DNA from: a virus
DNA: 51,654 nucleotides
Virus record (IMG/VR): IMGVR_UViG_3300036985_007573
Location: 1 to 51,654 of that record
Strand: one strand, 5' to 3'
The translations under genes and the position numbers were made by a program. A model generated the notes under the pieces. The model made no database searches. It was not told the origin of the DNA and was given only the letters and a program-made list of their open reading frames with translations. Below, piece after piece: positions 1-51,654 of this stretch; positions within the stretch are counted from its first letter, which is position 1; every line of letters begins with the position of its first letter.

Positions 1-122
1 CTCTCGATGAGCTGGCCTGCAGGCGATCGGACTCTCGATGAGCTGGCCTGCAGGCGATCGGACTCTCGATGAGCTGGCCTGCAGGCGATCGGACTCTCGA
101 TGAGCTGGCCTGCAGGCGATCG
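1..122. repeat. Four tandem copies of a 31-bp repeat at the left end
   Basis: Three complete 31-bp units begin at 1, 32 and 63. A fourth unit, from 94, matches for 29 bases and then diverges. Each unit begins CTCTCGATGAGC and contains the palindrome CGATCG near its end. The copies look identical, with no spacer between them. Because the window begins inside the array, its real size is unknown. It could be a genuine intergenic array near the packaging genes or the point where an assembly stopped. Confidence 0.95.
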
Positions 123-270
123 ACAAACCCCGAACGAAATATACCGAAGTGGAAACCGCCTCTTTACCCACCCCCTCACCACCAGAAAAAATAAAAAACA
201 AGAATTACTAGATTTTTCCGACGGAATTGCTACGCTGTGAAAGATGCCATTTTATGAAAGGGCGAATGAG
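123..270 (+). other. Leader region before the head genes
   Basis: About 150 bases separate the repeat array from the first gene. The stretch has a C-rich part near 170-180 and an A-rich part near 185-205. I see no convincing -35/-10 pair, so the late promoter may lie further left, beyond the window. Confidence 0.4.
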
Positions 271-507
271 ATGAAGCGAATGGAATTTAGGGTCCAGTTT
301 GTAGTGGATCAGTTGACAGAGGAGGGCGCGGAGTCTTTGGTAGCGAAGTTGCTGGCAAAGACTGGATCTGCGAAGGTGAATGTTGTGGGTTTCAGTCGCG
401 TTGGTCAGGAGACAGGCGTTGGCTGGATTCCGAGTTTATCGCGTGCGGCTCCGCAGCCTCTTTCCGATACGGTATATTCGGTAACATCGGTTGACGAGAC
501 GGCATAG
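271..507 (+). CDS. Small protein upstream of terminase, unknown function
   Basis: A 78-residue protein starting MKRMEFRVQF. The start is chosen at 271 because AAGGG lies 8 bases upstream. An in-frame ATG at 244 has no such site. No motif is recognised. A small gene directly before the large terminase often encodes the small terminase subunit, but this one is short and shows no helix-turn-helix, so that role is only a possibility. Confidence 0.55.
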   Translation: MKRMEFRVQFVVDQLTEEGAESLVAKLLAKTGSAKVNVVGFSRVGQETGVGWIPSLSRAAPQPLSDTVYSVTSVDETA

Positions 508-591
508 TTAGAGTGAGACTTCCTGCCTCGGAGATATGGAGAGCCCCGTGCGGTGACGCGCCCGCAGCACAGGAATGCAGGCAGGAGTTTT

Positions 592-2010
592 ATGTCGATT
601 GACGTGAGTGTGAACCAGTGGAAATTGCTGTCATGCCCTGCGGACTGGTGTTTGTTTGGTGGTTCGGCGGGTGGCGGCAAGTCTTACGCATTGATTCTGG
701 ACATGCTGAGGCATTCGCAGGGTCCGCATGCTCATAGGGACTTTCGTGGGAGTTTGTGGAGGCAGAGTTTTCCGCAGTTGAGTCAGCCTGGGGGGTTGAT
801 TGACAACACGAAGGACATATACGAGAAGTTTGGGGCCCGGTACAACCACACGTCGAGCGAGCACAGGTTTCCGTGTGGTGCAAAAGTCAGTTTGAACACA
901 CTTCAGAACGTGAAGAAGATCGAGGGTTATCTCGGCGCTCAGTTTGATGCGATTGGGATTGACGAGGCGAATCAGTTTTCGCAGAAGAACGTGTTGTTTT
1001 TGTGGGGTCGATGCCGTTCGAAGTCTGGGATTCGTCCGACTTTGCGGATGTCGACGAACCCGGACAGGGATTCGTGGCTTTTCCCTGTGGTTCAGTGGTA
1101 TTTGGACCGTGACGGGTATCCTGATCCGGACAAGTCTGGTGTGATTCGGCATTTCCGTGTTGAGGACGGCCGGTTCAATTGGTACTCGGAGCCTCAGTTT
1201 GACGAGACTGGGGAGAAGTGCAGCAACAGTTTCACGTTTATTCCGTCGAAGTTGACGGACAATACTCATTTGATGGAGAAGGACCCGGCCTATCGCCAGC
1301 GTCTCCTCCAATTGCCGACGCAGGAGCGAGAGAGATTTCTGCATGGTTCGTGGTTGGCGAGCAGTAACACGGACGTGGAGTGGCCGAGAGAGCTGTTTGT
1401 TGATGTGTCGATCCCGTTTGAGGATTGGCCGATGCCGGAGCATGTAACGCAGAGTGTGCGGATGTTTTCGGTGGATCCGAGCAAGGGGCGGAACGAGAAG
1501 AAGGGCGACTACTCGTCGATTTGCTGTTTGATGCAGACGCGGGAGCTGAAATATGTGGACGCTGACCTGGCGCGACGGCCTCCGGGACAGATTGTGGAAG
1601 ATTTGTTTCGGTTTTGTGAGCAGCCGCACCATCGGATCCGTTCGGGGGACCTGATTGGGATGGAATCGACGGCGTTTCAGGAGATTATGCACAATTTGGT
1701 GATGCAGTATGCGGCCGACCACCCGGAATATGCGTTGAGTCGGTATTTGCGGAGCGGGAACATCCTGATTCCTGTGCAGGACATGCTGAAGAAGGAGATG
1801 CGGATCCGTAGGCTCGATGGTCCGTTGAAAAGGCGAGAGTTTCGGTTCATGGACAATCCGGGCACGTCGTTGCTATTGAGTCAGTTGCGGAATTTCGATG
1901 GAATTCCGGGGGAAGGGAAGCACGACGACGGCCCGGACAGTTTGGACATGTGTCAGCAGATGCCGACGTATTTGCACGATCATTACGAGAGACTGAGGGA
2001 GAAGAAGTGA
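592..2010 (+). CDS. terL: Terminase large subunit
   Basis: A 472-residue packaging motor that would cut concatemeric DNA and pump it into the prohead through the portal. The N-terminal ATPase has a Walker A loop GGSAGGGKS at residues 23-31 and a Walker B segment GIDEAN with D124-E125. The C-terminal RuvC-like nuclease shows the spaced acids: D295 in SVDPSKG, E358 in GMESTA and D445/D446 in HDDGPDS. The start at 592 has AGGAG 4 bases upstream; an upstream in-frame GTG at 553 lacks a site. Its stop codon overlaps the start of the next small gene. Confidence 0.95.
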   Translation: MSIDVSVNQWKLLSCPADWCLFGGSAGGGKSYALILDMLRHSQGPHAHRDFRGSLWRQSFPQLSQPGGLIDNTKDIYEKFGARYNHTSSEHRFPCGAKVSLNTLQNVKKIEGYLGAQFDAIGIDEANQFSQKNVLFLWGRCRSKSGIRPTLRMSTNPDRDSWLFPVVQWYLDRDGYPDPDKSGVIRHFRVEDGRFNWYSEPQFDETGEKCSNSFTFIPSKLTDNTHLMEKDPAYRQRLLQLPTQERERFLHGSWLASSNTDVEWPRELFVDVSIPFEDWPMPEHVTQSVRMFSVDPSKGRNEKKGDYSSICCLMQTRELKYVDADLARRPPGQIVEDLFRFCEQPHHRIRSGDLIGMESTAFQEIMHNLVMQYAADHPEYALSRYLRSGNILIPVQDMLKKEMRIRRLDGPLKRREFRFMDNPGTSLLLSQLRNFDGIPGEGKHDDGPDSLDMCQQMPTYLHDHYERLREKK

Positions 2011-2386
2011 TGCCGCAAGAGTTTTACAAGCCTTGTAAGCCCTGTTGCAGGTCTCGCAAGTCGACTATGGATGAGTTGGTGACGGAGATGATCGCTGTCA
2101 AGAGTTGGGTGATTACGGTAGGGGTTTTAGAGTATCTGAGTTATTCGGGAGTGTGCAGGCGTTTTTACATGAGCAGTAGGGGATACTGAGGGAGAAGAAG
2201 TGATGCCGCGACCGTCTTGTAAGTCCTGTAGGCCGACTGTTGATGAGCTGGTGACGGAGATGATCCGTGTCCGGAGTTGGGTGATTGCTGTTGGCTTCTG
2301 GGAGGATCTGAGTTACCCGGGAGTGTTCTTTGGCTGTCGCAGCAACGGGGACGAAGATTTGATAAATCGTTTTGGATGGTTGCCGT
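1992..2386 (+). repeat. Tandem duplication of about 194 bp carrying terL tail plus small gene
   Basis: The 24 bases from 1992 recur exactly from 2186, both reading CTGAGGGAGAAGAAG and then TGATGCCGC. The downstream coding sequences align with substitutions. The period of about 194 bp equals the length of the first small gene plus the terL tail. Divergence between the copies shows the event is not recent. The right boundary is approximate. Confidence 0.8.
2010..2189 (+). CDS. Small CxxCC protein, copy 1 of a tandem duplication
   Basis: A 59-residue protein whose ATG shares a base with the terminase stop. It contains PCKPCCRSRKSTMDELVTEM near the N terminus, followed by a hydrophobic SWVI segment. 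The cysteines could bind metal, but the set is small. It is paralogous to the next gene (shared DELVTEMI, SWVI, LSY), and the duplicated DNA includes the last codons of terL. Function unknown. Confidence 0.65.
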   Translation: MPQEFYKPCKPCCRSRKSTMDELVTEMIAVKSWVITVGVLEYLSYSGVCRRFYMSSRGY

Positions 2387-2394
2387 CGACGTGA
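2203..2394 (+). CDS. Small CxxC protein, copy 2 of a tandem duplication
   Basis: A 63-residue paralogue of the preceding gene, aligned over SCKSCRPTVDELVTEMI and SWVIAVG, with a diverged C terminus. The ATG at 2203 follows GGGAGAAGAAG, which is a copied piece of the terL 3' end now serving as ribosome binding site. An in-frame GTG at 2200 is less likely. It sits between terminase and portal. Function unknown. Confidence 0.65.
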   Translation: MPRPSCKSCRPTVDELVTEMIRVRSWVIAVGFWEDLSYPGVFFGCRSNGDEDLINRFGWLPST

Positions 2395-2445
2395 TAGCCT
2401 GCGTATGTGAGCGGACTGTTGCGATGGTGAAAGGGAATGATCACG

Positions 2446-4020
2446 ATGGCGAATTTTATTGACGGCGGCAGGGAACATTCGCTGGGGACGGCGTTGGAGC
2501 TGCTTTATGTGCAGATGACGAAGGCCGCGCAGGGGATTGTCGAAGATCTCGGCATGGGCGGCGGCGGGGACATTGACGATCGGGATGTGCCCGGCGGTGA
2601 GGATCCGTTCGAGAAGGCCACGATCGACGATATTCGGGAGATGTTGGCGACCGGCGAGAGTTTGTCTTCGACGCCTTGGGGGGACAATGCGTCGGCGAAC
2701 CGGATGTTTTACACGGTCGACACGGGACATTCGTATTCGGTGAAACCGAAGCAGGGGGTGGAGTCGAGCGGAGCGGTGGGCCGTGTTGAGACGTTTTTGA
2801 AGTCGTGGCTGAACGAGAACGACTGGGCATCACGGCAGGGTGAGGTTTCACTGCGGTTGGATAAACACGGAGAGTGCCTTGACCTGCTCTACTACGATCC
2901 GGACGGGATGCTCAGAACGTCATTCGTTGAGCCATCTGATCTTGACGAGGACCCGAACAGTTTGTTCTTCAAGGACGAAGAATCGGACAAACCGTACATC
3001 GACAATCTCGGCGTCCGACGAACCAATGATATTCGCAATTTACCGGTGGCGTTTTTTGTAGACGGCGGTGGGAAGGGGCAGTGGATTGGAGACCTGCGGT
3101 TCAACACGAAATCGGCAGCCCTTGCCAATTGGGCGGAGAATTCGCGGGATTTGCGGTGTCTGGTGAATTGCCGGCGGCGGAACGTGCTGTCGGTGGATCC
3201 GAGAGGCAAGACGTTCTTTTGGAACGTCCGGCAGGAGTTGAAGTGGTCGAAGACGCTGTTGAGCAATCTGATGCGGATTTCTTCGTTCCAGGCTTCGTTT
3301 GGCGCGATCCGGACGATCTCTCAGGCTGTTGGTCCGGATGCAGTCAAGAGCTTTCTGGCGACGAGTCAGAGTGGCTCGAAGGACAGCACCCCGGAGCAGA
3401 TGGGGTTTCCTGCGCCGTCGGTTGTGACGATCCCGAGTACAGTGAAGTATGAGTTCCCGGAAACCGGGGCGGGGCAGTCGAACCACATCGAGGTTTTGGT
3501 GCAGTTGTTGCGGGCGTGTGCGAGCGGGATGAAATTGCCGGAGTTTATGCTGACGGCGAACGTGAGTGAGGGGAATTTTGCGAGCACGCTGGTAAGTGAA
3601 GGTCCGTTTCACAAAGCGATGCGGCGGAATCAGGACCAGATGGTCCGTGAGGACCGGATGGTAATTCATCAGGCCTTGATGTACGCAGCACAGAGCGGAT
3701 CGTTTGATTTGTCAGTTGACGATGTGATGTCAGTGAACGTGGAGGTGAAGCCTCCGCGTGTGCAGACACGCAACCGGATGGAGGATTTTGAGATCGGGTA
3801 CAAGTTGTGGGAGGGATCACTGCTGGACGGAAAGCAGTTGATGGCTCAGGAGGGTTTTGAGTTCGACCAGTCTCAGCCGCAGGTGAAATCTGAGAGGGAC
3901 GAGGAAATTCCTCCGCCGATGATTGCAAAGGTTCCGGTGACAGGCCCTGCTCCGGATGCTAAAGGCGATCCGATGAAGGAAAAGGGCGTATCGAAGGGCG
4001 ATCCAACGAAAACCGTGTAA
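2446..4020 (+). CDS. Portal protein
   Basis: A 524-residue protein in the standard place between terminase and prohead protease. It would form the dodecameric ring at the head vertex. The late region GMKLPEFMLTANVSEGNFAS, followed by SEGPFHKAMRRNQDQM, has the style of a portal wing/crown region. The C terminus is charged and low in complexity (VPVTGPAPDAKGDP). ATG 2446 has AGGG 10 bases upstream; ATG 2437 is only one base from that site and so is less likely. The portal family was not determined. Confidence 0.8.
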   Translation: MANFIDGGREHSLGTALELLYVQMTKAAQGIVEDLGMGGGGDIDDRDVPGGEDPFEKATIDDIREMLATGESLSSTPWGDNASANRMFYTVDTGHSYSVKPKQGVESSGAVGRVETFLKSWLNENDWASRQGEVSLRLDKHGECLDLLYYDPDGMLRTSFVEPSDLDEDPNSLFFKDEESDKPYIDNLGVRRTNDIRNLPVAFFVDGGGKGQWIGDLRFNTKSAALANWAENSRDLRCLVNCRRRNVLSVDPRGKTFFWNVRQELKWSKTLLSNLMRISSFQASFGAIRTISQAVGPDAVKSFLATSQSGSKDSTPEQMGFPAPSVVTIPSTVKYEFPETGAGQSNHIEVLVQLLRACASGMKLPEFMLTANVSEGNFASTLVSEGPFHKAMRRNQDQMVREDRMVIHQALMYAAQSGSFDLSVDDVMSVNVEVKPPRVQTRNRMEDFEIGYKLWEGSLLDGKQLMAQEGFEFDQSQPQVKSERDEEIPPPMIAKVPVTGPAPDAKGDPMKEKGVSKGDPTKTV

Positions 4021-4076
4021 TTCCTGAAAAAAGGTTTTGGCGGCACTGGGTTTACAATTACAAACAGGAGACAGGC

Positions 4077-4169
4077 ATGTGTAATTGCTGGAAAAACAAG
4101 AAACCGAAGGAAACGCAGACGACAGCGGCAAATCCTCCGGCTGGAACACAAAGCGGAACCAATAAATGA
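4077..4169 (+). CDS. 30-residue CxC mini-protein between portal and protease
   Basis: A very short gene encoding MCNCWKNKKPKETQ and a Thr/Pro/Gly-rich tail, 30 residues in total. AGGAG lies 7 bases upstream, and its stop overlaps the protease start as ATGA. Perfect spacing and coupling argue that it is translated despite its size. CNCW followed by lysines could be a metal-binding or membrane-proximal tag. Function unknown. Confidence 0.55.
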   Translation: MCNCWKNKKPKETQTTAANPPAGTQSGTNK

Positions 4170-5080
4170 GCGGAATTTACACTGTTGATGCGTTTGAGCA
4201 GGTTGATGTCACGGAAGCGGAAGCTGGCGTGTTGAAGAACGTCAAGCTGTTGGGCCTCCGGTCGAAGAACCGGCGAACGTATGACACAGAGGGAGTCCGT
4301 AACACTGCACCAAAGAAACTGACTGGTGCGAGGATTTTTCTGGATCACCCAGTGGATCCGGCTGCGACTCGACAGTACAGGGACTCGTTCGGGGTTGTTG
4401 AGAGTGTGGAGTACCGCCCGGGGCAGGGGTACTTCGGTGCGATCAAGTACAACCCGGAGCATCCGCTGGCGAAGAAGTTCGCCTGGGACGTGAAGAACGT
4501 ACCGAAGACGTTTGGCATGAGCATTAACGGGGTGATCAAGTCTGGATCTCGCAATTCGGACGGCGATGTTGTTGTCGAGTCTCTCGAAGAGATTCGTTCG
4601 GTTGACGTGGTGACTCGCCCCGGCACAGCCGAGGGTATTTTCGAGGAAGAGGATATGACAAAGGTTGATGAGAAGGCGACTCAGGACGCCAAGGAAGCGG
4701 AAACACTTCGTGGTGAGTTGAAGCAGGCTCTGGAAGAGCTTGCTGCAGTCCGCAAGGAAGCTGCAGAACGAAAAGACCGTGCCGAGGTGTCTGAGGCGTT
4801 TGGTGCCATCCTGAAGGAGACGACGATCGCTCAGGACCTGCAGAAAGAGATTGTTGAATGTGCGTGCCAGTTGGCCGGTGATCAGCGAGAGAAGTTCAAG
4901 GGCGTGATGTCGAAGATCGCTCCGCTGTTCAAGGTTGTGGACGACTCAGAACTTGACGGCGAAGGTGATGCGCAGACGGAAGAGTCTGAAAAGGAGAAGC
5001 CTGCTCCTCGTGTTGGATCCGGCGGTCGGTCGGCAAAGGGTGGGTACAACCTACTGGAGAGTCTTGGTCTGGGGAAATAG
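4166..5080 (+). CDS. Prohead protease fused to scaffold
   Basis: A 304-residue protein with two parts. Residues 1-160 resemble the herpes-assemblin-like phage maturation proteases: H61 in FLDHP, S119 in FGMSI and a later SVDVVTRPGTA segment that closes the fold. Residues 165-215 are a charged coiled coil (LRGELKQALEEL), as in internal scaffolds, followed by an acidic tail. Such fusions guide capsid assembly and are then cleaved. It lies between portal and capsid genes and is coupled to the 30-residue gene by ATGA. Confidence 0.8.
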   Translation: MSGIYTVDAFEQVDVTEAEAGVLKNVKLLGLRSKNRRTYDTEGVRNTAPKKLTGARIFLDHPVDPAATRQYRDSFGVVESVEYRPGQGYFGAIKYNPEHPLAKKFAWDVKNVPKTFGMSINGVIKSGSRNSDGDVVVESLEEIRSVDVVTRPGTAEGIFEEEDMTKVDEKATQDAKEAETLRGELKQALEELAAVRKEAAERKDRAEVSEAFGAILKETTIAQDLQKEIVECACQLAGDQREKFKGVMSKIAPLFKVVDDSELDGEGDAQTEESEKEKPAPRVGSGGRSAKGGYNLLESLGLGK

Positions 5081-5137
5081 TCCGCTGTGACGTTTCTGTT
5101 GTGTTTTTGTGGTTTGTTTTTTGAATGGAGAGCAGAA

Positions 5138-5668
5138 ATGCCGCAGTGTTTTGATTGCATGTACCAGCAGGGTCACTACGGGAACGGCGTGATTGAAGTT
5201 CGTCACATGAACGTCCCGGATCCTGCTGTTAATATTTGTCCCGGCGACTTCCTGACCTCGCAGGCCTTGATGACCAGCGAGAAAGAGGCGGCGCTGATCT
5301 CGTCGGTTGCTTGGGACACGAATCTGGCGACGACTCAGGAGAACGCGAAGCTCGTTTTCGAGGGTGTGTCTGCCGGCGAGTACGAAGCGAATGCCTGCAT
5401 TGAGCAGGAACCGACGATGCCGTACTGGAAGTATCGTCAGGGTACGGGATTCGCTCGGCCCTACGAGATTGTTGACGCCACAGGAGCTGCTGACCCGTCG
5501 ACTTGGTTGGAAGGTCAGGGATTTACGTTTGGAAAGAATTCTTCGAGCAATGCTCTTGTGAACAACAAGATCCAGATGACCAGCAATGCGGATCTGATTG
5601 TTTTCCGTGCGATTGCCAGCAGCGGTCCAACCGCCACGGCTCGGGCGATGGTTGAATTTGCTGAGTGA
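5138..5668 (+). CDS. Probable capsid decoration protein
   Basis: A 176-residue protein beginning MPQCFDCMYQ and ending in a beta-rich, small-residue region. No family is recognised. Its place between protease/scaffold and major capsid protein is the usual one for head decoration proteins, and the length fits. GGAG lies 7 bases before the start, and an in-frame GTG at 5087 is rejected. A CxxC near the N terminus recurs in several virion proteins of this phage. Confidence 0.55.
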   Translation: MPQCFDCMYQQGHYGNGVIEVRHMNVPDPAVNICPGDFLTSQALMTSEKEAALISSVAWDTNLATTQENAKLVFEGVSAGEYEANACIEQEPTMPYWKYRQGTGFARPYEIVDATGAADPSTWLEGQGFTFGKNSSSNALVNNKIQMTSNADLIVFRAIASSGPTATARAMVEFAE

Positions 5669-5726
5669 TTGACTTCTCGGTTTGATTTCTGTTTTTTCGG
5701 CCGAGAGGCCTTGGGAGTGTAGGAAG

Positions 5727-6917
5727 ATGCCAGACAAGGGTTTGACACAGAGGTTGGTAAAGGAAATCAAGAAGCATGGCGAAAATGCTCTTGAGCAGTT
5801 GGATGCGGCGATGAAGTCGAAGCAGATTGGCTGGAAAGAGATCGACTTTACGGCGGCTCTTGAATCCGACTTTGGACCCGACATGAAGGGAAAAGTCATG
5901 CGGATGGGTGATGACGCGATTGAAGCGATCATCACCAGTGGGACATTTAATAAAATGATCCCTCGCGTGATTCGGACTGCCTTGGCGGAGAATCCCAAAG
6001 AGCAGTACAAGATGTCTGCCGTCGTCCCGGTGGAAACCAAAGGCGAGTGCGAAGACAGCACGGAAGATCACGGCGTGTTTTCGGATCCTGAAGTTCAGGA
6101 AATCGGAGAACTGGAGAAGCCTCCGCTGTTCGGCGTTGCGACAGACTACATGAAGCACCCGAAGGGTCGGATGAGCGGTCTTTCGTTGGCGTTCACTCGT
6201 GAAGCGTTGTGCCGGGATCCGAACAGTTTCATCCAGAAGCAGGTTCCGAAGATCGCGGACGCCCACAACCAGTACAAGGAGAACAAAATCCTTGATACGT
6301 TCATTGGGTATCTGCACACGTTCAATCGATCTGGAACAGCGTACAGTACCTACTACGCGGCTTCCGGAACTTCATTTCCGAGTGGTGGTCCTTGGGTGAA
6401 TGCGGCATATAACAATTTCCTATGCAGCAATGACCTGCAGTCTGTGCGGAACATGTTCTACGATCACCGCGACATGGTTCATGGTCGGCCGATCGAAATC
6501 GACACCGACAATCTCACCTTGCTGACCAGCAAGCAGAACGCGGACAGAATTCGTCCATTGCTGCTTGCATCGGCAATTGAAAATGACGAGGCGTGTTCCG
6601 GCGGAGAAACCCGGAAGTACATCATGACGGCAGAAGTTGCCAACGGCATGACGTTCGACCTGATGTCGTATCAGCGGTTTGTTGATCGGATCAAACTTCG
6701 GTACGGAGTGAGTGCGTCTAACGCTCAACAGTGGTGGTGGGCTGGGCGTATTCCGGAGTTCATCAGTTGGGTGTCTCAGATCTCTCCAACCGTTACACGA
6801 TGTCCTCTTGGTGCTGAAGAATGCCAGCGAAGAGTTGTCGCACTTTACACCAGCGTCAGCAAGGGGTATGCTTATATCACGAACCAGTATGCAGGCGTGA
6901 TGCTCGAACCAGACTAA
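5727..6917 (+). CDS. Major capsid protein
   Basis: A 396-residue protein in the position of the capsid gene, followed at once by an intrinsic terminator, which is common after highly expressed capsid genes. The text resembles HK97-fold capsid proteins of the Mu gpT type: a helical N-arm (LVKEIKKHGENALEQLD), then SGLSLAFTREALCRDP, with a long helix after it, and a C-terminal strand region. The fold assignment comes from context and general resemblance. The start has GGGAG upstream at 8 bases. Confidence 0.8.
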   Translation: MPDKGLTQRLVKEIKKHGENALEQLDAAMKSKQIGWKEIDFTAALESDFGPDMKGKVMRMGDDAIEAIITSGTFNKMIPRVIRTALAENPKEQYKMSAVVPVETKGECEDSTEDHGVFSDPEVQEIGELEKPPLFGVATDYMKHPKGRMSGLSLAFTREALCRDPNSFIQKQVPKIADAHNQYKENKILDTFIGYLHTFNRSGTAYSTYYAASGTSFPSGGPWVNAAYNNFLCSNDLQSVRNMFYDHRDMVHGRPIEIDTDNLTLLTSKQNADRIRPLLLASAIENDEACSGGETRKYIMTAEVANGMTFDLMSYQRFVDRIKLRYGVSASNAQQWWWAGRIPEFISWVSQISPTVTRCPLGAEECQRRVVALYTSVSKGYAYITNQYAGVMLEPD

Positions 6918-6955
6918 TCAACTGATCGGAAACGAACAGACATGAAGTCATTAGG

Positions 6956-6989
6956 AACGGCCATGCCTTGCATGGCCGTTTTCTTTTTT
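6956..6989 (+). terminator. Intrinsic terminator after the capsid gene
   Basis: A perfect 10-bp stem (AACGGCCATG / CATGGCCGTT) with a 5-base loop CCTTG, followed by TTCTTTTTT. It lies 38 bases after the capsid stop and would reduce transcription into the connector and tail genes. Confidence 0.9.
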
Positions 6990-7006
6990 GGCGTGAAAGA
7001 AATAAA

Positions 7007-7330
7007 ATGTCAAGTGGGTATGATGATCTGGAAAAGGTTGATCAGGCTGAGTCTTCATTGCTGAGCAGCAAATCGAAGATTTGGCTGATTCGGATGCCCG
7101 GCGGTCCCTTGAAGGTCGTGAAGAGCGTAAAGCAGCCTTTGACTGTTGAGCAGGCGAAGGCTGTGTATCGGAAGTCTGTGAACTGCCTTGCTTCTGAATG
7201 CGACGTTGATCGAGAGTTGGAATGGCCTGAACTGAAGCCGATTGATGAAGTCACTCTGGCGCAGCGATACCCGTTCCTGATTGAGATTTCAGAAGTCACG
7301 AAGAAGCCGCGAGCCCTTGTGGAGTGCTGA
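7007..7330 (+). CDS. Head-tail connector region protein, unknown
   Basis: A 107-residue protein (MSSGYDDLEK). It has a basic, beta-like middle (IWLIRMPGGPLKVVKSVKQP) and a TVEQAKAVYRKSV helix. It is the first gene after the capsid terminator. The ribosome binding site is weak (GAAAG), but the upstream in-frame start falls inside the terminator and is unlikely. No family is recognised. Confidence 0.6.
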   Translation: MSSGYDDLEKVDQAESSLLSSKSKIWLIRMPGGPLKVVKSVKQPLTVEQAKAVYRKSVNCLASECDVDRELEWPELKPIDEVTLAQRYPFLIEISEVTKKPRALVEC

Positions 7331-7333
7331 GCC

Positions 7334-7651
7334 ATGGCGTCCTGCCTGACGTGTGCGGAACTGGAAGTGAAGATCTGCTCCCTGGCTGAAGAGATGGCCA
7401 CTGATCCGGGCTGCGCAGGACACAAGGTTGTTGAGTCCGGGATCTCGTTTGATTACACGTCGCAGTTGATGGCAAAGCGAGAAGCCTTGTCGGTGTATCG
7501 GCAGATGTGGACCGACAAGAAGTGTGGCGACACGAACGAGGGCGGGATTTACGAGTTCGTCCATATTGCTTGCACAAAGCCAGTGGACTGTGTTGGCAGC
7601 AGTTGCAGGACGCGACATAGCCAGAGGAAGCACCGGAGGTATTACCGATGA
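7334..7651 (+). CDS. Head-completion candidate, cysteine-rich
   Basis: A 105-residue protein (MASCLTCAELEVKICSLAEE) with an N-terminal helix and about ten cysteines. It lies after the capsid gene, where small helical adaptors that bind the portal are usually encoded, so an adaptor role is possible. It ends ATGA into the next gene. GGAG lies before the start. Confidence 0.6.
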   Translation: MASCLTCAELEVKICSLAEEMATDPGCAGHKVVESGISFDYTSQLMAKREALSVYRQMWTDKKCGDTNEGGIYEFVHIACTKPVDCVGSSCRTRHSQRKHRRYYR

Positions 7652-8307
7652 GTTCGTGCTGCCCGGAAAGCTGTGCCTGTCAGGACTGGCTGACGACGTT
7701 TTGTGACTACGTCACGGTGACTCATAGATACTGCGGGCAGGAGACTGTTTTTGAGAAGGCCAGGGGGAAAGGAATCCCCTCTGAGTCTGCTCGGGCAGAT
7801 GCTGGGGTGAATCCTGCAGACAGGATCTTCGAGTTTTCGTCGCTGGAGCAGGATGTTGGGTCGGGGATTGGGGCTCGGATTGTTGATGAGAACGATCAGG
7901 AGTGGATGGTTTACAAGGTTGAGAAGATCAGGTCGTTTTGCCTGACTCGCGTTTGGGGTCGAAACATCGAGTCGTGTTTCGCGTTGCTCGGGAAGATCGA
8001 CGTTTTCGAAGCGATCCCGTGCGACACTGATTGCGGCGAGGCTGAGGAAATGCGGCATATTGGCCGGCTGAAAGGAAACATTCTGACATCTGGTGGAACT
8101 CAGCAGTACCAGAACGATTCGGACAGCATGGTGGTGGAGTATTCTGCCACGATTGCAGGCTGGCCGTTCGGGATTCATCCGAAGCCCAGCCACAGACTGA
8201 GACACAACGGGACGACATATCGAATCAGCCGGTTCACTGACAGCGGTCCATTCCTGCCGTATACCCTGACGCTGGAGAAAGTCGATGATAGTCAGTGTCA
8301 GAATTGA
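7648..8307 (+). CDS. Neck/head-closure candidate
   Basis: A 219-residue protein beginning MSSCCPESCACQDW, a cysteine cluster seen in several neighbours. The rest looks beta-rich. It is coupled to the gene before by ATGA and overlaps the gene after by 23 bases. A head-closure or neck role is inferred from the order adaptor, closure, completion, terminator that is common in siphoviruses. No family is recognised. Confidence 0.55.
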   Translation: MSSCCPESCACQDWLTTFCDYVTVTHRYCGQETVFEKARGKGIPSESARADAGVNPADRIFEFSSLEQDVGSGIGARIVDENDQEWMVYKVEKIRSFCLTRVWGRNIESCFALLGKIDVFEAIPCDTDCGEAEEMRHIGRLKGNILTSGGTQQYQNDSDSMVVEYSATIAGWPFGIHPKPSHRLRHNGTTYRISRFTDSGPFLPYTLTLEKVDDSQCQN

Positions 8308-8788
8308 AGATCACAGCGAGCGGATCAAGCTGCTGATTGAGCAGAAACTTGGCGACTTGTGTGAGCATGCCGCTGAACTTCTGGCTGAGCAGTACAAGGA
8401 AAGACTGGGCAGGCAAGAGGCTCCTCCGCATAGCCGCGCAGGCAGAACCCCATATGCGTACAATGGATGGAAACCGGGAGGGTTTGGTCCTGTGAATCAG
8501 GACACGACAGTCAACAACATCCCCCCGTTTTTTTCGGCGGTTCAGCAGGAATCTCTGTACACATACATCAGCACAATGTATGGGTCTATCGGATTTCTTC
8601 GTAAGGGTCATGTGACCAAAAGAGATCAGAATTACCTGCTGTACTACAGCATCCGTCAGGACTCCGCACGGCGAGAGTGGGTGGTGAAAGAGTACAGGCA
8701 ATACAAGAAGCAGTTGGTTTCTCAATTGCGACAACGAATGAAGGAGAATCTGGCGGCTCGTGGCGGGCAGTCGGCAACTCCATTCTGA
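8285..8788 (+). CDS. Tail-completion-like protein (HK97 gp10 type)
   Basis: A 167-residue protein. Its opening (RIKLLIEQKLGDLCEHAAEL), the middle RAGRTPYAYNGWKPG and a basic helical C terminus (YKKQLVSQLRQRMKENL) resemble the gp10-like family that joins the tail to the head. It lies directly before the putative tail terminator, as expected. It overlaps the previous gene by 23 bases. Confidence 0.5.
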   Translation: MIVSVRIEDHSERIKLLIEQKLGDLCEHAAELLAEQYKERLGRQEAPPHSRAGRTPYAYNGWKPGGFGPVNQDTTVNNIPPFFSAVQQESLYTYISTMYGSIGFLRKGHVTKRDQNYLLYYSIRQDSARREWVVKEYRQYKKQLVSQLRQRMKENLAARGGQSATPF

Positions 8789-8798
8789 AAGGGCGATC

Positions 8799-8936
8799 AT
8801 GGTATTCAAGATTTACGGTGCTGGATCTGTAGTTCGTGTGGAAGCATATTCGTCGGAGCACGCCGAGGCGGTGTTTCTGGAGGCGAACCCTTCTGTGTCT
8901 GTTGATCGGATTTTAGCGAGACGCTGCGATGCCTGA
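8799..8936 (+). CDS. 45-residue protein in the neck region
   Basis: A short gene (MVFKIYGAGSVVRVEAYSSE) starting after AAAGGGCGATC and overlapping the next start by 8 bases. The pattern of a beta strand, then EHAEAVFLEANP, resembles tiny phage proteins of unknown role. Support comes from the ribosome binding site and close packing. Confidence 0.55.
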   Translation: MVFKIYGAGSVVRVEAYSSEHAEAVFLEANPSVSVDRILARRCDA

Positions 8937-9339
8937 ATGTTGCATTGAGGATGCGTTTGTTACGGGACTTCGTTTGCTGGATTGCACCCCGATTCCGGGG
9001 GACAATCACTACTCTTTCCTGCGAAGGAAGGACGATTGTTTTCCGTATTCTGTGGTGACGACTTCGGTTGTTGCCGGCCTGCGAACGTCAGATGGCTGCG
9101 AAAAAATCCAGCAGGTGAAGCTGTCGGGGTATTTTTCCGTGGACAAAATCTCAGACTGCAATAAATTCAGGGCTCTTGTTGAGGACTGGGTTTTTGGAAA
9201 GAACTGCATTGCTCTCGGTGATTGCGGATGCTTTTGTGTCCGGTCTGTTGTCCCTGGGCAAATGCTGATTGCAAACAACGCGGTTCAGTTTTCAGTGACT
9301 TTGACTGGTAAGTATTCCGCTGCCGCACCGGTGGCATAA
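8929..9339 (+). CDS. Tail-terminator candidate
   Basis: A 136-residue protein (MPECCIEDAFVTGLRLLD) with the alternating helix and strand look of tail terminators. It lies between the gp10-like gene and the tube gene. SVTLTGKYSAAAPVA ends the protein. The N-terminal CC pair recurs in neighbours. Assignment is by position only. Confidence 0.5.
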   Translation: MPECCIEDAFVTGLRLLDCTPIPGDNHYSFLRRKDDCFPYSVVTTSVVAGLRTSDGCEKIQQVKLSGYFSVDKISDCNKFRALVEDWVFGKNCIALGDCGCFCVRSVVPGQMLIANNAVQFSVTLTGKYSAAAPVA

Positions 9340-9354
9340 GATTGGAGAGTTGAG

Positions 9355-9861
9355 ATGCCATTTTCTGCAGGCGAGTTGTGCTGTTCTTCGAAGGCGTGCG
9401 TGTTACTTGGCGTGACTTCCGGTTCCACGACGACTTTTGACAAAATTCCGCACGTTACGAATGTGAGTGTGCAGCTCCAGTCAAACAACCCGAAGCTCGT
9501 GACAAGTTCTACACAGGGCAAGGAAACCAGCGCGTGCGGGACTGTGACTCAGACGGGGACTCTTGAACTCGCGTGTCACAAGGGGGTTGGTCCGGGGTTG
9601 TTGAACGTCAATAACGTCTACCAGATTGTATGGTCGCAAGATTGCGACAATATCTGGGACAGCGAAGACTGTGTTGCAACAACTTTTACCAATGACTATT
9701 TGCACGCCTACATTCGCATCACTCAGGTTCCAATCAACTACAACATCAGCGGTAATCAGGCTCAGCTTTTCAGTTACCAGTTTGAAATTGTTTCTTGGGT
9801 TGTTGGTCCGGATGATTACCAGCAGACTCCAGAAGTTGTCACTACTCTTTTTGACTGCTGA
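9355..9861 (+). CDS. Major tail (tube) protein
   Basis: A 168-residue beta-rich protein (MPFSAGELCCSSKACVLLG) with the short repeated-strand look of tube subunits, encoded immediately before the chaperone pair and tape measure. It would polymerise into the tail tube. GGAGAG lies upstream. Eight or more cysteines are unusual for a tube protein. Confidence 0.65.
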   Translation: MPFSAGELCCSSKACVLLGVTSGSTTTFDKIPHVTNVSVQLQSNNPKLVTSSTQGKETSACGTVTQTGTLELACHKGVGPGLLNVNNVYQIVWSQDCDNIWDSEDCVATTFTNDYLHAYIRITQVPINYNISGNQAQLFSYQFEIVSWVVGPDDYQQTPEVVTTLFDC

Positions 9862-9875
9862 GAACTGAGGCGACG

Positions 9876-10412
9876 ATGATCAAAGTTCAGGTTGGCGGAA
9901 CTGAACTTGTGATTGCTCCCAAAAGGCTGCTCGACTACTGCGAGAAGATTGATTTCATTAAATCTCGCAGAGAGCGGCCTTGGGATCTTTTGCAGAAGGT
10001 TCCGAAGAATCTATCGGCACAGGACTTCACGGCATTCGTTGAGATTGCCATGCAGACCTGCTACAAGTTTTCGTCTGCAGTCTCGATTCAGGAGGAACTG
10101 CAGTTTGACACGTCCGAGGAGGGGTTCTACTTTGACCTCTGGCGGGCGATACGGCGAGGCAGTCCGGCGGGTAAGAAGAAGCAGGCAATCAATCGTCTGA
10201 CGAATCCAGATGCCGAGAACAAAGAGCCTTGGCGTCAGGGAATCATGGATGCCAGAACGCTCTGGCAGAACGCGACGGACGACGAGAAGGCTTCGTTGAA
10301 GGCAGCGCTGTTTGCGTCTGACCAGCAGGCAATCCTAAAAAAATCCGATGGCCCGCCCGTGAGCGAGAAGAGCGATCCGGGACCGCAGGGCCAGGAAAAA
10401 ACGTCTCCCTGA
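9876..10412 (+). CDS. Tail assembly chaperone, short form (G)
   Basis: A 178-residue mostly helical protein (LLDYCEKIDFIKSRRERPW) lying between tube and tape measure genes, the place of lambda gpG. It should coat the tape measure during tail assembly. The C-terminal 22 residues, after codon 156, are low in complexity (PPVSEKSDPGPQGQ). They begin right after a slippery A-AAA-AAA heptamer at 10337-10343, where a second product is probably made. Confidence 0.75.
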   Translation: MIKVQVGGTELVIAPKRLLDYCEKIDFIKSRRERPWDLLQKVPKNLSAQDFTAFVEIAMQTCYKFSSAVSIQEELQFDTSEEGFYFDLWRAIRRGSPAGKKKQAINRLTNPDAENKEPWRQGIMDARTLWQNATDDEKASLKAALFASDQQAILKKSDGPPVSEKSDPGPQGQEKTSP

Positions 10413-10576
10413 ACATTGAAGATCCATTTGCCGTTGATGGGCAGGAGATCTCCGGATGCCGGTACAAAATGCTGGCAATATCTGTGTGCCGAACTACGCA
10501 CTTGTCGTTAGAATCGGCGATGGGTTTGACGTTGATTGAGGCTTATACGGCGATCGGTGGAGTGTGTTATGTCTAG
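9876..10576 (+). CDS. Tail assembly chaperone, frameshifted long form (G-T)
   Basis: A -1 shift at the heptamer 10337-10343 (codon phase CTA AAA AAA) would join 156 residues of G to 77 residues read from 10343 to 10573, with TAG at 10574-10576, giving about 233 residues. The -1 frame is open exactly across the gap between G and the tape measure, and its stop overlaps the tape measure start by 8 bases. Five bases after the heptamer, TGGCCC (10349-10354) can pair with GGGCCA (10388-10393) as a stimulator. This matches the gpG/gpGT architecture of long-tailed phages. Join 9876-10343 and 10343-10576. Confidence 0.75.
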
Positions 10577-13193
10577 CGGATCCGCAGATTCCTTGATGGA
10601 TGTGTTCGTCAACATCCAGCCAGATCCCGAAATGCTGAAGGCGTTCAACGAAACGATCGCCAATACCGTAAAGAACACTCGCGAAGCGTTCAATAAGCTG
10701 CAGGCGACTGCGGATATCACTGCAGCGAAGATGGCGACTGTTGGGGGGGCTGGAGGCCGAGGCGGCGGACAAAAGCCGCCTGACACTGACGCTGGCCGCC
10801 GAAGCGAGCTGGCTGCACAGATCAGGGCTGCATCGGATGAGCTGCAAAGGCTGAGGCAGTTGACGGGATTTACAAAGGCGGAACTGCAGGAGATTGGCCA
10901 GTCAGATCTTGCAAAACCCTTCAACGCATCATTGCGTGAAGCGTCGGCGTTGTCGCTGGAGCTCCGGCAGATTAGGATGGCTGCAGACATGGATGAGGAG
11001 GCTTTTGCTGACGTTGAGGCACGCATTGCTTCCATTCAGTCGAGAGTTAGCGGCTTGGTGACTAATCTATCCCAGTCTCGGGCAGGTTCACAGATTCAGT
11101 TGGCGATTAGTGTTGATGAGGCAGATACAGTTGCAAACATCAGAAAATCAATTTCCGAAATCGAAGACCAGATCAAGGTCAAAAAAGTCGGCATCGAACT
11201 GACAGCTCCGAGACTTGTTGGTTCAGCGTCAGGGGAGGATCGCGAGAAGATCTATTTGCTTGTAAAAAACCTTCGAGAAGCAGAAATTGCTGCGGAGCGA
11301 TTTAAGAAGCAGATCGACGGCACTCCGGAATCTTTTCAGCGATATGAAGGAGCGATGAATGGCGTAAAAGAAGCTACGGAAGCATACGGCGCTGGGCTCA
11401 GCGAGATTGAACAGGTTCGCGGCAAGTCCTTCAACAACCTCGCCAACAACGCCTATCAGCTTGGGCAGGCGTTTGAAGATGCGGCGATCGGGTATCAGCT
11501 CAACGGAATCACTGGGGCCGTGCGCGGGGCAAGCAACAACGTATCGTTTCTGATTAACGATTTGTCCCGGGTTCCTTTGGTTCAAAGTAAAATTGCAAAT
11601 GCGTTTGGGACGACTGAGAAGAAAGTTGCAGATCTTCTTCCATTGGTTTCTGGTATTGGAGCTGCACTTTTAATCACAGTTTTGCCTCCGACAGTTGAAT
11701 GGCTCGAATCACTCAACGACATCAAAGCGGAATTTGATGACATCTCCGCAATTTTGTCCAGAACATCGGGAGACATTGATTTTTCAGTTGAGTTGAAAAA
11801 TACAAGACAGCAGCTTGAAGAGGCTGTTTATGGAGCAGAAAGCTTTAGCGATTCTCTGAAATCAGCACTTGATTATTCAAGAGAAATAGACGACTCAATG
11901 CAATCGCTTGGCGCAAAAATGCAGTCACTTGCGACAGACAAGGTTAAAGTTGGCCTTGAAGATTCTCTTGCTGCTTTTGATGAGGCTATCAAGTCTATTC
12001 CTGAAAAGTCAGGAGAGATGGTAAGTGCCTTAGTTTACATGACAAACAAAAACGCAGCAGCAATGGAGTTGACTGGAAATCAGTTTTCTGTTTTTTCTGA
12101 AGAGGCTATTACTGGAACAAAAAATCAAATCAAAACACTTGTTGAGCAGGAGAAGTCTCTTCAGAAACAAAGAAATACAATCCAAGAGATTGATTCAATA
12201 GTTCGTAAGGTTGGTGCTGGAGAAATTCTTTCGGCAGAAGAAATTACAAAAACAAAAGACTCGCTCAGAGAATTGAGCGACATTTCAAAGCAGCTTTCTG
12301 AGGCCGGGAGCATTTATCAAGGCATTGATGTAGAAGCTGGTTTTGTTGAAAAACTGCAGCAGAACATCAGTTCTGTCACTACTGAGTTTGAGGCATTTTC
12401 AAATGCTTCCGATGAAATAGCAATAAAGCAGCAAGCGTTACAGGATTCTCTTGGCGAGACTGTAAAGAAATTCTCTCAACTCATGAAGATTGACCTTACT
12501 GCAGTCAAAATCAAGGAACTTGAGGGGCTGCTGACTCCCGAGGCTGGAGGGTTGATTGAAATCGCCAATCAGGCTGAAAAAATTGGAGCATCATTTCTTG
12601 AACTGAAAGAAAGGCTAAAAGACCAAGGGGCTTCAGATGTTCTTCTGTCTCAGGTTCAGAAGCTCGCCGACAGGACAATTCAAGACAGGTCAAAGCTTTC
12701 TCTGCTTGAGAGACAGAAAGATCTTGAAGATCAGATCTTGAAAATCTATGAGCAAAGCACTCAGGAAGTTGAGAAGCAGACGCGAAGTCTTAAATCTCAA
12801 TCGACGACCCTTGAAGATCTGTCAAGAAATCTGCAGCAAAACGTCTTGAGTTCATTTGAGAAAGAGAATGAATTTGCTGACGTGAAAAAACAGCGACAAA
12901 CAGAGTTGTTGCAACTGGCAGAAAGATTGAATCAAGTCAACATGGCAATTGATGTTGGCGGGAAGCCAAGTTTACTGCAGAACATCGCGACTCGTCCTAC
13001 AATGGAGTCACAGATGGGCATGATGATGGGCGTCGGCGGAATTGCTGGTGCGGTGGAGCAGTCGGTTTATTTGGCAAAGATTGCGGCATTGCTTCAGAAA
13101 ACAGTTGAGGGTCTTGGTGGTGTAACTTCTGCTCAGTCTGAAACAAAAGACGCAATCAAACAACAAGACACGAAAGCAAGGGCTGGCCAATGA
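10569..13193 (+). CDS. Tail tape measure protein
   Basis: An 874-residue protein, the longest in the window. It is mostly helical coiled coil with a glycine-rich break near residue 60 (GGAGGRGGGQ) and one hydrophobic segment near residue 360 (VSGIGAALLITVLP). It follows the chaperone pair. At about 0.15 nm per residue the tail would be near 130 nm long. No lytic transglycosylase or peptidase motif was seen. The second half, from about 11750, looks richer in A and T than the first. ATG 10569 is chosen because it overlaps the G-T stop. Confidence 0.85.
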   Translation: MSSGSADSLMDVFVNIQPDPEMLKAFNETIANTVKNTREAFNKLQATADITAAKMATVGGAGGRGGGQKPPDTDAGRRSELAAQIRAASDELQRLRQLTGFTKAELQEIGQSDLAKPFNASLREASALSLELRQIRMAADMDEEAFADVEARIASIQSRVSGLVTNLSQSRAGSQIQLAISVDEADTVANIRKSISEIEDQIKVKKVGIELTAPRLVGSASGEDREKIYLLVKNLREAEIAAERFKKQIDGTPESFQRYEGAMNGVKEATEAYGAGLSEIEQVRGKSFNNLANNAYQLGQAFEDAAIGYQLNGITGAVRGASNNVSFLINDLSRVPLVQSKIANAFGTTEKKVADLLPLVSGIGAALLITVLPPTVEWLESLNDIKAEFDDISAILSRTSGDIDFSVELKNTRQQLEEAVYGAESFSDSLKSALDYSREIDDSMQSLGAKMQSLATDKVKVGLEDSLAAFDEAIKSIPEKSGEMVSALVYMTNKNAAAMELTGNQFSVFSEEAITGTKNQIKTLVEQEKSLQKQRNTIQEIDSIVRKVGAGEILSAEEITKTKDSLRELSDISKQLSEAGSIYQGIDVEAGFVEKLQQNISSVTTEFEAFSNASDEIAIKQQALQDSLGETVKKFSQLMKIDLTAVKIKELEGLLTPEAGGLIEIANQAEKIGASFLELKERLKDQGASDVLLSQVQKLADRTIQDRSKLSLLERQKDLEDQILKIYEQSTQEVEKQTRSLKSQSTTLEDLSRNLQQNVLSSFEKENEFADVKKQRQTELLQLAERLNQVNMAIDVGGKPSLLQNIATRPTMESQMGMMMGVGGIAGAVEQSVYLAKIAALLQKTVEGLGGVTSAQSETKDAIKQQDTKARAGQ

Positions 13194-14332
13194 CACGCAT
13201 GTGTTCGAGTTACACGTTCTCGGTTGATGCGATGCCGTCACCACAGTTGCCGCAGTACAGTGGCGGCAAGGTGACGGCAAGTCGTGTGTTCCGAATGTCT
13301 TGTGAGTACGCCGAGCAGTTCGCTCTTCGGCAGATCGGTAAGTATTACGGGAATGGGGCCTACACCGTTCCTCAGCTTCCGGCAAGATATCCCATTCAGT
13401 TGGGCCTTCCTGTCCCGACAACGCCACCATATCGACAATTGAATCTGGTGGCGACATCATTTTCAATTAGTCAGATATCCACAGGCAACTTCAATTCCAC
13501 GTACCCACCAGACAGGAATAGCCCAAATCTGCTGGTCAACTGCATCAAAGATCCGGAAAACCCGGATCAGATGGAGAAGAATTACTTCTATGACTTCAGC
13601 GAGTCCGACTGGACAATACGCTCTGGCGGATCCTGTCAGTGCGAGGCCTCTGTTCAGATCAACTATGAGGAGCCGCCATGGCAATGCACAGGGCCGACTG
13701 CCGGGATCCTTGATTCGTCGATGGGTATTATGCCAGAAACAGCGTTGTCAATTGAAAAGACAGCAGGCTATGAGATGTACACTCTTCCAAACAGAAACCT
13801 TGAATGGAAGAATATGACGACGGGTGACAAGGCTTTGAAAGGAGACTCGTATGCAACAGTGCTCATCCCAAAGAAAGATGTGACTGTTGATTGGCACAAT
13901 GTGCCGGTGTCGAAGCTCTGTCAGATTGAAGCAAGGCTTGAAAGTTTTCGCGGCACAGTAAACGACGCTGAATTTGGAGTTCTTTCTCAGTGTTTGTGTT
14001 TTTCCGGGGACAATAGCAGTTGCTCGGAGACCGGGAGTGCATGTCCTTTTGAGCTGGACACGCTACTGTTCCTTGACTGGACAGAAGAGCGACAGTTCAG
14101 GACAGTGGCGTTCAAGAAGATGAACACAACGACGCTTCGGTTGCATTTCAAGCAAAAGCGAATCTTTACAGACTATGAACCAGCAATTGTCGGATGGAAT
14201 CATTTGCTTTGCGATAAACAACCAAGTAATGACGATCCGTCAGTTTGGCAAGAAGTTCAGGTAAAAGAAGGTAGTGGCGGAATTCCACTTTATCGCCGCG
14301 CGAGCTTTGACACAATTTTTTCGGATATTTGA
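13190..14332 (+). CDS. Distal tail protein candidate
   Basis: A 380-residue beta-rich protein, coupled to the tape measure by ATGA. Genes just after the tape measure usually encode the distal tail ring or hub. It has scattered cysteines, including SGGSCQCEAS, and a CLCFSGDNSSCSE loop. No Dit family signature could be confirmed. It is probably structural. Confidence 0.5.
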   Translation: MTRMCSSYTFSVDAMPSPQLPQYSGGKVTASRVFRMSCEYAEQFALRQIGKYYGNGAYTVPQLPARYPIQLGLPVPTTPPYRQLNLVATSFSISQISTGNFNSTYPPDRNSPNLLVNCIKDPENPDQMEKNYFYDFSESDWTIRSGGSCQCEASVQINYEEPPWQCTGPTAGILDSSMGIMPETALSIEKTAGYEMYTLPNRNLEWKNMTTGDKALKGDSYATVLIPKKDVTVDWHNVPVSKLCQIEARLESFRGTVNDAEFGVLSQCLCFSGDNSSCSETGSACPFELDTLLFLDWTEERQFRTVAFKKMNTTTLRLHFKQKRIFTDYEPAIVGWNHLLCDKQPSNDDPSVWQEVQVKEGSGGIPLYRRASFDTIFSDI

Positions 14333-14333
14333 A

Positions 14334-15242
14334 ATGCAGCCACAGCGATGGTCGGCCGGAGATCCGATTTCAGCGGGGAAGCTAAACAGCCTGACACGAG
14401 AGGCTGTTCGAGGGCGAAGTGCTGAGTCAATTGGACCCGGAAGCGCAATGGTCGGAGATAACTTCGGACCAATGTCTTCGCATCACCAGAAGCCGCAGAT
14501 CCATCTTTGTGTGGCCACCGAAGATTTTGAGGCAGACACCTACACTGACAACTATCTGGCGTTGGACAAGGTTCCGTCAGGAAAGTGTTTGCTGGTTCGG
14601 TTCAATAGTTCGACTGGTGACTATGAAGAAGAAACCTCATTCGAGCCATTTCGAGTTTGGGATCCGTTTGCTGCCATCAATAAAACAAAATCAAAATCAA
14701 AAGGAGATGTTTTTCAGGCATTCCTGAACAAGGATAATCAGCGGATTGAGGCTGTGCAGGACTTCCGGATTACTGAAGGATTGGTCATTGCCTGCCTTGG
14801 TCAGGGATGGTACGAAATTGAAATTGCAAAGTGGGAAGCAGAGCCAAAAATCCCTGGAGCATCTGGTTCTCTTTATGATGACACAGAGGAGTGCGATATT
14901 TGCGTTCTGACAGATTTAATACCAAAAGAGACAGAGCCATTATGCAACACTCGCGAAGTAAAGATTGACAATCCGCGTCCAGTCGGGATTGGGATCAATG
15001 TTTACGCTCACGATGCTCGCAGGATCCCTCTGAAAGATGGCGGCCATGTTCGAATGGTGCGGACACATACGAGCAAGTCCGGGGATCCGCTGTACGCAAT
15101 CATTTCTGGAGAATACAAACTGCTGGCAATTGCGAATCCAGACTATGAGTGCTGTGACGGGGAGGTTGTTCAGACTGGATGCACCTACTATGTCGTCGAG
15201 GGGATTGAGTGCCAGATCTACAATAAAGACTGCCCGTCATGA
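14334..15242 (+). CDS. Tail tip structural protein, unknown
   Basis: A 302-residue protein starting MQPQRWSAGDPISAGKLNSL, a phrase common at the start of phage tip or fibre-base proteins. It follows the distal tail candidate and ends ATGA into the next gene. The start at 14334 is one base after the previous stop; a TTG at 14274 would overlap too far. The rest looks beta-rich. No enzymatic motif was seen. Confidence 0.5.
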   Translation: MQPQRWSAGDPISAGKLNSLTREAVRGRSAESIGPGSAMVGDNFGPMSSHHQKPQIHLCVATEDFEADTYTDNYLALDKVPSGKCLLVRFNSSTGDYEEETSFEPFRVWDPFAAINKTKSKSKGDVFQAFLNKDNQRIEAVQDFRITEGLVIACLGQGWYEIEIAKWEAEPKIPGASGSLYDDTEECDICVLTDLIPKETEPLCNTREVKIDNPRPVGIGINVYAHDARRIPLKDGGHVRMVRTHTSKSGDPLYAIISGEYKLLAIANPDYECCDGEVVQTGCTYYVVEGIECQIYNKDCPS

Positions 15243-15883
15243 ATGGGAATAAAAAAAAGGCTGTCGTTCAATGCTGCTGCGTTGCTGGATGCGTTGGGTG
15301 TTGTCTTCCGGTTGATTACTCAATCCCACAGTATCCAGATGGCGTTGTGAAAAACATTCCTTTCCAGTTTGTTGCACCGAACTGCGATGAGCTCAATGGC
15401 GATACGAACACGTTTGTCCCAATAAACCCAACAAGCTCTGTGATGGGGAAGTGCGGACCATGCTCGTCCTACCTTGGGCAGAATGTTGTCGTTCTTTCTG
15501 GTGTTAGGCTGGTGGCGATTGGAAGTTGTCTTCCAACTCCATGCTCTGTGAATGTGTGTTTAATTCTGGACTGCGGAGAAAACGAATCTGTTGCTCCCGG
15601 GCTCGACAGTTGTTGTGGCCGAATGAGGCTCTGGATTGGTACAAGCGAGCAGCAGGCAGAAGATGACGGAAGCAAACCTGCTCAGTCAGGCTCATTTTCC
15701 TGCACTTCATGGAAAAAAGTGAACGCACTGCAGTGCGCCTGCGATCCCGAAGACGGAGTGTCGGCAAGGTTTCCTTTTTCCCTGAACTTTTCCTGCCCAA
15801 AATACACTACTGGACCATGCGCCGGCGAGGATAACTGCTGCAAGGTAGTCTGCAATCTGACTGGCGCGGAGATTGTGATATGA
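15239..15883 (+). CDS. Very cysteine-rich tail-region protein
   Basis: A 214-residue protein with about 23 cysteines, including the N-terminal run QCCCVAGCVGCC and a late CSCP/NCC/VC group. There is no signal peptide. It lies last in the tail block and is coupled on both sides by ATGA overlaps. Cysteine at over 10 percent suggests metal binding or disulfide cross-linking in the virion, perhaps at the tail tip. No family is recognised. Confidence 0.55.
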   Translation: MNGNKKKAVVQCCCVAGCVGCCLPVDYSIPQYPDGVVKNIPFQFVAPNCDELNGDTNTFVPINPTSSVMGKCGPCSSYLGQNVVVLSGVRLVAIGSCLPTPCSVNVCLILDCGENESVAPGLDSCCGRMRLWIGTSEQQAEDDGSKPAQSGSFSCTSWKKVNALQCACDPEDGVSARFPFSLNFSCPKYTTGPCAGEDNCCKVVCNLTGAEIVI

Positions 15884-17082
15884 GCAATACTTCATGCGAA
15901 TGTTCGATTGCGGGGTTTTGCAGTCGACGAAATGCCACAATCCCTGAAATACATTTCAAAAAATGCCAGTCAGGAAAGGCTGATATTGTCGACAAAATAT
16001 ACTTGCGAGACATGGCTAATCAGGCTCCTCCAAAGCGGCGACTTCAGAAAACCAGATACGGAAACAAACTCGCCGAGATCATTGCAAGGAATACGGGAGA
16101 GCACGTTGAATGCAGCGGATGTGACAACGAAATCGCCAAGCTAAATGCAATGACCGCAGACGAAATCAGGATGAATGCTGAGTCAATTGCAGATGGGATA
16201 CTGATCAGAGGAGCATCCAAAGCCCGGACATGGTGGCAAAGAGTGGCGTGCAGCTTTGCGACAGAAATACTCAAGAAGCGAATTGTTGAATGGATCAAAG
16301 AGTCGATAGATGGGCCTGCAGTTGTTCCGGATGAAACATGGACATCCAGTAAGAGGCACCTGACATTTCATGTTTATCCGACATCGCACCAAGATTCATG
16401 GCAGTGGAACCTTCAGCAGATCGCTAAAAGATGGGACATTTTCAACGGCAAGAAAACAATTGGAATTGCTGTTGATCTAAAAACCGTGACTTCAAATGTT
16501 GTTCTTGAGTACGCTAAATCACTTGGATTGCGATTTGATCATGTCATAGAAAAATCCAACTCAAGAACGCTGAGAGAAGTAATGACATGGATCCCAATGA
16601 TTGAATCTCTTGGCATTGAACTGCTTGGCCCTGACGACGTTGTTTTCTCGTGCCACGCAAAGGGAGTTAGGCACAATTCCAGAGAATCGCATATTGAAGC
16701 GTGGGCTGACTTGATGTATCAAAGCTGCCTTGACTACATGCCCCTTGTAGACAGTCTGATGCAATCGTATGTGTCGGCCGGTAGCTTTAAGCGATATGGA
16801 ATGTTTGGAACTCCGGGAAACAATCGATGGCATTACAGTGGCACCTTTTTTTGGTGGAAGCCACATGAGCTGTTCCGAAGAAACTGGAAAAAGGTTGATC
16901 GTCGATTTTTTGGCACAGAGAGCTGGCTCGGCCATCATTTGCAGAAAGATGAAGCAGCCTGTTTGTTTCTGGAAAATTGTGGCGATTTGTATCACAGAGA
17001 TTATTGGGAGCAAGAAGTATGGCCAAAATGGGAAAACTGGAAATTGGAGGCGGCGCAAAAAGTGGGTTGCCAGAAAGACTAA
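15880..17082 (+). CDS. Glycosyltransferase-like protein with N-terminal cysteine module
   Basis: A 400-residue protein. Residues 1-30 hold a C-x-C, x5, C-RR, H, C pattern (CECSIAGFCSRRN and HFKKCQ). A second motif, ECSGCDNEIAKLN, follows near residue 78. The C-terminal 250 residues resemble RgpF-type or capsule glycosyltransferases: HVYPTSHQDSWQWNL, VFSCHAKGVRHN and a final FFGTESWLGHH. It would move a sugar onto a glycan. It opens a cassette of sugar, methyl and hydroxyl enzymes. The specificity and acceptor are unknown. Confidence 0.55.
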   Translation: MSNTSCECSIAGFCSRRNATIPEIHFKKCQSGKADIVDKIYLRDMANQAPPKRRLQKTRYGNKLAEIIARNTGEHVECSGCDNEIAKLNAMTADEIRMNAESIADGILIRGASKARTWWQRVACSFATEILKKRIVEWIKESIDGPAVVPDETWTSSKRHLTFHVYPTSHQDSWQWNLQQIAKRWDIFNGKKTIGIAVDLKTVTSNVVLEYAKSLGLRFDHVIEKSNSRTLREVMTWIPMIESLGIELLGPDDVVFSCHAKGVRHNSRESHIEAWADLMYQSCLDYMPLVDSLMQSYVSAGSFKRYGMFGTPGNNRWHYSGTFFWWKPHELFRRNWKKVDRRFFGTESWLGHHLQKDEAACLFLENCGDLYHRDYWEQEVWPKWENWKLEAAQKVGCQKD

Positions 17083-17537
17083 ATCTGGACATGCTTGATG
17101 GGGCAGATATCGTTCACAATCTTGAAAGCGGTGTATTGCCGTTTGAGGACAGTTCTTTTGATGATATCTATTCTTCTCACTGCATAGAGCATGTGTCGAA
17201 GGTGCATGAGATCATCGGAGAGATACTGCGAGTATCAAAGATTGGTGCTCGTGTTGAGATCAGGGTTCCACACTGGTTGCATTCAATGGCGTCCTGCCCT
17301 GGGCATTGTCATGTCATCAGTGACAGGCAGTTCGGAATTTGGTGCGATCAGCCGCAGTTCCATCCGTTTCCAGTCGGTAAAAGACTGAAGATGATATCGA
17401 TACATTATCAGCCAGACGTTGCTTTTTATTCGTTCAAAAAAGCGTTTCCAAACTTGCACGAAAACTTCATATTGGAAAATATGCCGAATTGTTGTCATGA
17501 GGTGCGGTGTGTGATGGAGGTTGTTTTCAATGGCTGA
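17019..17537 (+). CDS. Class I SAM-dependent methyltransferase
   Basis: A 172-residue enzyme with motif I at residues 7-12 (LEIGGG), the acidic LNLDMLDGAD and the later FDDIYSSHCIEHV typical of the Methyltransf_11 type. It would transfer methyl from S-adenosylmethionine, perhaps to a sugar, given its neighbours. It overlaps the preceding glycosyltransferase gene by 64 bases; GGGAG lies 8 bases before ATG 17019. ATG 17028 is an alternative. Confidence 0.75.
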   Translation: MAKMGKLEIGGGAKSGLPERLNLDMLDGADIVHNLESGVLPFEDSSFDDIYSSHCIEHVSKVHEIIGEILRVSKIGARVEIRVPHWLHSMASCPGHCHVISDRQFGIWCDQPQFHPFPVGKRLKMISIHYQPDVAFYSFKKAFPNLHENFILENMPNCCHEVRCVMEVVFNG

Positions 17538-18096
17538 ATTGGCAATTATCGAAAATGCCGTCTTAGAGCGGGCTTTGCAGTCGATGGAAGATGCTTGGCC
17601 GCACGAACACTCAGATGCCTGGCATCGGTACAGTGGAGCAATGGGCGAAAAGCTGGCTACTTTGCATTGGCGATGTTTGCCAGCGGAAGTATGGCCAGTG
17701 ATTTCCGCCGTCGGATTTCATATGCAGAGGCTTTATTCAGAATGCGTGATTGATTGGCAACTACACGGTGCTGGCCTGCACCAAATCAATCCGGGAGGAT
17801 GCTTGCCACGTCACTTGGATAGTGAGATCCACCCGAGAACAAGACAGACTCGATGGCTATCTGCTGTTTTGTTCACTCACAATTCTCCACAAGAGTCAGA
17901 TGGCGCACTTATTTTGGAAGGCAAAGTCTCAATACGACCACAACGGGGCACATTGGTGATTTTCGAGACCCCAAATCAGTGGCATGAAGTTTTGCCGACG
18001 ACAGTAAAGCGAAAAACCGTCGCACTGTTTGGGTATCGCGATGAAGTATCTGAAGGCAGAGCATCGGCTTTGTTTGAACCAGTGGGGAAAAAATGA
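17530..18096 (+). CDS. 2OG-Fe(II) oxygenase (prolyl-hydroxylase-like)
   Basis: A 188-residue protein with the double-stranded beta-helix signature: iron ligands H95 and D97 in PRHLDSE and H152 in NQWHEV, with R161/K162 placed to hold 2-oxoglutarate. It would hydroxylate a protein or small molecule with O2 and 2-oxoglutarate. It sits inside the sugar cassette, overlapping the methyltransferase by 8 bases and followed by an ATGA junction. The substrate is unknown. Confidence 0.75.
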   Translation: MAELAIIENAVLERALQSMEDAWPHEHSDAWHRYSGAMGEKLATLHWRCLPAEVWPVISAVGFHMQRLYSECVIDWQLHGAGLHQINPGGCLPRHLDSEIHPRTRQTRWLSAVLFTHNSPQESDGALILEGKVSIRPQRGTLVIFETPNQWHEVLPTTVKRKTVALFGYRDEVSEGRASALFEPVGKK

Positions 18097-18260
18097 GAAT
18101 CATTACGCTGGTGATTTTGAATGCAATTTTAGTCGCCATGTTTCCGAATGCTTTGGGCAGATTGGATGTTGAGTCTGAGCGGCAACAGGCATGGGCTCAG
18201 TATTACGAAGACACGAAAGATCTTAGCAATGGATTTGACGACCGTCATCGTCTCCGTTGA
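18093..18260 (+). CDS. 55-residue signal-anchored small protein
   Basis: A short gene starting ATGA at the oxygenase stop, after GGGGAAAA. The N terminus MRIITLVILNAILVAMFP is a hydrophobic signal or anchor, and the rest is charged (DVESERQQAWAQYYED). It overlaps the next gene's start by 32 bases. It could be a small membrane or periplasmic partner of the cassette. Function unknown. Confidence 0.5.
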   Translation: MRIITLVILNAILVAMFPNALGRLDVESERQQAWAQYYEDTKDLSNGFDDRHRLR

Positions 18261-18954
18261 ATTCAGTGACTTCCTGTCAATGACGCTGCCCTGGAATCAG
18301 AAGTCACTCGGCCGAATCCTTGTCGTGACGGATCCGGAAGACGAAGCAACGATTGCAGTAGCAGAGCAGCACGGCGCGGAGATCCTGACGACCAAAGTAT
18401 TTGAGCAGCGGAATGCGTATTTCAATAAGTGGTCTGCTGTCAATCAGGGGCTCGACTATCTGTCGGCAAATGAGTGGTGTCTGATTCTGGATTCAGACAT
18501 TCTCCTGCCACAGGAGTGGCCTGTGTTTCGGCCAAAGGTTGGGAATCTGTATCAGGCGAGGAGATTGCAGGTTCCGGACTGGAAGAAGAAGATCGAGCCA
18601 GAGAAGCACTGGAAACGATACCGAAAAATTACCGAGCGCCCGAGCGGATACTTCCATCTGTTCCACGCCAAGGATCCCCGGGGATCAAGATACCTCGACT
18701 GCTGGCGATGGTGCGGCACTGGTGACTGGGAGTTTCAGGACCGGCGGCCCGAGGCGTCGAAAGTCCTGATGCCGTTTGATGTAGTGCATCTGGGTACACC
18801 TGAAGTAAACTGGTGTGGTCGGTCGGAAATGTTCTGTGATGGAAGCATGCACAGCAAAGCCACGGAGCGAAGGCTGATGGCGCAGAGCCTTCGTCGCCAG
18901 ACCAGAATCAATGCAGGGCTCGACGATAAGTACCAAGGGGATCGGATTCAGTGA
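18229..18954 (+). CDS. Family 2-like glycosyltransferase
   Basis: A 241-residue protein with the GT-A features of a nucleotide-binding N terminus (LTTVIVSVEFSDFL), NKWSAVNQGLDYL and the metal-binding DSDI in CLILDSDILLP. Later come WRWCGTGDWEFQDR and HLG. It would use a nucleotide sugar. The start at 18229 is judged from alignment to the family, since the ribosome site is weak; an earlier start at 18148 would add 27 unlikely residues. It overlaps the small signal-anchored gene. Confidence 0.65.
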   Translation: MDLTTVIVSVEFSDFLSMTLPWNQKSLGRILVVTDPEDEATIAVAEQHGAEILTTKVFEQRNAYFNKWSAVNQGLDYLSANEWCLILDSDILLPQEWPVFRPKVGNLYQARRLQVPDWKKKIEPEKHWKRYRKITERPSGYFHLFHAKDPRGSRYLDCWRWCGTGDWEFQDRRPEASKVLMPFDVVHLGTPEVNWCGRSEMFCDGSMHSKATERRLMAQSLRRQTRINAGLDDKYQGDRIQ

Positions 18955-19676
18955 AAGTCGTGCTGTTCATCTTGAGCGAGTATTTCGAAGTCGACAGCTC
19001 GAAGTATCGGCTGGCGATCACTAACGAAACACTGATCCCGAGCCTGCGCGTGATGGACCGCAATGGCCACGATGTTTCGGTGGTTCTGCGAATGAGTCCG
19101 ATGGATCCCAGGTGGACGGCCAGAGTTGCGGCGTTTGAGTCCTCGGGGCTTCCGGGCTGTCTGTGGCATAACCATCGCAGGATCTCGTTCGCCAAGGGAC
19201 CGCCTCCGTATGTTGAAGTGAACCTGCCAGATGATCTGGCGCTCAGTCCGGACTGGCTTATGAAGACGATGAGCATCGTTGAGTCGATACCCGAGGGGGA
19301 ACAGAACGTCTGGGTCAATAGCCACGCAGGCTGCGTGTTCGATGCTGAGGGTATTCGGGAATGCCGATCGGTGAACAGTGGATTCAAATGCAGACTCGTC
19401 CGGACACTGAAGCGAATGCCGGCGATTGGAGTCCCGGGGCCTGAAGATCCAATCTGGATGCAGCCACAGCACAAAATGATGTCCGGAGTGGAGATCGAGT
19501 CTTATTCAGAAAATGTTCTGAATAAGTTTTGCTGGGATTCAATTCATCTGAATACACTCCGAAGGTATTGCGAGTTGCGTGTGTGTACAGGCACCTCGGC
19601 CGGTGCAACGTCATATCGTCACCGCAGCAAATCAGTTATTCACGCAAGAGATTATCGAGGCGGGCGTCTCCGATGA
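18951..19676 (+). CDS. Putative rhamnosyltransferase-like glycosyltransferase
   Basis: A 241-residue protein starting with GTG that overlaps the previous stop; AAGGGG lies 10 bases upstream. RLAITNETLIPSLRVMDRNG and the later VNLPDDLALSPDWL resemble the putative rhamnosyl transferase family (PF11316 type). WVNSHAGCVFD follows. It is the third glycosyltransferase-like gene in this cassette. It ends ATGA into a membrane protein gene. Confidence 0.55.
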   Translation: MKVVLFILSEYFEVDSSKYRLAITNETLIPSLRVMDRNGHDVSVVLRMSPMDPRWTARVAAFESSGLPGCLWHNHRRISFAKGPPPYVEVNLPDDLALSPDWLMKTMSIVESIPEGEQNVWVNSHAGCVFDAEGIRECRSVNSGFKCRLVRTLKRMPAIGVPGPEDPIWMQPQHKMMSGVEIESYSENVLNKFCWDSIHLNTLRRYCELRVCTGTSAGATSYRHRSKSVIHARDYRGGRLR

Positions 19677-19987
19677 GTCTTACAGAGCTGTTTGTATTCT
19701 GGCTCGCCGTGTTCGGCGTGAGCATTACCGTTTCGCAATTGCACGGGCCATTCGGGCTCTGCAGCAGACTTCGTCAGTTTGTGTGGGCGAAAACGAAGAG
19801 TGAATGGATCCGTGACGGCATTTATTGCCCGATCTGCGTGTCCTTCTGGGCTTCGATACCGTTGGCTGTGCTTGTGAGCCCCCATTTGACGGTGATTGAG
19901 TTCATCGGCGTTTGGTTCAGTGGCGTAGGATTCACGGCTACAGTCAAATATCTGTCGCCTCCGGGTGATCCCGAAGGCGGAGCATAA
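19673..19987 (+). CDS. DUF1360-like membrane protein
   Basis: A 104-residue protein with about three hydrophobic segments (LFVFWLAVFGVSITVS, FWASIPLAVLV, FIGVWFSGVGFTATV) and a CPICVSFW motif typical of the DUF1360 family found in phages. It lies between the sugar cassette and the lysis genes. A role in lysis or membrane remodelling is possible. It is followed by a structured terminator. Confidence 0.6.
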   Translation: MSLTELFVFWLAVFGVSITVSQLHGPFGLCSRLRQFVWAKTKSEWIRDGIYCPICVSFWASIPLAVLVSPHLTVIEFIGVWFSGVGFTATVKYLSPPGDPEGGA

Positions 19988-20052
19988 TCCTGTCGGGGAT
20001 GCCATTCCGAAAGGATTGGAACGCCCCTCTCCGGCAGGGTTTTCTTTTCTGG
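19988..20052 (+). terminator. Structured terminator before the holin gene
   Basis: CCTGTCGG near 19990 can pair with CCGGCAGG near 20031 (8 bp, one G-U), closing over an inner hairpin CCATTCC-GAAA-GGATTGG with one mismatch. TTTTCTTTTC follows. It would end the tail/sugar transcript or regulate entry to lysis genes. The fold was worked out by eye. Confidence 0.5.
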
Positions 20053-20061
20053 AGAGTTGAG

Positions 20062-20229
20062 ATGAACGAGAAAGTTCTTGGCGCATTGGTTCGGCATGTT
20101 TTGACGATTGCCGCAGGGGCTCTTGTGAGCAAGGGCATTCTGGAGTCATCCACCGTTGAACCACTGGTTGGTGGGTTAATGGCGGTGATTGGCGTTGGCT
20201 GGAGTGTGTTTCAGAAGGTGAAGGCATGA
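20062..20229 (+). CDS. Holin-like small membrane protein
   Basis: A 55-residue protein with two hydrophobic helices (VLTIAAGALVSKGIL and LVGGLMAVIGVGWSVF) joined by ESSTVEP. This pattern is like the Pam3-gp28 group of phage holins. It would form inner-membrane lesions at the time of lysis. A papain-fold lysin candidate lies 600 bases on. GGAGAG lies upstream, and the stop overlaps the next start as ATGA. Confidence 0.6.
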   Translation: MNEKVLGALVRHVLTIAAGALVSKGILESSTVEPLVGGLMAVIGVGWSVFQKVKA

Positions 20230-20507
20230 ACATTGAAATCAACTGGACGATGGTCACAGGTGTTCTGATGATTGTTTCCGGAGCGGCGTGGTCTGCCTGG
20301 GGAGCAATTAGAAAACTCATTCCGGTGAAAAAGTCGTCCGTTGTTTCATCTGGTGGAACTTCGCAGGCAGATTGGGTCAAAGAGATCTGCTCTGTCTGCG
20401 AACCTATTCCGGCAGAGAAGACTCTGGAGATCCTGAAAGCGGGTTTCACACGGACACAAGCTTTAGAGGCTGTTGTGAAGTGTTTAACGGAAGGAGCGAA
20501 GCCTTGA
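20226..20507 (+). CDS. Single-span membrane protein of the lysis cassette
   Basis: A 93-residue protein with one membrane helix near the N terminus (VTGVLMIVSGAAWSAWGAI), then a basic patch and a soluble C-terminal region with EICSVCEPIPAEKTLEIL. It is coupled to the holin-like gene before it and, by TTGA, to the gene after. It could be a holin regulator or antiholin. Function inferred from location only. Confidence 0.55.
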   Translation: MNIEINWTMVTGVLMIVSGAAWSAWGAIRKLIPVKKSSVVSSGGTSQADWVKEICSVCEPIPAEKTLEILKAGFTRTQALEAVVKCLTEGAKP

Positions 20508-20854
20508 AACCTCCTGTCGCGTTGCTTTTGATTGGCGGCCTGATGCTGGCCATCGCAGGGACGATCGACAATTCGCCGGCGTCACGCAAGCAATCTTCTC
20601 TCGACGCTGCAGGAACGGCGTTCAGGAAGTATGAGTCTGCTTGGCGAGATGCTCAGAAAGGCCTTGCTGAGCGATTGGAGCGAGGCGAGATCACTTCCGA
20701 GTCTGATGCCTCGAAATGGTTCGGTTCAGCGAATGCTGCAGCAATGAAGGCGGCGTTTCAGCCTCTGGTTGAAACAGAGTACGAAGTTTTTGGCGGCGAC
20801 AAGTGGACAGCTCAATCTCAAGCGAAGTTTATCAGAGGTTATGTCAATGAGTGA
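20504..20854 (+). CDS. Signal-anchored protein of the lysis cassette
   Basis: A 116-residue protein with a TTG start overlapping the previous stop; AGGAG lies 8 bases upstream. The N terminus (PPVALLLIGGLMLAIAG) is a signal anchor. The remainder is a helical, charged domain (FRKYESAWRDAQKGLAERLE). The topology resembles a spanin or periplasmic accessory, but no pair could be proven. Confidence 0.5.
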   Translation: MKPPVALLLIGGLMLAIAGTIDNSPASRKQSSLDAAGTAFRKYESAWRDAQKGLAERLERGEITSESDASKWFGSANAAAMKAAFQPLVETEYEVFGGDKWTAQSQAKFIRGYVNE

Positions 20855-21704
20855 ACGCCCCGGCCTCATCATTCCTTCTGCGGAAGAATTTCAGTACGTC
20901 AACAGCACGATGCTGGTGAAGGCGATTGATGCTCGCGACTTCCCAAATTGGGAACAGCGACTGCTCGATCCGAAGAACGATCCATGCCCGCACATGGAGA
21001 TTGAACGACAGCAGAGATCGGACTGCCAGGGGAATGCAGCGGCCAACGGCGCGGAGAAGCGAACGTGGTATTGCACTGGAGTGATGCCGAAGCTCTCTGA
21101 AATGTATGCGTACAATGCCTCGGAGTATGTGACCGGCACAAAGTACGTTGGGCTGGATCAGGGCACGACGATGACCAGCGGAGTCATCATTCAGACAAAG
21201 GGAATCACAACTCTCGGAGTAGCTCCCGGGATTCCCATGGAGTCAATCTGGTCTTATTCCAGTTACGAGAAATCGGCCTCGCGGTTTGCCACGCGAGCGA
21301 AGCAAACGAAGATTGAAACAGCGAACATTACCGAGCATGGTGAGATGCCGGACTTTCAGGGAATGCTGATTGCTGTCGCGGCCGGTGGTACTGGACACAT
21401 CGGCACGAACTGGAATGTGAGCTGGCAATCGCTGAATGGCAAGAACTTGATGGACCGAAAGCCAATTGGCGGCGGTGGCCATGCCACCGAGATTATTTGG
21501 GCCTACAAGATCAATGGGAAATGGTATCTTGTCGTGTGGAATTCACACGGTTACGGATACTATTTGATGAGCCAGCGAGCGTATGAAGAGCATCGAGACT
21601 GGCAGCCATACGGAGCATACCTGCTGATGCCGGATCAGCCGGTGAAGCGTTTCGAGGATCGCCGGGTGACTGGCGGCGGATACATTTTGGGGAATGTTGC
21701 ATGA
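20847..21704 (+). CDS. Papain-like cysteine peptidase, probable endolysin
   Basis: A 285-residue protein with the catalytic order of C1-type peptidases: C60 in RSDCQGNAAANG (with Q61 nearby), H212 in GGGGHATEI and N232 in VVWNSHG, which mirrors the NSWG motif of papains. It has no signal peptide. It lies in the holin block, so cleavage of the host cell wall peptide is the most likely role. ATG 20847 has AGAGG 8 bases upstream and overlaps the previous gene by 8 bases. Confidence 0.65.
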   Translation: MSERPGLIIPSAEEFQYVNSTMLVKAIDARDFPNWEQRLLDPKNDPCPHMEIERQQRSDCQGNAAANGAEKRTWYCTGVMPKLSEMYAYNASEYVTGTKYVGLDQGTTMTSGVIIQTKGITTLGVAPGIPMESIWSYSSYEKSASRFATRAKQTKIETANITEHGEMPDFQGMLIAVAAGGTGHIGTNWNVSWQSLNGKNLMDRKPIGGGGHATEIIWAYKINGKWYLVVWNSHGYGYYLMSQRAYEEHRDWQPYGAYLLMPDQPVKRFEDRRVTGGGYILGNVA

Positions 21705-22330
21705 GATGTTTGCTGCTGTTATTTGTGTGTGGATGTGCTGCTGTTGAAGCGACTCCGAAGGAGGGCCCGTCACTGCCTCGTGATGTTATGGACGCAATCA
21801 TCCGACAGGCGGACAATCAGACGGCCATTCTTGCGAAACTCGACGCCATCGAGTCGAAGACTCAGGAGATTCAGTCTGCGGTTGAATCTCAGAAAGCAGT
21901 TCCGGAAGAAAAGCCTGCAATTGAGGTGAAGGTAAAAGATCCCGGGGTTCCGCTTTACGTATCGACAATCCCGGGATGTCTTCCCTGTCAGAAACTCAAG
22001 GACGACTTGGAAGCTGGTAAGTTCGAAGGCTTCGATGTGCAGTTTGTTGATGATCCGAATGTCAATCTGTATCCGAGGATCCGGTACGACGATCCCGATC
22101 GTCCGGGGAATTCGGCATGGATGACAGGATACAACTCACAAACGATTGGTTTTCTCAAGTCTCGATTGCTGAAAGGTGACTCAGATGCCGTTGGCCAAAG
22201 TCCGCAGACAGGTTCCAGGCAAAGCGGCAGCCGAGTTGCTGTTCCGGTTGTTCAGAGGCGAACAAGTCGAAATCGCGGGTTTCTCGGTTTGTTTGGCTCC
22301 TCCAATTGCGCTTCCGGAACCTGTCGTTGA
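21701..22330 (+). CDS. Thioredoxin-fold lipoprotein candidate
   Basis: A 209-residue protein. Residues 1-15 (MRCLLLLFVCGCAAV) are a signal peptide with a plausible lipobox at VCGC. Residues 30-65 form a coiled coil. Residues 80-155 resemble glutaredoxin or thioredoxin, with C93-LP-C96 in PGCLPCQKLKDDL. The last 50 residues are low in complexity and end in CASGTC. It would act at the cell envelope as a redox protein or an odd outer-membrane lysis factor. It starts ATGA after the peptidase. Confidence 0.6.
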   Translation: MRCLLLLFVCGCAAVEATPKEGPSLPRDVMDAIIRQADNQTAILAKLDAIESKTQEIQSAVESQKAVPEEKPAIEVKVKDPGVPLYVSTIPGCLPCQKLKDDLEAGKFEGFDVQFVDDPNVNLYPRIRYDDPDRPGNSAWMTGYNSQTIGFLKSRLLKGDSDAVGQSPQTGSRQSGSRVAVPVVQRRTSRNRGFLGLFGSSNCASGTCR

Positions 22331-22478
22331 CGGTGATTCGATCCGATGGACGTTTCAAAGTGGAATCAGGATCGGAACTCCCGGTCCTGATTCTGTTGTG
22401 ACAGAAATTGTGCAGACTGAATCGGAGATCCGGTTCAAGGTTGGCATGTGGGCAACAGTGATTTTGGAGCTAACATGA
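22185..22478 (+). CDS. 97-residue protein overlapping the lipoprotein tail
   Basis: It starts at ATG 22185 with AAAGG 8 bases upstream and overlaps the previous gene by 146 bases in another frame. The N terminus is basic (MPLAKVRRQVPGKAAAELLF). The middle, IALPEPVVDGDSIRWTF, looks like a small beta domain. It is coupled by ATGA to the next gene, which supports it. Function unknown. Confidence 0.5.
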   Translation: MPLAKVRRQVPGKAAAELLFRLFRGEQVEIAGFSVCLAPPIALPEPVVDGDSIRWTFQSGIRIGTPGPDSVVTEIVQTESEIRFKVGMWATVILELT

Positions 22479-22807
22479 GCATCGAGAACGAACTGGCGGT
22501 GGCTTTTGACTGCCATTCTCTGCTTGCCGACAATCAGCGGGCAACGCCGGCAGAGGTTCGGCGGGACAAGAAAAGAACAGAGAAACGCCAGAGGATTCTG
22601 GCGATTCAGGACAGGTTCGCCGATGTGTGGGAGTCCGATCAGCGGCCTGAATCCAGAGAAGCGGCTGTGGCCATGCTGACTCCTTTGGCCACTTACATGT
22701 TGAGCTTTGTGTTCAGGATGCTGGCAAGGAAAGTGATCGAGTGGCTGTGGGACAGGTACACCAAAGCCGAAGCATGTGGGGAGTTCCACCTAGCGGTTTC
22801 CAGATAA
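22475..22807 (+). CDS. Basic helical protein with C-terminal hydrophobic helix
   Basis: A 110-residue protein with a charged region RRDKKRTEKRQRILAIQDRF and then a hydrophobic helix (AMLTPLATYMLSFVFRMLAR). It starts after GGAG, overlapping the previous stop as ATGA. Possible membrane-associated accessory of the lysis block. Not recognised. Confidence 0.55.
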   Translation: MSIENELAVAFDCHSLLADNQRATPAEVRRDKKRTEKRQRILAIQDRFADVWESDQRPESREAAVAMLTPLATYMLSFVFRMLARKVIEWLWDRYTKAEACGEFHLAVSR

Positions 22808-22874
22808 TCTGTTGCGTGAAATTCGGTGTTTGATAGTATCAGCAGGACAAACACCCCTTGCCGGACTGGACGCG

Positions 22875-23066
22875 ATGGATGAAAATGAGAAAAAAGATGA
22901 TGGCATCGACATCAACATGCCCGGATTCCAGGGCAGCGTTGACAAAAACGTCTTGATGGCCATTGTTCATTACATGGGACCCCATCTCTGGGTGATCGTT
23001 TACACGACTGGATGGGGAATTGCAGCAATCACTCTTGGATATGCAGTGAGTCTTGTATGGAACTGA
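22875..23066 (+). CDS. Small single-span membrane protein
   Basis: A 63-residue protein with an acidic N terminus (MDENEKKDDGIDINM) and one C-terminal membrane helix (GWGIAAITLGYAVSLVW). The ribosome site is weak. It overlaps the next gene by 10 bases. Function unknown. Confidence 0.5.
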   Translation: MDENEKKDDGIDINMPGFQGSVDKNVLMAIVHYMGPHLWVIVYTTGWGIAAITLGYAVSLVWN

Positions 23067-23530
23067 CCACCGAATTTTACCGAGCGGCAATGGTGTCGTG
23101 GACGTGCTTTATTTTTGGCATGATCCTTTTCCATGGTTATCGGAATTGTCGGTCAAGCCAGAATTTGAGTAAGATCCTGCTTTGGCTTTCGCCAGCAGTC
23201 CTGACAGCGTATGGACTTCATTCTGTTCAGGTGTGTGATCAGATTTTAGCAGCAAGGGGACAGAAAGTTGACAGCCGCGTTTTTCTCACAAGACTCGACA
23301 CAGTCCGACTTCGTAGCGGAGCCATCATCACTTCCGAGCAGTTCTCCAACTCCACCGTTTCAAGACGGCTGTCATCTGCAGGAGGACGCACTGGACGAAA
23401 CTTTCAGTCAATTGGATCTGCTGTTGGTCCAGATGGATCAGCGGAGAGAGGCGTTGTTTCAGTGCAGGCACAGAATTTCGATCAGTCAGGCGATCAGCAG
23501 GATCTCACATCCTCAGCCTCTCAGTTCTGA
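23057..23530 (+). CDS. Two-helix membrane protein with disordered tail
   Basis: A 157-residue protein with two hydrophobic helices near the N terminus (AAMVSWTCFIFGMILFHG and ILLWLSPAVLTAYGL) and a Ser/Gln/Gly-rich C terminus. The coding region from 23268 on is also read in a second frame by the next gene. The membrane part is outside the overlap and is convincing. Confidence 0.5.
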   Translation: MELTTEFYRAAMVSWTCFIFGMILFHGYRNCRSSQNLSKILLWLSPAVLTAYGLHSVQVCDQILAARGQKVDSRVFLTRLDTVRLRSGAIITSEQFSNSTVSRRLSSAGGRTGRNFQSIGSAVGPDGSAERGVVSVQAQNFDQSGDQQDLTSSASQF

Positions 23531-23639
23531 TTGGTTGAAGGCAGCAGAAGAGGCGCACTCTGCTCGCGAGAAGATGAATGCCCTGCGACGTGCAGTGGCA
23601 CTGCAGCGGGATAGGACAACAGGAATTAAAATCGAATGA
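23268..23639 (+). CDS. Helical protein nested over the preceding gene
   Basis: A 123-residue protein starting with TTG; AAGGGG lies 8 bases upstream. The first 35 residues are Ser/Pro-rich, and the rest is helical (LDETFSQLDLLLVQMDQRRE and EEAHSAREKMNALRRAVAL). It overlaps its neighbour by 263 bases in another frame, and its stop forms ATGA with the next start. There is no lipobox, so it is not a clear Rz1-type spanin. Confidence 0.5.
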   Translation: MTAAFFSQDSTQSDFVAEPSSLPSSSPTPPFQDGCHLQEDALDETFSQLDLLLVQMDQRREALFQCRHRISISQAISRISHPQPLSSDWLKAAEEAHSAREKMNALRRAVALQRDRTTGIKIE

Positions 23640-24193
23640 CAGCTTACACGACAGCAGTTGGACTGGGCTTAACAGGGACGGATGCAGAGCAGGTAGCAAT
23701 CCTGCAAACACTGACAGCGGGGCGTATTGACCCGCAAGACGTGCGGCGATGGTGTCGCGAGAATGGGCTATGGTATCGCAAGCCAGACGGCACAATGGGC
23801 GGCACACTCCAGCAGGTTTACGCGACGTGCACGCCGCAGCATCAGGCTGGACTGGATCAGTTTTTCGCGGCCGTGTTCGGCGATTCCGCGGTAAGCCTGC
23901 GAACCACGGAGCCGCAATACTCTCAGCAGGTCTGGGGCATTGTCGCGATGATTGCGGCGTTAGTCCCGCAGTCCTCGGGGCTGGTAGATTCGTTCTATTC
24001 GTTGGACGGGGGGCGACCGTACAAAGATCTGACAGTCAATGAGTTCGCTGCACAGCGAGCGGATTACGAGCGTCTTGCGGCGGCAGACGCCTGGGCGGCA
24101 AGCGTAATGAATGAGACGATTCAGCCTGCGTTATCCGATCCTGACAGAACACTTGCAAGCGTGCAGGCTGCATTTGCATCGGTGATGACATGA
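23636..24193 (+). CDS. Structural/fibre-region protein, unknown
   Basis: A 185-residue protein (MTAYTTAVGLGLTGTDAEQV) with helical character. It is linked by ATGA to genes on both sides. It opens a block that ends with repeat-bearing fibre proteins, so a virion role is likely. Codon choice looks more GC-rich than in the preceding block, judged by eye. Confidence 0.55.
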   Translation: MTAYTTAVGLGLTGTDAEQVAILQTLTAGRIDPQDVRRWCRENGLWYRKPDGTMGGTLQQVYATCTPQHQAGLDQFFAAVFGDSAVSLRTTEPQYSQQVWGIVAMIAALVPQSSGLVDSFYSLDGGRPYKDLTVNEFAAQRADYERLAAADAWAASVMNETIQPALSDPDRTLASVQAAFASVMT

Positions 24194-24891
24194 CCGTGTC
24201 ATTTATTTCGTCAGCCGGGGCTGAGGCCACTACTCTCACAATGCCGTCGCATCAGGCTGGCGATTTGATTGTCATGCTGGCGATGCGGTACAACTCTCTT
24301 AGCGGCGGTACGATTCCGACAGGCTGGACTTATAGATATTTGAGTCAACGTAATGGCTCGTTTGTTGCGTTTGCTTGCGGCGTGTTTTTTCGAATTGCAG
24401 CGTCGTCAGCAGAGACATCAGGGACGTGGACAAACTGGACGCATCTGTTAGCGTGCGTGTATCGTGACGATGTTAATTATCTGTGTCTCGGCAGTCCGGT
24501 GTACAACCGCGCAACCGGCACCAGCGTATCGTATTCGGCAAAAACAGCGAATGGCGTCAGCAATGCTGCAGGCGCATTAGGCGGGGCCATGGCAGTCGCC
24601 ACGGGTTGGGTATTGGGGCTGGGAGCAACGCATCTTAACACCTCCGGCATTGACACACCGCCTTCAGGCATGACGCATCGAGGGATGTTGACAGGCGCTA
24701 CAAACGGGCGGATTGCAATCGCCGACACGAACGCAGCGGTGGCATCGTTTACGGCTGCTGCGACGACTGTTGCAGCGAGCGCAGACTGGTGGACAAATAC
24801 GGTCGAAATTATCGACACGGGCACGCCAAAGGCAGCGGCATCAGGTGGACTATTTATCGGGTCCGGTATGTCCGGCGGAATGAGGGGCTGA
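24190..24891 (+). CDS. Fibre-associated beta-rich protein
   Basis: A 233-residue protein with the sequence style of phage receptor-binding accessory proteins: MTVSFISSAGAEATTLTM, then TGWTYRYLSQRNGSFVAFA, many Ala, Gly, Ser and Thr, and a glycine-rich end (GGLFIGSGMSGGMRG). It lies directly before the repeat-bearing fibre gene. Not assigned to a family. Confidence 0.5.
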   Translation: MTVSFISSAGAEATTLTMPSHQAGDLIVMLAMRYNSLSGGTIPTGWTYRYLSQRNGSFVAFACGVFFRIAASSAETSGTWTNWTHLLACVYRDDVNYLCLGSPVYNRATGTSVSYSAKTANGVSNAAGALGGAMAVATGWVLGLGATHLNTSGIDTPPSGMTHRGMLTGATNGRIAIADTNAAVASFTAAATTVAASADWWTNTVEIIDTGTPKAAASGGLFIGSGMSGGMRG

Positions 24892-24892
24892 G

Positions 24893-26779
24893 ATGACGCT
24901 TCAGATTTATGCCGGACTGACATCGCAGACGGTGCGGTTTTTTGTGCAGGACACATCGAGCACGAGCGGTGCTGGGCTGACTGGATTGACATCCGCAACG
25001 AGCGGCCTGACAGCGTACTACAGCAAGGGCGGTACAGGATCGGCAACGGCGATCACACTTGCGTCACAAACTGCGACAGGGGCATGGACGTCGGGCGGAT
25101 TTTGCGCGGTCGACGGAACTAACATGCCGGGCGTTTACCGACTGGACATACCCAACGCTGCATTGGATTCCGAGGTCGAGACGATTGTCATGCTGCGGGG
25201 TGCGGCGAGTATGGCACCAGTTTGCCTGAGAGTGACAGGGCGTGTATTTGCTTCCGATGGCGTTAAGTGGGGCGGGGCCGCAGTTACCGGAATGCCGATG
25301 CCAACCTACACGCAGCCTACTGGATTCTTGGCGGCTACGTTTCCGTCAGTTATCCCAACGGCGGCAGCGATTGCAGATGCGGTGTGGGATGAGATCCTGA
25401 CAGGTGCAACGCACAACATCCAAAACTCAGCGGGCAAACGACTGCGGACAATCGCGAGTCAGGTTGTCCACACGGGCACGGCACAGGGTCCGGGAACAGG
25501 CAGCAATCAGATCCAACTGGACACAGGAGCGAGTGCCACTGACGGCATTTATGATCCGGCGATGCTGTACATCGAAAGCGGCACGGGAGCGGAGCAGAGT
25601 CGGCTGATTACTCAATATGTCGGCAGCACGCGAACGGCAACAGTGGACCGAGATTGGCGAGTTGCTCCGGCGGCTGATTCGGTTTTCGTGATTCAAGCCA
25701 CGATCGGATTCAACTCTACAAACGAGGGTCTGGCACAAGGCGGAACGTCAACGACGATCGTGCTAAATACCTCGGCAAATAGCATCGATGATTGCTACAA
25801 CGGGCAACTGGTGTTCCTAAAGTCCGGCACTGGCCAGGATCAGGTTGCCATTGTCGAGGATTACACGGGGTCAACGCGGACGGCATTGATCCGGACTCGA
25901 CGCACAAATGGACAGTGGGCGACGGTACCGGACAGCACCACGGGTTATATGATGGTGCCGAATTTAACATGGACGATTGATGAGATTCAGGCAGGGCTGG
26001 CGACAGCGGCGGCCCAAACCACCGCACAATCGGATCTCGATGACATCCAGTCTCGGCTGCCGGCTGCTCTGGTTGCCGGAAGGATGGATGCTTCGGTGGG
26101 TGCAATGCAGGCTGACACCGTCACGTCGGCGGCTTTGGAAGCATCGGCCGTCACCGAGATCCAGAGTGGATTGGCGACATCGGCGGCCCAAACCACCGCA
26201 CAATCGGATCTCGATGACATCCAGTCTCGGCTGCCGGCTGCTCTGGTTGCCGGAAGGATGGATGCGTCGGTGGGTGTGATGCAGGCTGACACCGTCACAT
26301 CGGCGGCTTTGGCAGCATCGGCCGTCACCGAGATCCAGAGTGGATTGGCGACATCGGCGGCCCAAACCACCGCACAATCGGAGCTCGATGACATCCAGTC
26401 TCGGTTGCCGGCTGCTCTGGTTGCCGGAAGGATGGATGCGTCGGTGGGTGCAATGCAGGCTGACACCGTCACATCGGCGGCTTTGGCAGCATCGGCCGTC
26501 ACCGAGATCCAAGCAGGGCTCAGCACTTTGACTGACGTGCAGGTGAAGGCACAGATCATCGAGGCGTTGTCGGTCGACATCCTGGCTGAAATCAGCACGA
26601 TCCCAGGAGCCAGCAGCACACTGACGGACAGGATCGGTTTGCTGTTTGCCCTTGCCAGAAACAAGCTGACGCAGACATCCTCGCTGCAGACGGTATTTGC
26701 TGACAACGGATCAACAACGATTGGAACGGCAACGGTGGCGGATAACGGGACGACATTCACCAGGAACAAACTGTCATGA
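24893..26779 (+). CDS. Tail-fibre-like protein with three 58-residue repeats
   Basis: A 628-residue protein. Residues 1-90 form a small beta domain (LQIYAGLTSQTVRFFVQD) that often opens phage fibre or adhesin proteins. Residues 364-537 are three near-identical 58-residue helical repeats beginning EIQxGLAT and containing TTAQSDLDDIQSRLPAALVA, likely a trimeric coiled shaft. A short C-terminal domain ends the protein. AGGGG lies before the start. Probable host-binding structure. Confidence 0.6.
   Translation: MTLQIYAGLTSQTVRFFVQDTSSTSGAGLTGLTSATSGLTAYYSKGGTGSATAITLASQTATGAWTSGGFCAVDGTNMPGVYRLDIPNAALDSEVETIVMLRGAASMAPVCLRVTGRVFASDGVKWGGAAVTGMPMPTYTQPTGFLAATFPSVIPTAAAIADAVWDEILTGATHNIQNSAGKRLRTIASQVVHTGTAQGPGTGSNQIQLDTGASATDGIYDPAMLYIESGTGAEQSRLITQYVGSTRTATVDRDWRVAPAADSVFVIQATIGFNSTNEGLAQGGTSTTIVLNTSANSIDDCYNGQLVFLKSGTGQDQVAIVEDYTGSTRTALIRTRRTNGQWATVPDSTTGYMMVPNLTWTIDEIQAGLATAAAQTTAQSDLDDIQSRLPAALVAGRMDASVGAMQADTVTSAALEASAVTEIQSGLATSAAQTTAQSDLDDIQSRLPAALVAGRMDASVGVMQADTVTSAALAASAVTEIQSGLATSAAQTTAQSELDDIQSRLPAALVAGRMDASVGAMQADTVTSAALAASAVTEIQAGLSTLTDVQVKAQIIEALSVDILAEISTIPGASSTLTDRIGLLFALARNKLTQTSSLQTVFADNGSTTIGTATVADNGTTFTRNKLS
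25982..26521 (+). repeat. Three 174-bp in-frame tandem repeats plus a partial unit
   Basis: Units begin at 25982, 26156 and 26330 with GAGAT(C/T)CA, and a fourth starts at 26504 and breaks off after six codons. Copies 2 and 3 are nearly identical. Copy 1 differs at a few sites, for example GCAGGG against AGTGGA near the start. The repeats encode the helical shaft of the fibre-like protein and could change in number by recombination. Confidence 0.95.
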
Positions 26780-27021
26780 TGACCGCTCCGTACAGAGCGG
26801 CTGCACTTCAGTATGGCCGTTCATTTCGGATCACACTGCCAATCCCCGATGGAACAACCACGGTGATTGAGCGTGCGCACGGATGCTTCAGTTATGTTCC
26901 GAAGTACATCCCCGAAGCCATTGGGACTCCGCGCTGCGGGTGGTCCGTGACTGGATACCAGTCCAGAGTATGGCATGTCTCTCAGAATCCTGTCGTGTTT
27001 CAGTTCGGAGCCTGCGAATGA
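26776..27021 (+). CDS. 81-residue protein after the fibre gene
   Basis: MMTAPYRAAALQYGRSFRI, beta-rich, with RCGWSVTGYQSRVWHV. It overlaps the fibre stop by 4 bases and ends ATGA into the next gene. Small beta proteins after fibre genes can be chaperones or caps; that role is not shown here. Confidence 0.5.
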   Translation: MMTAPYRAAALQYGRSFRITLPIPDGTTTVIERAHGCFSYVPKYIPEAIGTPRCGWSVTGYQSRVWHVSQNPVVFQFGACE

Positions 27022-27362
27022 GTTGCTATCAAAGCCTGAACGTCGTCTGCAAACACCAATCAGCATCGATGGTCTACTATCTGGATCTGGATGACAGGCT
27101 TCCGAGCGGTGTGACGATCGAGAGTGTTACGGCGACGACGGAAGATGCGTTCCTCGAAATCGACATGTCGGAAATTGTTGAAGAAGACATCACGATCCCG
27201 GGTGGAAGCAGCTGCGCACCAAAAATCCTGTCAGCCGGAAGAGCCATTTTGATCAGGCTTTCCGGGGGACAGGATTCAGATGATGAAGTGATTGTGACTG
27301 CAGCTTGGATTCAGTCTGATGGAAACTCAGACGCCGTTGACTGTCGCGTTCTTGTTGGCTGA
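27018..27362 (+). CDS. 114-residue protein at the end of the structural block
   Basis: MSCYQSLNVVCKHQSASM, then a strand-rich domain (GVTIESVTATTEDAFLEIDM and DSDDEVIVTAAWIQSDG) that looks like a small Ig-like or lipocalin-like fold. It is the last rightward gene here and runs into the convergent leftward gene by 36 bases. Probable virion-associated protein. Confidence 0.5.
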   Translation: MSCYQSLNVVCKHQSASMVYYLDLDDRLPSGVTIESVTATTEDAFLEIDMSEIVEEDITIPGGSSCAPKILSAGRAILIRLSGGQDSDDEVIVTAAWIQSDGNSDAVDCRVLVG

Positions 27363-27947
27363 GGATCGTGAGATCTCTATTTTCAGTCGCTCAATCAGCA
27401 CATCTCTGGACATTTGATGAACTCTTTGGCGGCTGACGCCAAGGATCCGGGCAATCTGAGCCATAACGAACACTTGGCCATTCACGGTGATCCTGATCCC
27501 AAATGCTCTGGCGTTTTTGCCGGTCTTTCCGGAATCAAGAAACTCATAGTTGTCCGGGGAAAGGGGCTGAGTGCGATCCTTCGCAAAAATCTTTGCGTTT
27601 GGAAACCACTTTGGGCTGAGATCAGAATAAAACAGATCCCAGTCCTTCCAGCGATCGCACAGGTAGGCCTTTTCTCGTGTCCAGATTGTTCGCATTGCGT
27701 GATGAATTGGCGGCTGCGCCAACCAGTCCACACATCCACAGGACTTGTTGCGAGAAATGCAGTTCCCCCACATTTGTGACGTTTTGTTGCAGTGCGGACA
27801 CAGAACTTCGTAAACACTGAATGAAGTCTTCCTGTGGTTTTCAGTGACGCCAAAACCGACAAAGCTGACAACTTTCAGGCCATGGGGAGTGACTTCACCA
27901 ACACGACTTTTGAACTTGGGACCGGGATTACGAACTACGATTTTCAT
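27327..27947 (-). CDS. HNH/AP2-type zinc protein with C-terminal HTH
   Basis: A 206-residue protein. The N-terminal half has the C-x2-C and SCGC layout (LCPHCNKTSQMW and SCGCVDW) of phage AP2/HNH homing proteins. It is followed by HHAMRTIWTREKAYLC, W-x-F spacing and PLSPDNYEF, as in that family. Residues 165-185 (AQIARILGVSRQRVHQM) form a helix-turn-helix. It may be a free-standing DNA-nicking or DNA-binding protein. Catalytic residues could not be confirmed. GGAG lies 8 bases before the start. Confidence 0.5.
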   Translation of the reverse strand: MKIVVRNPGPKFKSRVGEVTPHGLKVVSFVGFGVTENHRKTSFSVYEVLCPHCNKTSQMWGNCISRNKSCGCVDWLAQPPIHHAMRTIWTREKAYLCDRWKDWDLFYSDLSPKWFPNAKIFAKDRTQPLSPDNYEFLDSGKTGKNARAFGIRITVNGQVFVMAQIARILGVSRQRVHQMSRDVLIERLKIEISRSSANKNATVNGV

Positions 27948-27956
27948 TGAGATCTC

Positions 27957-27990
27957 CATAAAAACAGGCCGGCGGGAAATCCGCCGGCCT
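27957..27990 (-). terminator. Intrinsic terminator, leftward
   Basis: A perfect 10-bp stem (AGGCCGGCGG at 27966-27975 with CCGCCGGCCT at 27981-27990) and a 5-base loop. On the minus strand it is followed by TGTTTTTA. It lies after the gene at 28034-28855 and ahead of the HNH-like gene. Confidence 0.8.
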
Positions 27991-28033
27991 GAACAGTTTT
28001 ATCGGAATCGTATTCTCAAGTCAACAGTAATTC

Positions 28034-28855
28034 TTAGTCAACATTGACCTGTTGATCAATGTTTCCTGCTTCCCAGTCATTCCGAAGAAGATCAGTGTAT
28101 TTCGCCTTCACAATGTCAGCGTCTGAGTCAGAGATGACGCTCTTCAGGCTGATCTTCGCCAGAGAATACTTCACTGAAACCGGACGGCCGCTTGGGTCAG
28201 TTCCCTGCGCCTCGTCAACAGACAATGTCAGACCGACGATACACTGCCAGAACGGATACTCGACCTGAGTCAGGAAGTTCCTGATCCCCTTCAAAGCGCT
28301 GGGGCCAGTCTTGACAATAATTGGAAGAACAGATCCGGCGCGAAGGATAAACAAAAGAGCCCCTTCTTTGGCATATTTCCCGGACTTGTTTTTCCCTGAC
28401 CCGAACTGAGTGTAGGGGAGCGTCTTCCAGTCAAACACACCGGGCGTCGAAGATTCCTGAGATCGAAGGATCTCAACCATCGAATCCGGAGCCCCCTCGA
28501 TCGCTGTGATCTTCCCGTCAGCATCGCGTTCAGCCTTGGCCTGCAGGATACCCTTGTTCATGTCGCGAGTCACAATGACTGGCTTTGAACTCGGAGACGG
28601 ATCCGTCGATGGCCAAATAATTCCCTGATACGCACGAAAAACCAGAAGCCCAGTGATCTCCGGTACAGCCTGGGGGCCCGAAGGACCTGGGACTTCCCAG
28701 AACTGTGCTCCTCCGGACGGAGTCTTGACGGTGATCAGGTCTGACTGAGAAAAACCAACCCCATCAGTGTTCGCAGCCAAGGCCTTAGCGGCGCGGCTGG
28801 TTTCGTCGAATGCCTGAAACTGACTCACTGGAACAACAGAAAGTGCAGTGCTCAT
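28034..28855 (-). CDS. Conserved phage replication-region protein
   Basis: A 273-residue protein of a type common in phage replication blocks: GVGFSQSDLITVKTPSGGA with FWEVPGP, LLFILRAGSVLPIIVKTGP, SALKGIRNFLTQV and VKYSLAKISL. The recurring layout suggests a nucleic-acid-binding or recombination accessory, but I cannot name the biochemical role. It lies beside a helicase and a Gp157-like gene. TTGGAG lies before ATG 28855. Confidence 0.6.
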   Translation of the reverse strand: MSTALSVVPVSQFQAFDETSRAAKALAANTDGVGFSQSDLITVKTPSGGAQFWEVPGPSGPQAVPEITGLLVFRAYQGIIWPSTDPSPSSKPVIVTRDMNKGILQAKAERDADGKITAIEGAPDSMVEILRSQESSTPGVFDWKTLPYTQFGSGKNKSGKYAKEGALLFILRAGSVLPIIVKTGPSALKGIRNFLTQVEYPFWQCIVGLTLSVDEAQGTDPSGRPVSVKYSLAKISLKSVISDSDADIVKAKYTDLLRNDWEAGNIDQQVNVD

Positions 28856-28905
28856 GAAACTCTCCAACAAAGATTCAAAGTACCAAAGTCACCGACCATT
28901 CGGTG

Positions 28906-28964
28906 AAAGGCTTTCCGGGATTCGAACCCGATGATCCCACAGCGATTGCTGTCGAAAAGCCTTT
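28906..28964 (-). ncRNA. D-armless tRNA-like element
   Basis: On the minus strand this intergenic segment folds into a 9-bp closing helix (AAAGGCTTT with AAAGCCTTT), a canonical T-arm TCGGG-TTCGAAT-CCCGG placed directly before the 3' strand, and a middle hairpin ACAGC-AATC-GCTGT. The whole element is about 57 bases. There is no room for a D-arm or a normal seven-base anticodon loop. It nearly fills the gap between two leftward genes and would be in their transcript. It could be a tRNA mimic, a processing signal or a tRNA remnant. Confidence 0.5.
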
Positions 28965-28968
28965 GTTG

Positions 28969-29208
28969 TCAGGAAATGCGAGTAACACGAATGAACCCGG
29001 GCTGCTGATCAGAGTTGAGTTGAAACTCGGGACATCCGGACTTCTTTTTACATTTGGTGCGGAAATACCGGATGCTCGACCAGATAGCCTGATAGCTCGC
29101 CTCAGTGTCAAAAAACTCCCCAACACTCATTGTGTCGAGTGGATACTTGCGTCGACGCCCACGACGCGGGGGGTTTGGTGCTGCGCCTTTCCTGACGACA
29201 ATACTCAC
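28969..29208 (-). CDS. 79-residue basic protein
   Basis: It begins with GTG overlapping the previous gene's stop (GTGA) and has GGGAG upstream. PPRRGRRRKYPLDTMSVGEF is a recurring phrase in small phage proteins, followed by ASYQAIWSSIRYFRTKCKKK. It may bind nucleic acid through its basic patches. It sits directly before the tRNA-like element. Confidence 0.6.
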   Translation of the reverse strand: MSIVVRKGAAPNPPRRGRRRKYPLDTMSVGEFFDTEASYQAIWSSIRYFRTKCKKKSGCPEFQLNSDQQPGFIRVTRIS

Positions 29209-29624
29209 GATTTGCGAACTCCCAGTTTTGTGACTTCCGTTATCTTCAGAACGGCCTGAACTTCCCGAGGAACTTCCTGGCCGCTCTCCAGAACTTCGTT
29301 ATACCTTGTTCTCAGCGACATCGCGTTGTACGAAGGAGCGACAATCGAAGAAAACTGAGCGGAATTTGCGAGCACTGAAATGAACGCATCTTTGTCCACT
29401 TCGGCAGCCTTGCCAACATACTGCTCCCTTTTCCGGAAGTACAATCGCCCGGAATCGCTTTTCACGTTCTGTAGTCCGGCGCTGACAAGCAGTTCGAGTA
29501 TTTCAGCGTCAATCTTGTCAAGTCTTTCCGTCAGAGCCTTCTGTAAATCGACTGCAGCAGTCTTTGTTGACTCGAAATTCTCACGCTGCGACATCAGTTC
29601 CTTCATACGTTCCAGATCACTCAT
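29205..29624 (-). CDS. Gp157-like phage protein
   Basis: A 139-residue protein. The N terminus is a coiled coil (RENFESTKTAAVDLQKALTE), and the centre LVSAGLQNVKSDSGRLYFRK matches the style of Gp157-like proteins that pair with phage helicases or recombinases. It lies downstream of the SNF2-like helicase in the leftward block. The start at 29624 has a weak site; 29606 is an alternative. Confidence 0.55.
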   Translation of the reverse strand: MSDLERMKELMSQRENFESTKTAAVDLQKALTERLDKIDAEILELLVSAGLQNVKSDSGRLYFRKREQYVGKAAEVDKDAFISVLANSAQFSSIVAPSYNAMSLRTRYNEVLESGQEVPREVQAVLKITEVTKLGVRKS

Positions 29625-29673
29625 TGCAGCACCAATCCAATCCTAGTAAAACTCTAGTAGATATCAACACATT

Positions 29674-31140
29674 TCAGAAAAAGTCATCCATTTCGGTGGC
29701 AGCGATTGCTGACTCTTGTTGTTCAGGCTTGCCCACAAATCCATTCACGATCGCTTCAATCACGTCGCGTTTCTTGTCGCGGGCAATCCCCACTTCTTCA
29801 TCGATCGTTCCAGTGGTTATCAGGTGATAAAAAATCACGTTGCGATCCTGCCCAGGGCGATACTGGCGAGCCAGCATCTGATCGTAATTCCCCGGTGAAA
29901 GCAGACCTGTATTCATGATGATCCCGATACGACTCTTCGTCAGGTCAATACCCGTCCCTCCGGACAGACACTGAACGCCAAGGATGTCGACGTTGTCGGG
30001 ATACTTTGACTCCTTCGTAAGATCCTTCCTGCTGCCGGAGACTTCACCGTAACTCTTGCCGAGCAGTTTTGCGCACTCCTTCACACACTGCAGGTCAGGA
30101 GTGAAGAACCCATAAACAACCACGGGCTCGTCTGTCTGTTCCAGCAGTTCCAGCAGGATCCGTTTCTTACATCCATCGGTCGATACGATCTCTTTCTCTT
30201 CTGTTTTGACGTATCCCTGAGCAAGCTGAAGCAGCCTCAGATACCGGACTGCGCCGTTGTCGGCGACTGCCATTTTGATAGACTCTTCGCCTGTGCTGTT
30301 TCCGTTGTCGTCAACAATGTCCTGACGAATCTCGGCCAGCATGTTCTTCCTCATTTCCTTGTAAATCCGGAGCCCTTCTCCGGTCAGCGATACGTCTCTG
30401 CGAATGTGCTGGCATTCCGGAAGATCCAAAACGTCTTTGGAGATCTTGTAACAGATCGAGTTATATCTGCGACTAAAGTCCTCTGTGTTCACCCACTTGT
30501 CGACTTTCTGCGGAATGTACTGGTTCATCACCGCATATTGTTTTGTGAAGTGTGTCCAGAATGGGCCAAAGATTTCAGAATCAAGAAACCGGTATTGAGC
30601 AAAGGCATCTCCGGGATCGTTGTCCATTGGAGTACCAGTCAGGCAGATTCTGCGTTTCGCCAGTTTTGCAAGTTTGGATGCAAGTTTGCTGGTGATACTG
30701 CCATGCCCCTTGATTCTCTGGCTCTCATCGCAAATCACCACATTCCACTTCAGTGAAAGCAGCGTTGCGGTGATGTTCTTGGTGATAGCGCTTTCGTAGT
30801 TCACAACGACAAGCAGAGCTCTGTTGTGCATCTTCGCGTGGGCAACAGACGCCAGAATCTGATCGGCCTTCTTCGCTGAGTTCATCGACTTATTGTCGAG
30901 CGCCAAGACATCAAACACTCCGGCCGCATGTTTTCGGCATTCTCCGCGCCAGACACCAATGACGGTGGCAGGACACATAATCAACGCCAATCCGCCGGCA
31001 GACAAGTCCTTCCGTAAGACTTCAATCGCCATCTTCGTTTTGCCGGTTCCCATGTGGGCTTCCAGCATCGTCGCATGATGACTCAGCATGTAATCGATAG
31101 CAGGAGGCTGGTGGCTCCATTTCTGTGAAGACTTGTGCAT
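29674..31140 (-). CDS. SNF2-type DEAD/H helicase
   Basis: A 488-residue superfamily 2 ATPase. Motif I is MGTGKT, motif II CDESQRIK, motif III LTGTPMDN, motif V LSGGTGIDL and motif VI ARQYRPGQDRN. This is the compact phage form that is often near recombination genes and is thought to remodel forks or displace proteins from DNA. AAGGG lies 8 bases before ATG 31140. The start lies inside the preceding gene, with a 119-base overlap. Confidence 0.88.
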   Translation of the reverse strand: MHKSSQKWSHQPPAIDYMLSHHATMLEAHMGTGKTKMAIEVLRKDLSAGGLALIMCPATVIGVWRGECRKHAAGVFDVLALDNKSMNSAKKADQILASVAHAKMHNRALLVVVNYESAITKNITATLLSLKWNVVICDESQRIKGHGSITSKLASKLAKLAKRRICLTGTPMDNDPGDAFAQYRFLDSEIFGPFWTHFTKQYAVMNQYIPQKVDKWVNTEDFSRRYNSICYKISKDVLDLPECQHIRRDVSLTGEGLRIYKEMRKNMLAEIRQDIVDDNGNSTGEESIKMAVADNGAVRYLRLLQLAQGYVKTEEKEIVSTDGCKKRILLELLEQTDEPVVVYGFFTPDLQCVKECAKLLGKSYGEVSGSRKDLTKESKYPDNVDILGVQCLSGGTGIDLTKSRIGIIMNTGLLSPGNYDQMLARQYRPGQDRNVIFYHLITTGTIDEEVGIARDKKRDVIEAIVNGFVGKPEQQESAIAATEMDDFF

Positions 31141-31456
31141 TGTGGCCCTTGTGAATGACTGGTTCTTCGTTTAGTTCAGAATCCATCAGCGAAGAAAAAA
31201 CTCCAATCAGGTATTCCTCGTCTGTCAGATTCTCGTAATGCAGATCACCGAGATAATGAACCACGGTGTAGCTGTAGGCAATCTTACGCCCGGACTTGCT
31301 GACGGACTTTTTCCACGCTGTCCATGAGACAGAACCTCGCGGTTCGTGTCTTTCGCATTCCACAGCATCAAAACCAATCTCAGATAAGCTTTCGGGGCTG
31401 ACCATCCCGATCACCTTCTTCAGGTTCCTCTTGTCCATCGGTATTCGTTTTGACAT
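31022..31456 (-). CDS. 144-residue protein between csrA and the helicase
   Basis: MSKRIPMDKRNLKKVIGMVS, then a mixed alpha/beta domain (SVSWTAWKKSVSKSGRKIAY and TVVHYLGDLHYENLTDEEY). The start has GGAG 7 bases upstream, directly after a strong hairpin. The last 40 residues overlap the helicase gene in another frame. No family is recognised. A longer reading from 31618 would run through the hairpin and is not favoured. Confidence 0.55.
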   Translation of the reverse strand: MSKRIPMDKRNLKKVIGMVSPESLSEIGFDAVECERHEPRGSVSWTAWKKSVSKSGRKIAYSYTVVHYLGDLHYENLTDEEYLIGVFSSLMDSELNEEPVIHKGHNAQVFTEMEPPASCYRLHAESSCDDAGSPHGNRQNEDGD

Positions 31457-31465
31457 ATAAACTCC

Positions 31466-31497
31466 GGGCTCGGAATGCTCCACAACATTCCGAGCCC
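31466..31497 (-). promoter_or_regulatory. 12-bp leader hairpin with GGA in the loop
   Basis: A perfect stem (GGGCTCGGAATG / CATTCCGAGCCC) encloses the loop TTGTGGAG when read on the minus strand. The ribosome site GGAG of the next gene follows the stem at once. A GGA in a hairpin loop plus a second at the Shine-Dalgarno site is the classic CsrA target layout, and a csrA-like gene lies just upstream on the same strand. The lack of a T run argues against a terminator. Confidence 0.55.
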
Positions 31498-31682
31498 TGT
31501 GTGTTTGATTTTCCGGCGATTGGACCCGCATGCGAGTCAAGGATGCCGATCGACGATAGGAGTATCGCGCCGACTCTGATGCAGGCCGATGACAAACCTG
31601 CAACGTGAACACACTCACACGACAGAATGGTACTCACGGAGAAATGACAAATCTCGCCGCTTTCCACCCCGGCCAACGGCAG
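31498..31682 (-). other. Gap between csrA and the next leftward gene
   Basis: About 185 bases with no gene I can support. Two open frames cross it, but neither has a good ribosome site and both continue into the leader hairpin. It may be an untranslated leader or hold a small RNA. Confidence 0.4.
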
Positions 31683-31895
31683 TTAATCTGCCGCCTGCCC
31701 CCGAGCCGCATCGTGCTCGGCGTTCTGCTGGGATCTCTCAAGCAACTCACTTCTGACAATTTTTGCGCCAGCAGTTGAGTTGAATGCAATTTCGCAACTT
31801 TTTCTTTTCTTACGGAGCTTTACTGAAAGCTCAATGACTTCTCCACCGGCAAAAATCTTGATTTTTTCGCCTGATTTACGTCCAAGAACAAGCAT
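31683..31895 (-). CDS. csrA: CsrA/RsmA-like carbon storage regulator
   Basis: A 70-residue protein. MLVLGRKSGEKIKI matches the first strand of CsrA, with L4, R6, G9 and E10 conserved. VIELSVK, CEIAFNS and IVRSELLERSQ follow, with R48 at the place of the RNA-binding R44 of E. coli CsrA. A lysine/arginine run (KLRKKRKS) replaces the usual short loop. CsrA dimers bind GGA in mRNA leaders and block or expose ribosome sites. ATG 31895 has GGAG 7 bases upstream. It is the first gene of the leftward block. Confidence 0.75.
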   Translation of the reverse strand: MLVLGRKSGEKIKIFAGGEVIELSVKLRKKRKSCEIAFNSTAGAKIVRSELLERSQQNAEHDAARGQAAD

Positions 31896-32043
31896 CAATA
31901 GTCTCCACTTCCCTGTTTTACCGTGACGCCAACGCCGATAGATTTTGCAGAAAAAAGAATTGAAGTCAATGCTGCTCGGAAAAAATTAGCATTGAATTCT
32001 GATAATGTTTCGGCAATGATCAGCGGATTCTGAAAGGATATTC
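31896..32043. promoter_or_regulatory. Divergent control region between csrA and the primase gene
   Basis: A roughly 150-base A/T-rich gap between genes facing apart. On the minus strand TTGACT, 17 bases and a weak AAAATC could drive csrA. On the plus strand TGATAATG near 32000 could be a -10 for the primase gene, but no good -35 is seen. Early promoters probably lie here; the exact sites are uncertain. Confidence 0.4.
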
Positions 32044-33777
32044 ATGGAAACGATTCCACTTGAAGGTGCTTTGCTTCTCGCAAAGCACGGATTGCACGTT
32101 GTAAAGCTGCACTACCCGTTGTTTACTGAGGGGCAGGTGCTTTGTACCTGCGGAAACCCTTCGTGCAGGAGCCAGGGCAAACATCCTGTCGGCGCTCAAT
32201 GGGGCAAGTCTGCAACGTGTGACACCGAGGTGATTCTGGATCTGTGGAATGATCGTCCATGGAATGTTGGAGTTTTGCTGGGGATTGCGCACGGCGTTCC
32301 AGAGAATCAGGCAATCATCGACATCGAGGATGATACACTCGAAGGGCGAAAACTTGCTGAGACAGTGCTGGCGGATTATCCGACAGTCACATGGAGCAGC
32401 GGCAAGTCGCTGCACAGAATTTATCGCTGGCATCCCGGTTTACCGCAGGTTGCCGATGTGACGATCAACGGACTTGAGATCCGGATTGGTGGCAAGGGAA
32501 AAGAGACGCAGTCTGTTGCTCCTCCCTCGAAGCATTTTTCGGGGCGGAACTATCAGTTTTCAGAAGGTAAGGGGCTCGATCAGATTCCGATTGCTGAACT
32601 GCCGCAGCATGTCGTCGACTGGATTTGTGAAGAGTATATGCGACAGCAGCAGTCACCGGGTGGAGCCCCGAGTTCTGCTGATCACCGGCGGTTCCGGGTT
32701 CCGGGAACGAAGGTTCAGTCCCCCGGCCGAAATAACGCTCTGATCAGGCACGCGAACTCATGCTGGCGGACAGCCTGTAAGCTGCACGGAATCAATGGTC
32801 TTGAGGAATCTGAAGTCCGGGATCAGGTTTGGTTGTGGGTGTGGGGCGCGAATTTGGCTACCTGTGACCCGCCAATGGATGAGGGGGAAGTCTGGGATAT
32901 TTTCCAGAAGGCCGAAAGGTTCATGCTTCCGGAACTTCGGAAAGAGATGGCAGAGAAACGGAAGCAGGCGGAAGTCGCTGCTGTTGAATCTCCAGAAACG
33001 GATGATGGCCGCGAGCTGGGTCTGTATTTGCAGAAGAGTGGCATACGGATTGTTCTGGATCCTCGGGCTCCGGAGGGCGAAGAAACCCCGGACATCGTGA
33101 ACGAGTGGATCTGTGAGTGGAAGCTGCGATACATGCAGCACACTGAAAAGCAGACATCCATGCTGCAGATCAAGAACTGGGAAATTGAGATGCTGGAAAC
33201 CGATCTCGATAAACCCGGTGTGGTGGCGAGGAAGATTTATCAGCACACTGGCGGCCAGATGAAGCTGGATCGCAGCTTTGCGTTCTGGTCATGGAAGGAC
33301 ATCTGGCTTGGCAGAGTGACAAAGAAACAGGGAATCACCCGGGGACTCCGAGAATTTCTCCTGAACACAGCCGAAATTCAGGACAGCGGAGAGCAGGGAC
33401 TGAAGGGCATGGTCGAAGACTTGATTGGCGGATTGGCCGGTCCTGTCGGCACGATTGCTGCGGCGCTGGTGAAATACAGGGACTTCGGGGCCCCTGTGGC
33501 TGAGATGAAAGATCGCCTGAAGCTGACACCGAGTGGCGAGATCAGCACGTCATGGGTGGAAGGCGATCCACGATCCGGCGTCTACGCGATGGATGGTGGG
33601 TTGGTTGTCGGTGTGAAGATTGACGAGATCGCCAAACGATACGGAGCAACCTACGGTCGAGGCACAGTCAGTGCGGCGGATATTGGGAAAGTTCTGTCTG
33701 AGCTTGGATTTGAACGAAAATGGCTGAGAACCGGCCCACTTGAGGGACGGTCATGGATCCGGAAATTCGAGCAGTAG
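32044..33777 (+). CDS. Bifunctional primase-polymerase
   Basis: A 577-residue replication protein. The N-terminal Prim-Pol domain shows the zinc-like C34-x-C36-x4-C41 with QGKHP, the metal-binding pair D93/E95 in IIDIED, H124 in LHRIYRW and APPSKHFSGRNY, which are typical of the archaeo-eukaryotic primase group in phages. The C-terminal 350 residues have no clear Walker A motif and may be a helicase-loading or primase C-terminal domain. AAAGGA lies 6 bases upstream. It would prime and extend DNA at the phage fork. Confidence 0.8.
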   Translation: METIPLEGALLLAKHGLHVVKLHYPLFTEGQVLCTCGNPSCRSQGKHPVGAQWGKSATCDTEVILDLWNDRPWNVGVLLGIAHGVPENQAIIDIEDDTLEGRKLAETVLADYPTVTWSSGKSLHRIYRWHPGLPQVADVTINGLEIRIGGKGKETQSVAPPSKHFSGRNYQFSEGKGLDQIPIAELPQHVVDWICEEYMRQQQSPGGAPSSADHRRFRVPGTKVQSPGRNNALIRHANSCWRTACKLHGINGLEESEVRDQVWLWVWGANLATCDPPMDEGEVWDIFQKAERFMLPELRKEMAEKRKQAEVAAVESPETDDGRELGLYLQKSGIRIVLDPRAPEGEETPDIVNEWICEWKLRYMQHTEKQTSMLQIKNWEIEMLETDLDKPGVVARKIYQHTGGQMKLDRSFAFWSWKDIWLGRVTKKQGITRGLREFLLNTAEIQDSGEQGLKGMVEDLIGGLAGPVGTIAAALVKYRDFGAPVAEMKDRLKLTPSGEISTSWVEGDPRSGVYAMDGGLVVGVKIDEIAKRYGATYGRGTVSAADIGKVLSELGFERKWLRTGPLEGRSWIRKFEQ

Positions 33778-33798
33778 CATGATTTTAGCACAATAGTG

Positions 33799-33827
33799 TT
33801 GACACGACGTTTTTGTGTCGACAGTAT
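33799..33827 (+). promoter_or_regulatory. Sigma70-like promoter with inverted repeat
   Basis: TTGACA (33799-33804), a 17-base spacer, then CAGTAT (33822-33827). The spacer and -35 form an imperfect palindrome (GTTGACAC with GTGTCGAC) that could be an operator. The block from 33784 to about 33850 resembles the one at 42989-43070 (TTTTAGCA, GTTGAC, TTCACTGCG). It would drive the small gene at 33878 and those that follow. Confidence 0.6.
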
Positions 33828-33877
33828 TCACTGCGTGGTTTACGTTTTCACAGAACGCAAAGGAAAGTGGTTGAGTT

Positions 33878-34138
33878 ATGAAAACGACGATCAAAGGTTG
33901 CTACTGCGACGAGATGAGTGACAGGGTGTGTTTTGTTTGCCAAGAACAGCAGCAGCGGGAAGCAGAGTTGAAGGTGTGCAAAGCGTGGAACTGGAACTGC
34001 TCGCCGCGTGAGTGCGCATACGAAACTTTCGATCTGGGATGGACCTCGCGACAATTGGTAAGAGCCATGACGGCGTTTGGGTTCCGGGAAGCGTTAGTGC
34101 AGGAAGTGCTTTACGAGTTTGAAATCATTTCGGATTGA
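33878..34138 (+). CDS. 86-residue cysteine-containing small protein
   Basis: MKTTIKGCYCDEMSDRVCFV with C-x-C, C-x2-C and later cysteines, then a helix GWTSRQLVRAMTAFGFREAL. The cysteines may bind zinc. It is the first gene after the promoter at 33799, suggesting early expression. Function unknown. Confidence 0.6.
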   Translation: MKTTIKGCYCDEMSDRVCFVCQEQQQREAELKVCKAWNWNCSPRECAYETFDLGWTSRQLVRAMTAFGFREALVQEVLYEFEIISD

Positions 34139-34155
34139 GTGCAGTCACAAAGCAA

Positions 34156-34184
34156 CACCCCTCCCCGCTGGATTGTCCGGCGGG
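34156..34184 (+). promoter_or_regulatory. GC-rich hairpin before the PEP-CTERM gene
   Basis: CCCCGC near 34159 pairs with GCGGGG near 34176, with further partial pairing inside. It lies just after the stop at 34138, and there is no T run after it. It may stabilise or regulate the leader of the exported protein gene. Confidence 0.45.
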
Positions 34185-34217
34185 GGGCACGGCAAACACA
34201 ATCAGGAGATTTTGGCA

Positions 34218-34256
34218 ATGAGCAGCACACATCTCACACACAACACAGGAGATTGA
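34218..34256 (+). CDS. 12-codon leader peptide candidate
   Basis: A tiny frame (MSSTHLTHNTGD) with AGGAG about 9 bases upstream. It ends 2 bases before the PEP-CTERM start and includes that gene's ribosome site. Translation could couple to or expose the downstream start. It is too short to judge by composition. Confidence 0.3.
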   Translation: MSSTHLTHNTGD

Positions 34257-34258
34257 TC

Positions 34259-34858
34259 ATGCGTTTTTTTGCATCACTGGCAGACTGGCTTGTCCAGCGG
34301 GTGTTTTGGTTGTCGATTGTCGCGATGGCATCGACAGTACAGGCGGACGTTCTGCTGTGGACACAGGCACCCTACAGCGTTGATGGCGGCATCGTGTCTG
34401 CTGCCTTTAACCAGATTCAGCCCGGACAGATTCGAAGCCAGTCAATTGACCTCACACAGGCGGCACGGCTGGAGCAGTTGGCGCTGAATCTCGGTCAGGG
34501 CTTTATGTCGTCTGGCCTGGGCGTCAATGTTTCGTTGTGGCTTGATAGCACACCGGGGCAACGTGAGACGCTGATTTACGCAGGGACGATTCGCAACAGT
34601 TGGTCTGGGTTGGCGGTATACTTGCCTGCTGGCCGGTCATGGCTCTCCGTCGAAAACACGTCGGCATTGCAGTCGATTATCTGGACAGGTCCGGTAGGCG
34701 GTACTGGTGGAGCACTGACATCGGGTGGCGTGACATCGGGCACAAGTGCATACGGCGGCAGCGCTCGCGGCACGTATGTTCCGGAGCCGTCTGTGGTTCC
34801 GGTGCTGATTGTGGCTGGGATTGTGGGGGCTGGGATCGTGTGGAGGCGAGTACGATGA
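34259..34858 (+). CDS. Exported PEP-CTERM protein
   Basis: A 199-residue protein. The N terminus is a signal peptide with a basic start, the hydrophobic VFWLSIVAMAST and a likely cut after VQA. The centre is beta-rich, with little charge. The C terminus is a textbook PEP-CTERM anchor: VPEP, a hydrophobic helix (VVPVLIVAGIVGAGIVW) and the basic end RRVR. Host exosortase would cut at the PEP motif and fix the protein at the cell surface. AGGAG lies 7 bases upstream. It is not a virion protein by context. Confidence 0.8.
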   Translation: MRFFASLADWLVQRVFWLSIVAMASTVQADVLLWTQAPYSVDGGIVSAAFNQIQPGQIRSQSIDLTQAARLEQLALNLGQGFMSSGLGVNVSLWLDSTPGQRETLIYAGTIRNSWSGLAVYLPAGRSWLSVENTSALQSIIWTGPVGGTGGALTSGGVTSGTSAYGGSARGTYVPEPSVVPVLIVAGIVGAGIVWRRVR

Positions 34859-35127
34859 GGGTACTATGCTGGGCACTGCTGACGATATCAGCGACAGCAA
34901 CCGGGGCTGCATGCTGGTTGGCGTGGCACTATCAGTCTGTGGTGATTGCAATGGTGGCATTGCACGGCGTTTGGGTGACGCACCAAGCACTGCGTGCGGT
35001 GATTGGGGCGCACAGGCTGACGTGTCGCAAGTGCAAACGGTGGCAGCCGGGATTGACGGCGTCGGGGTTTTGTGAGCGGTGTTTTTGTGAGCAGTGGATT
35101 GAGGGGGCGAGTAATGCAACCAATTGA
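34855..35127 (+). CDS. Membrane-anchored zinc-ribbon protein
   Basis: A 90-residue protein with a hydrophobic N-terminal half (VLCWALLTISATATGAACWL and VVIAMVALHGVWV) and a C-terminal ribbon CRKCKRW-x8-CERC. It is coupled by ATGA to the PEP-CTERM gene, so the two may act together at the envelope. Function unknown. Confidence 0.55.
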   Translation: MRVLCWALLTISATATGAACWLAWHYQSVVIAMVALHGVWVTHQALRAVIGAHRLTCRKCKRWQPGLTASGFCERCFCEQWIEGASNATN

Positions 35128-35305
35128 AATCAAAATGGGTGACGTCCGGGCGGTGATTACGCCGCTGGTTCCGCTGTACCTAGTCAAGGTCTGGCGTGAG
35201 TCACTTGGTCGCGCAAACAGCACAGAACGGTCCTACGGCACGAAAACGGGCTGCTTTTTGTGGGTGCTGGATTGGGCGGAGGCTACAGCAGATGCGAGCG
35301 TGTGA
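35114..35305 (+). CDS. 63-residue protein, unknown
   Basis: MQPIEIKMGDVRAVITPLVP, then a basic middle and LWVLDWAEATADA. GAGGGGGCGAG lies before the start. It overlaps both neighbours by about 14 bases. No motif was found. Confidence 0.5.
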   Translation: MQPIEIKMGDVRAVITPLVPLYLVKVWRESLGRANSTERSYGTKTGCFLWVLDWAEATADASV

Positions 35306-35474
35306 CCTATGGATAGTTGGCACGGCGTTAGCGCGAACAGTCGGCATCCCCCGGACTACGCTGCAGGATGCGGTGAGGTCCGGGGTGATAGCCTCGACGA
35401 AATTGGGCAGTGGTCAGACCGTGGTGGTCTGGCGGGATTTGGTGGCATGGATTGAAAGGCGAAAAAATGAGTGA
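35292..35474 (+). CDS. Excisionase-like HTH protein
   Basis: A 60-residue winged-helix protein of the MerR/excisionase type: ALARTVGIPRTTLQDAVRSG, then GSGQTVVVWRDLVAWI. Such proteins bend DNA during excision or act as small repressors. No integrase is present in the window, so a transcription role is also likely. It overlaps both neighbours. Confidence 0.65.
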   Translation: MRACDLWIVGTALARTVGIPRTTLQDAVRSGVIASTKLGSGQTVVVWRDLVAWIERRKNE

Positions 35475-36075
35475 TGAAGTAACACGACAGGCGGCAGAGC
35501 GTGCGTTAGCGCTGGATGCCCAGACCATCCAGCGGATGACGGAAGAAGTGCATCGGCTGAAGGATGCCGGTGAACAATTGATTGCGGAATGCAATCGCGT
35601 AAGTGCCGAACGCGATGCGGCACGGGCCGAAGTTGCGATAGTGATTGCCGAGCGTGACGCAGCAGAGCGAGAACGAACGGAGTCGCGGGCAGAGGTCGTG
35701 CGGCTGATGGCCGAATGCGAGGGACTGCGGGCCGATCTACTGGCACACCCGCCGGAACTGCATCAGGAACTGGCAATTGAACGCAAGCAGCACTTGGATC
35801 TGGTTGAAGACTATAACCGGCAAGTGGCAACGATTACCTCGCTGCAATCGGATCTGGAAAAGGCCAATAAGAAAGCGTCTGAAGCCATGGAAATCGAAGA
35901 TCGACTCCATGCCACACTCCACCAGTTAGAGCAGTGCAGAGAAGAGCGATTGGATCTGAGAAAGAAATACGCAGAGATCAAGAACAGGCATTTGGTTCCT
36001 GATGAAATCTTTGGAATCTTGTCTGCAATTGAAGCCAACGTAAATCTGGCAAAGTCAAAGATTTATTCAAGATAG
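35467..36075 (+). CDS. Long coiled-coil protein
   Basis: A 202-residue protein that is almost entirely helical, with runs such as ERDAARAEVAIVIAERDAAE and LEKANKKASEAMEIEDRL. There is no signal peptide or membrane helix. It starts ATG 35467, 8 bases inside the previous gene. It could be a structural or scaffold-like cytoplasmic protein. Function unknown. Confidence 0.6.
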   Translation: MSDEVTRQAAERALALDAQTIQRMTEEVHRLKDAGEQLIAECNRVSAERDAARAEVAIVIAERDAAERERTESRAEVVRLMAECEGLRADLLAHPPELHQELAIERKQHLDLVEDYNRQVATITSLQSDLEKANKKASEAMEIEDRLHATLHQLEQCREERLDLRKKYAEIKNRHLVPDEIFGILSAIEANVNLAKSKIYSR

Positions 36076-36080
36076 GTGCA

Positions 36081-36109
36081 TTGACAGAATCTTGCAGATC
36101 CGATATAAA
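36081..36109 (+). promoter_or_regulatory. Consensus sigma70-type promoter
   Basis: TTGACA (36081-36086), 17 bases, TATAAA (36104-36109): among the best matches in the window. The expected start near 36116 falls at the foot of an intrinsic terminator, so output may depend on read-through. Confidence 0.75.
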
Positions 36110-36112
36110 CAC

Positions 36113-36146
36113 ACAGAGAGGCAGGTTGCTGTCTCTCTGTTTTTTC
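36113..36146 (+). terminator. Intrinsic terminator abutting a promoter
   Basis: A 12-bp stem (ACAGAGAGGCAG / CTGTCTCTCTGT, one G-U) with loop GTTG, then a run of T. It ends the operon before it, yet lies at the start point of the promoter at 36081. AGGAG and the next gene follow within 25 bases. Confidence 0.8.
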
Positions 36147-36165
36147 ATTTTACAGGAGATGAGTG

Positions 36166-36501
36166 ATGATTCCGGCGAAACGATTGGACATGAATCAGGG
36201 GCACGGTGACTGTCCGGGGAAATGGGTGTTCGATGACATTACATTTGCTGACAGCCTGCTCGGAAAGGCTGTTGTCCGGTACGAGTTTCATGTCAGCAGG
36301 AATACTGATCGAGGCTCTTTTGATCCACTGCTGGACACGATTATTGTAAACCCGCAGGTTGAAAGCATCGTCGTATTTGATGATGCTGGAGACGAGATGC
36401 CTGTGCCTGACGAATATCAGGACGACTTTGTTCAGATCGTGCTGGAGATCTTTGCCGGCATCGAAAACTGTGTCCGTGAGTTTGAGATGGGGCTACTCTA
36501 A
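36166..36501 (+). CDS. 111-residue acidic protein
   Basis: MIPAKRLDMNQGHGDCPGKW, then a strand-rich domain ending in a helix (FVQIVLEIFAGIENCVREFE). AGGAG lies 7 bases before ATG 36166. It is the first gene after the promoter/terminator pair and is linked to the next gene by TAATG. Function unknown. Confidence 0.6.
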   Translation: MIPAKRLDMNQGHGDCPGKWVFDDITFADSLLGKAVVRYEFHVSRNTDRGSFDPLLDTIIVNPQVESIVVFDDAGDEMPVPDEYQDDFVQIVLEIFAGIENCVREFEMGLL

Positions 36502-36929
36502 TGAAGCGAGAAATCCCGATCGCCCCACCCTATCAGATATCGAAGGACGGAACTGTTTACCTGAACGGCAAGCGGGTTCCTCCCGAAGTCAGGCCTGGTC
36601 CATACCAGGACCGACTGACAGTCAGGCTTGGGGATGTGTGGATGTCAGTGGAGAATCTGGTCAGTGATGTGTGGTATTCAGGATCACCGCTGCTGATTCC
36701 CCGAAACGGTGTCTCGATCGATTTCACAGAGGGCAACATCTTCCCTTTGCTGAAGTGGCCCAAAGCCTTCGAAATTTCACGAGAGAAGATTCTGTGGGCA
36801 TGGACTCAGTATCAGCTTCGGAATGTGCCAATTAGCCGACTCGCAGAAGCGACAGGCTTTTCACAATGGTCGTCACAGCAGTTTCACGACTTGATTGCGG
36901 CAATACTGATTGCGGGGATCCGGAGATGA
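36501..36929 (+). CDS. NUMOD/HNH-like small protein
   Basis: A 142-residue protein whose start (PYQISKDGTVYLNGKR, then DRLTVRLGDVWMSVENLV) resembles the NUMOD-type beta module seen in homing endonucleases, followed by an HTH-like helical part (ISRLAEATGFSQWSSQQFHD). No catalytic HNH triad was seen. It may bind DNA. Confidence 0.45.
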   Translation: MKREIPIAPPYQISKDGTVYLNGKRVPPEVRPGPYQDRLTVRLGDVWMSVENLVSDVWYSGSPLLIPRNGVSIDFTEGNIFPLLKWPKAFEISREKILWAWTQYQLRNVPISRLAEATGFSQWSSQQFHDLIAAILIAGIRR

Positions 36930-37168
36930 CAAAGATCGTTGTGACGAAGACGGATGGACAGTTTGTCCTGAAGACTAATCTCGGGCATCCGCTCGGTATG
37001 CGGTTGCTATCAGGGGATCCGCCGGCCGGAAAGAAACTGCCGCCGATGGATCCGGTTTACACAACAGAAATCACAGCAATGAAAGCGGCGCTCGAATGGA
37101 ATCTGTATTTAGGGTCACAGACAAAGAGGAAGAGCTCAAGGAACTCAAACTCCTCGCGAAGCGACTGA
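36926..37168 (+). CDS. 80-residue protein, unknown
   Basis: MTKIVVTKTDGQFVLKTNLG, with a serine/arginine-rich end. It starts by ATGA overlap with the gene before and overlaps the next gene by 73 bases in another frame. No motif was found. Confidence 0.5.
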   Translation: MTKIVVTKTDGQFVLKTNLGHPLGMRLLSGDPPAGKKLPPMDPVYTTEITAMKAALEWNLYLGSQTKRKSSRNSNSSRSD

Positions 37169-37296
37169 CAAGGGAAAATGCAGAGCTGCAACATGCTCTG
37201 CAGCAGAAGATGTATGGAGCTTTGTGGATTGACGTGGTTGTTGTGGGGCTGGTAGGCTTGTTCATTGGAACTTGCCTTGGCTTTACTGTTTCATGA
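37096..37296 (+). CDS. Coiled-coil plus single-span membrane protein
   Basis: A 66-residue protein with an N-terminal helix (KEEELKELKLLAKRLTREN) and a C-terminal membrane helix (VVVVGLVGLFIGTCLGFTV). The topology suggests a small membrane anchor. Function unknown. Confidence 0.55.
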   Translation: MESVFRVTDKEEELKELKLLAKRLTRENAELQHALQQKMYGALWIDVVVVGLVGLFIGTCLGFTVS

Positions 37297-37308
37297 TTGG
37301 AACGCACC

Positions 37309-37449
37309 ATGCCACTGAAAAAAGGTTGTAGCGACAAAACGATCTCAGCAAACATTCGGCGCGAAGTGAACAAAGGCGTTCCGCAAAAACAGGCGGTGGC
37401 AATTGCTCTTTCGAAGTGCCGGGAATCCAAGAAAGAAAAGGGAAAATGA
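37309..37449 (+). CDS. Small conserved phage protein (MPLKKG...KQAVAIAL type)
   Basis: A 46-residue basic protein with [20 protein letters not shown] and [15 protein letters not shown]. This phrase pattern is found in very many phages (a DUF6496-like mini-protein). Its function is not established; small size, basic charge and wide spread suggest nucleic-acid binding. It is linked by ATGA to the exonuclease gene. Confidence 0.75.
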
Positions 37450-38117
37450 ATCAGGTTTATGCAGTAATTGACACAGAAACAACGGGTGTCGGAAAAGACG
37501 ATCGCGTTTGCGAAATCGCGGTCATCTTTCTGGATCACAAGATGAAGGTGCTCGACAGTTTCTGCACGCTGATTAACCCCATGGTTCCGAACAGGGCTTC
37601 GCATATCAATGGGATCACCGATGAAATGCTTACAAAAGCACCTCAGCCAATAGCCGTTGATAGATATCTGAATCGGCTCTGGGCCCATCACCGAGTGACA
37701 ACAATCGTCGGGCACAATGTGAGTTTCGATATCCGCATGCTGAAGCAGACCGGGTTTTCAAATATCGGATTGTCAACCAATCAGTTTATATGTACGATGG
37801 CTCTTGAGTACGAAACCTGCGGGCGAAACCTGAGCCTAAGTGAAGTCGGATATTGCAACGGAATTGGTCTATCCCGGGGAGGGCATTCGGCATTTGCTGA
37901 TGCGAACGTATGTGCTGCGGTATTTCGGAAGCAGTCGGGGATGAGAATCCCGCAGATGTACTTGCCGCTGTGTTCTATTCTTGCTGGTGAGGCGTTTTTC
38001 ATGTCAGTGATCAGACCAGATCTGGACATGCAGAGCGATTTACGACTGTTGCATGGGGGATCTCCGGAGCCTGTGAAGTTTGTTGCTCATGTAGTTTCAG
38101 GGAAGCGAAATGCTTGA
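37446..38117 (+). CDS. DnaQ-like 3'-5' exonuclease
   Basis: A 223-residue DEDDh nuclease: D9 and E11 in [15 protein letters not shown] with the second Asp, and H-x4-D in [10 protein letters not shown]. It would remove nucleotides from 3' ends, for proofreading or for processing recombination ends. No polymerase is found in the window. It starts within the stop of the 46-residue gene. Confidence 0.85.
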
Positions 38118-38132
38118 AAGGGAAAGGCAGAA

Positions 38133-38423
38133 ATGGGCAAGGTGATGGGCATGATTACAGCAAACAAAAGTCGTCAGCTTCTGGAAGAGTTGAAGAAGGC
38201 AACGGAAAAGCGAAACGGGATCACACTGAAAATTTCAGCGCAGATCCCGTTGCTGATCTGCAATATCACGGAGAGAATCAGTCTCCGGCAGTTGGCTCGA
38301 CGATTGGGCCGGAGCCCGACGTTTGTTTGCACACTGCGAAGCGGACTGAGGGATGTGCCTTCAAGCAACATCGAGTGGTGGATGAAGCGACTTTTGGAAA
38401 TCAATGAGGAGGTTTGGCCGTGA
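38133..38423 (+). CDS. HTH DNA-binding protein
   Basis: A 96-residue protein with an N-terminal helix and a helix-turn-helix of the XRE type (ISLRQLARRLGRSPTFVCTL), then SSNIEWWMKRL. A phage transcription regulator is likely. GAAAGG lies upstream. Its stop overlaps the next GTG start. Confidence 0.65.
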   Translation: MGKVMGMITANKSRQLLEELKKATEKRNGITLKISAQIPLLICNITERISLRQLARRLGRSPTFVCTLRSGLRDVPSSNIEWWMKRLLEINEEVWP

Positions 38424-38815
38424 GTGAAGAATTTTGGCAGTACAAGCGTGTCAAGGTGCTTCGGGTGATCGACGGTGACACTGTCGAACTGGAGATCGAC
38501 ACTGGGTTCAAAAACAAACACACAGATGTCTTCCGCATTTACGGCATCGACGCGCCGGAGATACGGGGGAAAACGAAGAATGCCGGCCTTGCCGCAAAGG
38601 AATTTCTGCAGGAATTCCTGAAGCTAAGTGAACTGAGTTGGGTGAACACATTCAAGGACAAATCCGACAAGTACGGCCGGATTCTTGTTCAGATTTTTGT
38701 TGTTGATCATAGAGATCAGCAGACAGTTCAAGAAACGCATCGTCTTGCTTCGATTGCGGCAGTCATGCTCAAGGCAGGGCATGCCGTTCCGTATTTCGGA
38801 GGAGTTCGGCAATAA
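38420..38815 (+). CDS. Staphylococcal-nuclease-like protein
   Basis: A 131-residue SNase-fold enzyme: VLRVIDGDTVELEID, RIYGIDAPEIRG and DKYGRILVQ. R39, E47 and R87 match the catalytic Arg-Glu-Arg of the family. It would cut DNA or RNA using calcium. The start is GTG 38420, with AGGAGG 7 bases upstream. No signal peptide, so it is intracellular. Confidence 0.88.
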   Translation: MSEEFWQYKRVKVLRVIDGDTVELEIDTGFKNKHTDVFRIYGIDAPEIRGKTKNAGLAAKEFLQEFLKLSELSWVNTFKDKSDKYGRILVQIFVVDHRDQQTVQETHRLASIAAVMLKAGHAVPYFGGVRQ

Positions 38816-39201
38816 TGAAGAACTTCATCACTGACGGAGATCATCTTCCGGTATGTAGCGATGGAGAGCGGCTGCAGTTCGTGTCCGAGTGTTACCCGAT
38901 GGTGCTTGTCGGAGGACAGATTGTCGTCATGAGGGAGTGTCCTGACGATTCGTGGGACGGAGCCTCGATCCCCCGGAAACTCTGGTGGCTATTCGGGCAT
39001 CCACTGGACAAAGAGTTTCGCTGGGCCTCCTACTGGCACGACAGATTGTGCGAAAAGGCCGGCGGGTTCGCTGGCAGGAAACTTGCCGACGATGCGTTCC
39101 TTGAACTGCTGGAGCAGGCGGGTGTGAGTAAAAAGAAACGCTGGGCTATGTGGCTTGGCGTCCGGGGCTATGGGCTTTTGAGGGTGATGCGATGGGTGTA
39201 A
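38815..39201 (+). CDS. DUF1353 protein
   Basis: A 128-residue protein with DDSWDGASIPRKLWWLFG, WASYWHDRLCEK, ADDAFLELLEQAGVSKKKRW and a final hydrophobic helix, which matches DUF1353, frequent in phages. The role is unknown; a peptidase-like or envelope role has been suggested from conserved His-Asp. It shares a base with the stop of the previous gene. Confidence 0.8.
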   Translation: MKNFITDGDHLPVCSDGERLQFVSECYPMVLVGGQIVVMRECPDDSWDGASIPRKLWWLFGHPLDKEFRWASYWHDRLCEKAGGFAGRKLADDAFLELLEQAGVSKKKRWAMWLGVRGYGLLRVMRWV

Positions 39202-39536
39202 GTTTTTTGAATAGTCCGGGGGGGGGAATGGAGCCGAGGGAAAATCCAGTTGAGCCGAGGAAAAATCCAGTTGAGCCGAGGGAAAATCCAGTTGAGCCGA
39301 GGGAAAATCCAGTTGAGCCGAGGAAAAAGCAGGTCGGCGGAACGCATTATGCCGACATGCAGGTCCAGCCATGGGACGTGATGCGAAGCTGTTTTCCGAA
39401 GGAAGGATTCGCCTGCTTTTTACACGGGAACGTGATCAAGTACGTCATGCGGTCCAATGCGAAGAACGGCGTCGAAGATCTGAAGAAAGCTCAGCACTAT
39501 CTGGAAGAATTGATCAACCTGCTGGAGAGCAAATGA
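39192..39536 (+). CDS. DUF3310 protein with EPRENPV repeats
   Basis: A 114-residue protein. Residues 13-45 are five copies of a seven-residue repeat (EPR[EK]NPV), and the rest is a DUF3310 domain: VGGTHYADMQVQPWDVM, FLHGNVIKYVMRSN and GVEDLKKAQHYLEELI. DUF3310 proteins accompany phage nucleotide metabolism genes. A run of nine G before the repeats gives an alternative start at ATG 39228. Confidence 0.75.
   Translation: MGVSFLNSPGGGMEPRENPVEPRKNPVEPRENPVEPRENPVEPRKKQVGGTHYADMQVQPWDVMRSCFPKEGFACFLHGNVIKYVMRSNAKNGVEDLKKAQHYLEELINLLESK
39231..39329 (+). repeat. 21-bp tandem repeat after a G9 tract
   Basis: Units begin at 39231, 39252, 39273, 39294 and 39315 with GAGCCGAGG; the last unit is partial. 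A homopolymer of nine G lies at 39218-39226. The array keeps the frame of the DUF3310 gene. Both tracts could change length during replication. Confidence 0.9.
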
Positions 39537-39796
39537 TGTGGTGTATTTTTTGGGGCCCCAAACAAGGACAACCAACCGGGCACAGTGGTCCATCCAGTAG
39601 GCTGGAGGACCTTGAAGACGTGGTCGGTGTTTTGAAAGCGACATATCATGACAAAACATACTGGATTGACCGTCAACCGGAGGCGGAGAGATCCGATGAG
39701 GGATGTGTATCAGGAGATGGAGATCGGCCAGGAGAGAGTGATCATCGACAGGAGGAAACCATCGCTGATTCTGGCGGCGATGAACCGCATTCGTGA
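39533..39796 (+). CDS. 87-residue protein, unknown
   Basis: MMWCIFWGPKQGQPTGHSG, then a helical part (RLEDLEDVVGVLKATYHD) and an acidic tail. It begins within the DUF3310 stop (ATGA). The last 100 bases overlap the next gene. The ordered N-terminal part lies outside the overlap and looks genuine. Confidence 0.5.
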   Translation: MMWCIFWGPKQGQPTGHSGPSSRLEDLEDVVGVLKATYHDKTYWIDRQPEAERSDEGCVSGDGDRPGESDHRQEETIADSGGDEPHS

Positions 39797-40226
39797 CAGA
39801 TCCACTGAGAAACGATGGTTTGTTTGCCGGAAATTCGAAGGACAGATGCTTGTTCGCAGAGTGGATTCCCGGGAAACAATGCTTTCGATCATCAACTCTC
39901 AGAAAACTGGACGAGCGTCACTAAAGGCCGGTGAATACACTCACAGCCTTTGCTTCAATGAACAGGACGTTCAGCAGATCATCGATCAAAACAGAACGTG
40001 CTTCACTGTTGCTGAGCAGGACCATGAGTCAGTTCAGTACACTCCGGGGCTCTGCAGCATCAGAGTTCTGAAAATCAGCGACAAGCATCCACTGTGCGAC
40101 GGATATCCGGTGTACAAGGGGTCAAAGCAGCTTCGGCTGATCGTGACTGAACGCACCGTCACTGTCTCGGTAAAGACGAGCGAAGGACGAAATGTTAATT
40201 GCAAATTTCAAGCAGAATGGGTTTGA
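39696..40226 (+). CDS. 176-residue protein, unknown
   Basis: MRDVYQEMEIGQERVIIDRR, then MNRIRDRSTEKRWFVCRKFE and a beta-rich C terminus. GGAG lies upstream of ATG 39696; an earlier ATG at 39648 lacks a site. It is followed by a promoter and terminator, which suggests the end of an operon. No family was found. Confidence 0.6.
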   Translation: MRDVYQEMEIGQERVIIDRRKPSLILAAMNRIRDRSTEKRWFVCRKFEGQMLVRRVDSRETMLSIINSQKTGRASLKAGEYTHSLCFNEQDVQQIIDQNRTCFTVAEQDHESVQYTPGLCSIRVLKISDKHPLCDGYPVYKGSKQLRLIVTERTVTVSVKTSEGRNVNCKFQAEWV

Positions 40227-40251
40227 CCTTTGCGTCTAATTTTGCTACTGT
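40223..40251 (+). promoter_or_regulatory. Sigma70-like promoter overlapping a stop codon
   Basis: TTGACC (40223-40228), 17 bases, TACTGT (40246-40251). The -35 contains the stop codon of the gene before. The expected start near 40258 lies just before the terminator at 40262, as at 36081. Confidence 0.5.
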
Positions 40252-40261
40252 TTTACTAACG

Positions 40262-40291
40262 AAAGCCCGATCATGTGATTGGGCTTTTTTT
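40262..40291 (+). terminator. Intrinsic terminator
   Basis: AGCCCGATCA (40264-40273) pairs with TGATTGGGCT (40276-40285), one G-U, then seven T. It would end the operon at 40226 and lies directly after a promoter. Confidence 0.85.
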
Positions 40292-40311
40292 GAGTCTTTT
40301 GGGGATCTGAG

Positions 40312-40560
40312 ATGACAGCGGATAAGTGCAAGTGGTGCGGTGAGCCCGAAAAAAACGTAAGTTTGAGTGCAACACGATATCTCTGCAATACGCAGTATTT
40401 GCGCGGTATCGGAACGTGGGTGCGCGGCGGACAATGCGAACGGGATGGGTTGCGGAAACGGATTGAGGCCGCTACACAGCGGCTGGAATCGCTCAACGGG
40501 CGGCACGTTGGGGTGGCGGAATTGTATGCGGTGATTGAGATACTGGAGGGCAAAGGATGA
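40312..40560 (+). CDS. 82-residue zinc-ribbon-like protein
   Basis: CKWCGEPEKN, then a pair of further cysteines (YLCNTQYLRG, GGQCERDG) and a helical C terminus (GVAELYAVIEILEG). It is the first of a long run of small coupled genes, several with C-x2-C pairs. Function unknown. Confidence 0.6.
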   Translation: MTADKCKWCGEPEKNVSLSATRYLCNTQYLRGIGTWVRGGQCERDGLRKRIEAATQRLESLNGRHVGVAELYAVIEILEGKG

Positions 40561-40715
40561 GCAGGCCGCACAAGTGCATATATTGTGGGTGTGAAAGCGT
40601 AACTACAGATCAATACCACACACGGATTTTTTGGTGCGGCACAAGCTGGAGTGTCGACCGACAGGAGTGGCATGGCGTGTGCGCTAAGTCGCTCGCGATA
40701 TGGGTTATGGCATGA
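40557..40715 (+). CDS. 52-residue zinc-ribbon protein
   Basis: MSRPHKCIYCGCESVTTDQY, with a second C-x-TSW and a late VCAKSLA. It starts with ATGA overlap. The pattern suggests a single metal site. Confidence 0.6.
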   Translation: MSRPHKCIYCGCESVTTDQYHTRIFWCGTSWSVDRQEWHGVCAKSLAIWVMA

Positions 40716-40776
40716 AAATTTGATCTGGCAACAGTCCGGAAATTCCGGATGGTTCAGCAAAGCAGGAGAGTGAGCA

Positions 40777-41046
40777 ATGAGCGGCCAAAAATACGGCGAG
40801 ATGATTACAGACGAACAGATTGCCGACGCAGTAGCCACACTGGCAGCGGTTGCACGGAAATTCGTGCCAGAGGGCTGGTCGATCCACTTGCAGTGCTATC
40901 GCGGAGGAGAGGTGTTTGCGAGCCTGTGTCAGCTGAGCGAACAGTGCGAAGAGCAGGTCGTATCGCTACACGATAGCTATCAGGACGCAATTGATGCAGC
41001 AATGCGGCTGGCCAACACTCCGGAAAATCAGGAGAGTTCGACGTGA
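40777..41046 (+). CDS. 89-residue protein, unknown
   Basis: MSGQKYGEMITDEQIADAVA, helical, then a strand (WSIHLQCYRGGEVFA). Its opening MSGxK is shared with the genes at 41778 and 42005. AGGAG lies upstream. GTGA links it to the next gene. Confidence 0.55.
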   Translation: MSGQKYGEMITDEQIADAVATLAAVARKFVPEGWSIHLQCYRGGEVFASLCQLSEQCEEQVVSLHDSYQDAIDAAMRLANTPENQESST

Positions 41047-41288
41047 GTCACAATCAGACATCGGCACGGCAAAAGATCAAAGAGATTAAGCAGGACGGTT
41101 TCCGTCTTGGCGTAACCCCCGGAGGAACGTGCGAATCGTGCGGCAAGAATTGCGCACCGCTCTGGTGGCGGAAAGTGAGTTGGGAGCACAGCCTCTGGGC
41201 GGGCCATTGTCGTGATTGTGCCTACGCTCACATCCATTCATGGGACAGACTCATGCGGGTGCGAAGGAAACAGGAGGGTTTGCCGTGA
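41043..41288 (+). CDS. 81-residue zinc-ribbon protein
   Basis: A GTG start overlapping the previous stop. Two pairs of cysteines, CESCGKNC and HCRDC, frame a tryptophan-rich middle (LWWRKVSWEHSLW). Probable metal-binding or nucleic-acid-binding protein. Confidence 0.6.
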   Translation: MSHNQTSARQKIKEIKQDGFRLGVTPGGTCESCGKNCAPLWWRKVSWEHSLWAGHCRDCAYAHIHSWDRLMRVRRKQEGLP

Positions 41289-41596
41289 ATAAACGAACGT
41301 GTGAGCAATGCAGGTGGTGGCATCGGGAAGAACCGACAAACCAAAACGGCCAGTGTCGGAGATATCCGCCAATGGTAATTATGCCGCATGGGTTGGTGAG
41401 ACCGACTATGGCGGAAGACAACTTTTGCGGCGAATGGCGTGATAGATCAATCACGCCGGAGCAGGATCAGCGTGAGGAACTGGTGACGCAGTTTGCCGTG
41501 GCAATCGTGCAGGCTGAGAGCGACACCGGCGCGGAACTGGTGTGGAAATGGGCGGAACAGTATGTGGACGCAAAGCCAAAGATCGGGGGTGAGTGA
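41285..41596 (+). CDS. 103-residue zinc-binding protein
   Basis: A GTG start (GTGA). MNKRTCEQCRWWHREEPTNQ, then QCRRYPPM and DNFCGEW: four cysteines spaced as in small oxidoreductase-like or zinc proteins of phages. A helical C terminus follows (LVTQFAVAIVQAESD). Function unknown. Confidence 0.6.
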   Translation: MNKRTCEQCRWWHREEPTNQNGQCRRYPPMVIMPHGLVRPTMAEDNFCGEWRDRSITPEQDQREELVTQFAVAIVQAESDTGAELVWKWAEQYVDAKPKIGGE

Positions 41597-41781
41597 TGGC
41601 AGATTTTTCGAAGTGGTCGCGTGAGAATTTGGAGGCCGTGGCGGCTGATATGCTGGCGGCATTGTTGCGGGCGAGGCAGTGGATTGCAAACGACGAAATG
41701 ATGCACGGCAGGCCGTTTGGTGTTGGTAATGAGGTGCGTGAGGCGATTGCGCGGGCGGAGCAGATCGGAGGTGAGTCGTGA
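41596..41781 (+). CDS. 61-residue helical protein
   Basis: MADFSKWSRENLEAVAADML, then RARQWIAND and EVREAIARAEQIG. It starts at ATG 41596, one base into the previous stop; GTG 41593 is an alternative. Not recognised. Confidence 0.55.
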   Translation: MADFSKWSRENLEAVAADMLAALLRARQWIANDEMMHGRPFGVGNEVREAIARAEQIGGES

Positions 41782-42008
41782 GCGGTGAAAAGTTAAGCGA
41801 AGCGATAAATCTGCTGGCGGAATATGCGGCAGCTAATTTGCCTGCAAGATATGAGGTTGTGCTGGTGTTTCGGAGCGACGAGTGTTGGCTAGACTTGCAG
41901 CACGATGATGACGGCGACCTTGAGGTTCATTCAGACAGCCGATCACACTTTGCTGAGGCGTGCGAGACGACCAGAGAATACGAAAAGAAACGCAGAGGTG
42001 AGTTATGA
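41778..42008 (+). CDS. 76-residue protein, unknown
   Basis: A GTG start (GTGA). MSGEKLSEAINLLAEYAAAN, then YEVVLVFRSDECWLDLQHDD and an acidic helix. The opening MSGEK recurs in the next gene. Not recognised. Confidence 0.55.
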   Translation: MSGEKLSEAINLLAEYAAANLPARYEVVLVFRSDECWLDLQHDDDGDLEVHSDSRSHFAEACETTREYEKKRRGEL

Positions 42009-42223
42009 GCGGTGAAAAGATCCAAGTTTGCTTAGGCTGGTGGCGGCAGCGGTGCGGGAATGTGGTTTGGATCACGGGTGAAAGCGGCGACAGTCATTAC
42101 CCCTGGCGGTGTGCAGTTGGCGGGAAATACTGCAGGAACGGACGCTATTTCACGTTTGGGCTGACACAACTGGATCTTGTTGAGTTCCTCGGCGCGAACA
42201 TCACGATAGCGGCGGCGGAATGA
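42005..42223 (+). CDS. Single-copy beta module protein
   Basis: A 72-residue protein: MSGEKIQVCLGWWRQRCGNV, YPWRCAVGGKYCRNGRYFTF and QLDLVEFLG. Its last part is nearly the same as that of the 43649 gene (GLDLVEFLG). The layout W-x-R, G, W, GxY/F, DL-V is also met three times in the 44458 gene. Function unknown. Confidence 0.6.
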   Translation: MSGEKIQVCLGWWRQRCGNVVWITGESGDSHYPWRCAVGGKYCRNGRYFTFGLTQLDLVEFLGANITIAAAE

Positions 42224-42252
42224 ACACTTCGAAGAATTGGAATAGTTGAACC

Positions 42253-42269
42253 GTCAAGGATTACTTGAC
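42253..42269 (+). promoter_or_regulatory. Short inverted repeat before a strong ribosome site
   Basis: GTCAAG (42253-42258) and CTTGAC (42264-42269) with a 5-base loop, then TAGGAGGG and the start at 42288. The second arm reads TTGACA, but no -10 follows at the right distance. It may be an operator or a leader hairpin. Confidence 0.4.
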
Positions 42270-42287
42270 AGATAGGAGGGAATTGAA

Positions 42288-42611
42288 ATGGCGTGGTTGA
42301 AATTGACACTGCAGGACGGGCGAAAGAACCTCGTAAACACTGATCAGGTGTCTGAGGTGTGGGCGGCGGAACACAGCGCTGCGAACGCCGGGATACGACA
42401 ACATGACGGCGTTACGTTAGTCCGGGAAACGGTCGACGAAATCAACGAGATGATTGAGCGTGACGCATGGCGTGAGCGAGTGTTGCGGGTGGCGTGTGCG
42501 ATCATGAGTAACGAGCACGCCAACGGCCTGACATCAGAGCAGGTGTGGGCGAGGGCCGCGCGGTTTGCGGCGATGGATCCAGAGCAGGAAGCGTTTATTA
42601 AGGCAATTTAG
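42288..42611 (+). CDS. 107-residue protein, unknown
   Basis: MAWLKLTLQDGRKNLVNTDQ, a short beta opening like the FlbD type, then helices (DEINEMIERDAWRERVLRVA). AGGAGG lies 9 bases upstream, one of the strongest ribosome sites in the window. Function unknown. Confidence 0.6.
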   Translation: MAWLKLTLQDGRKNLVNTDQVSEVWAAEHSAANAGIRQHDGVTLVRETVDEINEMIERDAWRERVLRVACAIMSNEHANGLTSEQVWARAARFAAMDPEQEAFIKAI

Positions 42612-42633
42612 GCGTATAAAAACGGGGGTACAC

Positions 42634-42984
42634 ATGACTGAAGGACTGTCGTCAGATGAACGAAACTGCCTGTTGCATTTGGCCGCAGCATGGAATTTCT
42701 TCGTGGCAATGCCCACAAAGCATCCGAGTGAAACGCATGAGTTTCAGTCTGCGATCCACAATGCACAGTGCCTGATTGCATTGCGTGTGGCAAGGCGCGT
42801 AAATCCAGATTTTTGGTATCAACCAGGAGCCACTGAAAATCCAACACATATTTGCGAACGTTGCGGCGGAACCGGAGTGCAGCAAGCCGGATGCTGGACG
42901 GGAAAGGCATACGACTCACACGAGGGACGGTGTGAACTCTGTAACGGCGAAGGAAAACTTGGGGTCATGGAAACAGGGAGTTAA
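42634..42984 (+). CDS. DnaJ-type zinc-finger-like protein
   Basis: A 116-residue protein with an N-terminal helical part (SSDERNCLLHLAAAWNFFV) and two C-x2-C-x-G-x-G motifs (CERCGGTG and CELCNGEG) that match half of a DnaJ zinc centre. There is no J domain. It could bind unfolded protein or nucleic acid. GGGGG lies before the start. Confidence 0.65.
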   Translation: MTEGLSSDERNCLLHLAAAWNFFVAMPTKHPSETHEFQSAIHNAQCLIALRVARRVNPDFWYQPGATENPTHICERCGGTGVQQAGCWTGKAYDSHEGRCELCNGEGKLGVMETGS

Positions 42985-43014
42985 GATAATTTTAGCAAAA
43001 TTAAAATCAGACAG

Positions 43015-43053
43015 GGGTTCTGGCGTTGACGCCAGAACCCTTTTGTCGATAAT
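43015..43053 (+). promoter_or_regulatory. Terminator hairpin with an embedded promoter
   Basis: GGGTTCTGGCG (43015-43025) and CGCCAGAACCC (43030-43040) form a perfect 11-bp stem with loop TTGA, followed by TTTT, so this is an intrinsic terminator. The loop and right arm contain TTGACG (43026-43031), which with GATAAT at 43048 (16-base spacer) makes a sigma70-like promoter. The flanks TTTTAGCA and TTCACTGCG are shared with 33784-33836. Confidence 0.65.
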
Positions 43054-43097
43054 GTTCACTGCGGAGTGAATGTTTTATCTTTTCAGGGAGATCTTTG

Positions 43098-43319
43098 GTG
43101 GGTAAGAACATCTACATCTGGCTGGAGTTTGAACCGGGTAACAGCAACGGCTTGGCCTTCGTCGGCTTGGCGTTCGCTATCACCGACACAGAAAATGAGG
43201 CTCGGTCCTACGTGACCGACAAGTTGGGATACAGTCCGGAGGACTGGGGACCATGTGAGTGCTACTGTCTTGCTGAAGTTTCCGAGATCGCTGGTGCTGT
43301 TGTTGGGGGAGGACGCTGA
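43098..43319 (+). CDS. 73-residue protein, unknown
   Basis: A GTG start with GGGAG 7 bases upstream. GKNIYIWLEFEPGNSNGLAF, then YSPEDWGPCECYC. It is the first gene after the terminator/promoter unit. Not recognised. Confidence 0.55.
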   Translation: MGKNIYIWLEFEPGNSNGLAFVGLAFAITDTENEARSYVTDKLGYSPEDWGPCECYCLAEVSEIAGAVVGGGR

Positions 43320-43320
43320 G

Positions 43321-43656
43321 ATGAAGTACGCTGACTGGATCCCGGGGAAGATCGTCCTGACGGTGCGGTCTGTTGTCCAGGTGTGGAAGGACAGACAGGA
43401 TCACGATGTCGTGACCGCCTTCGCTACCCTGACTCCCATGCGGTTCGATACCGCAAAGCTGTGCTACACAAAGCACAAGACTCTTAAGTTGTCTGAGGTT
43501 TTTTACAGCGAAGGCAATAACGCCGAGTGGACGGTGACAGAACTGCCGGAAGAGATCGACGCAATTCTGCGTGCAAACTGGGAGGCAGAGCGGCGGTTCT
43601 TTCGCGCGGGGTATTCGTTCAAATCAATGGCCCTTGAGGAGCAATCAGATGGATGA
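43321..43656 (+). CDS. 111-residue protein, unknown
   Basis: MKYADWIPGKIVLTVRSVVQ, then TPMRFDTAKLCYTKHKTLKL. GAGGA lies 7 bases upstream. It overlaps the next gene by 8 bases. No family was found. Confidence 0.55.
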   Translation: MKYADWIPGKIVLTVRSVVQVWKDRQDHDVVTAFATLTPMRFDTAKLCYTKHKTLKLSEVFYSEGNNAEWTVTELPEEIDAILRANWEAERRFFRAGYSFKSMALEEQSDG

Positions 43657-43966
43657 ACCAAACAGCGAAGATTACACGGAGTATGTCCCGCAGCCGGAAG
43701 AGGATACCGTAGAAGTCAAAGTCGGTCGATGGAAGACTCGCGACGGCCGCGAAGTCACTGTCGAGTTTTACGATCCCAACAGAAGTGGCATGCGGTTTGG
43801 CAAAGAACTCAAGCATCTGCCATGGATCGGATTCTGGATGATGTACCCCGGGATTCCAGCGGCTTGCTCGTGGACGATTTCCGGCAGGAGATACCGAATG
43901 AGCAGTTGGAAAAGCGGATTGGATTTGGTGGAATTTCTCGGAGATCTGGTGGAGCAACAGTCATGA
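43649..43966 (+). CDS. Single-copy beta module protein
   Basis: A 105-residue protein with an acidic start, then the module VGRWKTRDGREVTVEFYD, a CSWTISGRRYRM strand and GLDLVEFLGDL. The same module occurs in the 42005 gene and, three times, in the 44458 gene. GAGGAG lies 8 bases upstream. Function unknown. Confidence 0.65.
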   Translation: MDEPNSEDYTEYVPQPEEDTVEVKVGRWKTRDGREVTVEFYDPNRSGMRFGKELKHLPWIGFWMMYPGIPAACSWTISGRRYRMSSWKSGLDLVEFLGDLVEQQS

Positions 43967-44313
43967 ACAAAAAAGTTGGAAGGCCGCGCAAACACGGAAC
44001 AGACGCAGTCTCATGCCTGACAAGGGTCCCAAGGGGGTTGATGGATATACTGGATCAAGAAGGACTCAGCAGGCAGGAGTCCGTCCTGGCGGCGATCGAG
44101 CGTGGGATTGCTGCCGGCAATCATGCCTACGCTGTGCAGGTCCAAAGAGAACAGGAACGCATCAAACAGGAACTGCGTAATGCCCAAAGCCGGATACTCA
44201 GCCTTGCGAGACAGTGTCTCGATGCTGGGTTTGAGCCGCAGTTCCTTCGGCAGGCAGACGAGATTATCGAACACCTCGGTCAGATTGAACTCGATCTGGA
44301 GTCAAACCCGTGA
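43963..44313 (+). CDS. GRPRK-motif helical protein
   Basis: A 116-residue protein with a basic AT-hook-like start (KKVGRPRKHGTDA), a ribbon-helix-helix-like part (VSCLTRVPRGLMDILDQEGL), SRQESVLAAIERG and a long coiled coil. Probably a DNA-binding regulator. It begins by ATGA. Confidence 0.55.
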   Translation: MNKKVGRPRKHGTDAVSCLTRVPRGLMDILDQEGLSRQESVLAAIERGIAAGNHAYAVQVQREQERIKQELRNAQSRILSLARQCLDAGFEPQFLRQADEIIEHLGQIELDLESNP

Positions 44314-44477
44314 CCAACAACAAAACAGGAGCAGCAACCTGCGATGGCTGCAACAAACAACTGCCGTCTGACGGCAAATTTCTGTGTGAAGAATGTGCCA
44401 AAATGCTCGATGCTCTCTCTGAGCATGTCAAACAAAGATACGGAAAGAAGGATGAACATGATCGGCATGAAATTTGA
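44310..44477 (+). CDS. 55-residue zinc-ribbon protein
   Basis: A GTG start (GTGA). CDGCNKQLPSDGKFLCEEC forms a clean four-cysteine ribbon, followed by a basic helix (DALSEHVKQRYGKKDEH). It overlaps the next gene's start by 20 bases. Likely a small nucleic-acid-binding protein. Confidence 0.65.
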   Translation: MTNNKTGAATCDGCNKQLPSDGKFLCEECAKMLDALSEHVKQRYGKKDEHDRHEI

Positions 44478-46230
44478 TGATGTGGACGGGGAAGAACCAA
44501 TGCCAGTGCGGCCGTCGCGGACGGCAGCCTTCGGCGTCGGCGTGTGGAAGACACGCGAGGGACGGAAGGCTGAGGTCAGAAAAGACAAGGTCAGAAAAGA
44601 CAAGGACTGCGTTCTCAGGATCTATGATCTGACTGGCGTGATTCATTTTAGCAATCAGGCAGTGGAGGTAACATGGACCAAAAACGGCGATTTTCTTTCT
44701 GGTAAGTTTCATAATAATGACCTCATGGGGCCATGGGTAGAGGAGGCTCCGGCGGTCGAGGCTCCGGCGGTCGAGGCTCCGGCGGTCGAGGCTCCGGCGG
44801 TCGAGGCTCCGGCGGTCGAGGCTCCGGCGGTCGAGGCTCCGGTGGTCGAGTCTCCGGCGGTCGAGGCTCCGGCTTTCTGTCTTGGCGTGTGGCGGACGCA
44901 GGGCGGACAGAGAGTCGAGATCTGCCGGGATTTGGGCAGCCAGTATGCGTTCAATCTGCAAGGCAGAGTTGATGGTGGCATAAAAATGGAGTCGTGGGCT
45001 GCTGACGGTACTCCTCTGCGGGATGTCAGTGAACCGCATTTGAGACTTGTCGGGCCATGGATTAGCTGGAAGCCAGCCGAAACAGTGACCGAGGCTCCGG
45101 TGTTCGGCGTCGGTGTGTGGAGAGCCCGGAACGGGGGCAAAGTACATATTGAAAGGACCGACGGGAAAGAACCATTCGTGCTCATCGGAAGCATTCCCCC
45201 GGATCCGGCTGGACTTAATTGTAAATTCTCATGGACAATCAACGGGAAGTTCAATAGAGATGGTGATCATCCTGACGATCTGATCGAGCCGTGGGCTCAG
45301 GAAACACCAAAGACACGGGAGGATCTGCAGGAAACTTGGGAAGTCGAAGCAAACGATGCGATCAAGGCACTCACAGCGCAACTCCAGGTCGCCCATCGGA
45401 AAACCGTCCATCTGGAAAGCGAACTGGCATCCATGGCAGTCCTGCTCAGGGATGCCGTCAAGGAAGGCGAAGAACTGAAGCAGAAAGCCAAGGAAAGGAC
45501 AGCAGAACTGCTCGCGGTAAACCAAAGAGTCGCTGTGATAGAGAAAGGACTGGGCGACATCAAGGCTGTCAAGGCTGACCGCTGCTGGTTCAAAAACCTG
45601 AGCGAAGAACAGCAGGGAAAAATCAAATCTCAGCAACAGACGATCGATGCTCAAATTCAGACGATCGAGTCGTGGAGCCGAGCAGCAAGAGAAAAGGATG
45701 AGGAAATCGAAAGACTCCGGCAGACTCTCGATCGCGAAATGAACTCCAACATCGAGGAAACTGGCCGACTGAACAAAGTGATCGCTGATCTCCGTGAAGA
45801 AAACGTCGTCCAGGGATTCAAACTCTCGGCCGCCATCGACGAACGTGATACCGAGAAACTCAAGGCAAAATTGGATCTCGATGCCCTGCAGGCTGCCACA
45901 GAGCAGAAACAGGACACCGAGACACTCCCAGCAATTCGCAGGCTCAAAGTCCTGATGCTCATCTGCAGAGCCGTCACGGTGCTGCTGCTGGCCGCCATCC
46001 CGCTCGCCGGACAGTGGATCTCACAACACGGTTCAGAATGGATGGTCGATAGCTCGGGACAGGGAATCCTTAGACCAGGGACACTCTTTGCCGCATTCAT
46101 CGCATGGCTCGGAATCTGCTTTGTCGGCGCTACCATCGAAGGCGAAATTCACCGGATCATCCAGTCGCAGGAAACTGAATACTTGAGACTCAGGAACAAA
46201 ATCGCACCAGAACGACGACAAGACTGGTAA
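44458..46230 (+). CDS. Membrane-anchored coiled-coil protein with three beta modules
   Basis: About 590 residues. Three copies of one module (FGVGVWKTREGRKAEV at residue 25, FCLGVWRTQGGQRVEI at 140, FGVGVWRARNGGKVHI at 216) each end in a D/H-L-x-x-PW phrase. Between copies 1 and 2 lies a PAVEA repeat linker. Residues 300-490 are coiled coil, and two membrane helices (VTVLLLAAIPLAGQW; LFAAFIAWLGICFVGATI) lie near 500 and 545. It looks like a membrane-tethered rod with repeated binding domains. The start is uncertain: GAAGGA precedes ATG 44458; 44452 and 44467 are possible. Confidence 0.65.
   Translation: MIGMKFDDVDGEEPMPVRPSRTAAFGVGVWKTREGRKAEVRKDKVRKDKDCVLRIYDLTGVIHFSNQAVEVTWTKNGDFLSGKFHNNDLMGPWVEEAPAVEAPAVEAPAVEAPAVEAPAVEAPAVEAPVVESPAVEAPAFCLGVWRTQGGQRVEICRDLGSQYAFNLQGRVDGGIKMESWAADGTPLRDVSEPHLRLVGPWISWKPAETVTEAPVFGVGVWRARNGGKVHIERTDGKEPFVLIGSIPPDPAGLNCKFSWTINGKFNRDGDHPDDLIEPWAQETPKTREDLQETWEVEANDAIKALTAQLQVAHRKTVHLESELASMAVLLRDAVKEGEELKQKAKERTAELLAVNQRVAVIEKGLGDIKAVKADRCWFKNLSEEQQGKIKSQQQTIDAQIQTIESWSRAAREKDEEIERLRQTLDREMNSNIEETGRLNKVIADLREENVVQGFKLSAAIDERDTEKLKAKLDLDALQAATEQKQDTETLPAIRRLKVLMLICRAVTVLLLAAIPLAGQWISQHGSEWMVDSSGQGILRPGTLFAAFIAWLGICFVGATIEGEIHRIIQSQETEYLRLRNKIAPERRQDW
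44743..44877 (+). repeat. 15-bp tandem repeat encoding EAPAV
   Basis: Nine units of GAG-GCT-CCG-GCG-GTC, starting every 15 bases from 44743. The last three units carry single changes. It makes a stiff Pro/Ala/Glu linker between two beta modules. The perfect early units suggest recent expansion. Confidence 0.95.
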
Positions 46231-46236
46231 ACTTCG

Positions 46237-46304
46237 TGCTGCTGCTGCTACTGCTGCTACTGCTGCTGCCGGGGAGCAATCGCTCCCCGGCTTTCTTCGT
46301 TTTT
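46237..46304 (+). repeat. CTG tract followed by GC hairpin and T-rich run
   Basis: CTG/CTA triplets from 46239 to 46267, then a perfect 9-bp hairpin CCGGGGAGC-AATC-GCTCCCCGG (46269-46290) and CTTTCTTCGTTTTT. It probably ends the operon at 46230 while leaving the ribosome site AAGGA for the helicase gene at 46317. The same mix of CTG tract and GC hairpin recurs in the right arm. Confidence 0.85.
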
Positions 46305-46316
46305 AAGGACATTGAA

Positions 46317-48551
46317 ATGGACGATCGATATCATGTGGTGGTCGGAGTCGCCGGAGCCGGCAAAACGGCGATGGCCATGGACCTGCTGGAACAACATCTC
46401 AAGGAAGGCCTCAAGTTCTGGGAAGTCGGATTCCTTAGCTTCTCCCGTGCTGCCTGCTCCGAAGCCGTCAGCCGGGCCGCGAAGATTACCGGGGAAGCGG
46501 AAGATCGCTTGACAGCGAGCGGATATTATAAGACAATCCACGCAGCCGCTGTACGCGCTCTCGGAATCGATGCTAAAACGATTCTGGATCCCGACAGCAA
46601 AGATGGGCAAGAGTGGTACACCGAACACCTCGGAGTCCCGAGAGGTGGAGAAAAAGGAACACTCGCCTGGAGAGTCGGCAGAATCCTCGAAAAGTGGGAT
46701 ATCGCCCGACAACAGGTCTGGGAAATCGTCAGTCCGGTGAATCCGACAGACAGTCAGCTTGCAACGCCTGCAACGCCCATTAACGCCCGCGCAACGCCCG
46801 ATTTTGATCGGGCGTGCGCGCGTTCCAGCAATGAAAACACTAGCGAAAGTGATGCTGCGCACGCCGAATCACGCCCGTTCCTATTACATATAGGAGATAT
46901 GGAATCAAATAACACAACGACCGGTACTCGCGAAAATGGGCGTTGCAGCGTTGCAGAATTATATAACCCTATATGGAATAAGGATTTACGAGCGCACACA
47001 CCCCCCCCTGACTGGCGTTGCGCAGGCGTTGCAGGCGCTGCGCAGGACGGAGTTACGGAAGGAAAGGAGGGTAAACCAGTATTGAGCAAATGGATTGACG
47101 GCGTTGATGATCCGGACTTCGCCCGGGACATCGTCGGACGGTTCGAACGGGCCAAACTCCTTTGGGGCCGGAACGACTTTACCGACATCCTGCTGAAGTA
47201 TGCAGGGATCAAATACCACGAAGGACTCCTGCTGCCCTCGCTGCCTGTCGGTTCCGAACCGGACGAAGTGAAGGTGTGGTTCGTCGACGAAGCTCAGGAC
47301 TGTTCTCAGCTCCTCTGGCTCGTCGTGGACAGGCTCGCCAACCAATCGGAGAAAATTTATCTGCTTGGAGACCCATACCAGAGCGTATACCGCTTTCTGG
47401 GGGCTGATCCCGATGAATTGCTCGGACGGCAGAACGAATCGCGCCAGCGGGGCTCCTACACGCTCCTGAATAGGACGTGGAGAAACCCGGCGCAGGTGAT
47501 TGAGTGGGGAGAGTCGGTATTGTCAGAGCAAGAGAGTTATAGGTCCAGAAATCCATTTTCAGAACATGATGCCGGATCCGTAGGTCTTGTCGAGTGGAAC
47601 GACTTCGTTTACCGAATCCACGATCTCGCAAACATCGATACTATGATTCTCGGACGCACATGGTTCTCGCTGGAGAAGGTGCAGCGAGCACTCAACGAAC
47701 GAGGAATACCCTGGGCCTCAGTCGCAGAGAAACATGCCTCGAAATGGCAGGCACCGGCCAAACTGGCCTTCGTCCTCGTCATGCGGGAGCTGATCGCCGG
47801 GATCCCAATCTCCGAACAGGACTGGCGCAGAGTCACCGAAACCCTGCCACAGAAGTTCCAGGGTGAAGAACTGTTCCGCCGAGGCGAAAAGGCCAAATGG
47901 AAGAAATTCGCCTGCAGCCACGATCCACAGAAAACCCTGGCAGAAGTTGAACAGTGGGGAGCCACCCCGTATTTTCAGCAGTTCGCCACCGAAGGACGGT
48001 GGAAAGAAGATATGTTCCTCCTCATTGACCATGCCATCGAGAAGTACGGAATCGATGCCGTCCGAAAGCCACGGATCCGTTTGGGCACGGCACACGCCGT
48101 CAAAGGCATGGAAGCCAAAGTCGTCTATTGCCTCGCTGCTTCCACTGAGGCTTCCCAAAATGCCGATCCTAGGGAAGAATGCTGCCTGAAGTACGTGACA
48201 ATCACCAGAGCCTCTGCAGACTATAGACTTGTGGTCGACGATGCCGACGTGGTTCGGGGCAAACCACTCTTCTGGGCCGCCCCGAAAGATTTCCGGGGCT
48301 ACGACCGAAAACAGGAGTTCATCGATGCGAGAATCAAGGATTCAAAAGAAGATCACCGATTGGCTGACCTCGCAGAATATCTGGTGGATGAAAGCCCACC
48401 AAACGAACTTCAGCCGCTCCGGGATCCCGGACCTGATAGTCTGCCTCGACGGCAGGTTCCTGTCGCTGGAAGTCAAGACGGAAACCGGCAATCCGACCCC
48501 CCTGCAGATGCGGGAGAGGGAGAAGATCTTGAAGAGTGGTGGAACATGTGA
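46317..48551 (+). CDS. UvrD/Rep-family helicase
   Basis: A 744-residue superfamily 1 helicase: motif I GVAGAGKT (10-17), Ia LSFSRAA, Ic-like KTIHAAAVRALG, II FVDEAQD (about 325), III GDPYQSVYRF (about 352), IV TWRNP (about 387), V/VI GTAHAVKGMEAKVV (about 590) and VTITRAS (about 627). It would unwind DNA in replication or recombination. Residues 147-243 are a low-complexity insert of odd composition whose DNA looks like an origin or mobile insert. The last 75 residues share DNA with the VRR-NUC gene. ATG 46317 has AAGGA 8 bases upstream; an in-frame poly-Leu extension is not favoured. Confidence 0.85.
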   Translation: MDDRYHVVVGVAGAGKTAMAMDLLEQHLKEGLKFWEVGFLSFSRAACSEAVSRAAKITGEAEDRLTASGYYKTIHAAAVRALGIDAKTILDPDSKDGQEWYTEHLGVPRGGEKGTLAWRVGRILEKWDIARQQVWEIVSPVNPTDSQLATPATPINARATPDFDRACARSSNENTSESDAAHAESRPFLLHIGDMESNNTTTGTRENGRCSVAELYNPIWNKDLRAHTPPPDWRCAGVAGAAQDGVTEGKEGKPVLSKWIDGVDDPDFARDIVGRFERAKLLWGRNDFTDILLKYAGIKYHEGLLLPSLPVGSEPDEVKVWFVDEAQDCSQLLWLVVDRLANQSEKIYLLGDPYQSVYRFLGADPDELLGRQNESRQRGSYTLLNRTWRNPAQVIEWGESVLSEQESYRSRNPFSEHDAGSVGLVEWNDFVYRIHDLANIDTMILGRTWFSLEKVQRALNERGIPWASVAEKHASKWQAPAKLAFVLVMRELIAGIPISEQDWRRVTETLPQKFQGEELFRRGEKAKWKKFACSHDPQKTLAEVEQWGATPYFQQFATEGRWKEDMFLLIDHAIEKYGIDAVRKPRIRLGTAHAVKGMEAKVVYCLAASTEASQNADPREECCLKYVTITRASADYRLVVDDADVVRGKPLFWAAPKDFRGYDRKQEFIDARIKDSKEDHRLADLAEYLVDESPPNELQPLRDPGPDSLPRRQVPVAGSQDGNRQSDPPADAGEGEDLEEWWNM
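46758..47047. other. Origin-like or mobile insert inside the helicase gene
   Basis: The left flank has GCAACGCC at 46761, 46770 and 46791 with a degenerate copy at 46780. The right flank has the opposite orientation, GGCGTTGC at 46939, 47014 and 47025, plus GCGTTGC at 46948 and a variant at 47034. Between them is an A/T-rich core (about 46880-46985) with a hairpin CCTAT-TACAT-ATAGG. A perfect palindrome ACGCCCGAT-TTTG-ATCGGGCGT lies at 46794-46815. Iterons, an AT-rich core and a palindrome inside a replication gene recall the lambda origin in gene O. A TIR-bearing small insert is the alternative. Confidence 0.5.
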
Positions 48552-48615
48552 GATCGCCCGATCGCTCGCCGAAGTCAAAAAACTCGTAAAGGAAATGCAA
48601 AGTGAGCGAATTTGA
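48325..48615 (+). CDS. VRR-NUC nuclease
   Basis: A 96-residue stand-alone VRR-NUC domain: SGIPDLIVCLDGRFLSLEVK with D36, E49 and K51 of the PD-(D/E)xK centre, and the conserved Q61 after TGNPTPL. It probably cuts branched or single-stranded DNA. The gene overlaps the helicase 3' end by 227 bases in a different frame; both products look genuine, at least up to the end of the helicase core. It overlaps the next start by 14 bases. Confidence 0.85.
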   Translation: MRESRIQKKITDWLTSQNIWWMKAHQTNFSRSGIPDLIVCLDGRFLSLEVKTETGNPTPLQMREREKILKSGGTCEIARSLAEVKKLVKEMQSERI

Positions 48616-48904
48616 TCAGCCGGGAATTCCCCGGAGTACGACACTGCAGATGATGACCGTCAAACGGTACGGAGTCTCAGCAAGACTCAAACAAAACGCC
48701 CTCGACTACCTCGAACGGACGATCGAAGATCCGAAGGCTCCCGATGGATCGAAAATGAAAGCCATCGAGTGCATACTCAAAATGGACATGATCGACCTCG
48801 CGATGCAGAAAGATGATGCTGCTACCACTGCTGCCACCGCTGCTGCCCCTGCTATGGTGCTGCTGCTGCCGCCGAACGGTACTGAGCACAACATCGATCG
48901 GTAA
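48602..48904 (+). CDS. 100-residue protein with Ala/Thr-rich tail
   Basis: A GTG start inside the nuclease gene. The core (VSARLKQNALDYLERTIEDP, then KMKAIECILKMDMIDLAMQK) is helical and resembles the style of phage proteins placed near packaging or replication genes. The tail (TTAATAAAPAMVLLLPP) is encoded by CTG/GCT-rich DNA. It is the last rightward gene and is followed by a hairpin. Confidence 0.55.
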   Translation: MSEFDQPGIPRSTTLQMMTVKRYGVSARLKQNALDYLERTIEDPKAPDGSKMKAIECILKMDMIDLAMQKDDAATTAATAAAPAMVLLLPPNGTEHNIDR

Positions 48905-48910
48905 ACGACA

Positions 48911-48942
48911 GAACCCCCGGAGAATCGCTTCCCCGGGGGTTC
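48911..48942. terminator. Shared hairpin between convergent operons
   Basis: GAACCCCCGG (48911-48920) pairs with CCGGGGGTTC (48933-48942), a perfect 10-bp stem with a 12-base loop. T-rich text follows on the plus side (CTGTTTGCT); the minus side is weaker. It lies between the ends of the rightward operon (48904) and the leftward operon (48950). Confidence 0.65.
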
Positions 48943-48949
48943 CTGTTTG

Positions 48950-49153
48950 CTATGACCATCGGCCGCCGCCAACCCGCCGTTCCGTGACCGTCTCCCGGGT
49001 CTCGGAGTCGTAAATCCTGATCTTATGATCCACAAAACCCCGCCCAAATATCCGAGCCGCCTGCCTTTTGGCCTGCTCAAGGTCGTCACTCACCTCAATT
49101 GAGTAGTGACTTGCAATGCTGCTGTGAACCACGGTTGCTCTGTACTTTGACAC
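48950..49153 (-). CDS. 67-residue protein, unknown
   Basis: A GTG start with AGGAG 7 bases upstream. MSKYRATVVHSSIASHYSIE, then a helix (DLEQAKRQAARIFGRGF) and a strand/basic end. The beta-alpha-beta look is common in tiny phage proteins. It is the last gene of the leftward operon. Confidence 0.6.
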   Translation of the reverse strand: MSKYRATVVHSSIASHYSIEVSDDLEQAKRQAARIFGRGFVDHKIRIYDSETRETVTERRVGGGRWS

Positions 49154-49163
49154 GCTGATGCTC

Positions 49164-49340
49164 CTATCGGATGGAAAGAACATGACGGGCAGACAGGCCA
49201 CGCCAAAAATTGCTGTGATCGGCACAATGAGGTTTCCGGCTGCAGATGTCAGCAGCCAACATTCGCAGGGATGACTTCCGATGCGGGGACAGGTTCCGGA
49301 ATCGGTCCTGCTGTGCCTCTATTCTCTGGGCAACACTCAT
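49164..49340 (-). CDS. 58-residue basic protein
   Basis: MSVAQRIEAQQDRFRNLSPH, then cysteine/arginine-rich text. The ribosome site (AAGGA, 10 bases away) is only fair. It lies between two better supported genes, 13 and 10 bases from each, which favours it. Function unknown. Confidence 0.45.
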   Translation of the reverse strand: MSVAQRIEAQQDRFRNLSPHRKSSLRMLAADICSRKPHCADHSNFWRGLSARHVLSIR

Positions 49341-49353
49341 CGGACTTGGATCC

Positions 49354-49749
49354 TTATTCTGTGAGGACAAGGGGATGCGGAGCATGGACAGGGCCACCAG
49401 ACCACCCGGGGATTTCCATCAGCTGCGCCAGAATCGTCCGACTCAGCCTGACAGTAAGGTTCTCCCGGAACAGGGATCGTGTGTTCGGAGAGTTCTGCCA
49501 GAACTCTTCTGCGTTGTTCTCAGGGTCCACTGAGGCCAGTACAGAGACTTCCCGGGCGACAGCATCAATCTGTCGCAACCCCAGCACACCGGACTCAGTC
49601 AGGGCAATCCGGCGATACAGCCGCTCACAGTTGCCAGTTGCCAGGCATCTCCGGATCTCAACTCTCAGGCCAGCGTTCCCCCGGCCGGGAAAATTCCGGG
49701 AGATAGCCGCATTGATTTTCTTGTGTTCATCAATCAAAAGACAAAACAT
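49354..49749 (-). CDS. 131-residue protein, unknown
   Basis: MFCLLIDEHKKINAAISRNF, then a helical domain (ERLYRRIALTESGVLGLRQI) and AEEFWQNSPNTRSLFREN. AGGAG lies upstream inside a shared leader cassette. No motif was found. Confidence 0.55.
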   Translation of the reverse strand: MFCLLIDEHKKINAAISRNFPGRGNAGLRVEIRRCLATGNCERLYRRIALTESGVLGLRQIDAVAREVSVLASVDPENNAEEFWQNSPNTRSLFRENLTVRLSRTILAQLMEIPGWSGGPVHAPHPLVLTE

Positions 49750-49836
49750 TGAATCGAACTCCTATTGTGGGTGAAATGAAGTCCCGCCGGAACACTCCGG
49801 CGGGATGGTGCTGCTGCTGCTGCTGCTGCTGCTGAC
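49750..49836 (-). repeat. Hairpin-leader cassette, copy 4, with CTG tract
   Basis: On the minus strand this gap reads a CAG tract, then a perfect 10-bp hairpin (TCCCGCCGGA at 49782-49791 with TCCGGCGGGA at 49796-49805, four-base loop), then ACTTCATTTCACCC and an AGGAG ribosome site for the gene at 49749. It has the longest inner tract, about eight CTG on the plus strand. Confidence 0.9.
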
Positions 49837-49843
49837 GGGGGTA

Positions 49844-50068
49844 TTATGCGTTGGCGGACTGAATTCTTTCCCAAACACTATCAGCCAATTTCCGAAACTG
49901 CCCGTTGCCCATTATGATGTCAAAGGCATTCTCCATTTCCACCCCAGATTTCACCAGCGTGTTAATGCACAGCCCGATGATCGCGCTCCGTGTGGCGTCA
50001 TCGTTCTTCAGTTGAACGCCACTTTCAGACAGGAACTTTGCAACTGCGTTGAGAAGCTCTGTGTTCAT
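49844..50068 (-). CDS. 74-residue helical protein
   Basis: MNTELLNAVAKFLSESGVQL, then TRSAIIGLCINTLVKSGVEM and a final helix. AAAGGA lies upstream. Its leader holds one copy of the hairpin cassette. Small size and helical text suggest a DNA-binding or inhibitor protein, not proven. Confidence 0.6.
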   Translation of the reverse strand: MNTELLNAVAKFLSESGVQLKNDDATRSAIIGLCINTLVKSGVEMENAFDIIMGNGQFRKLADSVWERIQSANA

Positions 50069-50139
50069 CTTCGATTTCCTTTGCGATTCGGACGAATGAA
50101 GTCCCGCCGGAACACTCCGGCGGGATGGTGCTGCTGCTG
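50069..50139 (-). repeat. Hairpin-leader cassette, copy 3
   Basis: The same 10-bp hairpin at 50102-50125 and a short CTG tract (plus strand), but the ribosome-site half differs (AAAGGAAATCG in place of ACAGGAGTTC). It precedes the gene at 50068. Confidence 0.9.
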
Positions 50140-50148
50140 ACGGGGGTG

Positions 50149-50538
50149 TCAGTATTCGGATGGGAGCATTATTGCCCACCTTGCGGAATCGGCTCGCCCA
50201 ACCCACAGACTCACCGATTCGCCGTCAAAGTGCTCGAAGAAATCCGTGAACTCGATTTTCTGCCTCACGGCAGGCTCTTCCCCGGAATCCGCTCGGCACT
50301 CCAGCACAGCACCGCATTTCGTCTTCCGAAGTGTCCAGAACTGCAGATCCTGCAGGCGACAGTCCTTCCGGACAGCCTTCGCATGATGCGAAGCAATGGC
50401 ATCCAGCAGCCAGAACGCAGAGCATTTTCGCGCCAAGTGATGCACGCCCTCCGTCATGACGTGATAGCGGAACAGGCCTGACCACTGGTGGAAAGTCTCA
50501 GAACCAGTGAAATGACAGAGATCGGAAGTGGTAAGCAT
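50149..50538 (-). CDS. DUF6876-like protein
   Basis: A 129-residue protein with LCHFTGSETFHQW, VHHLARKCSAFWLLDAIASH, FWTLRK and a final EFTDFFEHFDGESVSLWVG, then LPSEY. These phrases match the DUF6876 layout found in phages and plasmids. Function unknown. AGGAG lies 9 bases upstream, in the shared leader. Confidence 0.7.
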   Translation of the reverse strand: MLTTSDLCHFTGSETFHQWSGLFRYHVMTEGVHHLARKCSAFWLLDAIASHHAKAVRKDCRLQDLQFWTLRKTKCGAVLECRADSGEEPAVRQKIEFTDFFEHFDGESVSLWVGRADSARWAIMLPSEY

Positions 50539-50610
50539 TGTCGAGAACTCCTGTTTTTGGGTGAAATGAAGTCCCGCCGGAACACTCCGGCGGGATGGTG
50601 CTGCTGCTGA
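50539..50610 (-). repeat. Hairpin-leader cassette, copy 2
   Basis: The hairpin lies at 50572-50595. The leader from the hairpin to the start codon (CACCCAAAAACAGGAGTTC) is almost the same as in copy 1. A short CTG tract lies at the distal side. It precedes the DUF6876-like gene. Confidence 0.9.
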
Positions 50611-50611
50611 C

Positions 50612-50926
50612 CTACTTTGCGATATCGTCCACAGACGCATCGCCGTTGCACAGAGCGTAAATCAGATCGCCGCTACTGTATTCGATGCCACGGTCTGTCT
50701 GATCTTCGGCGATGGCCTTCATTTTGCTCGGCGTGTACCCAGCATCCCGACAGGACTCTGCCGCGTCGGCATCCCAAAACCCAGCACTCATCCACGCTCC
50801 TGCCGCCGATACGCTGAAACGCTCTGCCCAATCTTCTGCGATGCTGTCAGGATTGCTGCCCGCGAAGAATTCGCCCCGGCTGATCAGTTCGTTTTTCATT
50901 GCTGCGATTTTTGCTGTTGTTGTCAT
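50612..50926 (-). CDS. 104-residue protein, unknown
   Basis: MTTTAKIAAMKNELISRGEF, then WAERFSVSAAGAWMSAGFWD and YTPSKMKAIAEDQTDRGIEY. The text suggests a helical, acidic protein. AGGAG in the shared leader cassette. Function unknown. Confidence 0.6.
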   Translation of the reverse strand: MTTTAKIAAMKNELISRGEFFAGSNPDSIAEDWAERFSVSAAGAWMSAGFWDADAAESCRDAGYTPSKMKAIAEDQTDRGIEYSSGDLIYALCNGDASVDDIAK

Positions 50927-50990
50927 TGTCGAGAACTCCTGTTTTTGGGTGAAACGAAGTCCCGCCGGAACACTCCGGCGGGATAGTGAA
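50927..50990 (-). repeat. Hairpin-leader cassette, copy 1
   Basis: The hairpin lies at 50960-50983 with the same loop, and the same CAAAAACAGGAGTTC leader follows. This copy has no CTG tract. It precedes the gene at 50926. Confidence 0.9.
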
Positions 50991-51003
50991 CGCTGACGGG
51001 GTG

Positions 51004-51243
51004 TCAGTTCGAGATAAACAGAGAATCCGGCCGGACCGGAAACCACGGTGAGGAGGAATTGATGTGTACGAATCGGCCACCACAGACTTCCCGGGAATAC
51101 CCGAGAACCTTGAATGGGCCAAACCAAAGGCCATACTCATTCAGAAAGTGGACCGTGCTGCCAATTTCAATTTCGCATGGCACTGGCGGCGTCGTGACCA
51201 TATCGTTGTTCGCGTAAAACTTTTCAATCACTGTCGCGGGCAT
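51004..51243 (-). CDS. 79-residue protein, first gene of the leftward operon
   Basis: MPATVIEKFYANNDMVTTPP, then a beta-rich SH3-like middle (IEIGSTVHFLNEYGLWFGPF and FVHINSSSPWFPV). AAAGGA lies about 8 bases upstream. It stands about 50 bases after a consensus promoter, so it is likely expressed early. Function unknown. Confidence 0.6.
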   Translation of the reverse strand: MPATVIEKFYANNDMVTTPPVPCEIEIGSTVHFLNEYGLWFGPFKVLGYSREVCGGRFVHINSSSPWFPVRPDSLFISN

Positions 51244-51301
51244 GAATGATTTCCTTTGAGCACTCGGTTCGGGTAAAACTGACTTAGTCATCACTCTGGT
51301 G

Positions 51302-51330
51302 AGTATATCGGCACTCTGTTTGATTGTCAA
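51302..51330 (-). promoter_or_regulatory. Consensus sigma70-type promoter, leftward
   Basis: On the minus strand TTGACA (51330-51325), 17 bases, TATACT (51307-51302). It would start transcription near 51295 and drive the seven leftward genes. It is the best leftward promoter in the window. Confidence 0.75.
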
Positions 51331-51343
51331 AAGTGTTTGCGAT

Positions 51344-51376
51344 AAAAAACACCGATAATCTTTTAGATCGTCGGTG
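51344..51376 (-). terminator. Intrinsic terminator upstream of the leftward promoter
   Basis: A 12-bp stem on the minus strand with one mismatch and one G-U, loop of three bases, then six T. It would stop transcripts from further right and insulate the promoter at 51302. Confidence 0.7.

Positions 51377-51654
<278 letters not shown>

Follow-up and report, generated by a model that had tools for sequence, protein, structure and literature searches.

A predicted lambda-type programmed −1 frameshift between tail chaperone genes G and T in an uncultured virus and its relatives

We analysed the IMG/VR virus record IMGVR_UViG_3300036985_007573 (positions 1 to 51,654; 51,654 nucleotides, hereafter called the window) and its relatives with respect to the genes that precede the tape-measure gene. 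Directly upstream of this gene lie two overlapping frames, the second of which is in the −1 frame (Table 1). The first, gene G, is located between the presumed major tail protein gene and the tape-measure gene and has homologues at 42–100% identity in 20 viral contigs. Around the heptamer, the G frame reads ATC CTA AAA AAA TCC, the second lysine being residue 156. The −1 frame translates as IRWPARE...GGVCYV, and its TAG stop codon at 10574–10576 falls 8 nt inside the tape-measure start (ATG at 10569). A first-pass annotation had proposed a programmed −1 frameshift here, based on an in-phase A-AAA-AAA heptamer, a 77-codon open −1 frame that stops 8 bases inside the tape-measure start and a possible TGGCCC/GGGCCA stem five bases downstream of the heptamer. 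The heptamer is present to the base, the −1 frame ends as described, and both stem arms are found behind the spacer TCCGA. With the −1 frame included, the gene model of the locus is corrected to a predicted 233-aa G–T fusion. Elsewhere in the window, the terminase large subunit at 553–2010 matches phrog_979, and there are genes for a SNF2-type helicase (29674–31140, minus strand), a Prim-Pol primase (32044–33777, plus strand) and a UvrD-type helicase (46236–48551, plus strand).

Table 1 Features of the G–T locus in the window
Feature	Coordinates	Strand	Evidence
Presumed major tail (tube) protein gene, 168 aa, directly upstream of G	9355..9861	+	position only
Gene G, predicted tail assembly chaperone, 178-aa zero-frame product	9876..10412	+	ORF; homologues; position
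Slippery heptamer A_AAA_AAA (X_XXY_YYZ), zero phase of G	10337..10343	+	aligned heptamer AAAAAAA, AAAAAAC or GGGAAAC in 20/20 complete relatives
T extension, −1 frame, 77 codons plus TAG; predicted G–T fusion of 233 aa	10343..10576	+	protein conservation, dN/dS
Spacer TCCGA (5 nt), from heptamer to stem	10344..10348	+	equal length in every relative examined
Downstream stem-loop, probable frameshift stimulator	10349..10393	+	arms TGGCCC 10349–10354 / GGGCCA 10388–10393
Putative tape-measure protein gene, 874 aa	10569..13193	+	position, size, length variation

Neither the presumed tube protein nor the tape-measure product has a match in Pfam or PHROG, and the assignment of the latter therefore rests on its position, its size and its variation in length, with relatives spanning 837–1194 aa. 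In IMGVR_UViG_3300020160_002474 (L002/L006), the head and tail genes and the initial ~200 tape-measure codons match the window at ~95.5% identity, and the G and T proteins are identical. The tape-measure protein of this contig comprises 1174 aa compared to 874 aa in the window, and identity drops to about 40% for most of the remainder, so that two near-identical phages should differ by roughly one third in tail length. A second clade (L012, L014, L016, L018, L021–L023 and L025; tape-measure genes from 6209) combines very similar G and T with tape-measure proteins of 837 to 975 aa that are 43–55% identical in the pairs compared. Judged by these alignments, the tape measure in this clade changes fast under a constant chaperone.

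Taken alone, the window shows features that are only modestly beyond chance (about 2–6% each). When the codons of G are shuffled, 3.1% of the resulting genes gain an in-phase AAAAAAA and 4.4% a strong heptamer within the last 80 nt, and 77 codons stay open in 2–3% of sequences made by shuffling or a Markov model. The stem by itself has a P of about 0.06 in the window, and the folding z-score of the downstream structure (−0.07) indicates that it is no more stable than its shuffles. It is the relatives, and not the window by itself, that place the finding far beyond chance.

Relatives were collected by searches anchored in either frame. G alone as query yielded four contigs at 42–100% identity; aligned −1 translations as query yielded 20 loci, some of which the first G search had missed, and in each of the 20 the T-like frame is shifted by −1 relative to a G that precedes it. 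As a T-independent check, we scanned IMG/VR with a broadened G alignment, which had been built from loci found through T and from which search patterns were derived for G only, and obtained 22 loci. Two of these contigs end inside G; the other 20 of 20 contain both the in-phase heptamer and the T frame, with an open −1 frame of 71–77 codons. Apart from contigs ending inside G, the G-based and T-based searches cover the same 20 contigs, which together with the window form 11 clusters at 95% nucleotide identity. The conservation of heptamer and −1 frame in related phages, which the first-pass annotation had left to be checked, thus holds in all 20 complete loci of the G-anchored search, and none of them keeps both genes while lacking the heptamer or carrying stops in the −1 frame. 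No relatives were found in the isolate-phage collection or in one-per-species prokaryote genomes.

The protein encoded by the −1 frame is conserved as well. In other lineages, T is 38–75% identical to T of the window, and W-P, R-Y, M and E-A-Y are invariant among relatives. Outside the overlap with G, dN/dS of T amounts to 0.28, 0.16 and 0.13 for the three pairs in the window's clade and does not exceed 0.21 within the clade that has GGGAAAC. Differences pile up at third positions of the −1 frame (11/5/23 between L003 and L004; 2/0/16 between L012 and L024). By these measures, T is under purifying selection in the −1 frame. The relatives' heptamers, the conserved −1 protein and the low dN/dS together support the reading as a programmed −1 G/GT frameshift that had been proposed from the window; the alignments document the anatomy of the locus and selection on both the heptamer and the −1 frame.

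The window's clade has AAAAAAA at the slippery site; in the alignment, three other lineages have AAAAAAC at this position and five clusters have GGGAAAC. Every variant fits X_XXY_YYZ, in phase and close to the 3′ end of G. The first base of the heptamer is the third, mostly silent, base of a leucine codon and shifts in step with the heptamer class: the codon is CTA or TTA in 6/6 clusters of the A class and CTG in 5/5 clusters of the G class, while CTA and TTA together account for 11 of the 128 other leucine codons in G. The lineages are not independent, and this pattern carries no formal probability; it is, however, required by slippage and not by protein coding alone.

Downstream of the heptamer, the 5′ arm TGGCCCG is found at a distance of 5 nt in 11/11 distinct loci, and a partner arm of 6–7 bp is present in each of the 11 distinct loci tested, in L015 with wobble pairs only. 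Through insertions and deletions, loop length varies between 16 and 33 nt among these loci. Stimulated −1 frameshift signals consist of a slippery site, a spacer of 5–9 nt and a stem-loop. Folding z-scores range from −2.2 to −4.0 in distant relatives, where the structure is more stable than its shuffles; they are −1.4 for L003 and close to 0 for the window and L004. Since the 5′ arm does not vary, it is uninformative for covariation. A role of the stem as an RNA element that stimulates frameshifting is probable but short of proof: both reading frames are coding here, and selection on the amino acids instead of the RNA could explain why the arms are conserved.

Three other explanations for the two frames have to be weighed. 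RNA polymerases are known to slip on A runs, and the window contains a run of seven A's on which the polymerase could add or drop an A, so that an altered mRNA encodes the fusion. This would have to apply equally to AAAAAAC in three other lineages and to GGGAAAC in five clusters, none of which offers a homopolymer of sufficient length, and both of which are canonical ribosomal slippery sites. In particular, GGGAAAC without a long homopolymer disfavours transcriptional slippage, which we regard as very unlikely. Homopolymer runs are also prone to indel errors, and an error in sequencing or assembly at such a run could have split one continuous gene into G and T. The same frame relation recurs in 20 contigs that were assembled separately, among them the GGGAAAC contigs with no long homopolymer. 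Unless every assembly shares the error, this refutes such an artefact, and we consider its probability to be negligible.

T could also be a separate gene that has a start codon of its own or is translated by ribosomes re-initiating behind G, with the heptamer being coincidental, and an internal ATG does exist at 10469 in the −1 frame. The earliest start codon of the T frame in the window, however, corresponds to T residue 43, has no clear Shine-Dalgarno sequence and comes just after the invariant R40-Y41. Conserved T sequence begins further upstream, in the overlap with G. Separate initiation is disfavoured because the first available start codon comes after conserved sequence; moreover, the heptamer is retained in every complete relative. 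We assign this explanation a slightly lower probability than transcriptional slippage and a clearly higher one than an assembly error. Compared to all three, a programmed −1 ribosomal frameshift of the lambda gpG/gpGT type is strongly favoured by the sequence comparisons, and we consider it very likely to be correct.

A low-level −1 frameshift in phage lambda yields about one gpGT per 30 gpG, with gpG binding to the tape-measure protein and T to the tail tube subunit (Levin et al. 1993; Xu et al. 2004, 2013, 2014, reviewed in PMC5009743). The window shares with lambda the gene order (V-G-T-H in lambda; here the presumed tube gene, G, T and the putative tape-measure gene), an X_XXY_YYZ heptamer that lies in phase shortly before G ends, the −1 direction of the predicted shift and an overlap of 8 nt between T stop and tape-measure start. 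It differs in the heptamer itself (A7 versus GGGAAAG in lambda), in the length of the −1 part (77 versus 144 codons), in the distance from the first base of the heptamer to the end of the G stop codon (75 versus 24 nt) and in the presence of a conserved downstream stem. Homology of G and T to lambda gpG and T is not detectable by hhalign (Prob 0.3 and 0.1), which fits the low mutual sequence similarity for which tail chaperones are known (PMC5009743).

Neither G nor T has a confident match to a tail-chaperone profile in Pfam or PHROG. The first-pass annotation had remarked that these chaperones have no obvious match to described ones, which is borne out for Pfam, PHROG and the isolate-phage collection. 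The AlphaFold model of G is of moderate quality (pLDDT 67) and gives no significant Foldseek match in the PDB and viral libraries; a match to GT of phage N15 is insignificant (E 0.95, prob 0.21). The model of T is poor except for three helices at residues 42–71. Four G relatives match phrog_21941 weakly (function not assigned; E down to 0.0012), and this family may represent unrecognised tail chaperones. A comparable arrangement is found in Methanoculleus virus L4768 (NC_074642), the best-scoring terminase relative among the isolates listed. Here, gp22 contains an in-phase A_AAA_AAC at its end, just before the tape-measure gene, that gives access to a −1 frame running through gp23 up to that gene (L055:13354–13620). 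gp22 and gp23 are annotated as two hypothetical proteins with no frameshift noted, and tblastn searches with G gave no match in this virus. They probably constitute an unannotated G/GT frameshift.

That ribosomes slip here, how efficiently they do so and that the products act as chaperones is inferred from the anatomy of the locus. Most ribosomes would translate G and terminate at 10412, whereas a minority would slip back by one base on A_AAA_AAA, with two tRNAs (Lys-Lys) re-pairing together, probably aided by the stem-loop that starts 5 nt downstream. Slipped ribosomes would follow the −1 frame to 10576 and produce the 233-aa G–T fusion. G and G–T would then coat the tape-measure protein, the tail-tube subunit would be brought in by the T domain, and tail assembly would be controlled through the ratio of G to G–T.

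Frameshifting in G/GT is a textbook phenomenon of a widely known kind and a standard annotation item (PMC8785237; PMC10274946), and our claim to novelty is modest. With somewhat better than even confidence, we propose that this is a chaperone family without detectable kinship to lambda gpG, in which the slippery site was switched between the A class (AAAAAAA/AAAAAAC) and GGGAAAC by a coordinated three-base change that includes the silent leucine position, while one stem-loop stimulator was kept. If true, the family would provide a natural series for how the level of frameshifting stays constant across changes of the slippery site. The exchange of heptamer classes around one stem makes a usable comparative data set. 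The locus extends the conserved G/GT frameshift to uncultured long-tailed phages whose chaperones are missed by current profiles, and the T sequences may serve as a new profile for detecting such chaperones.
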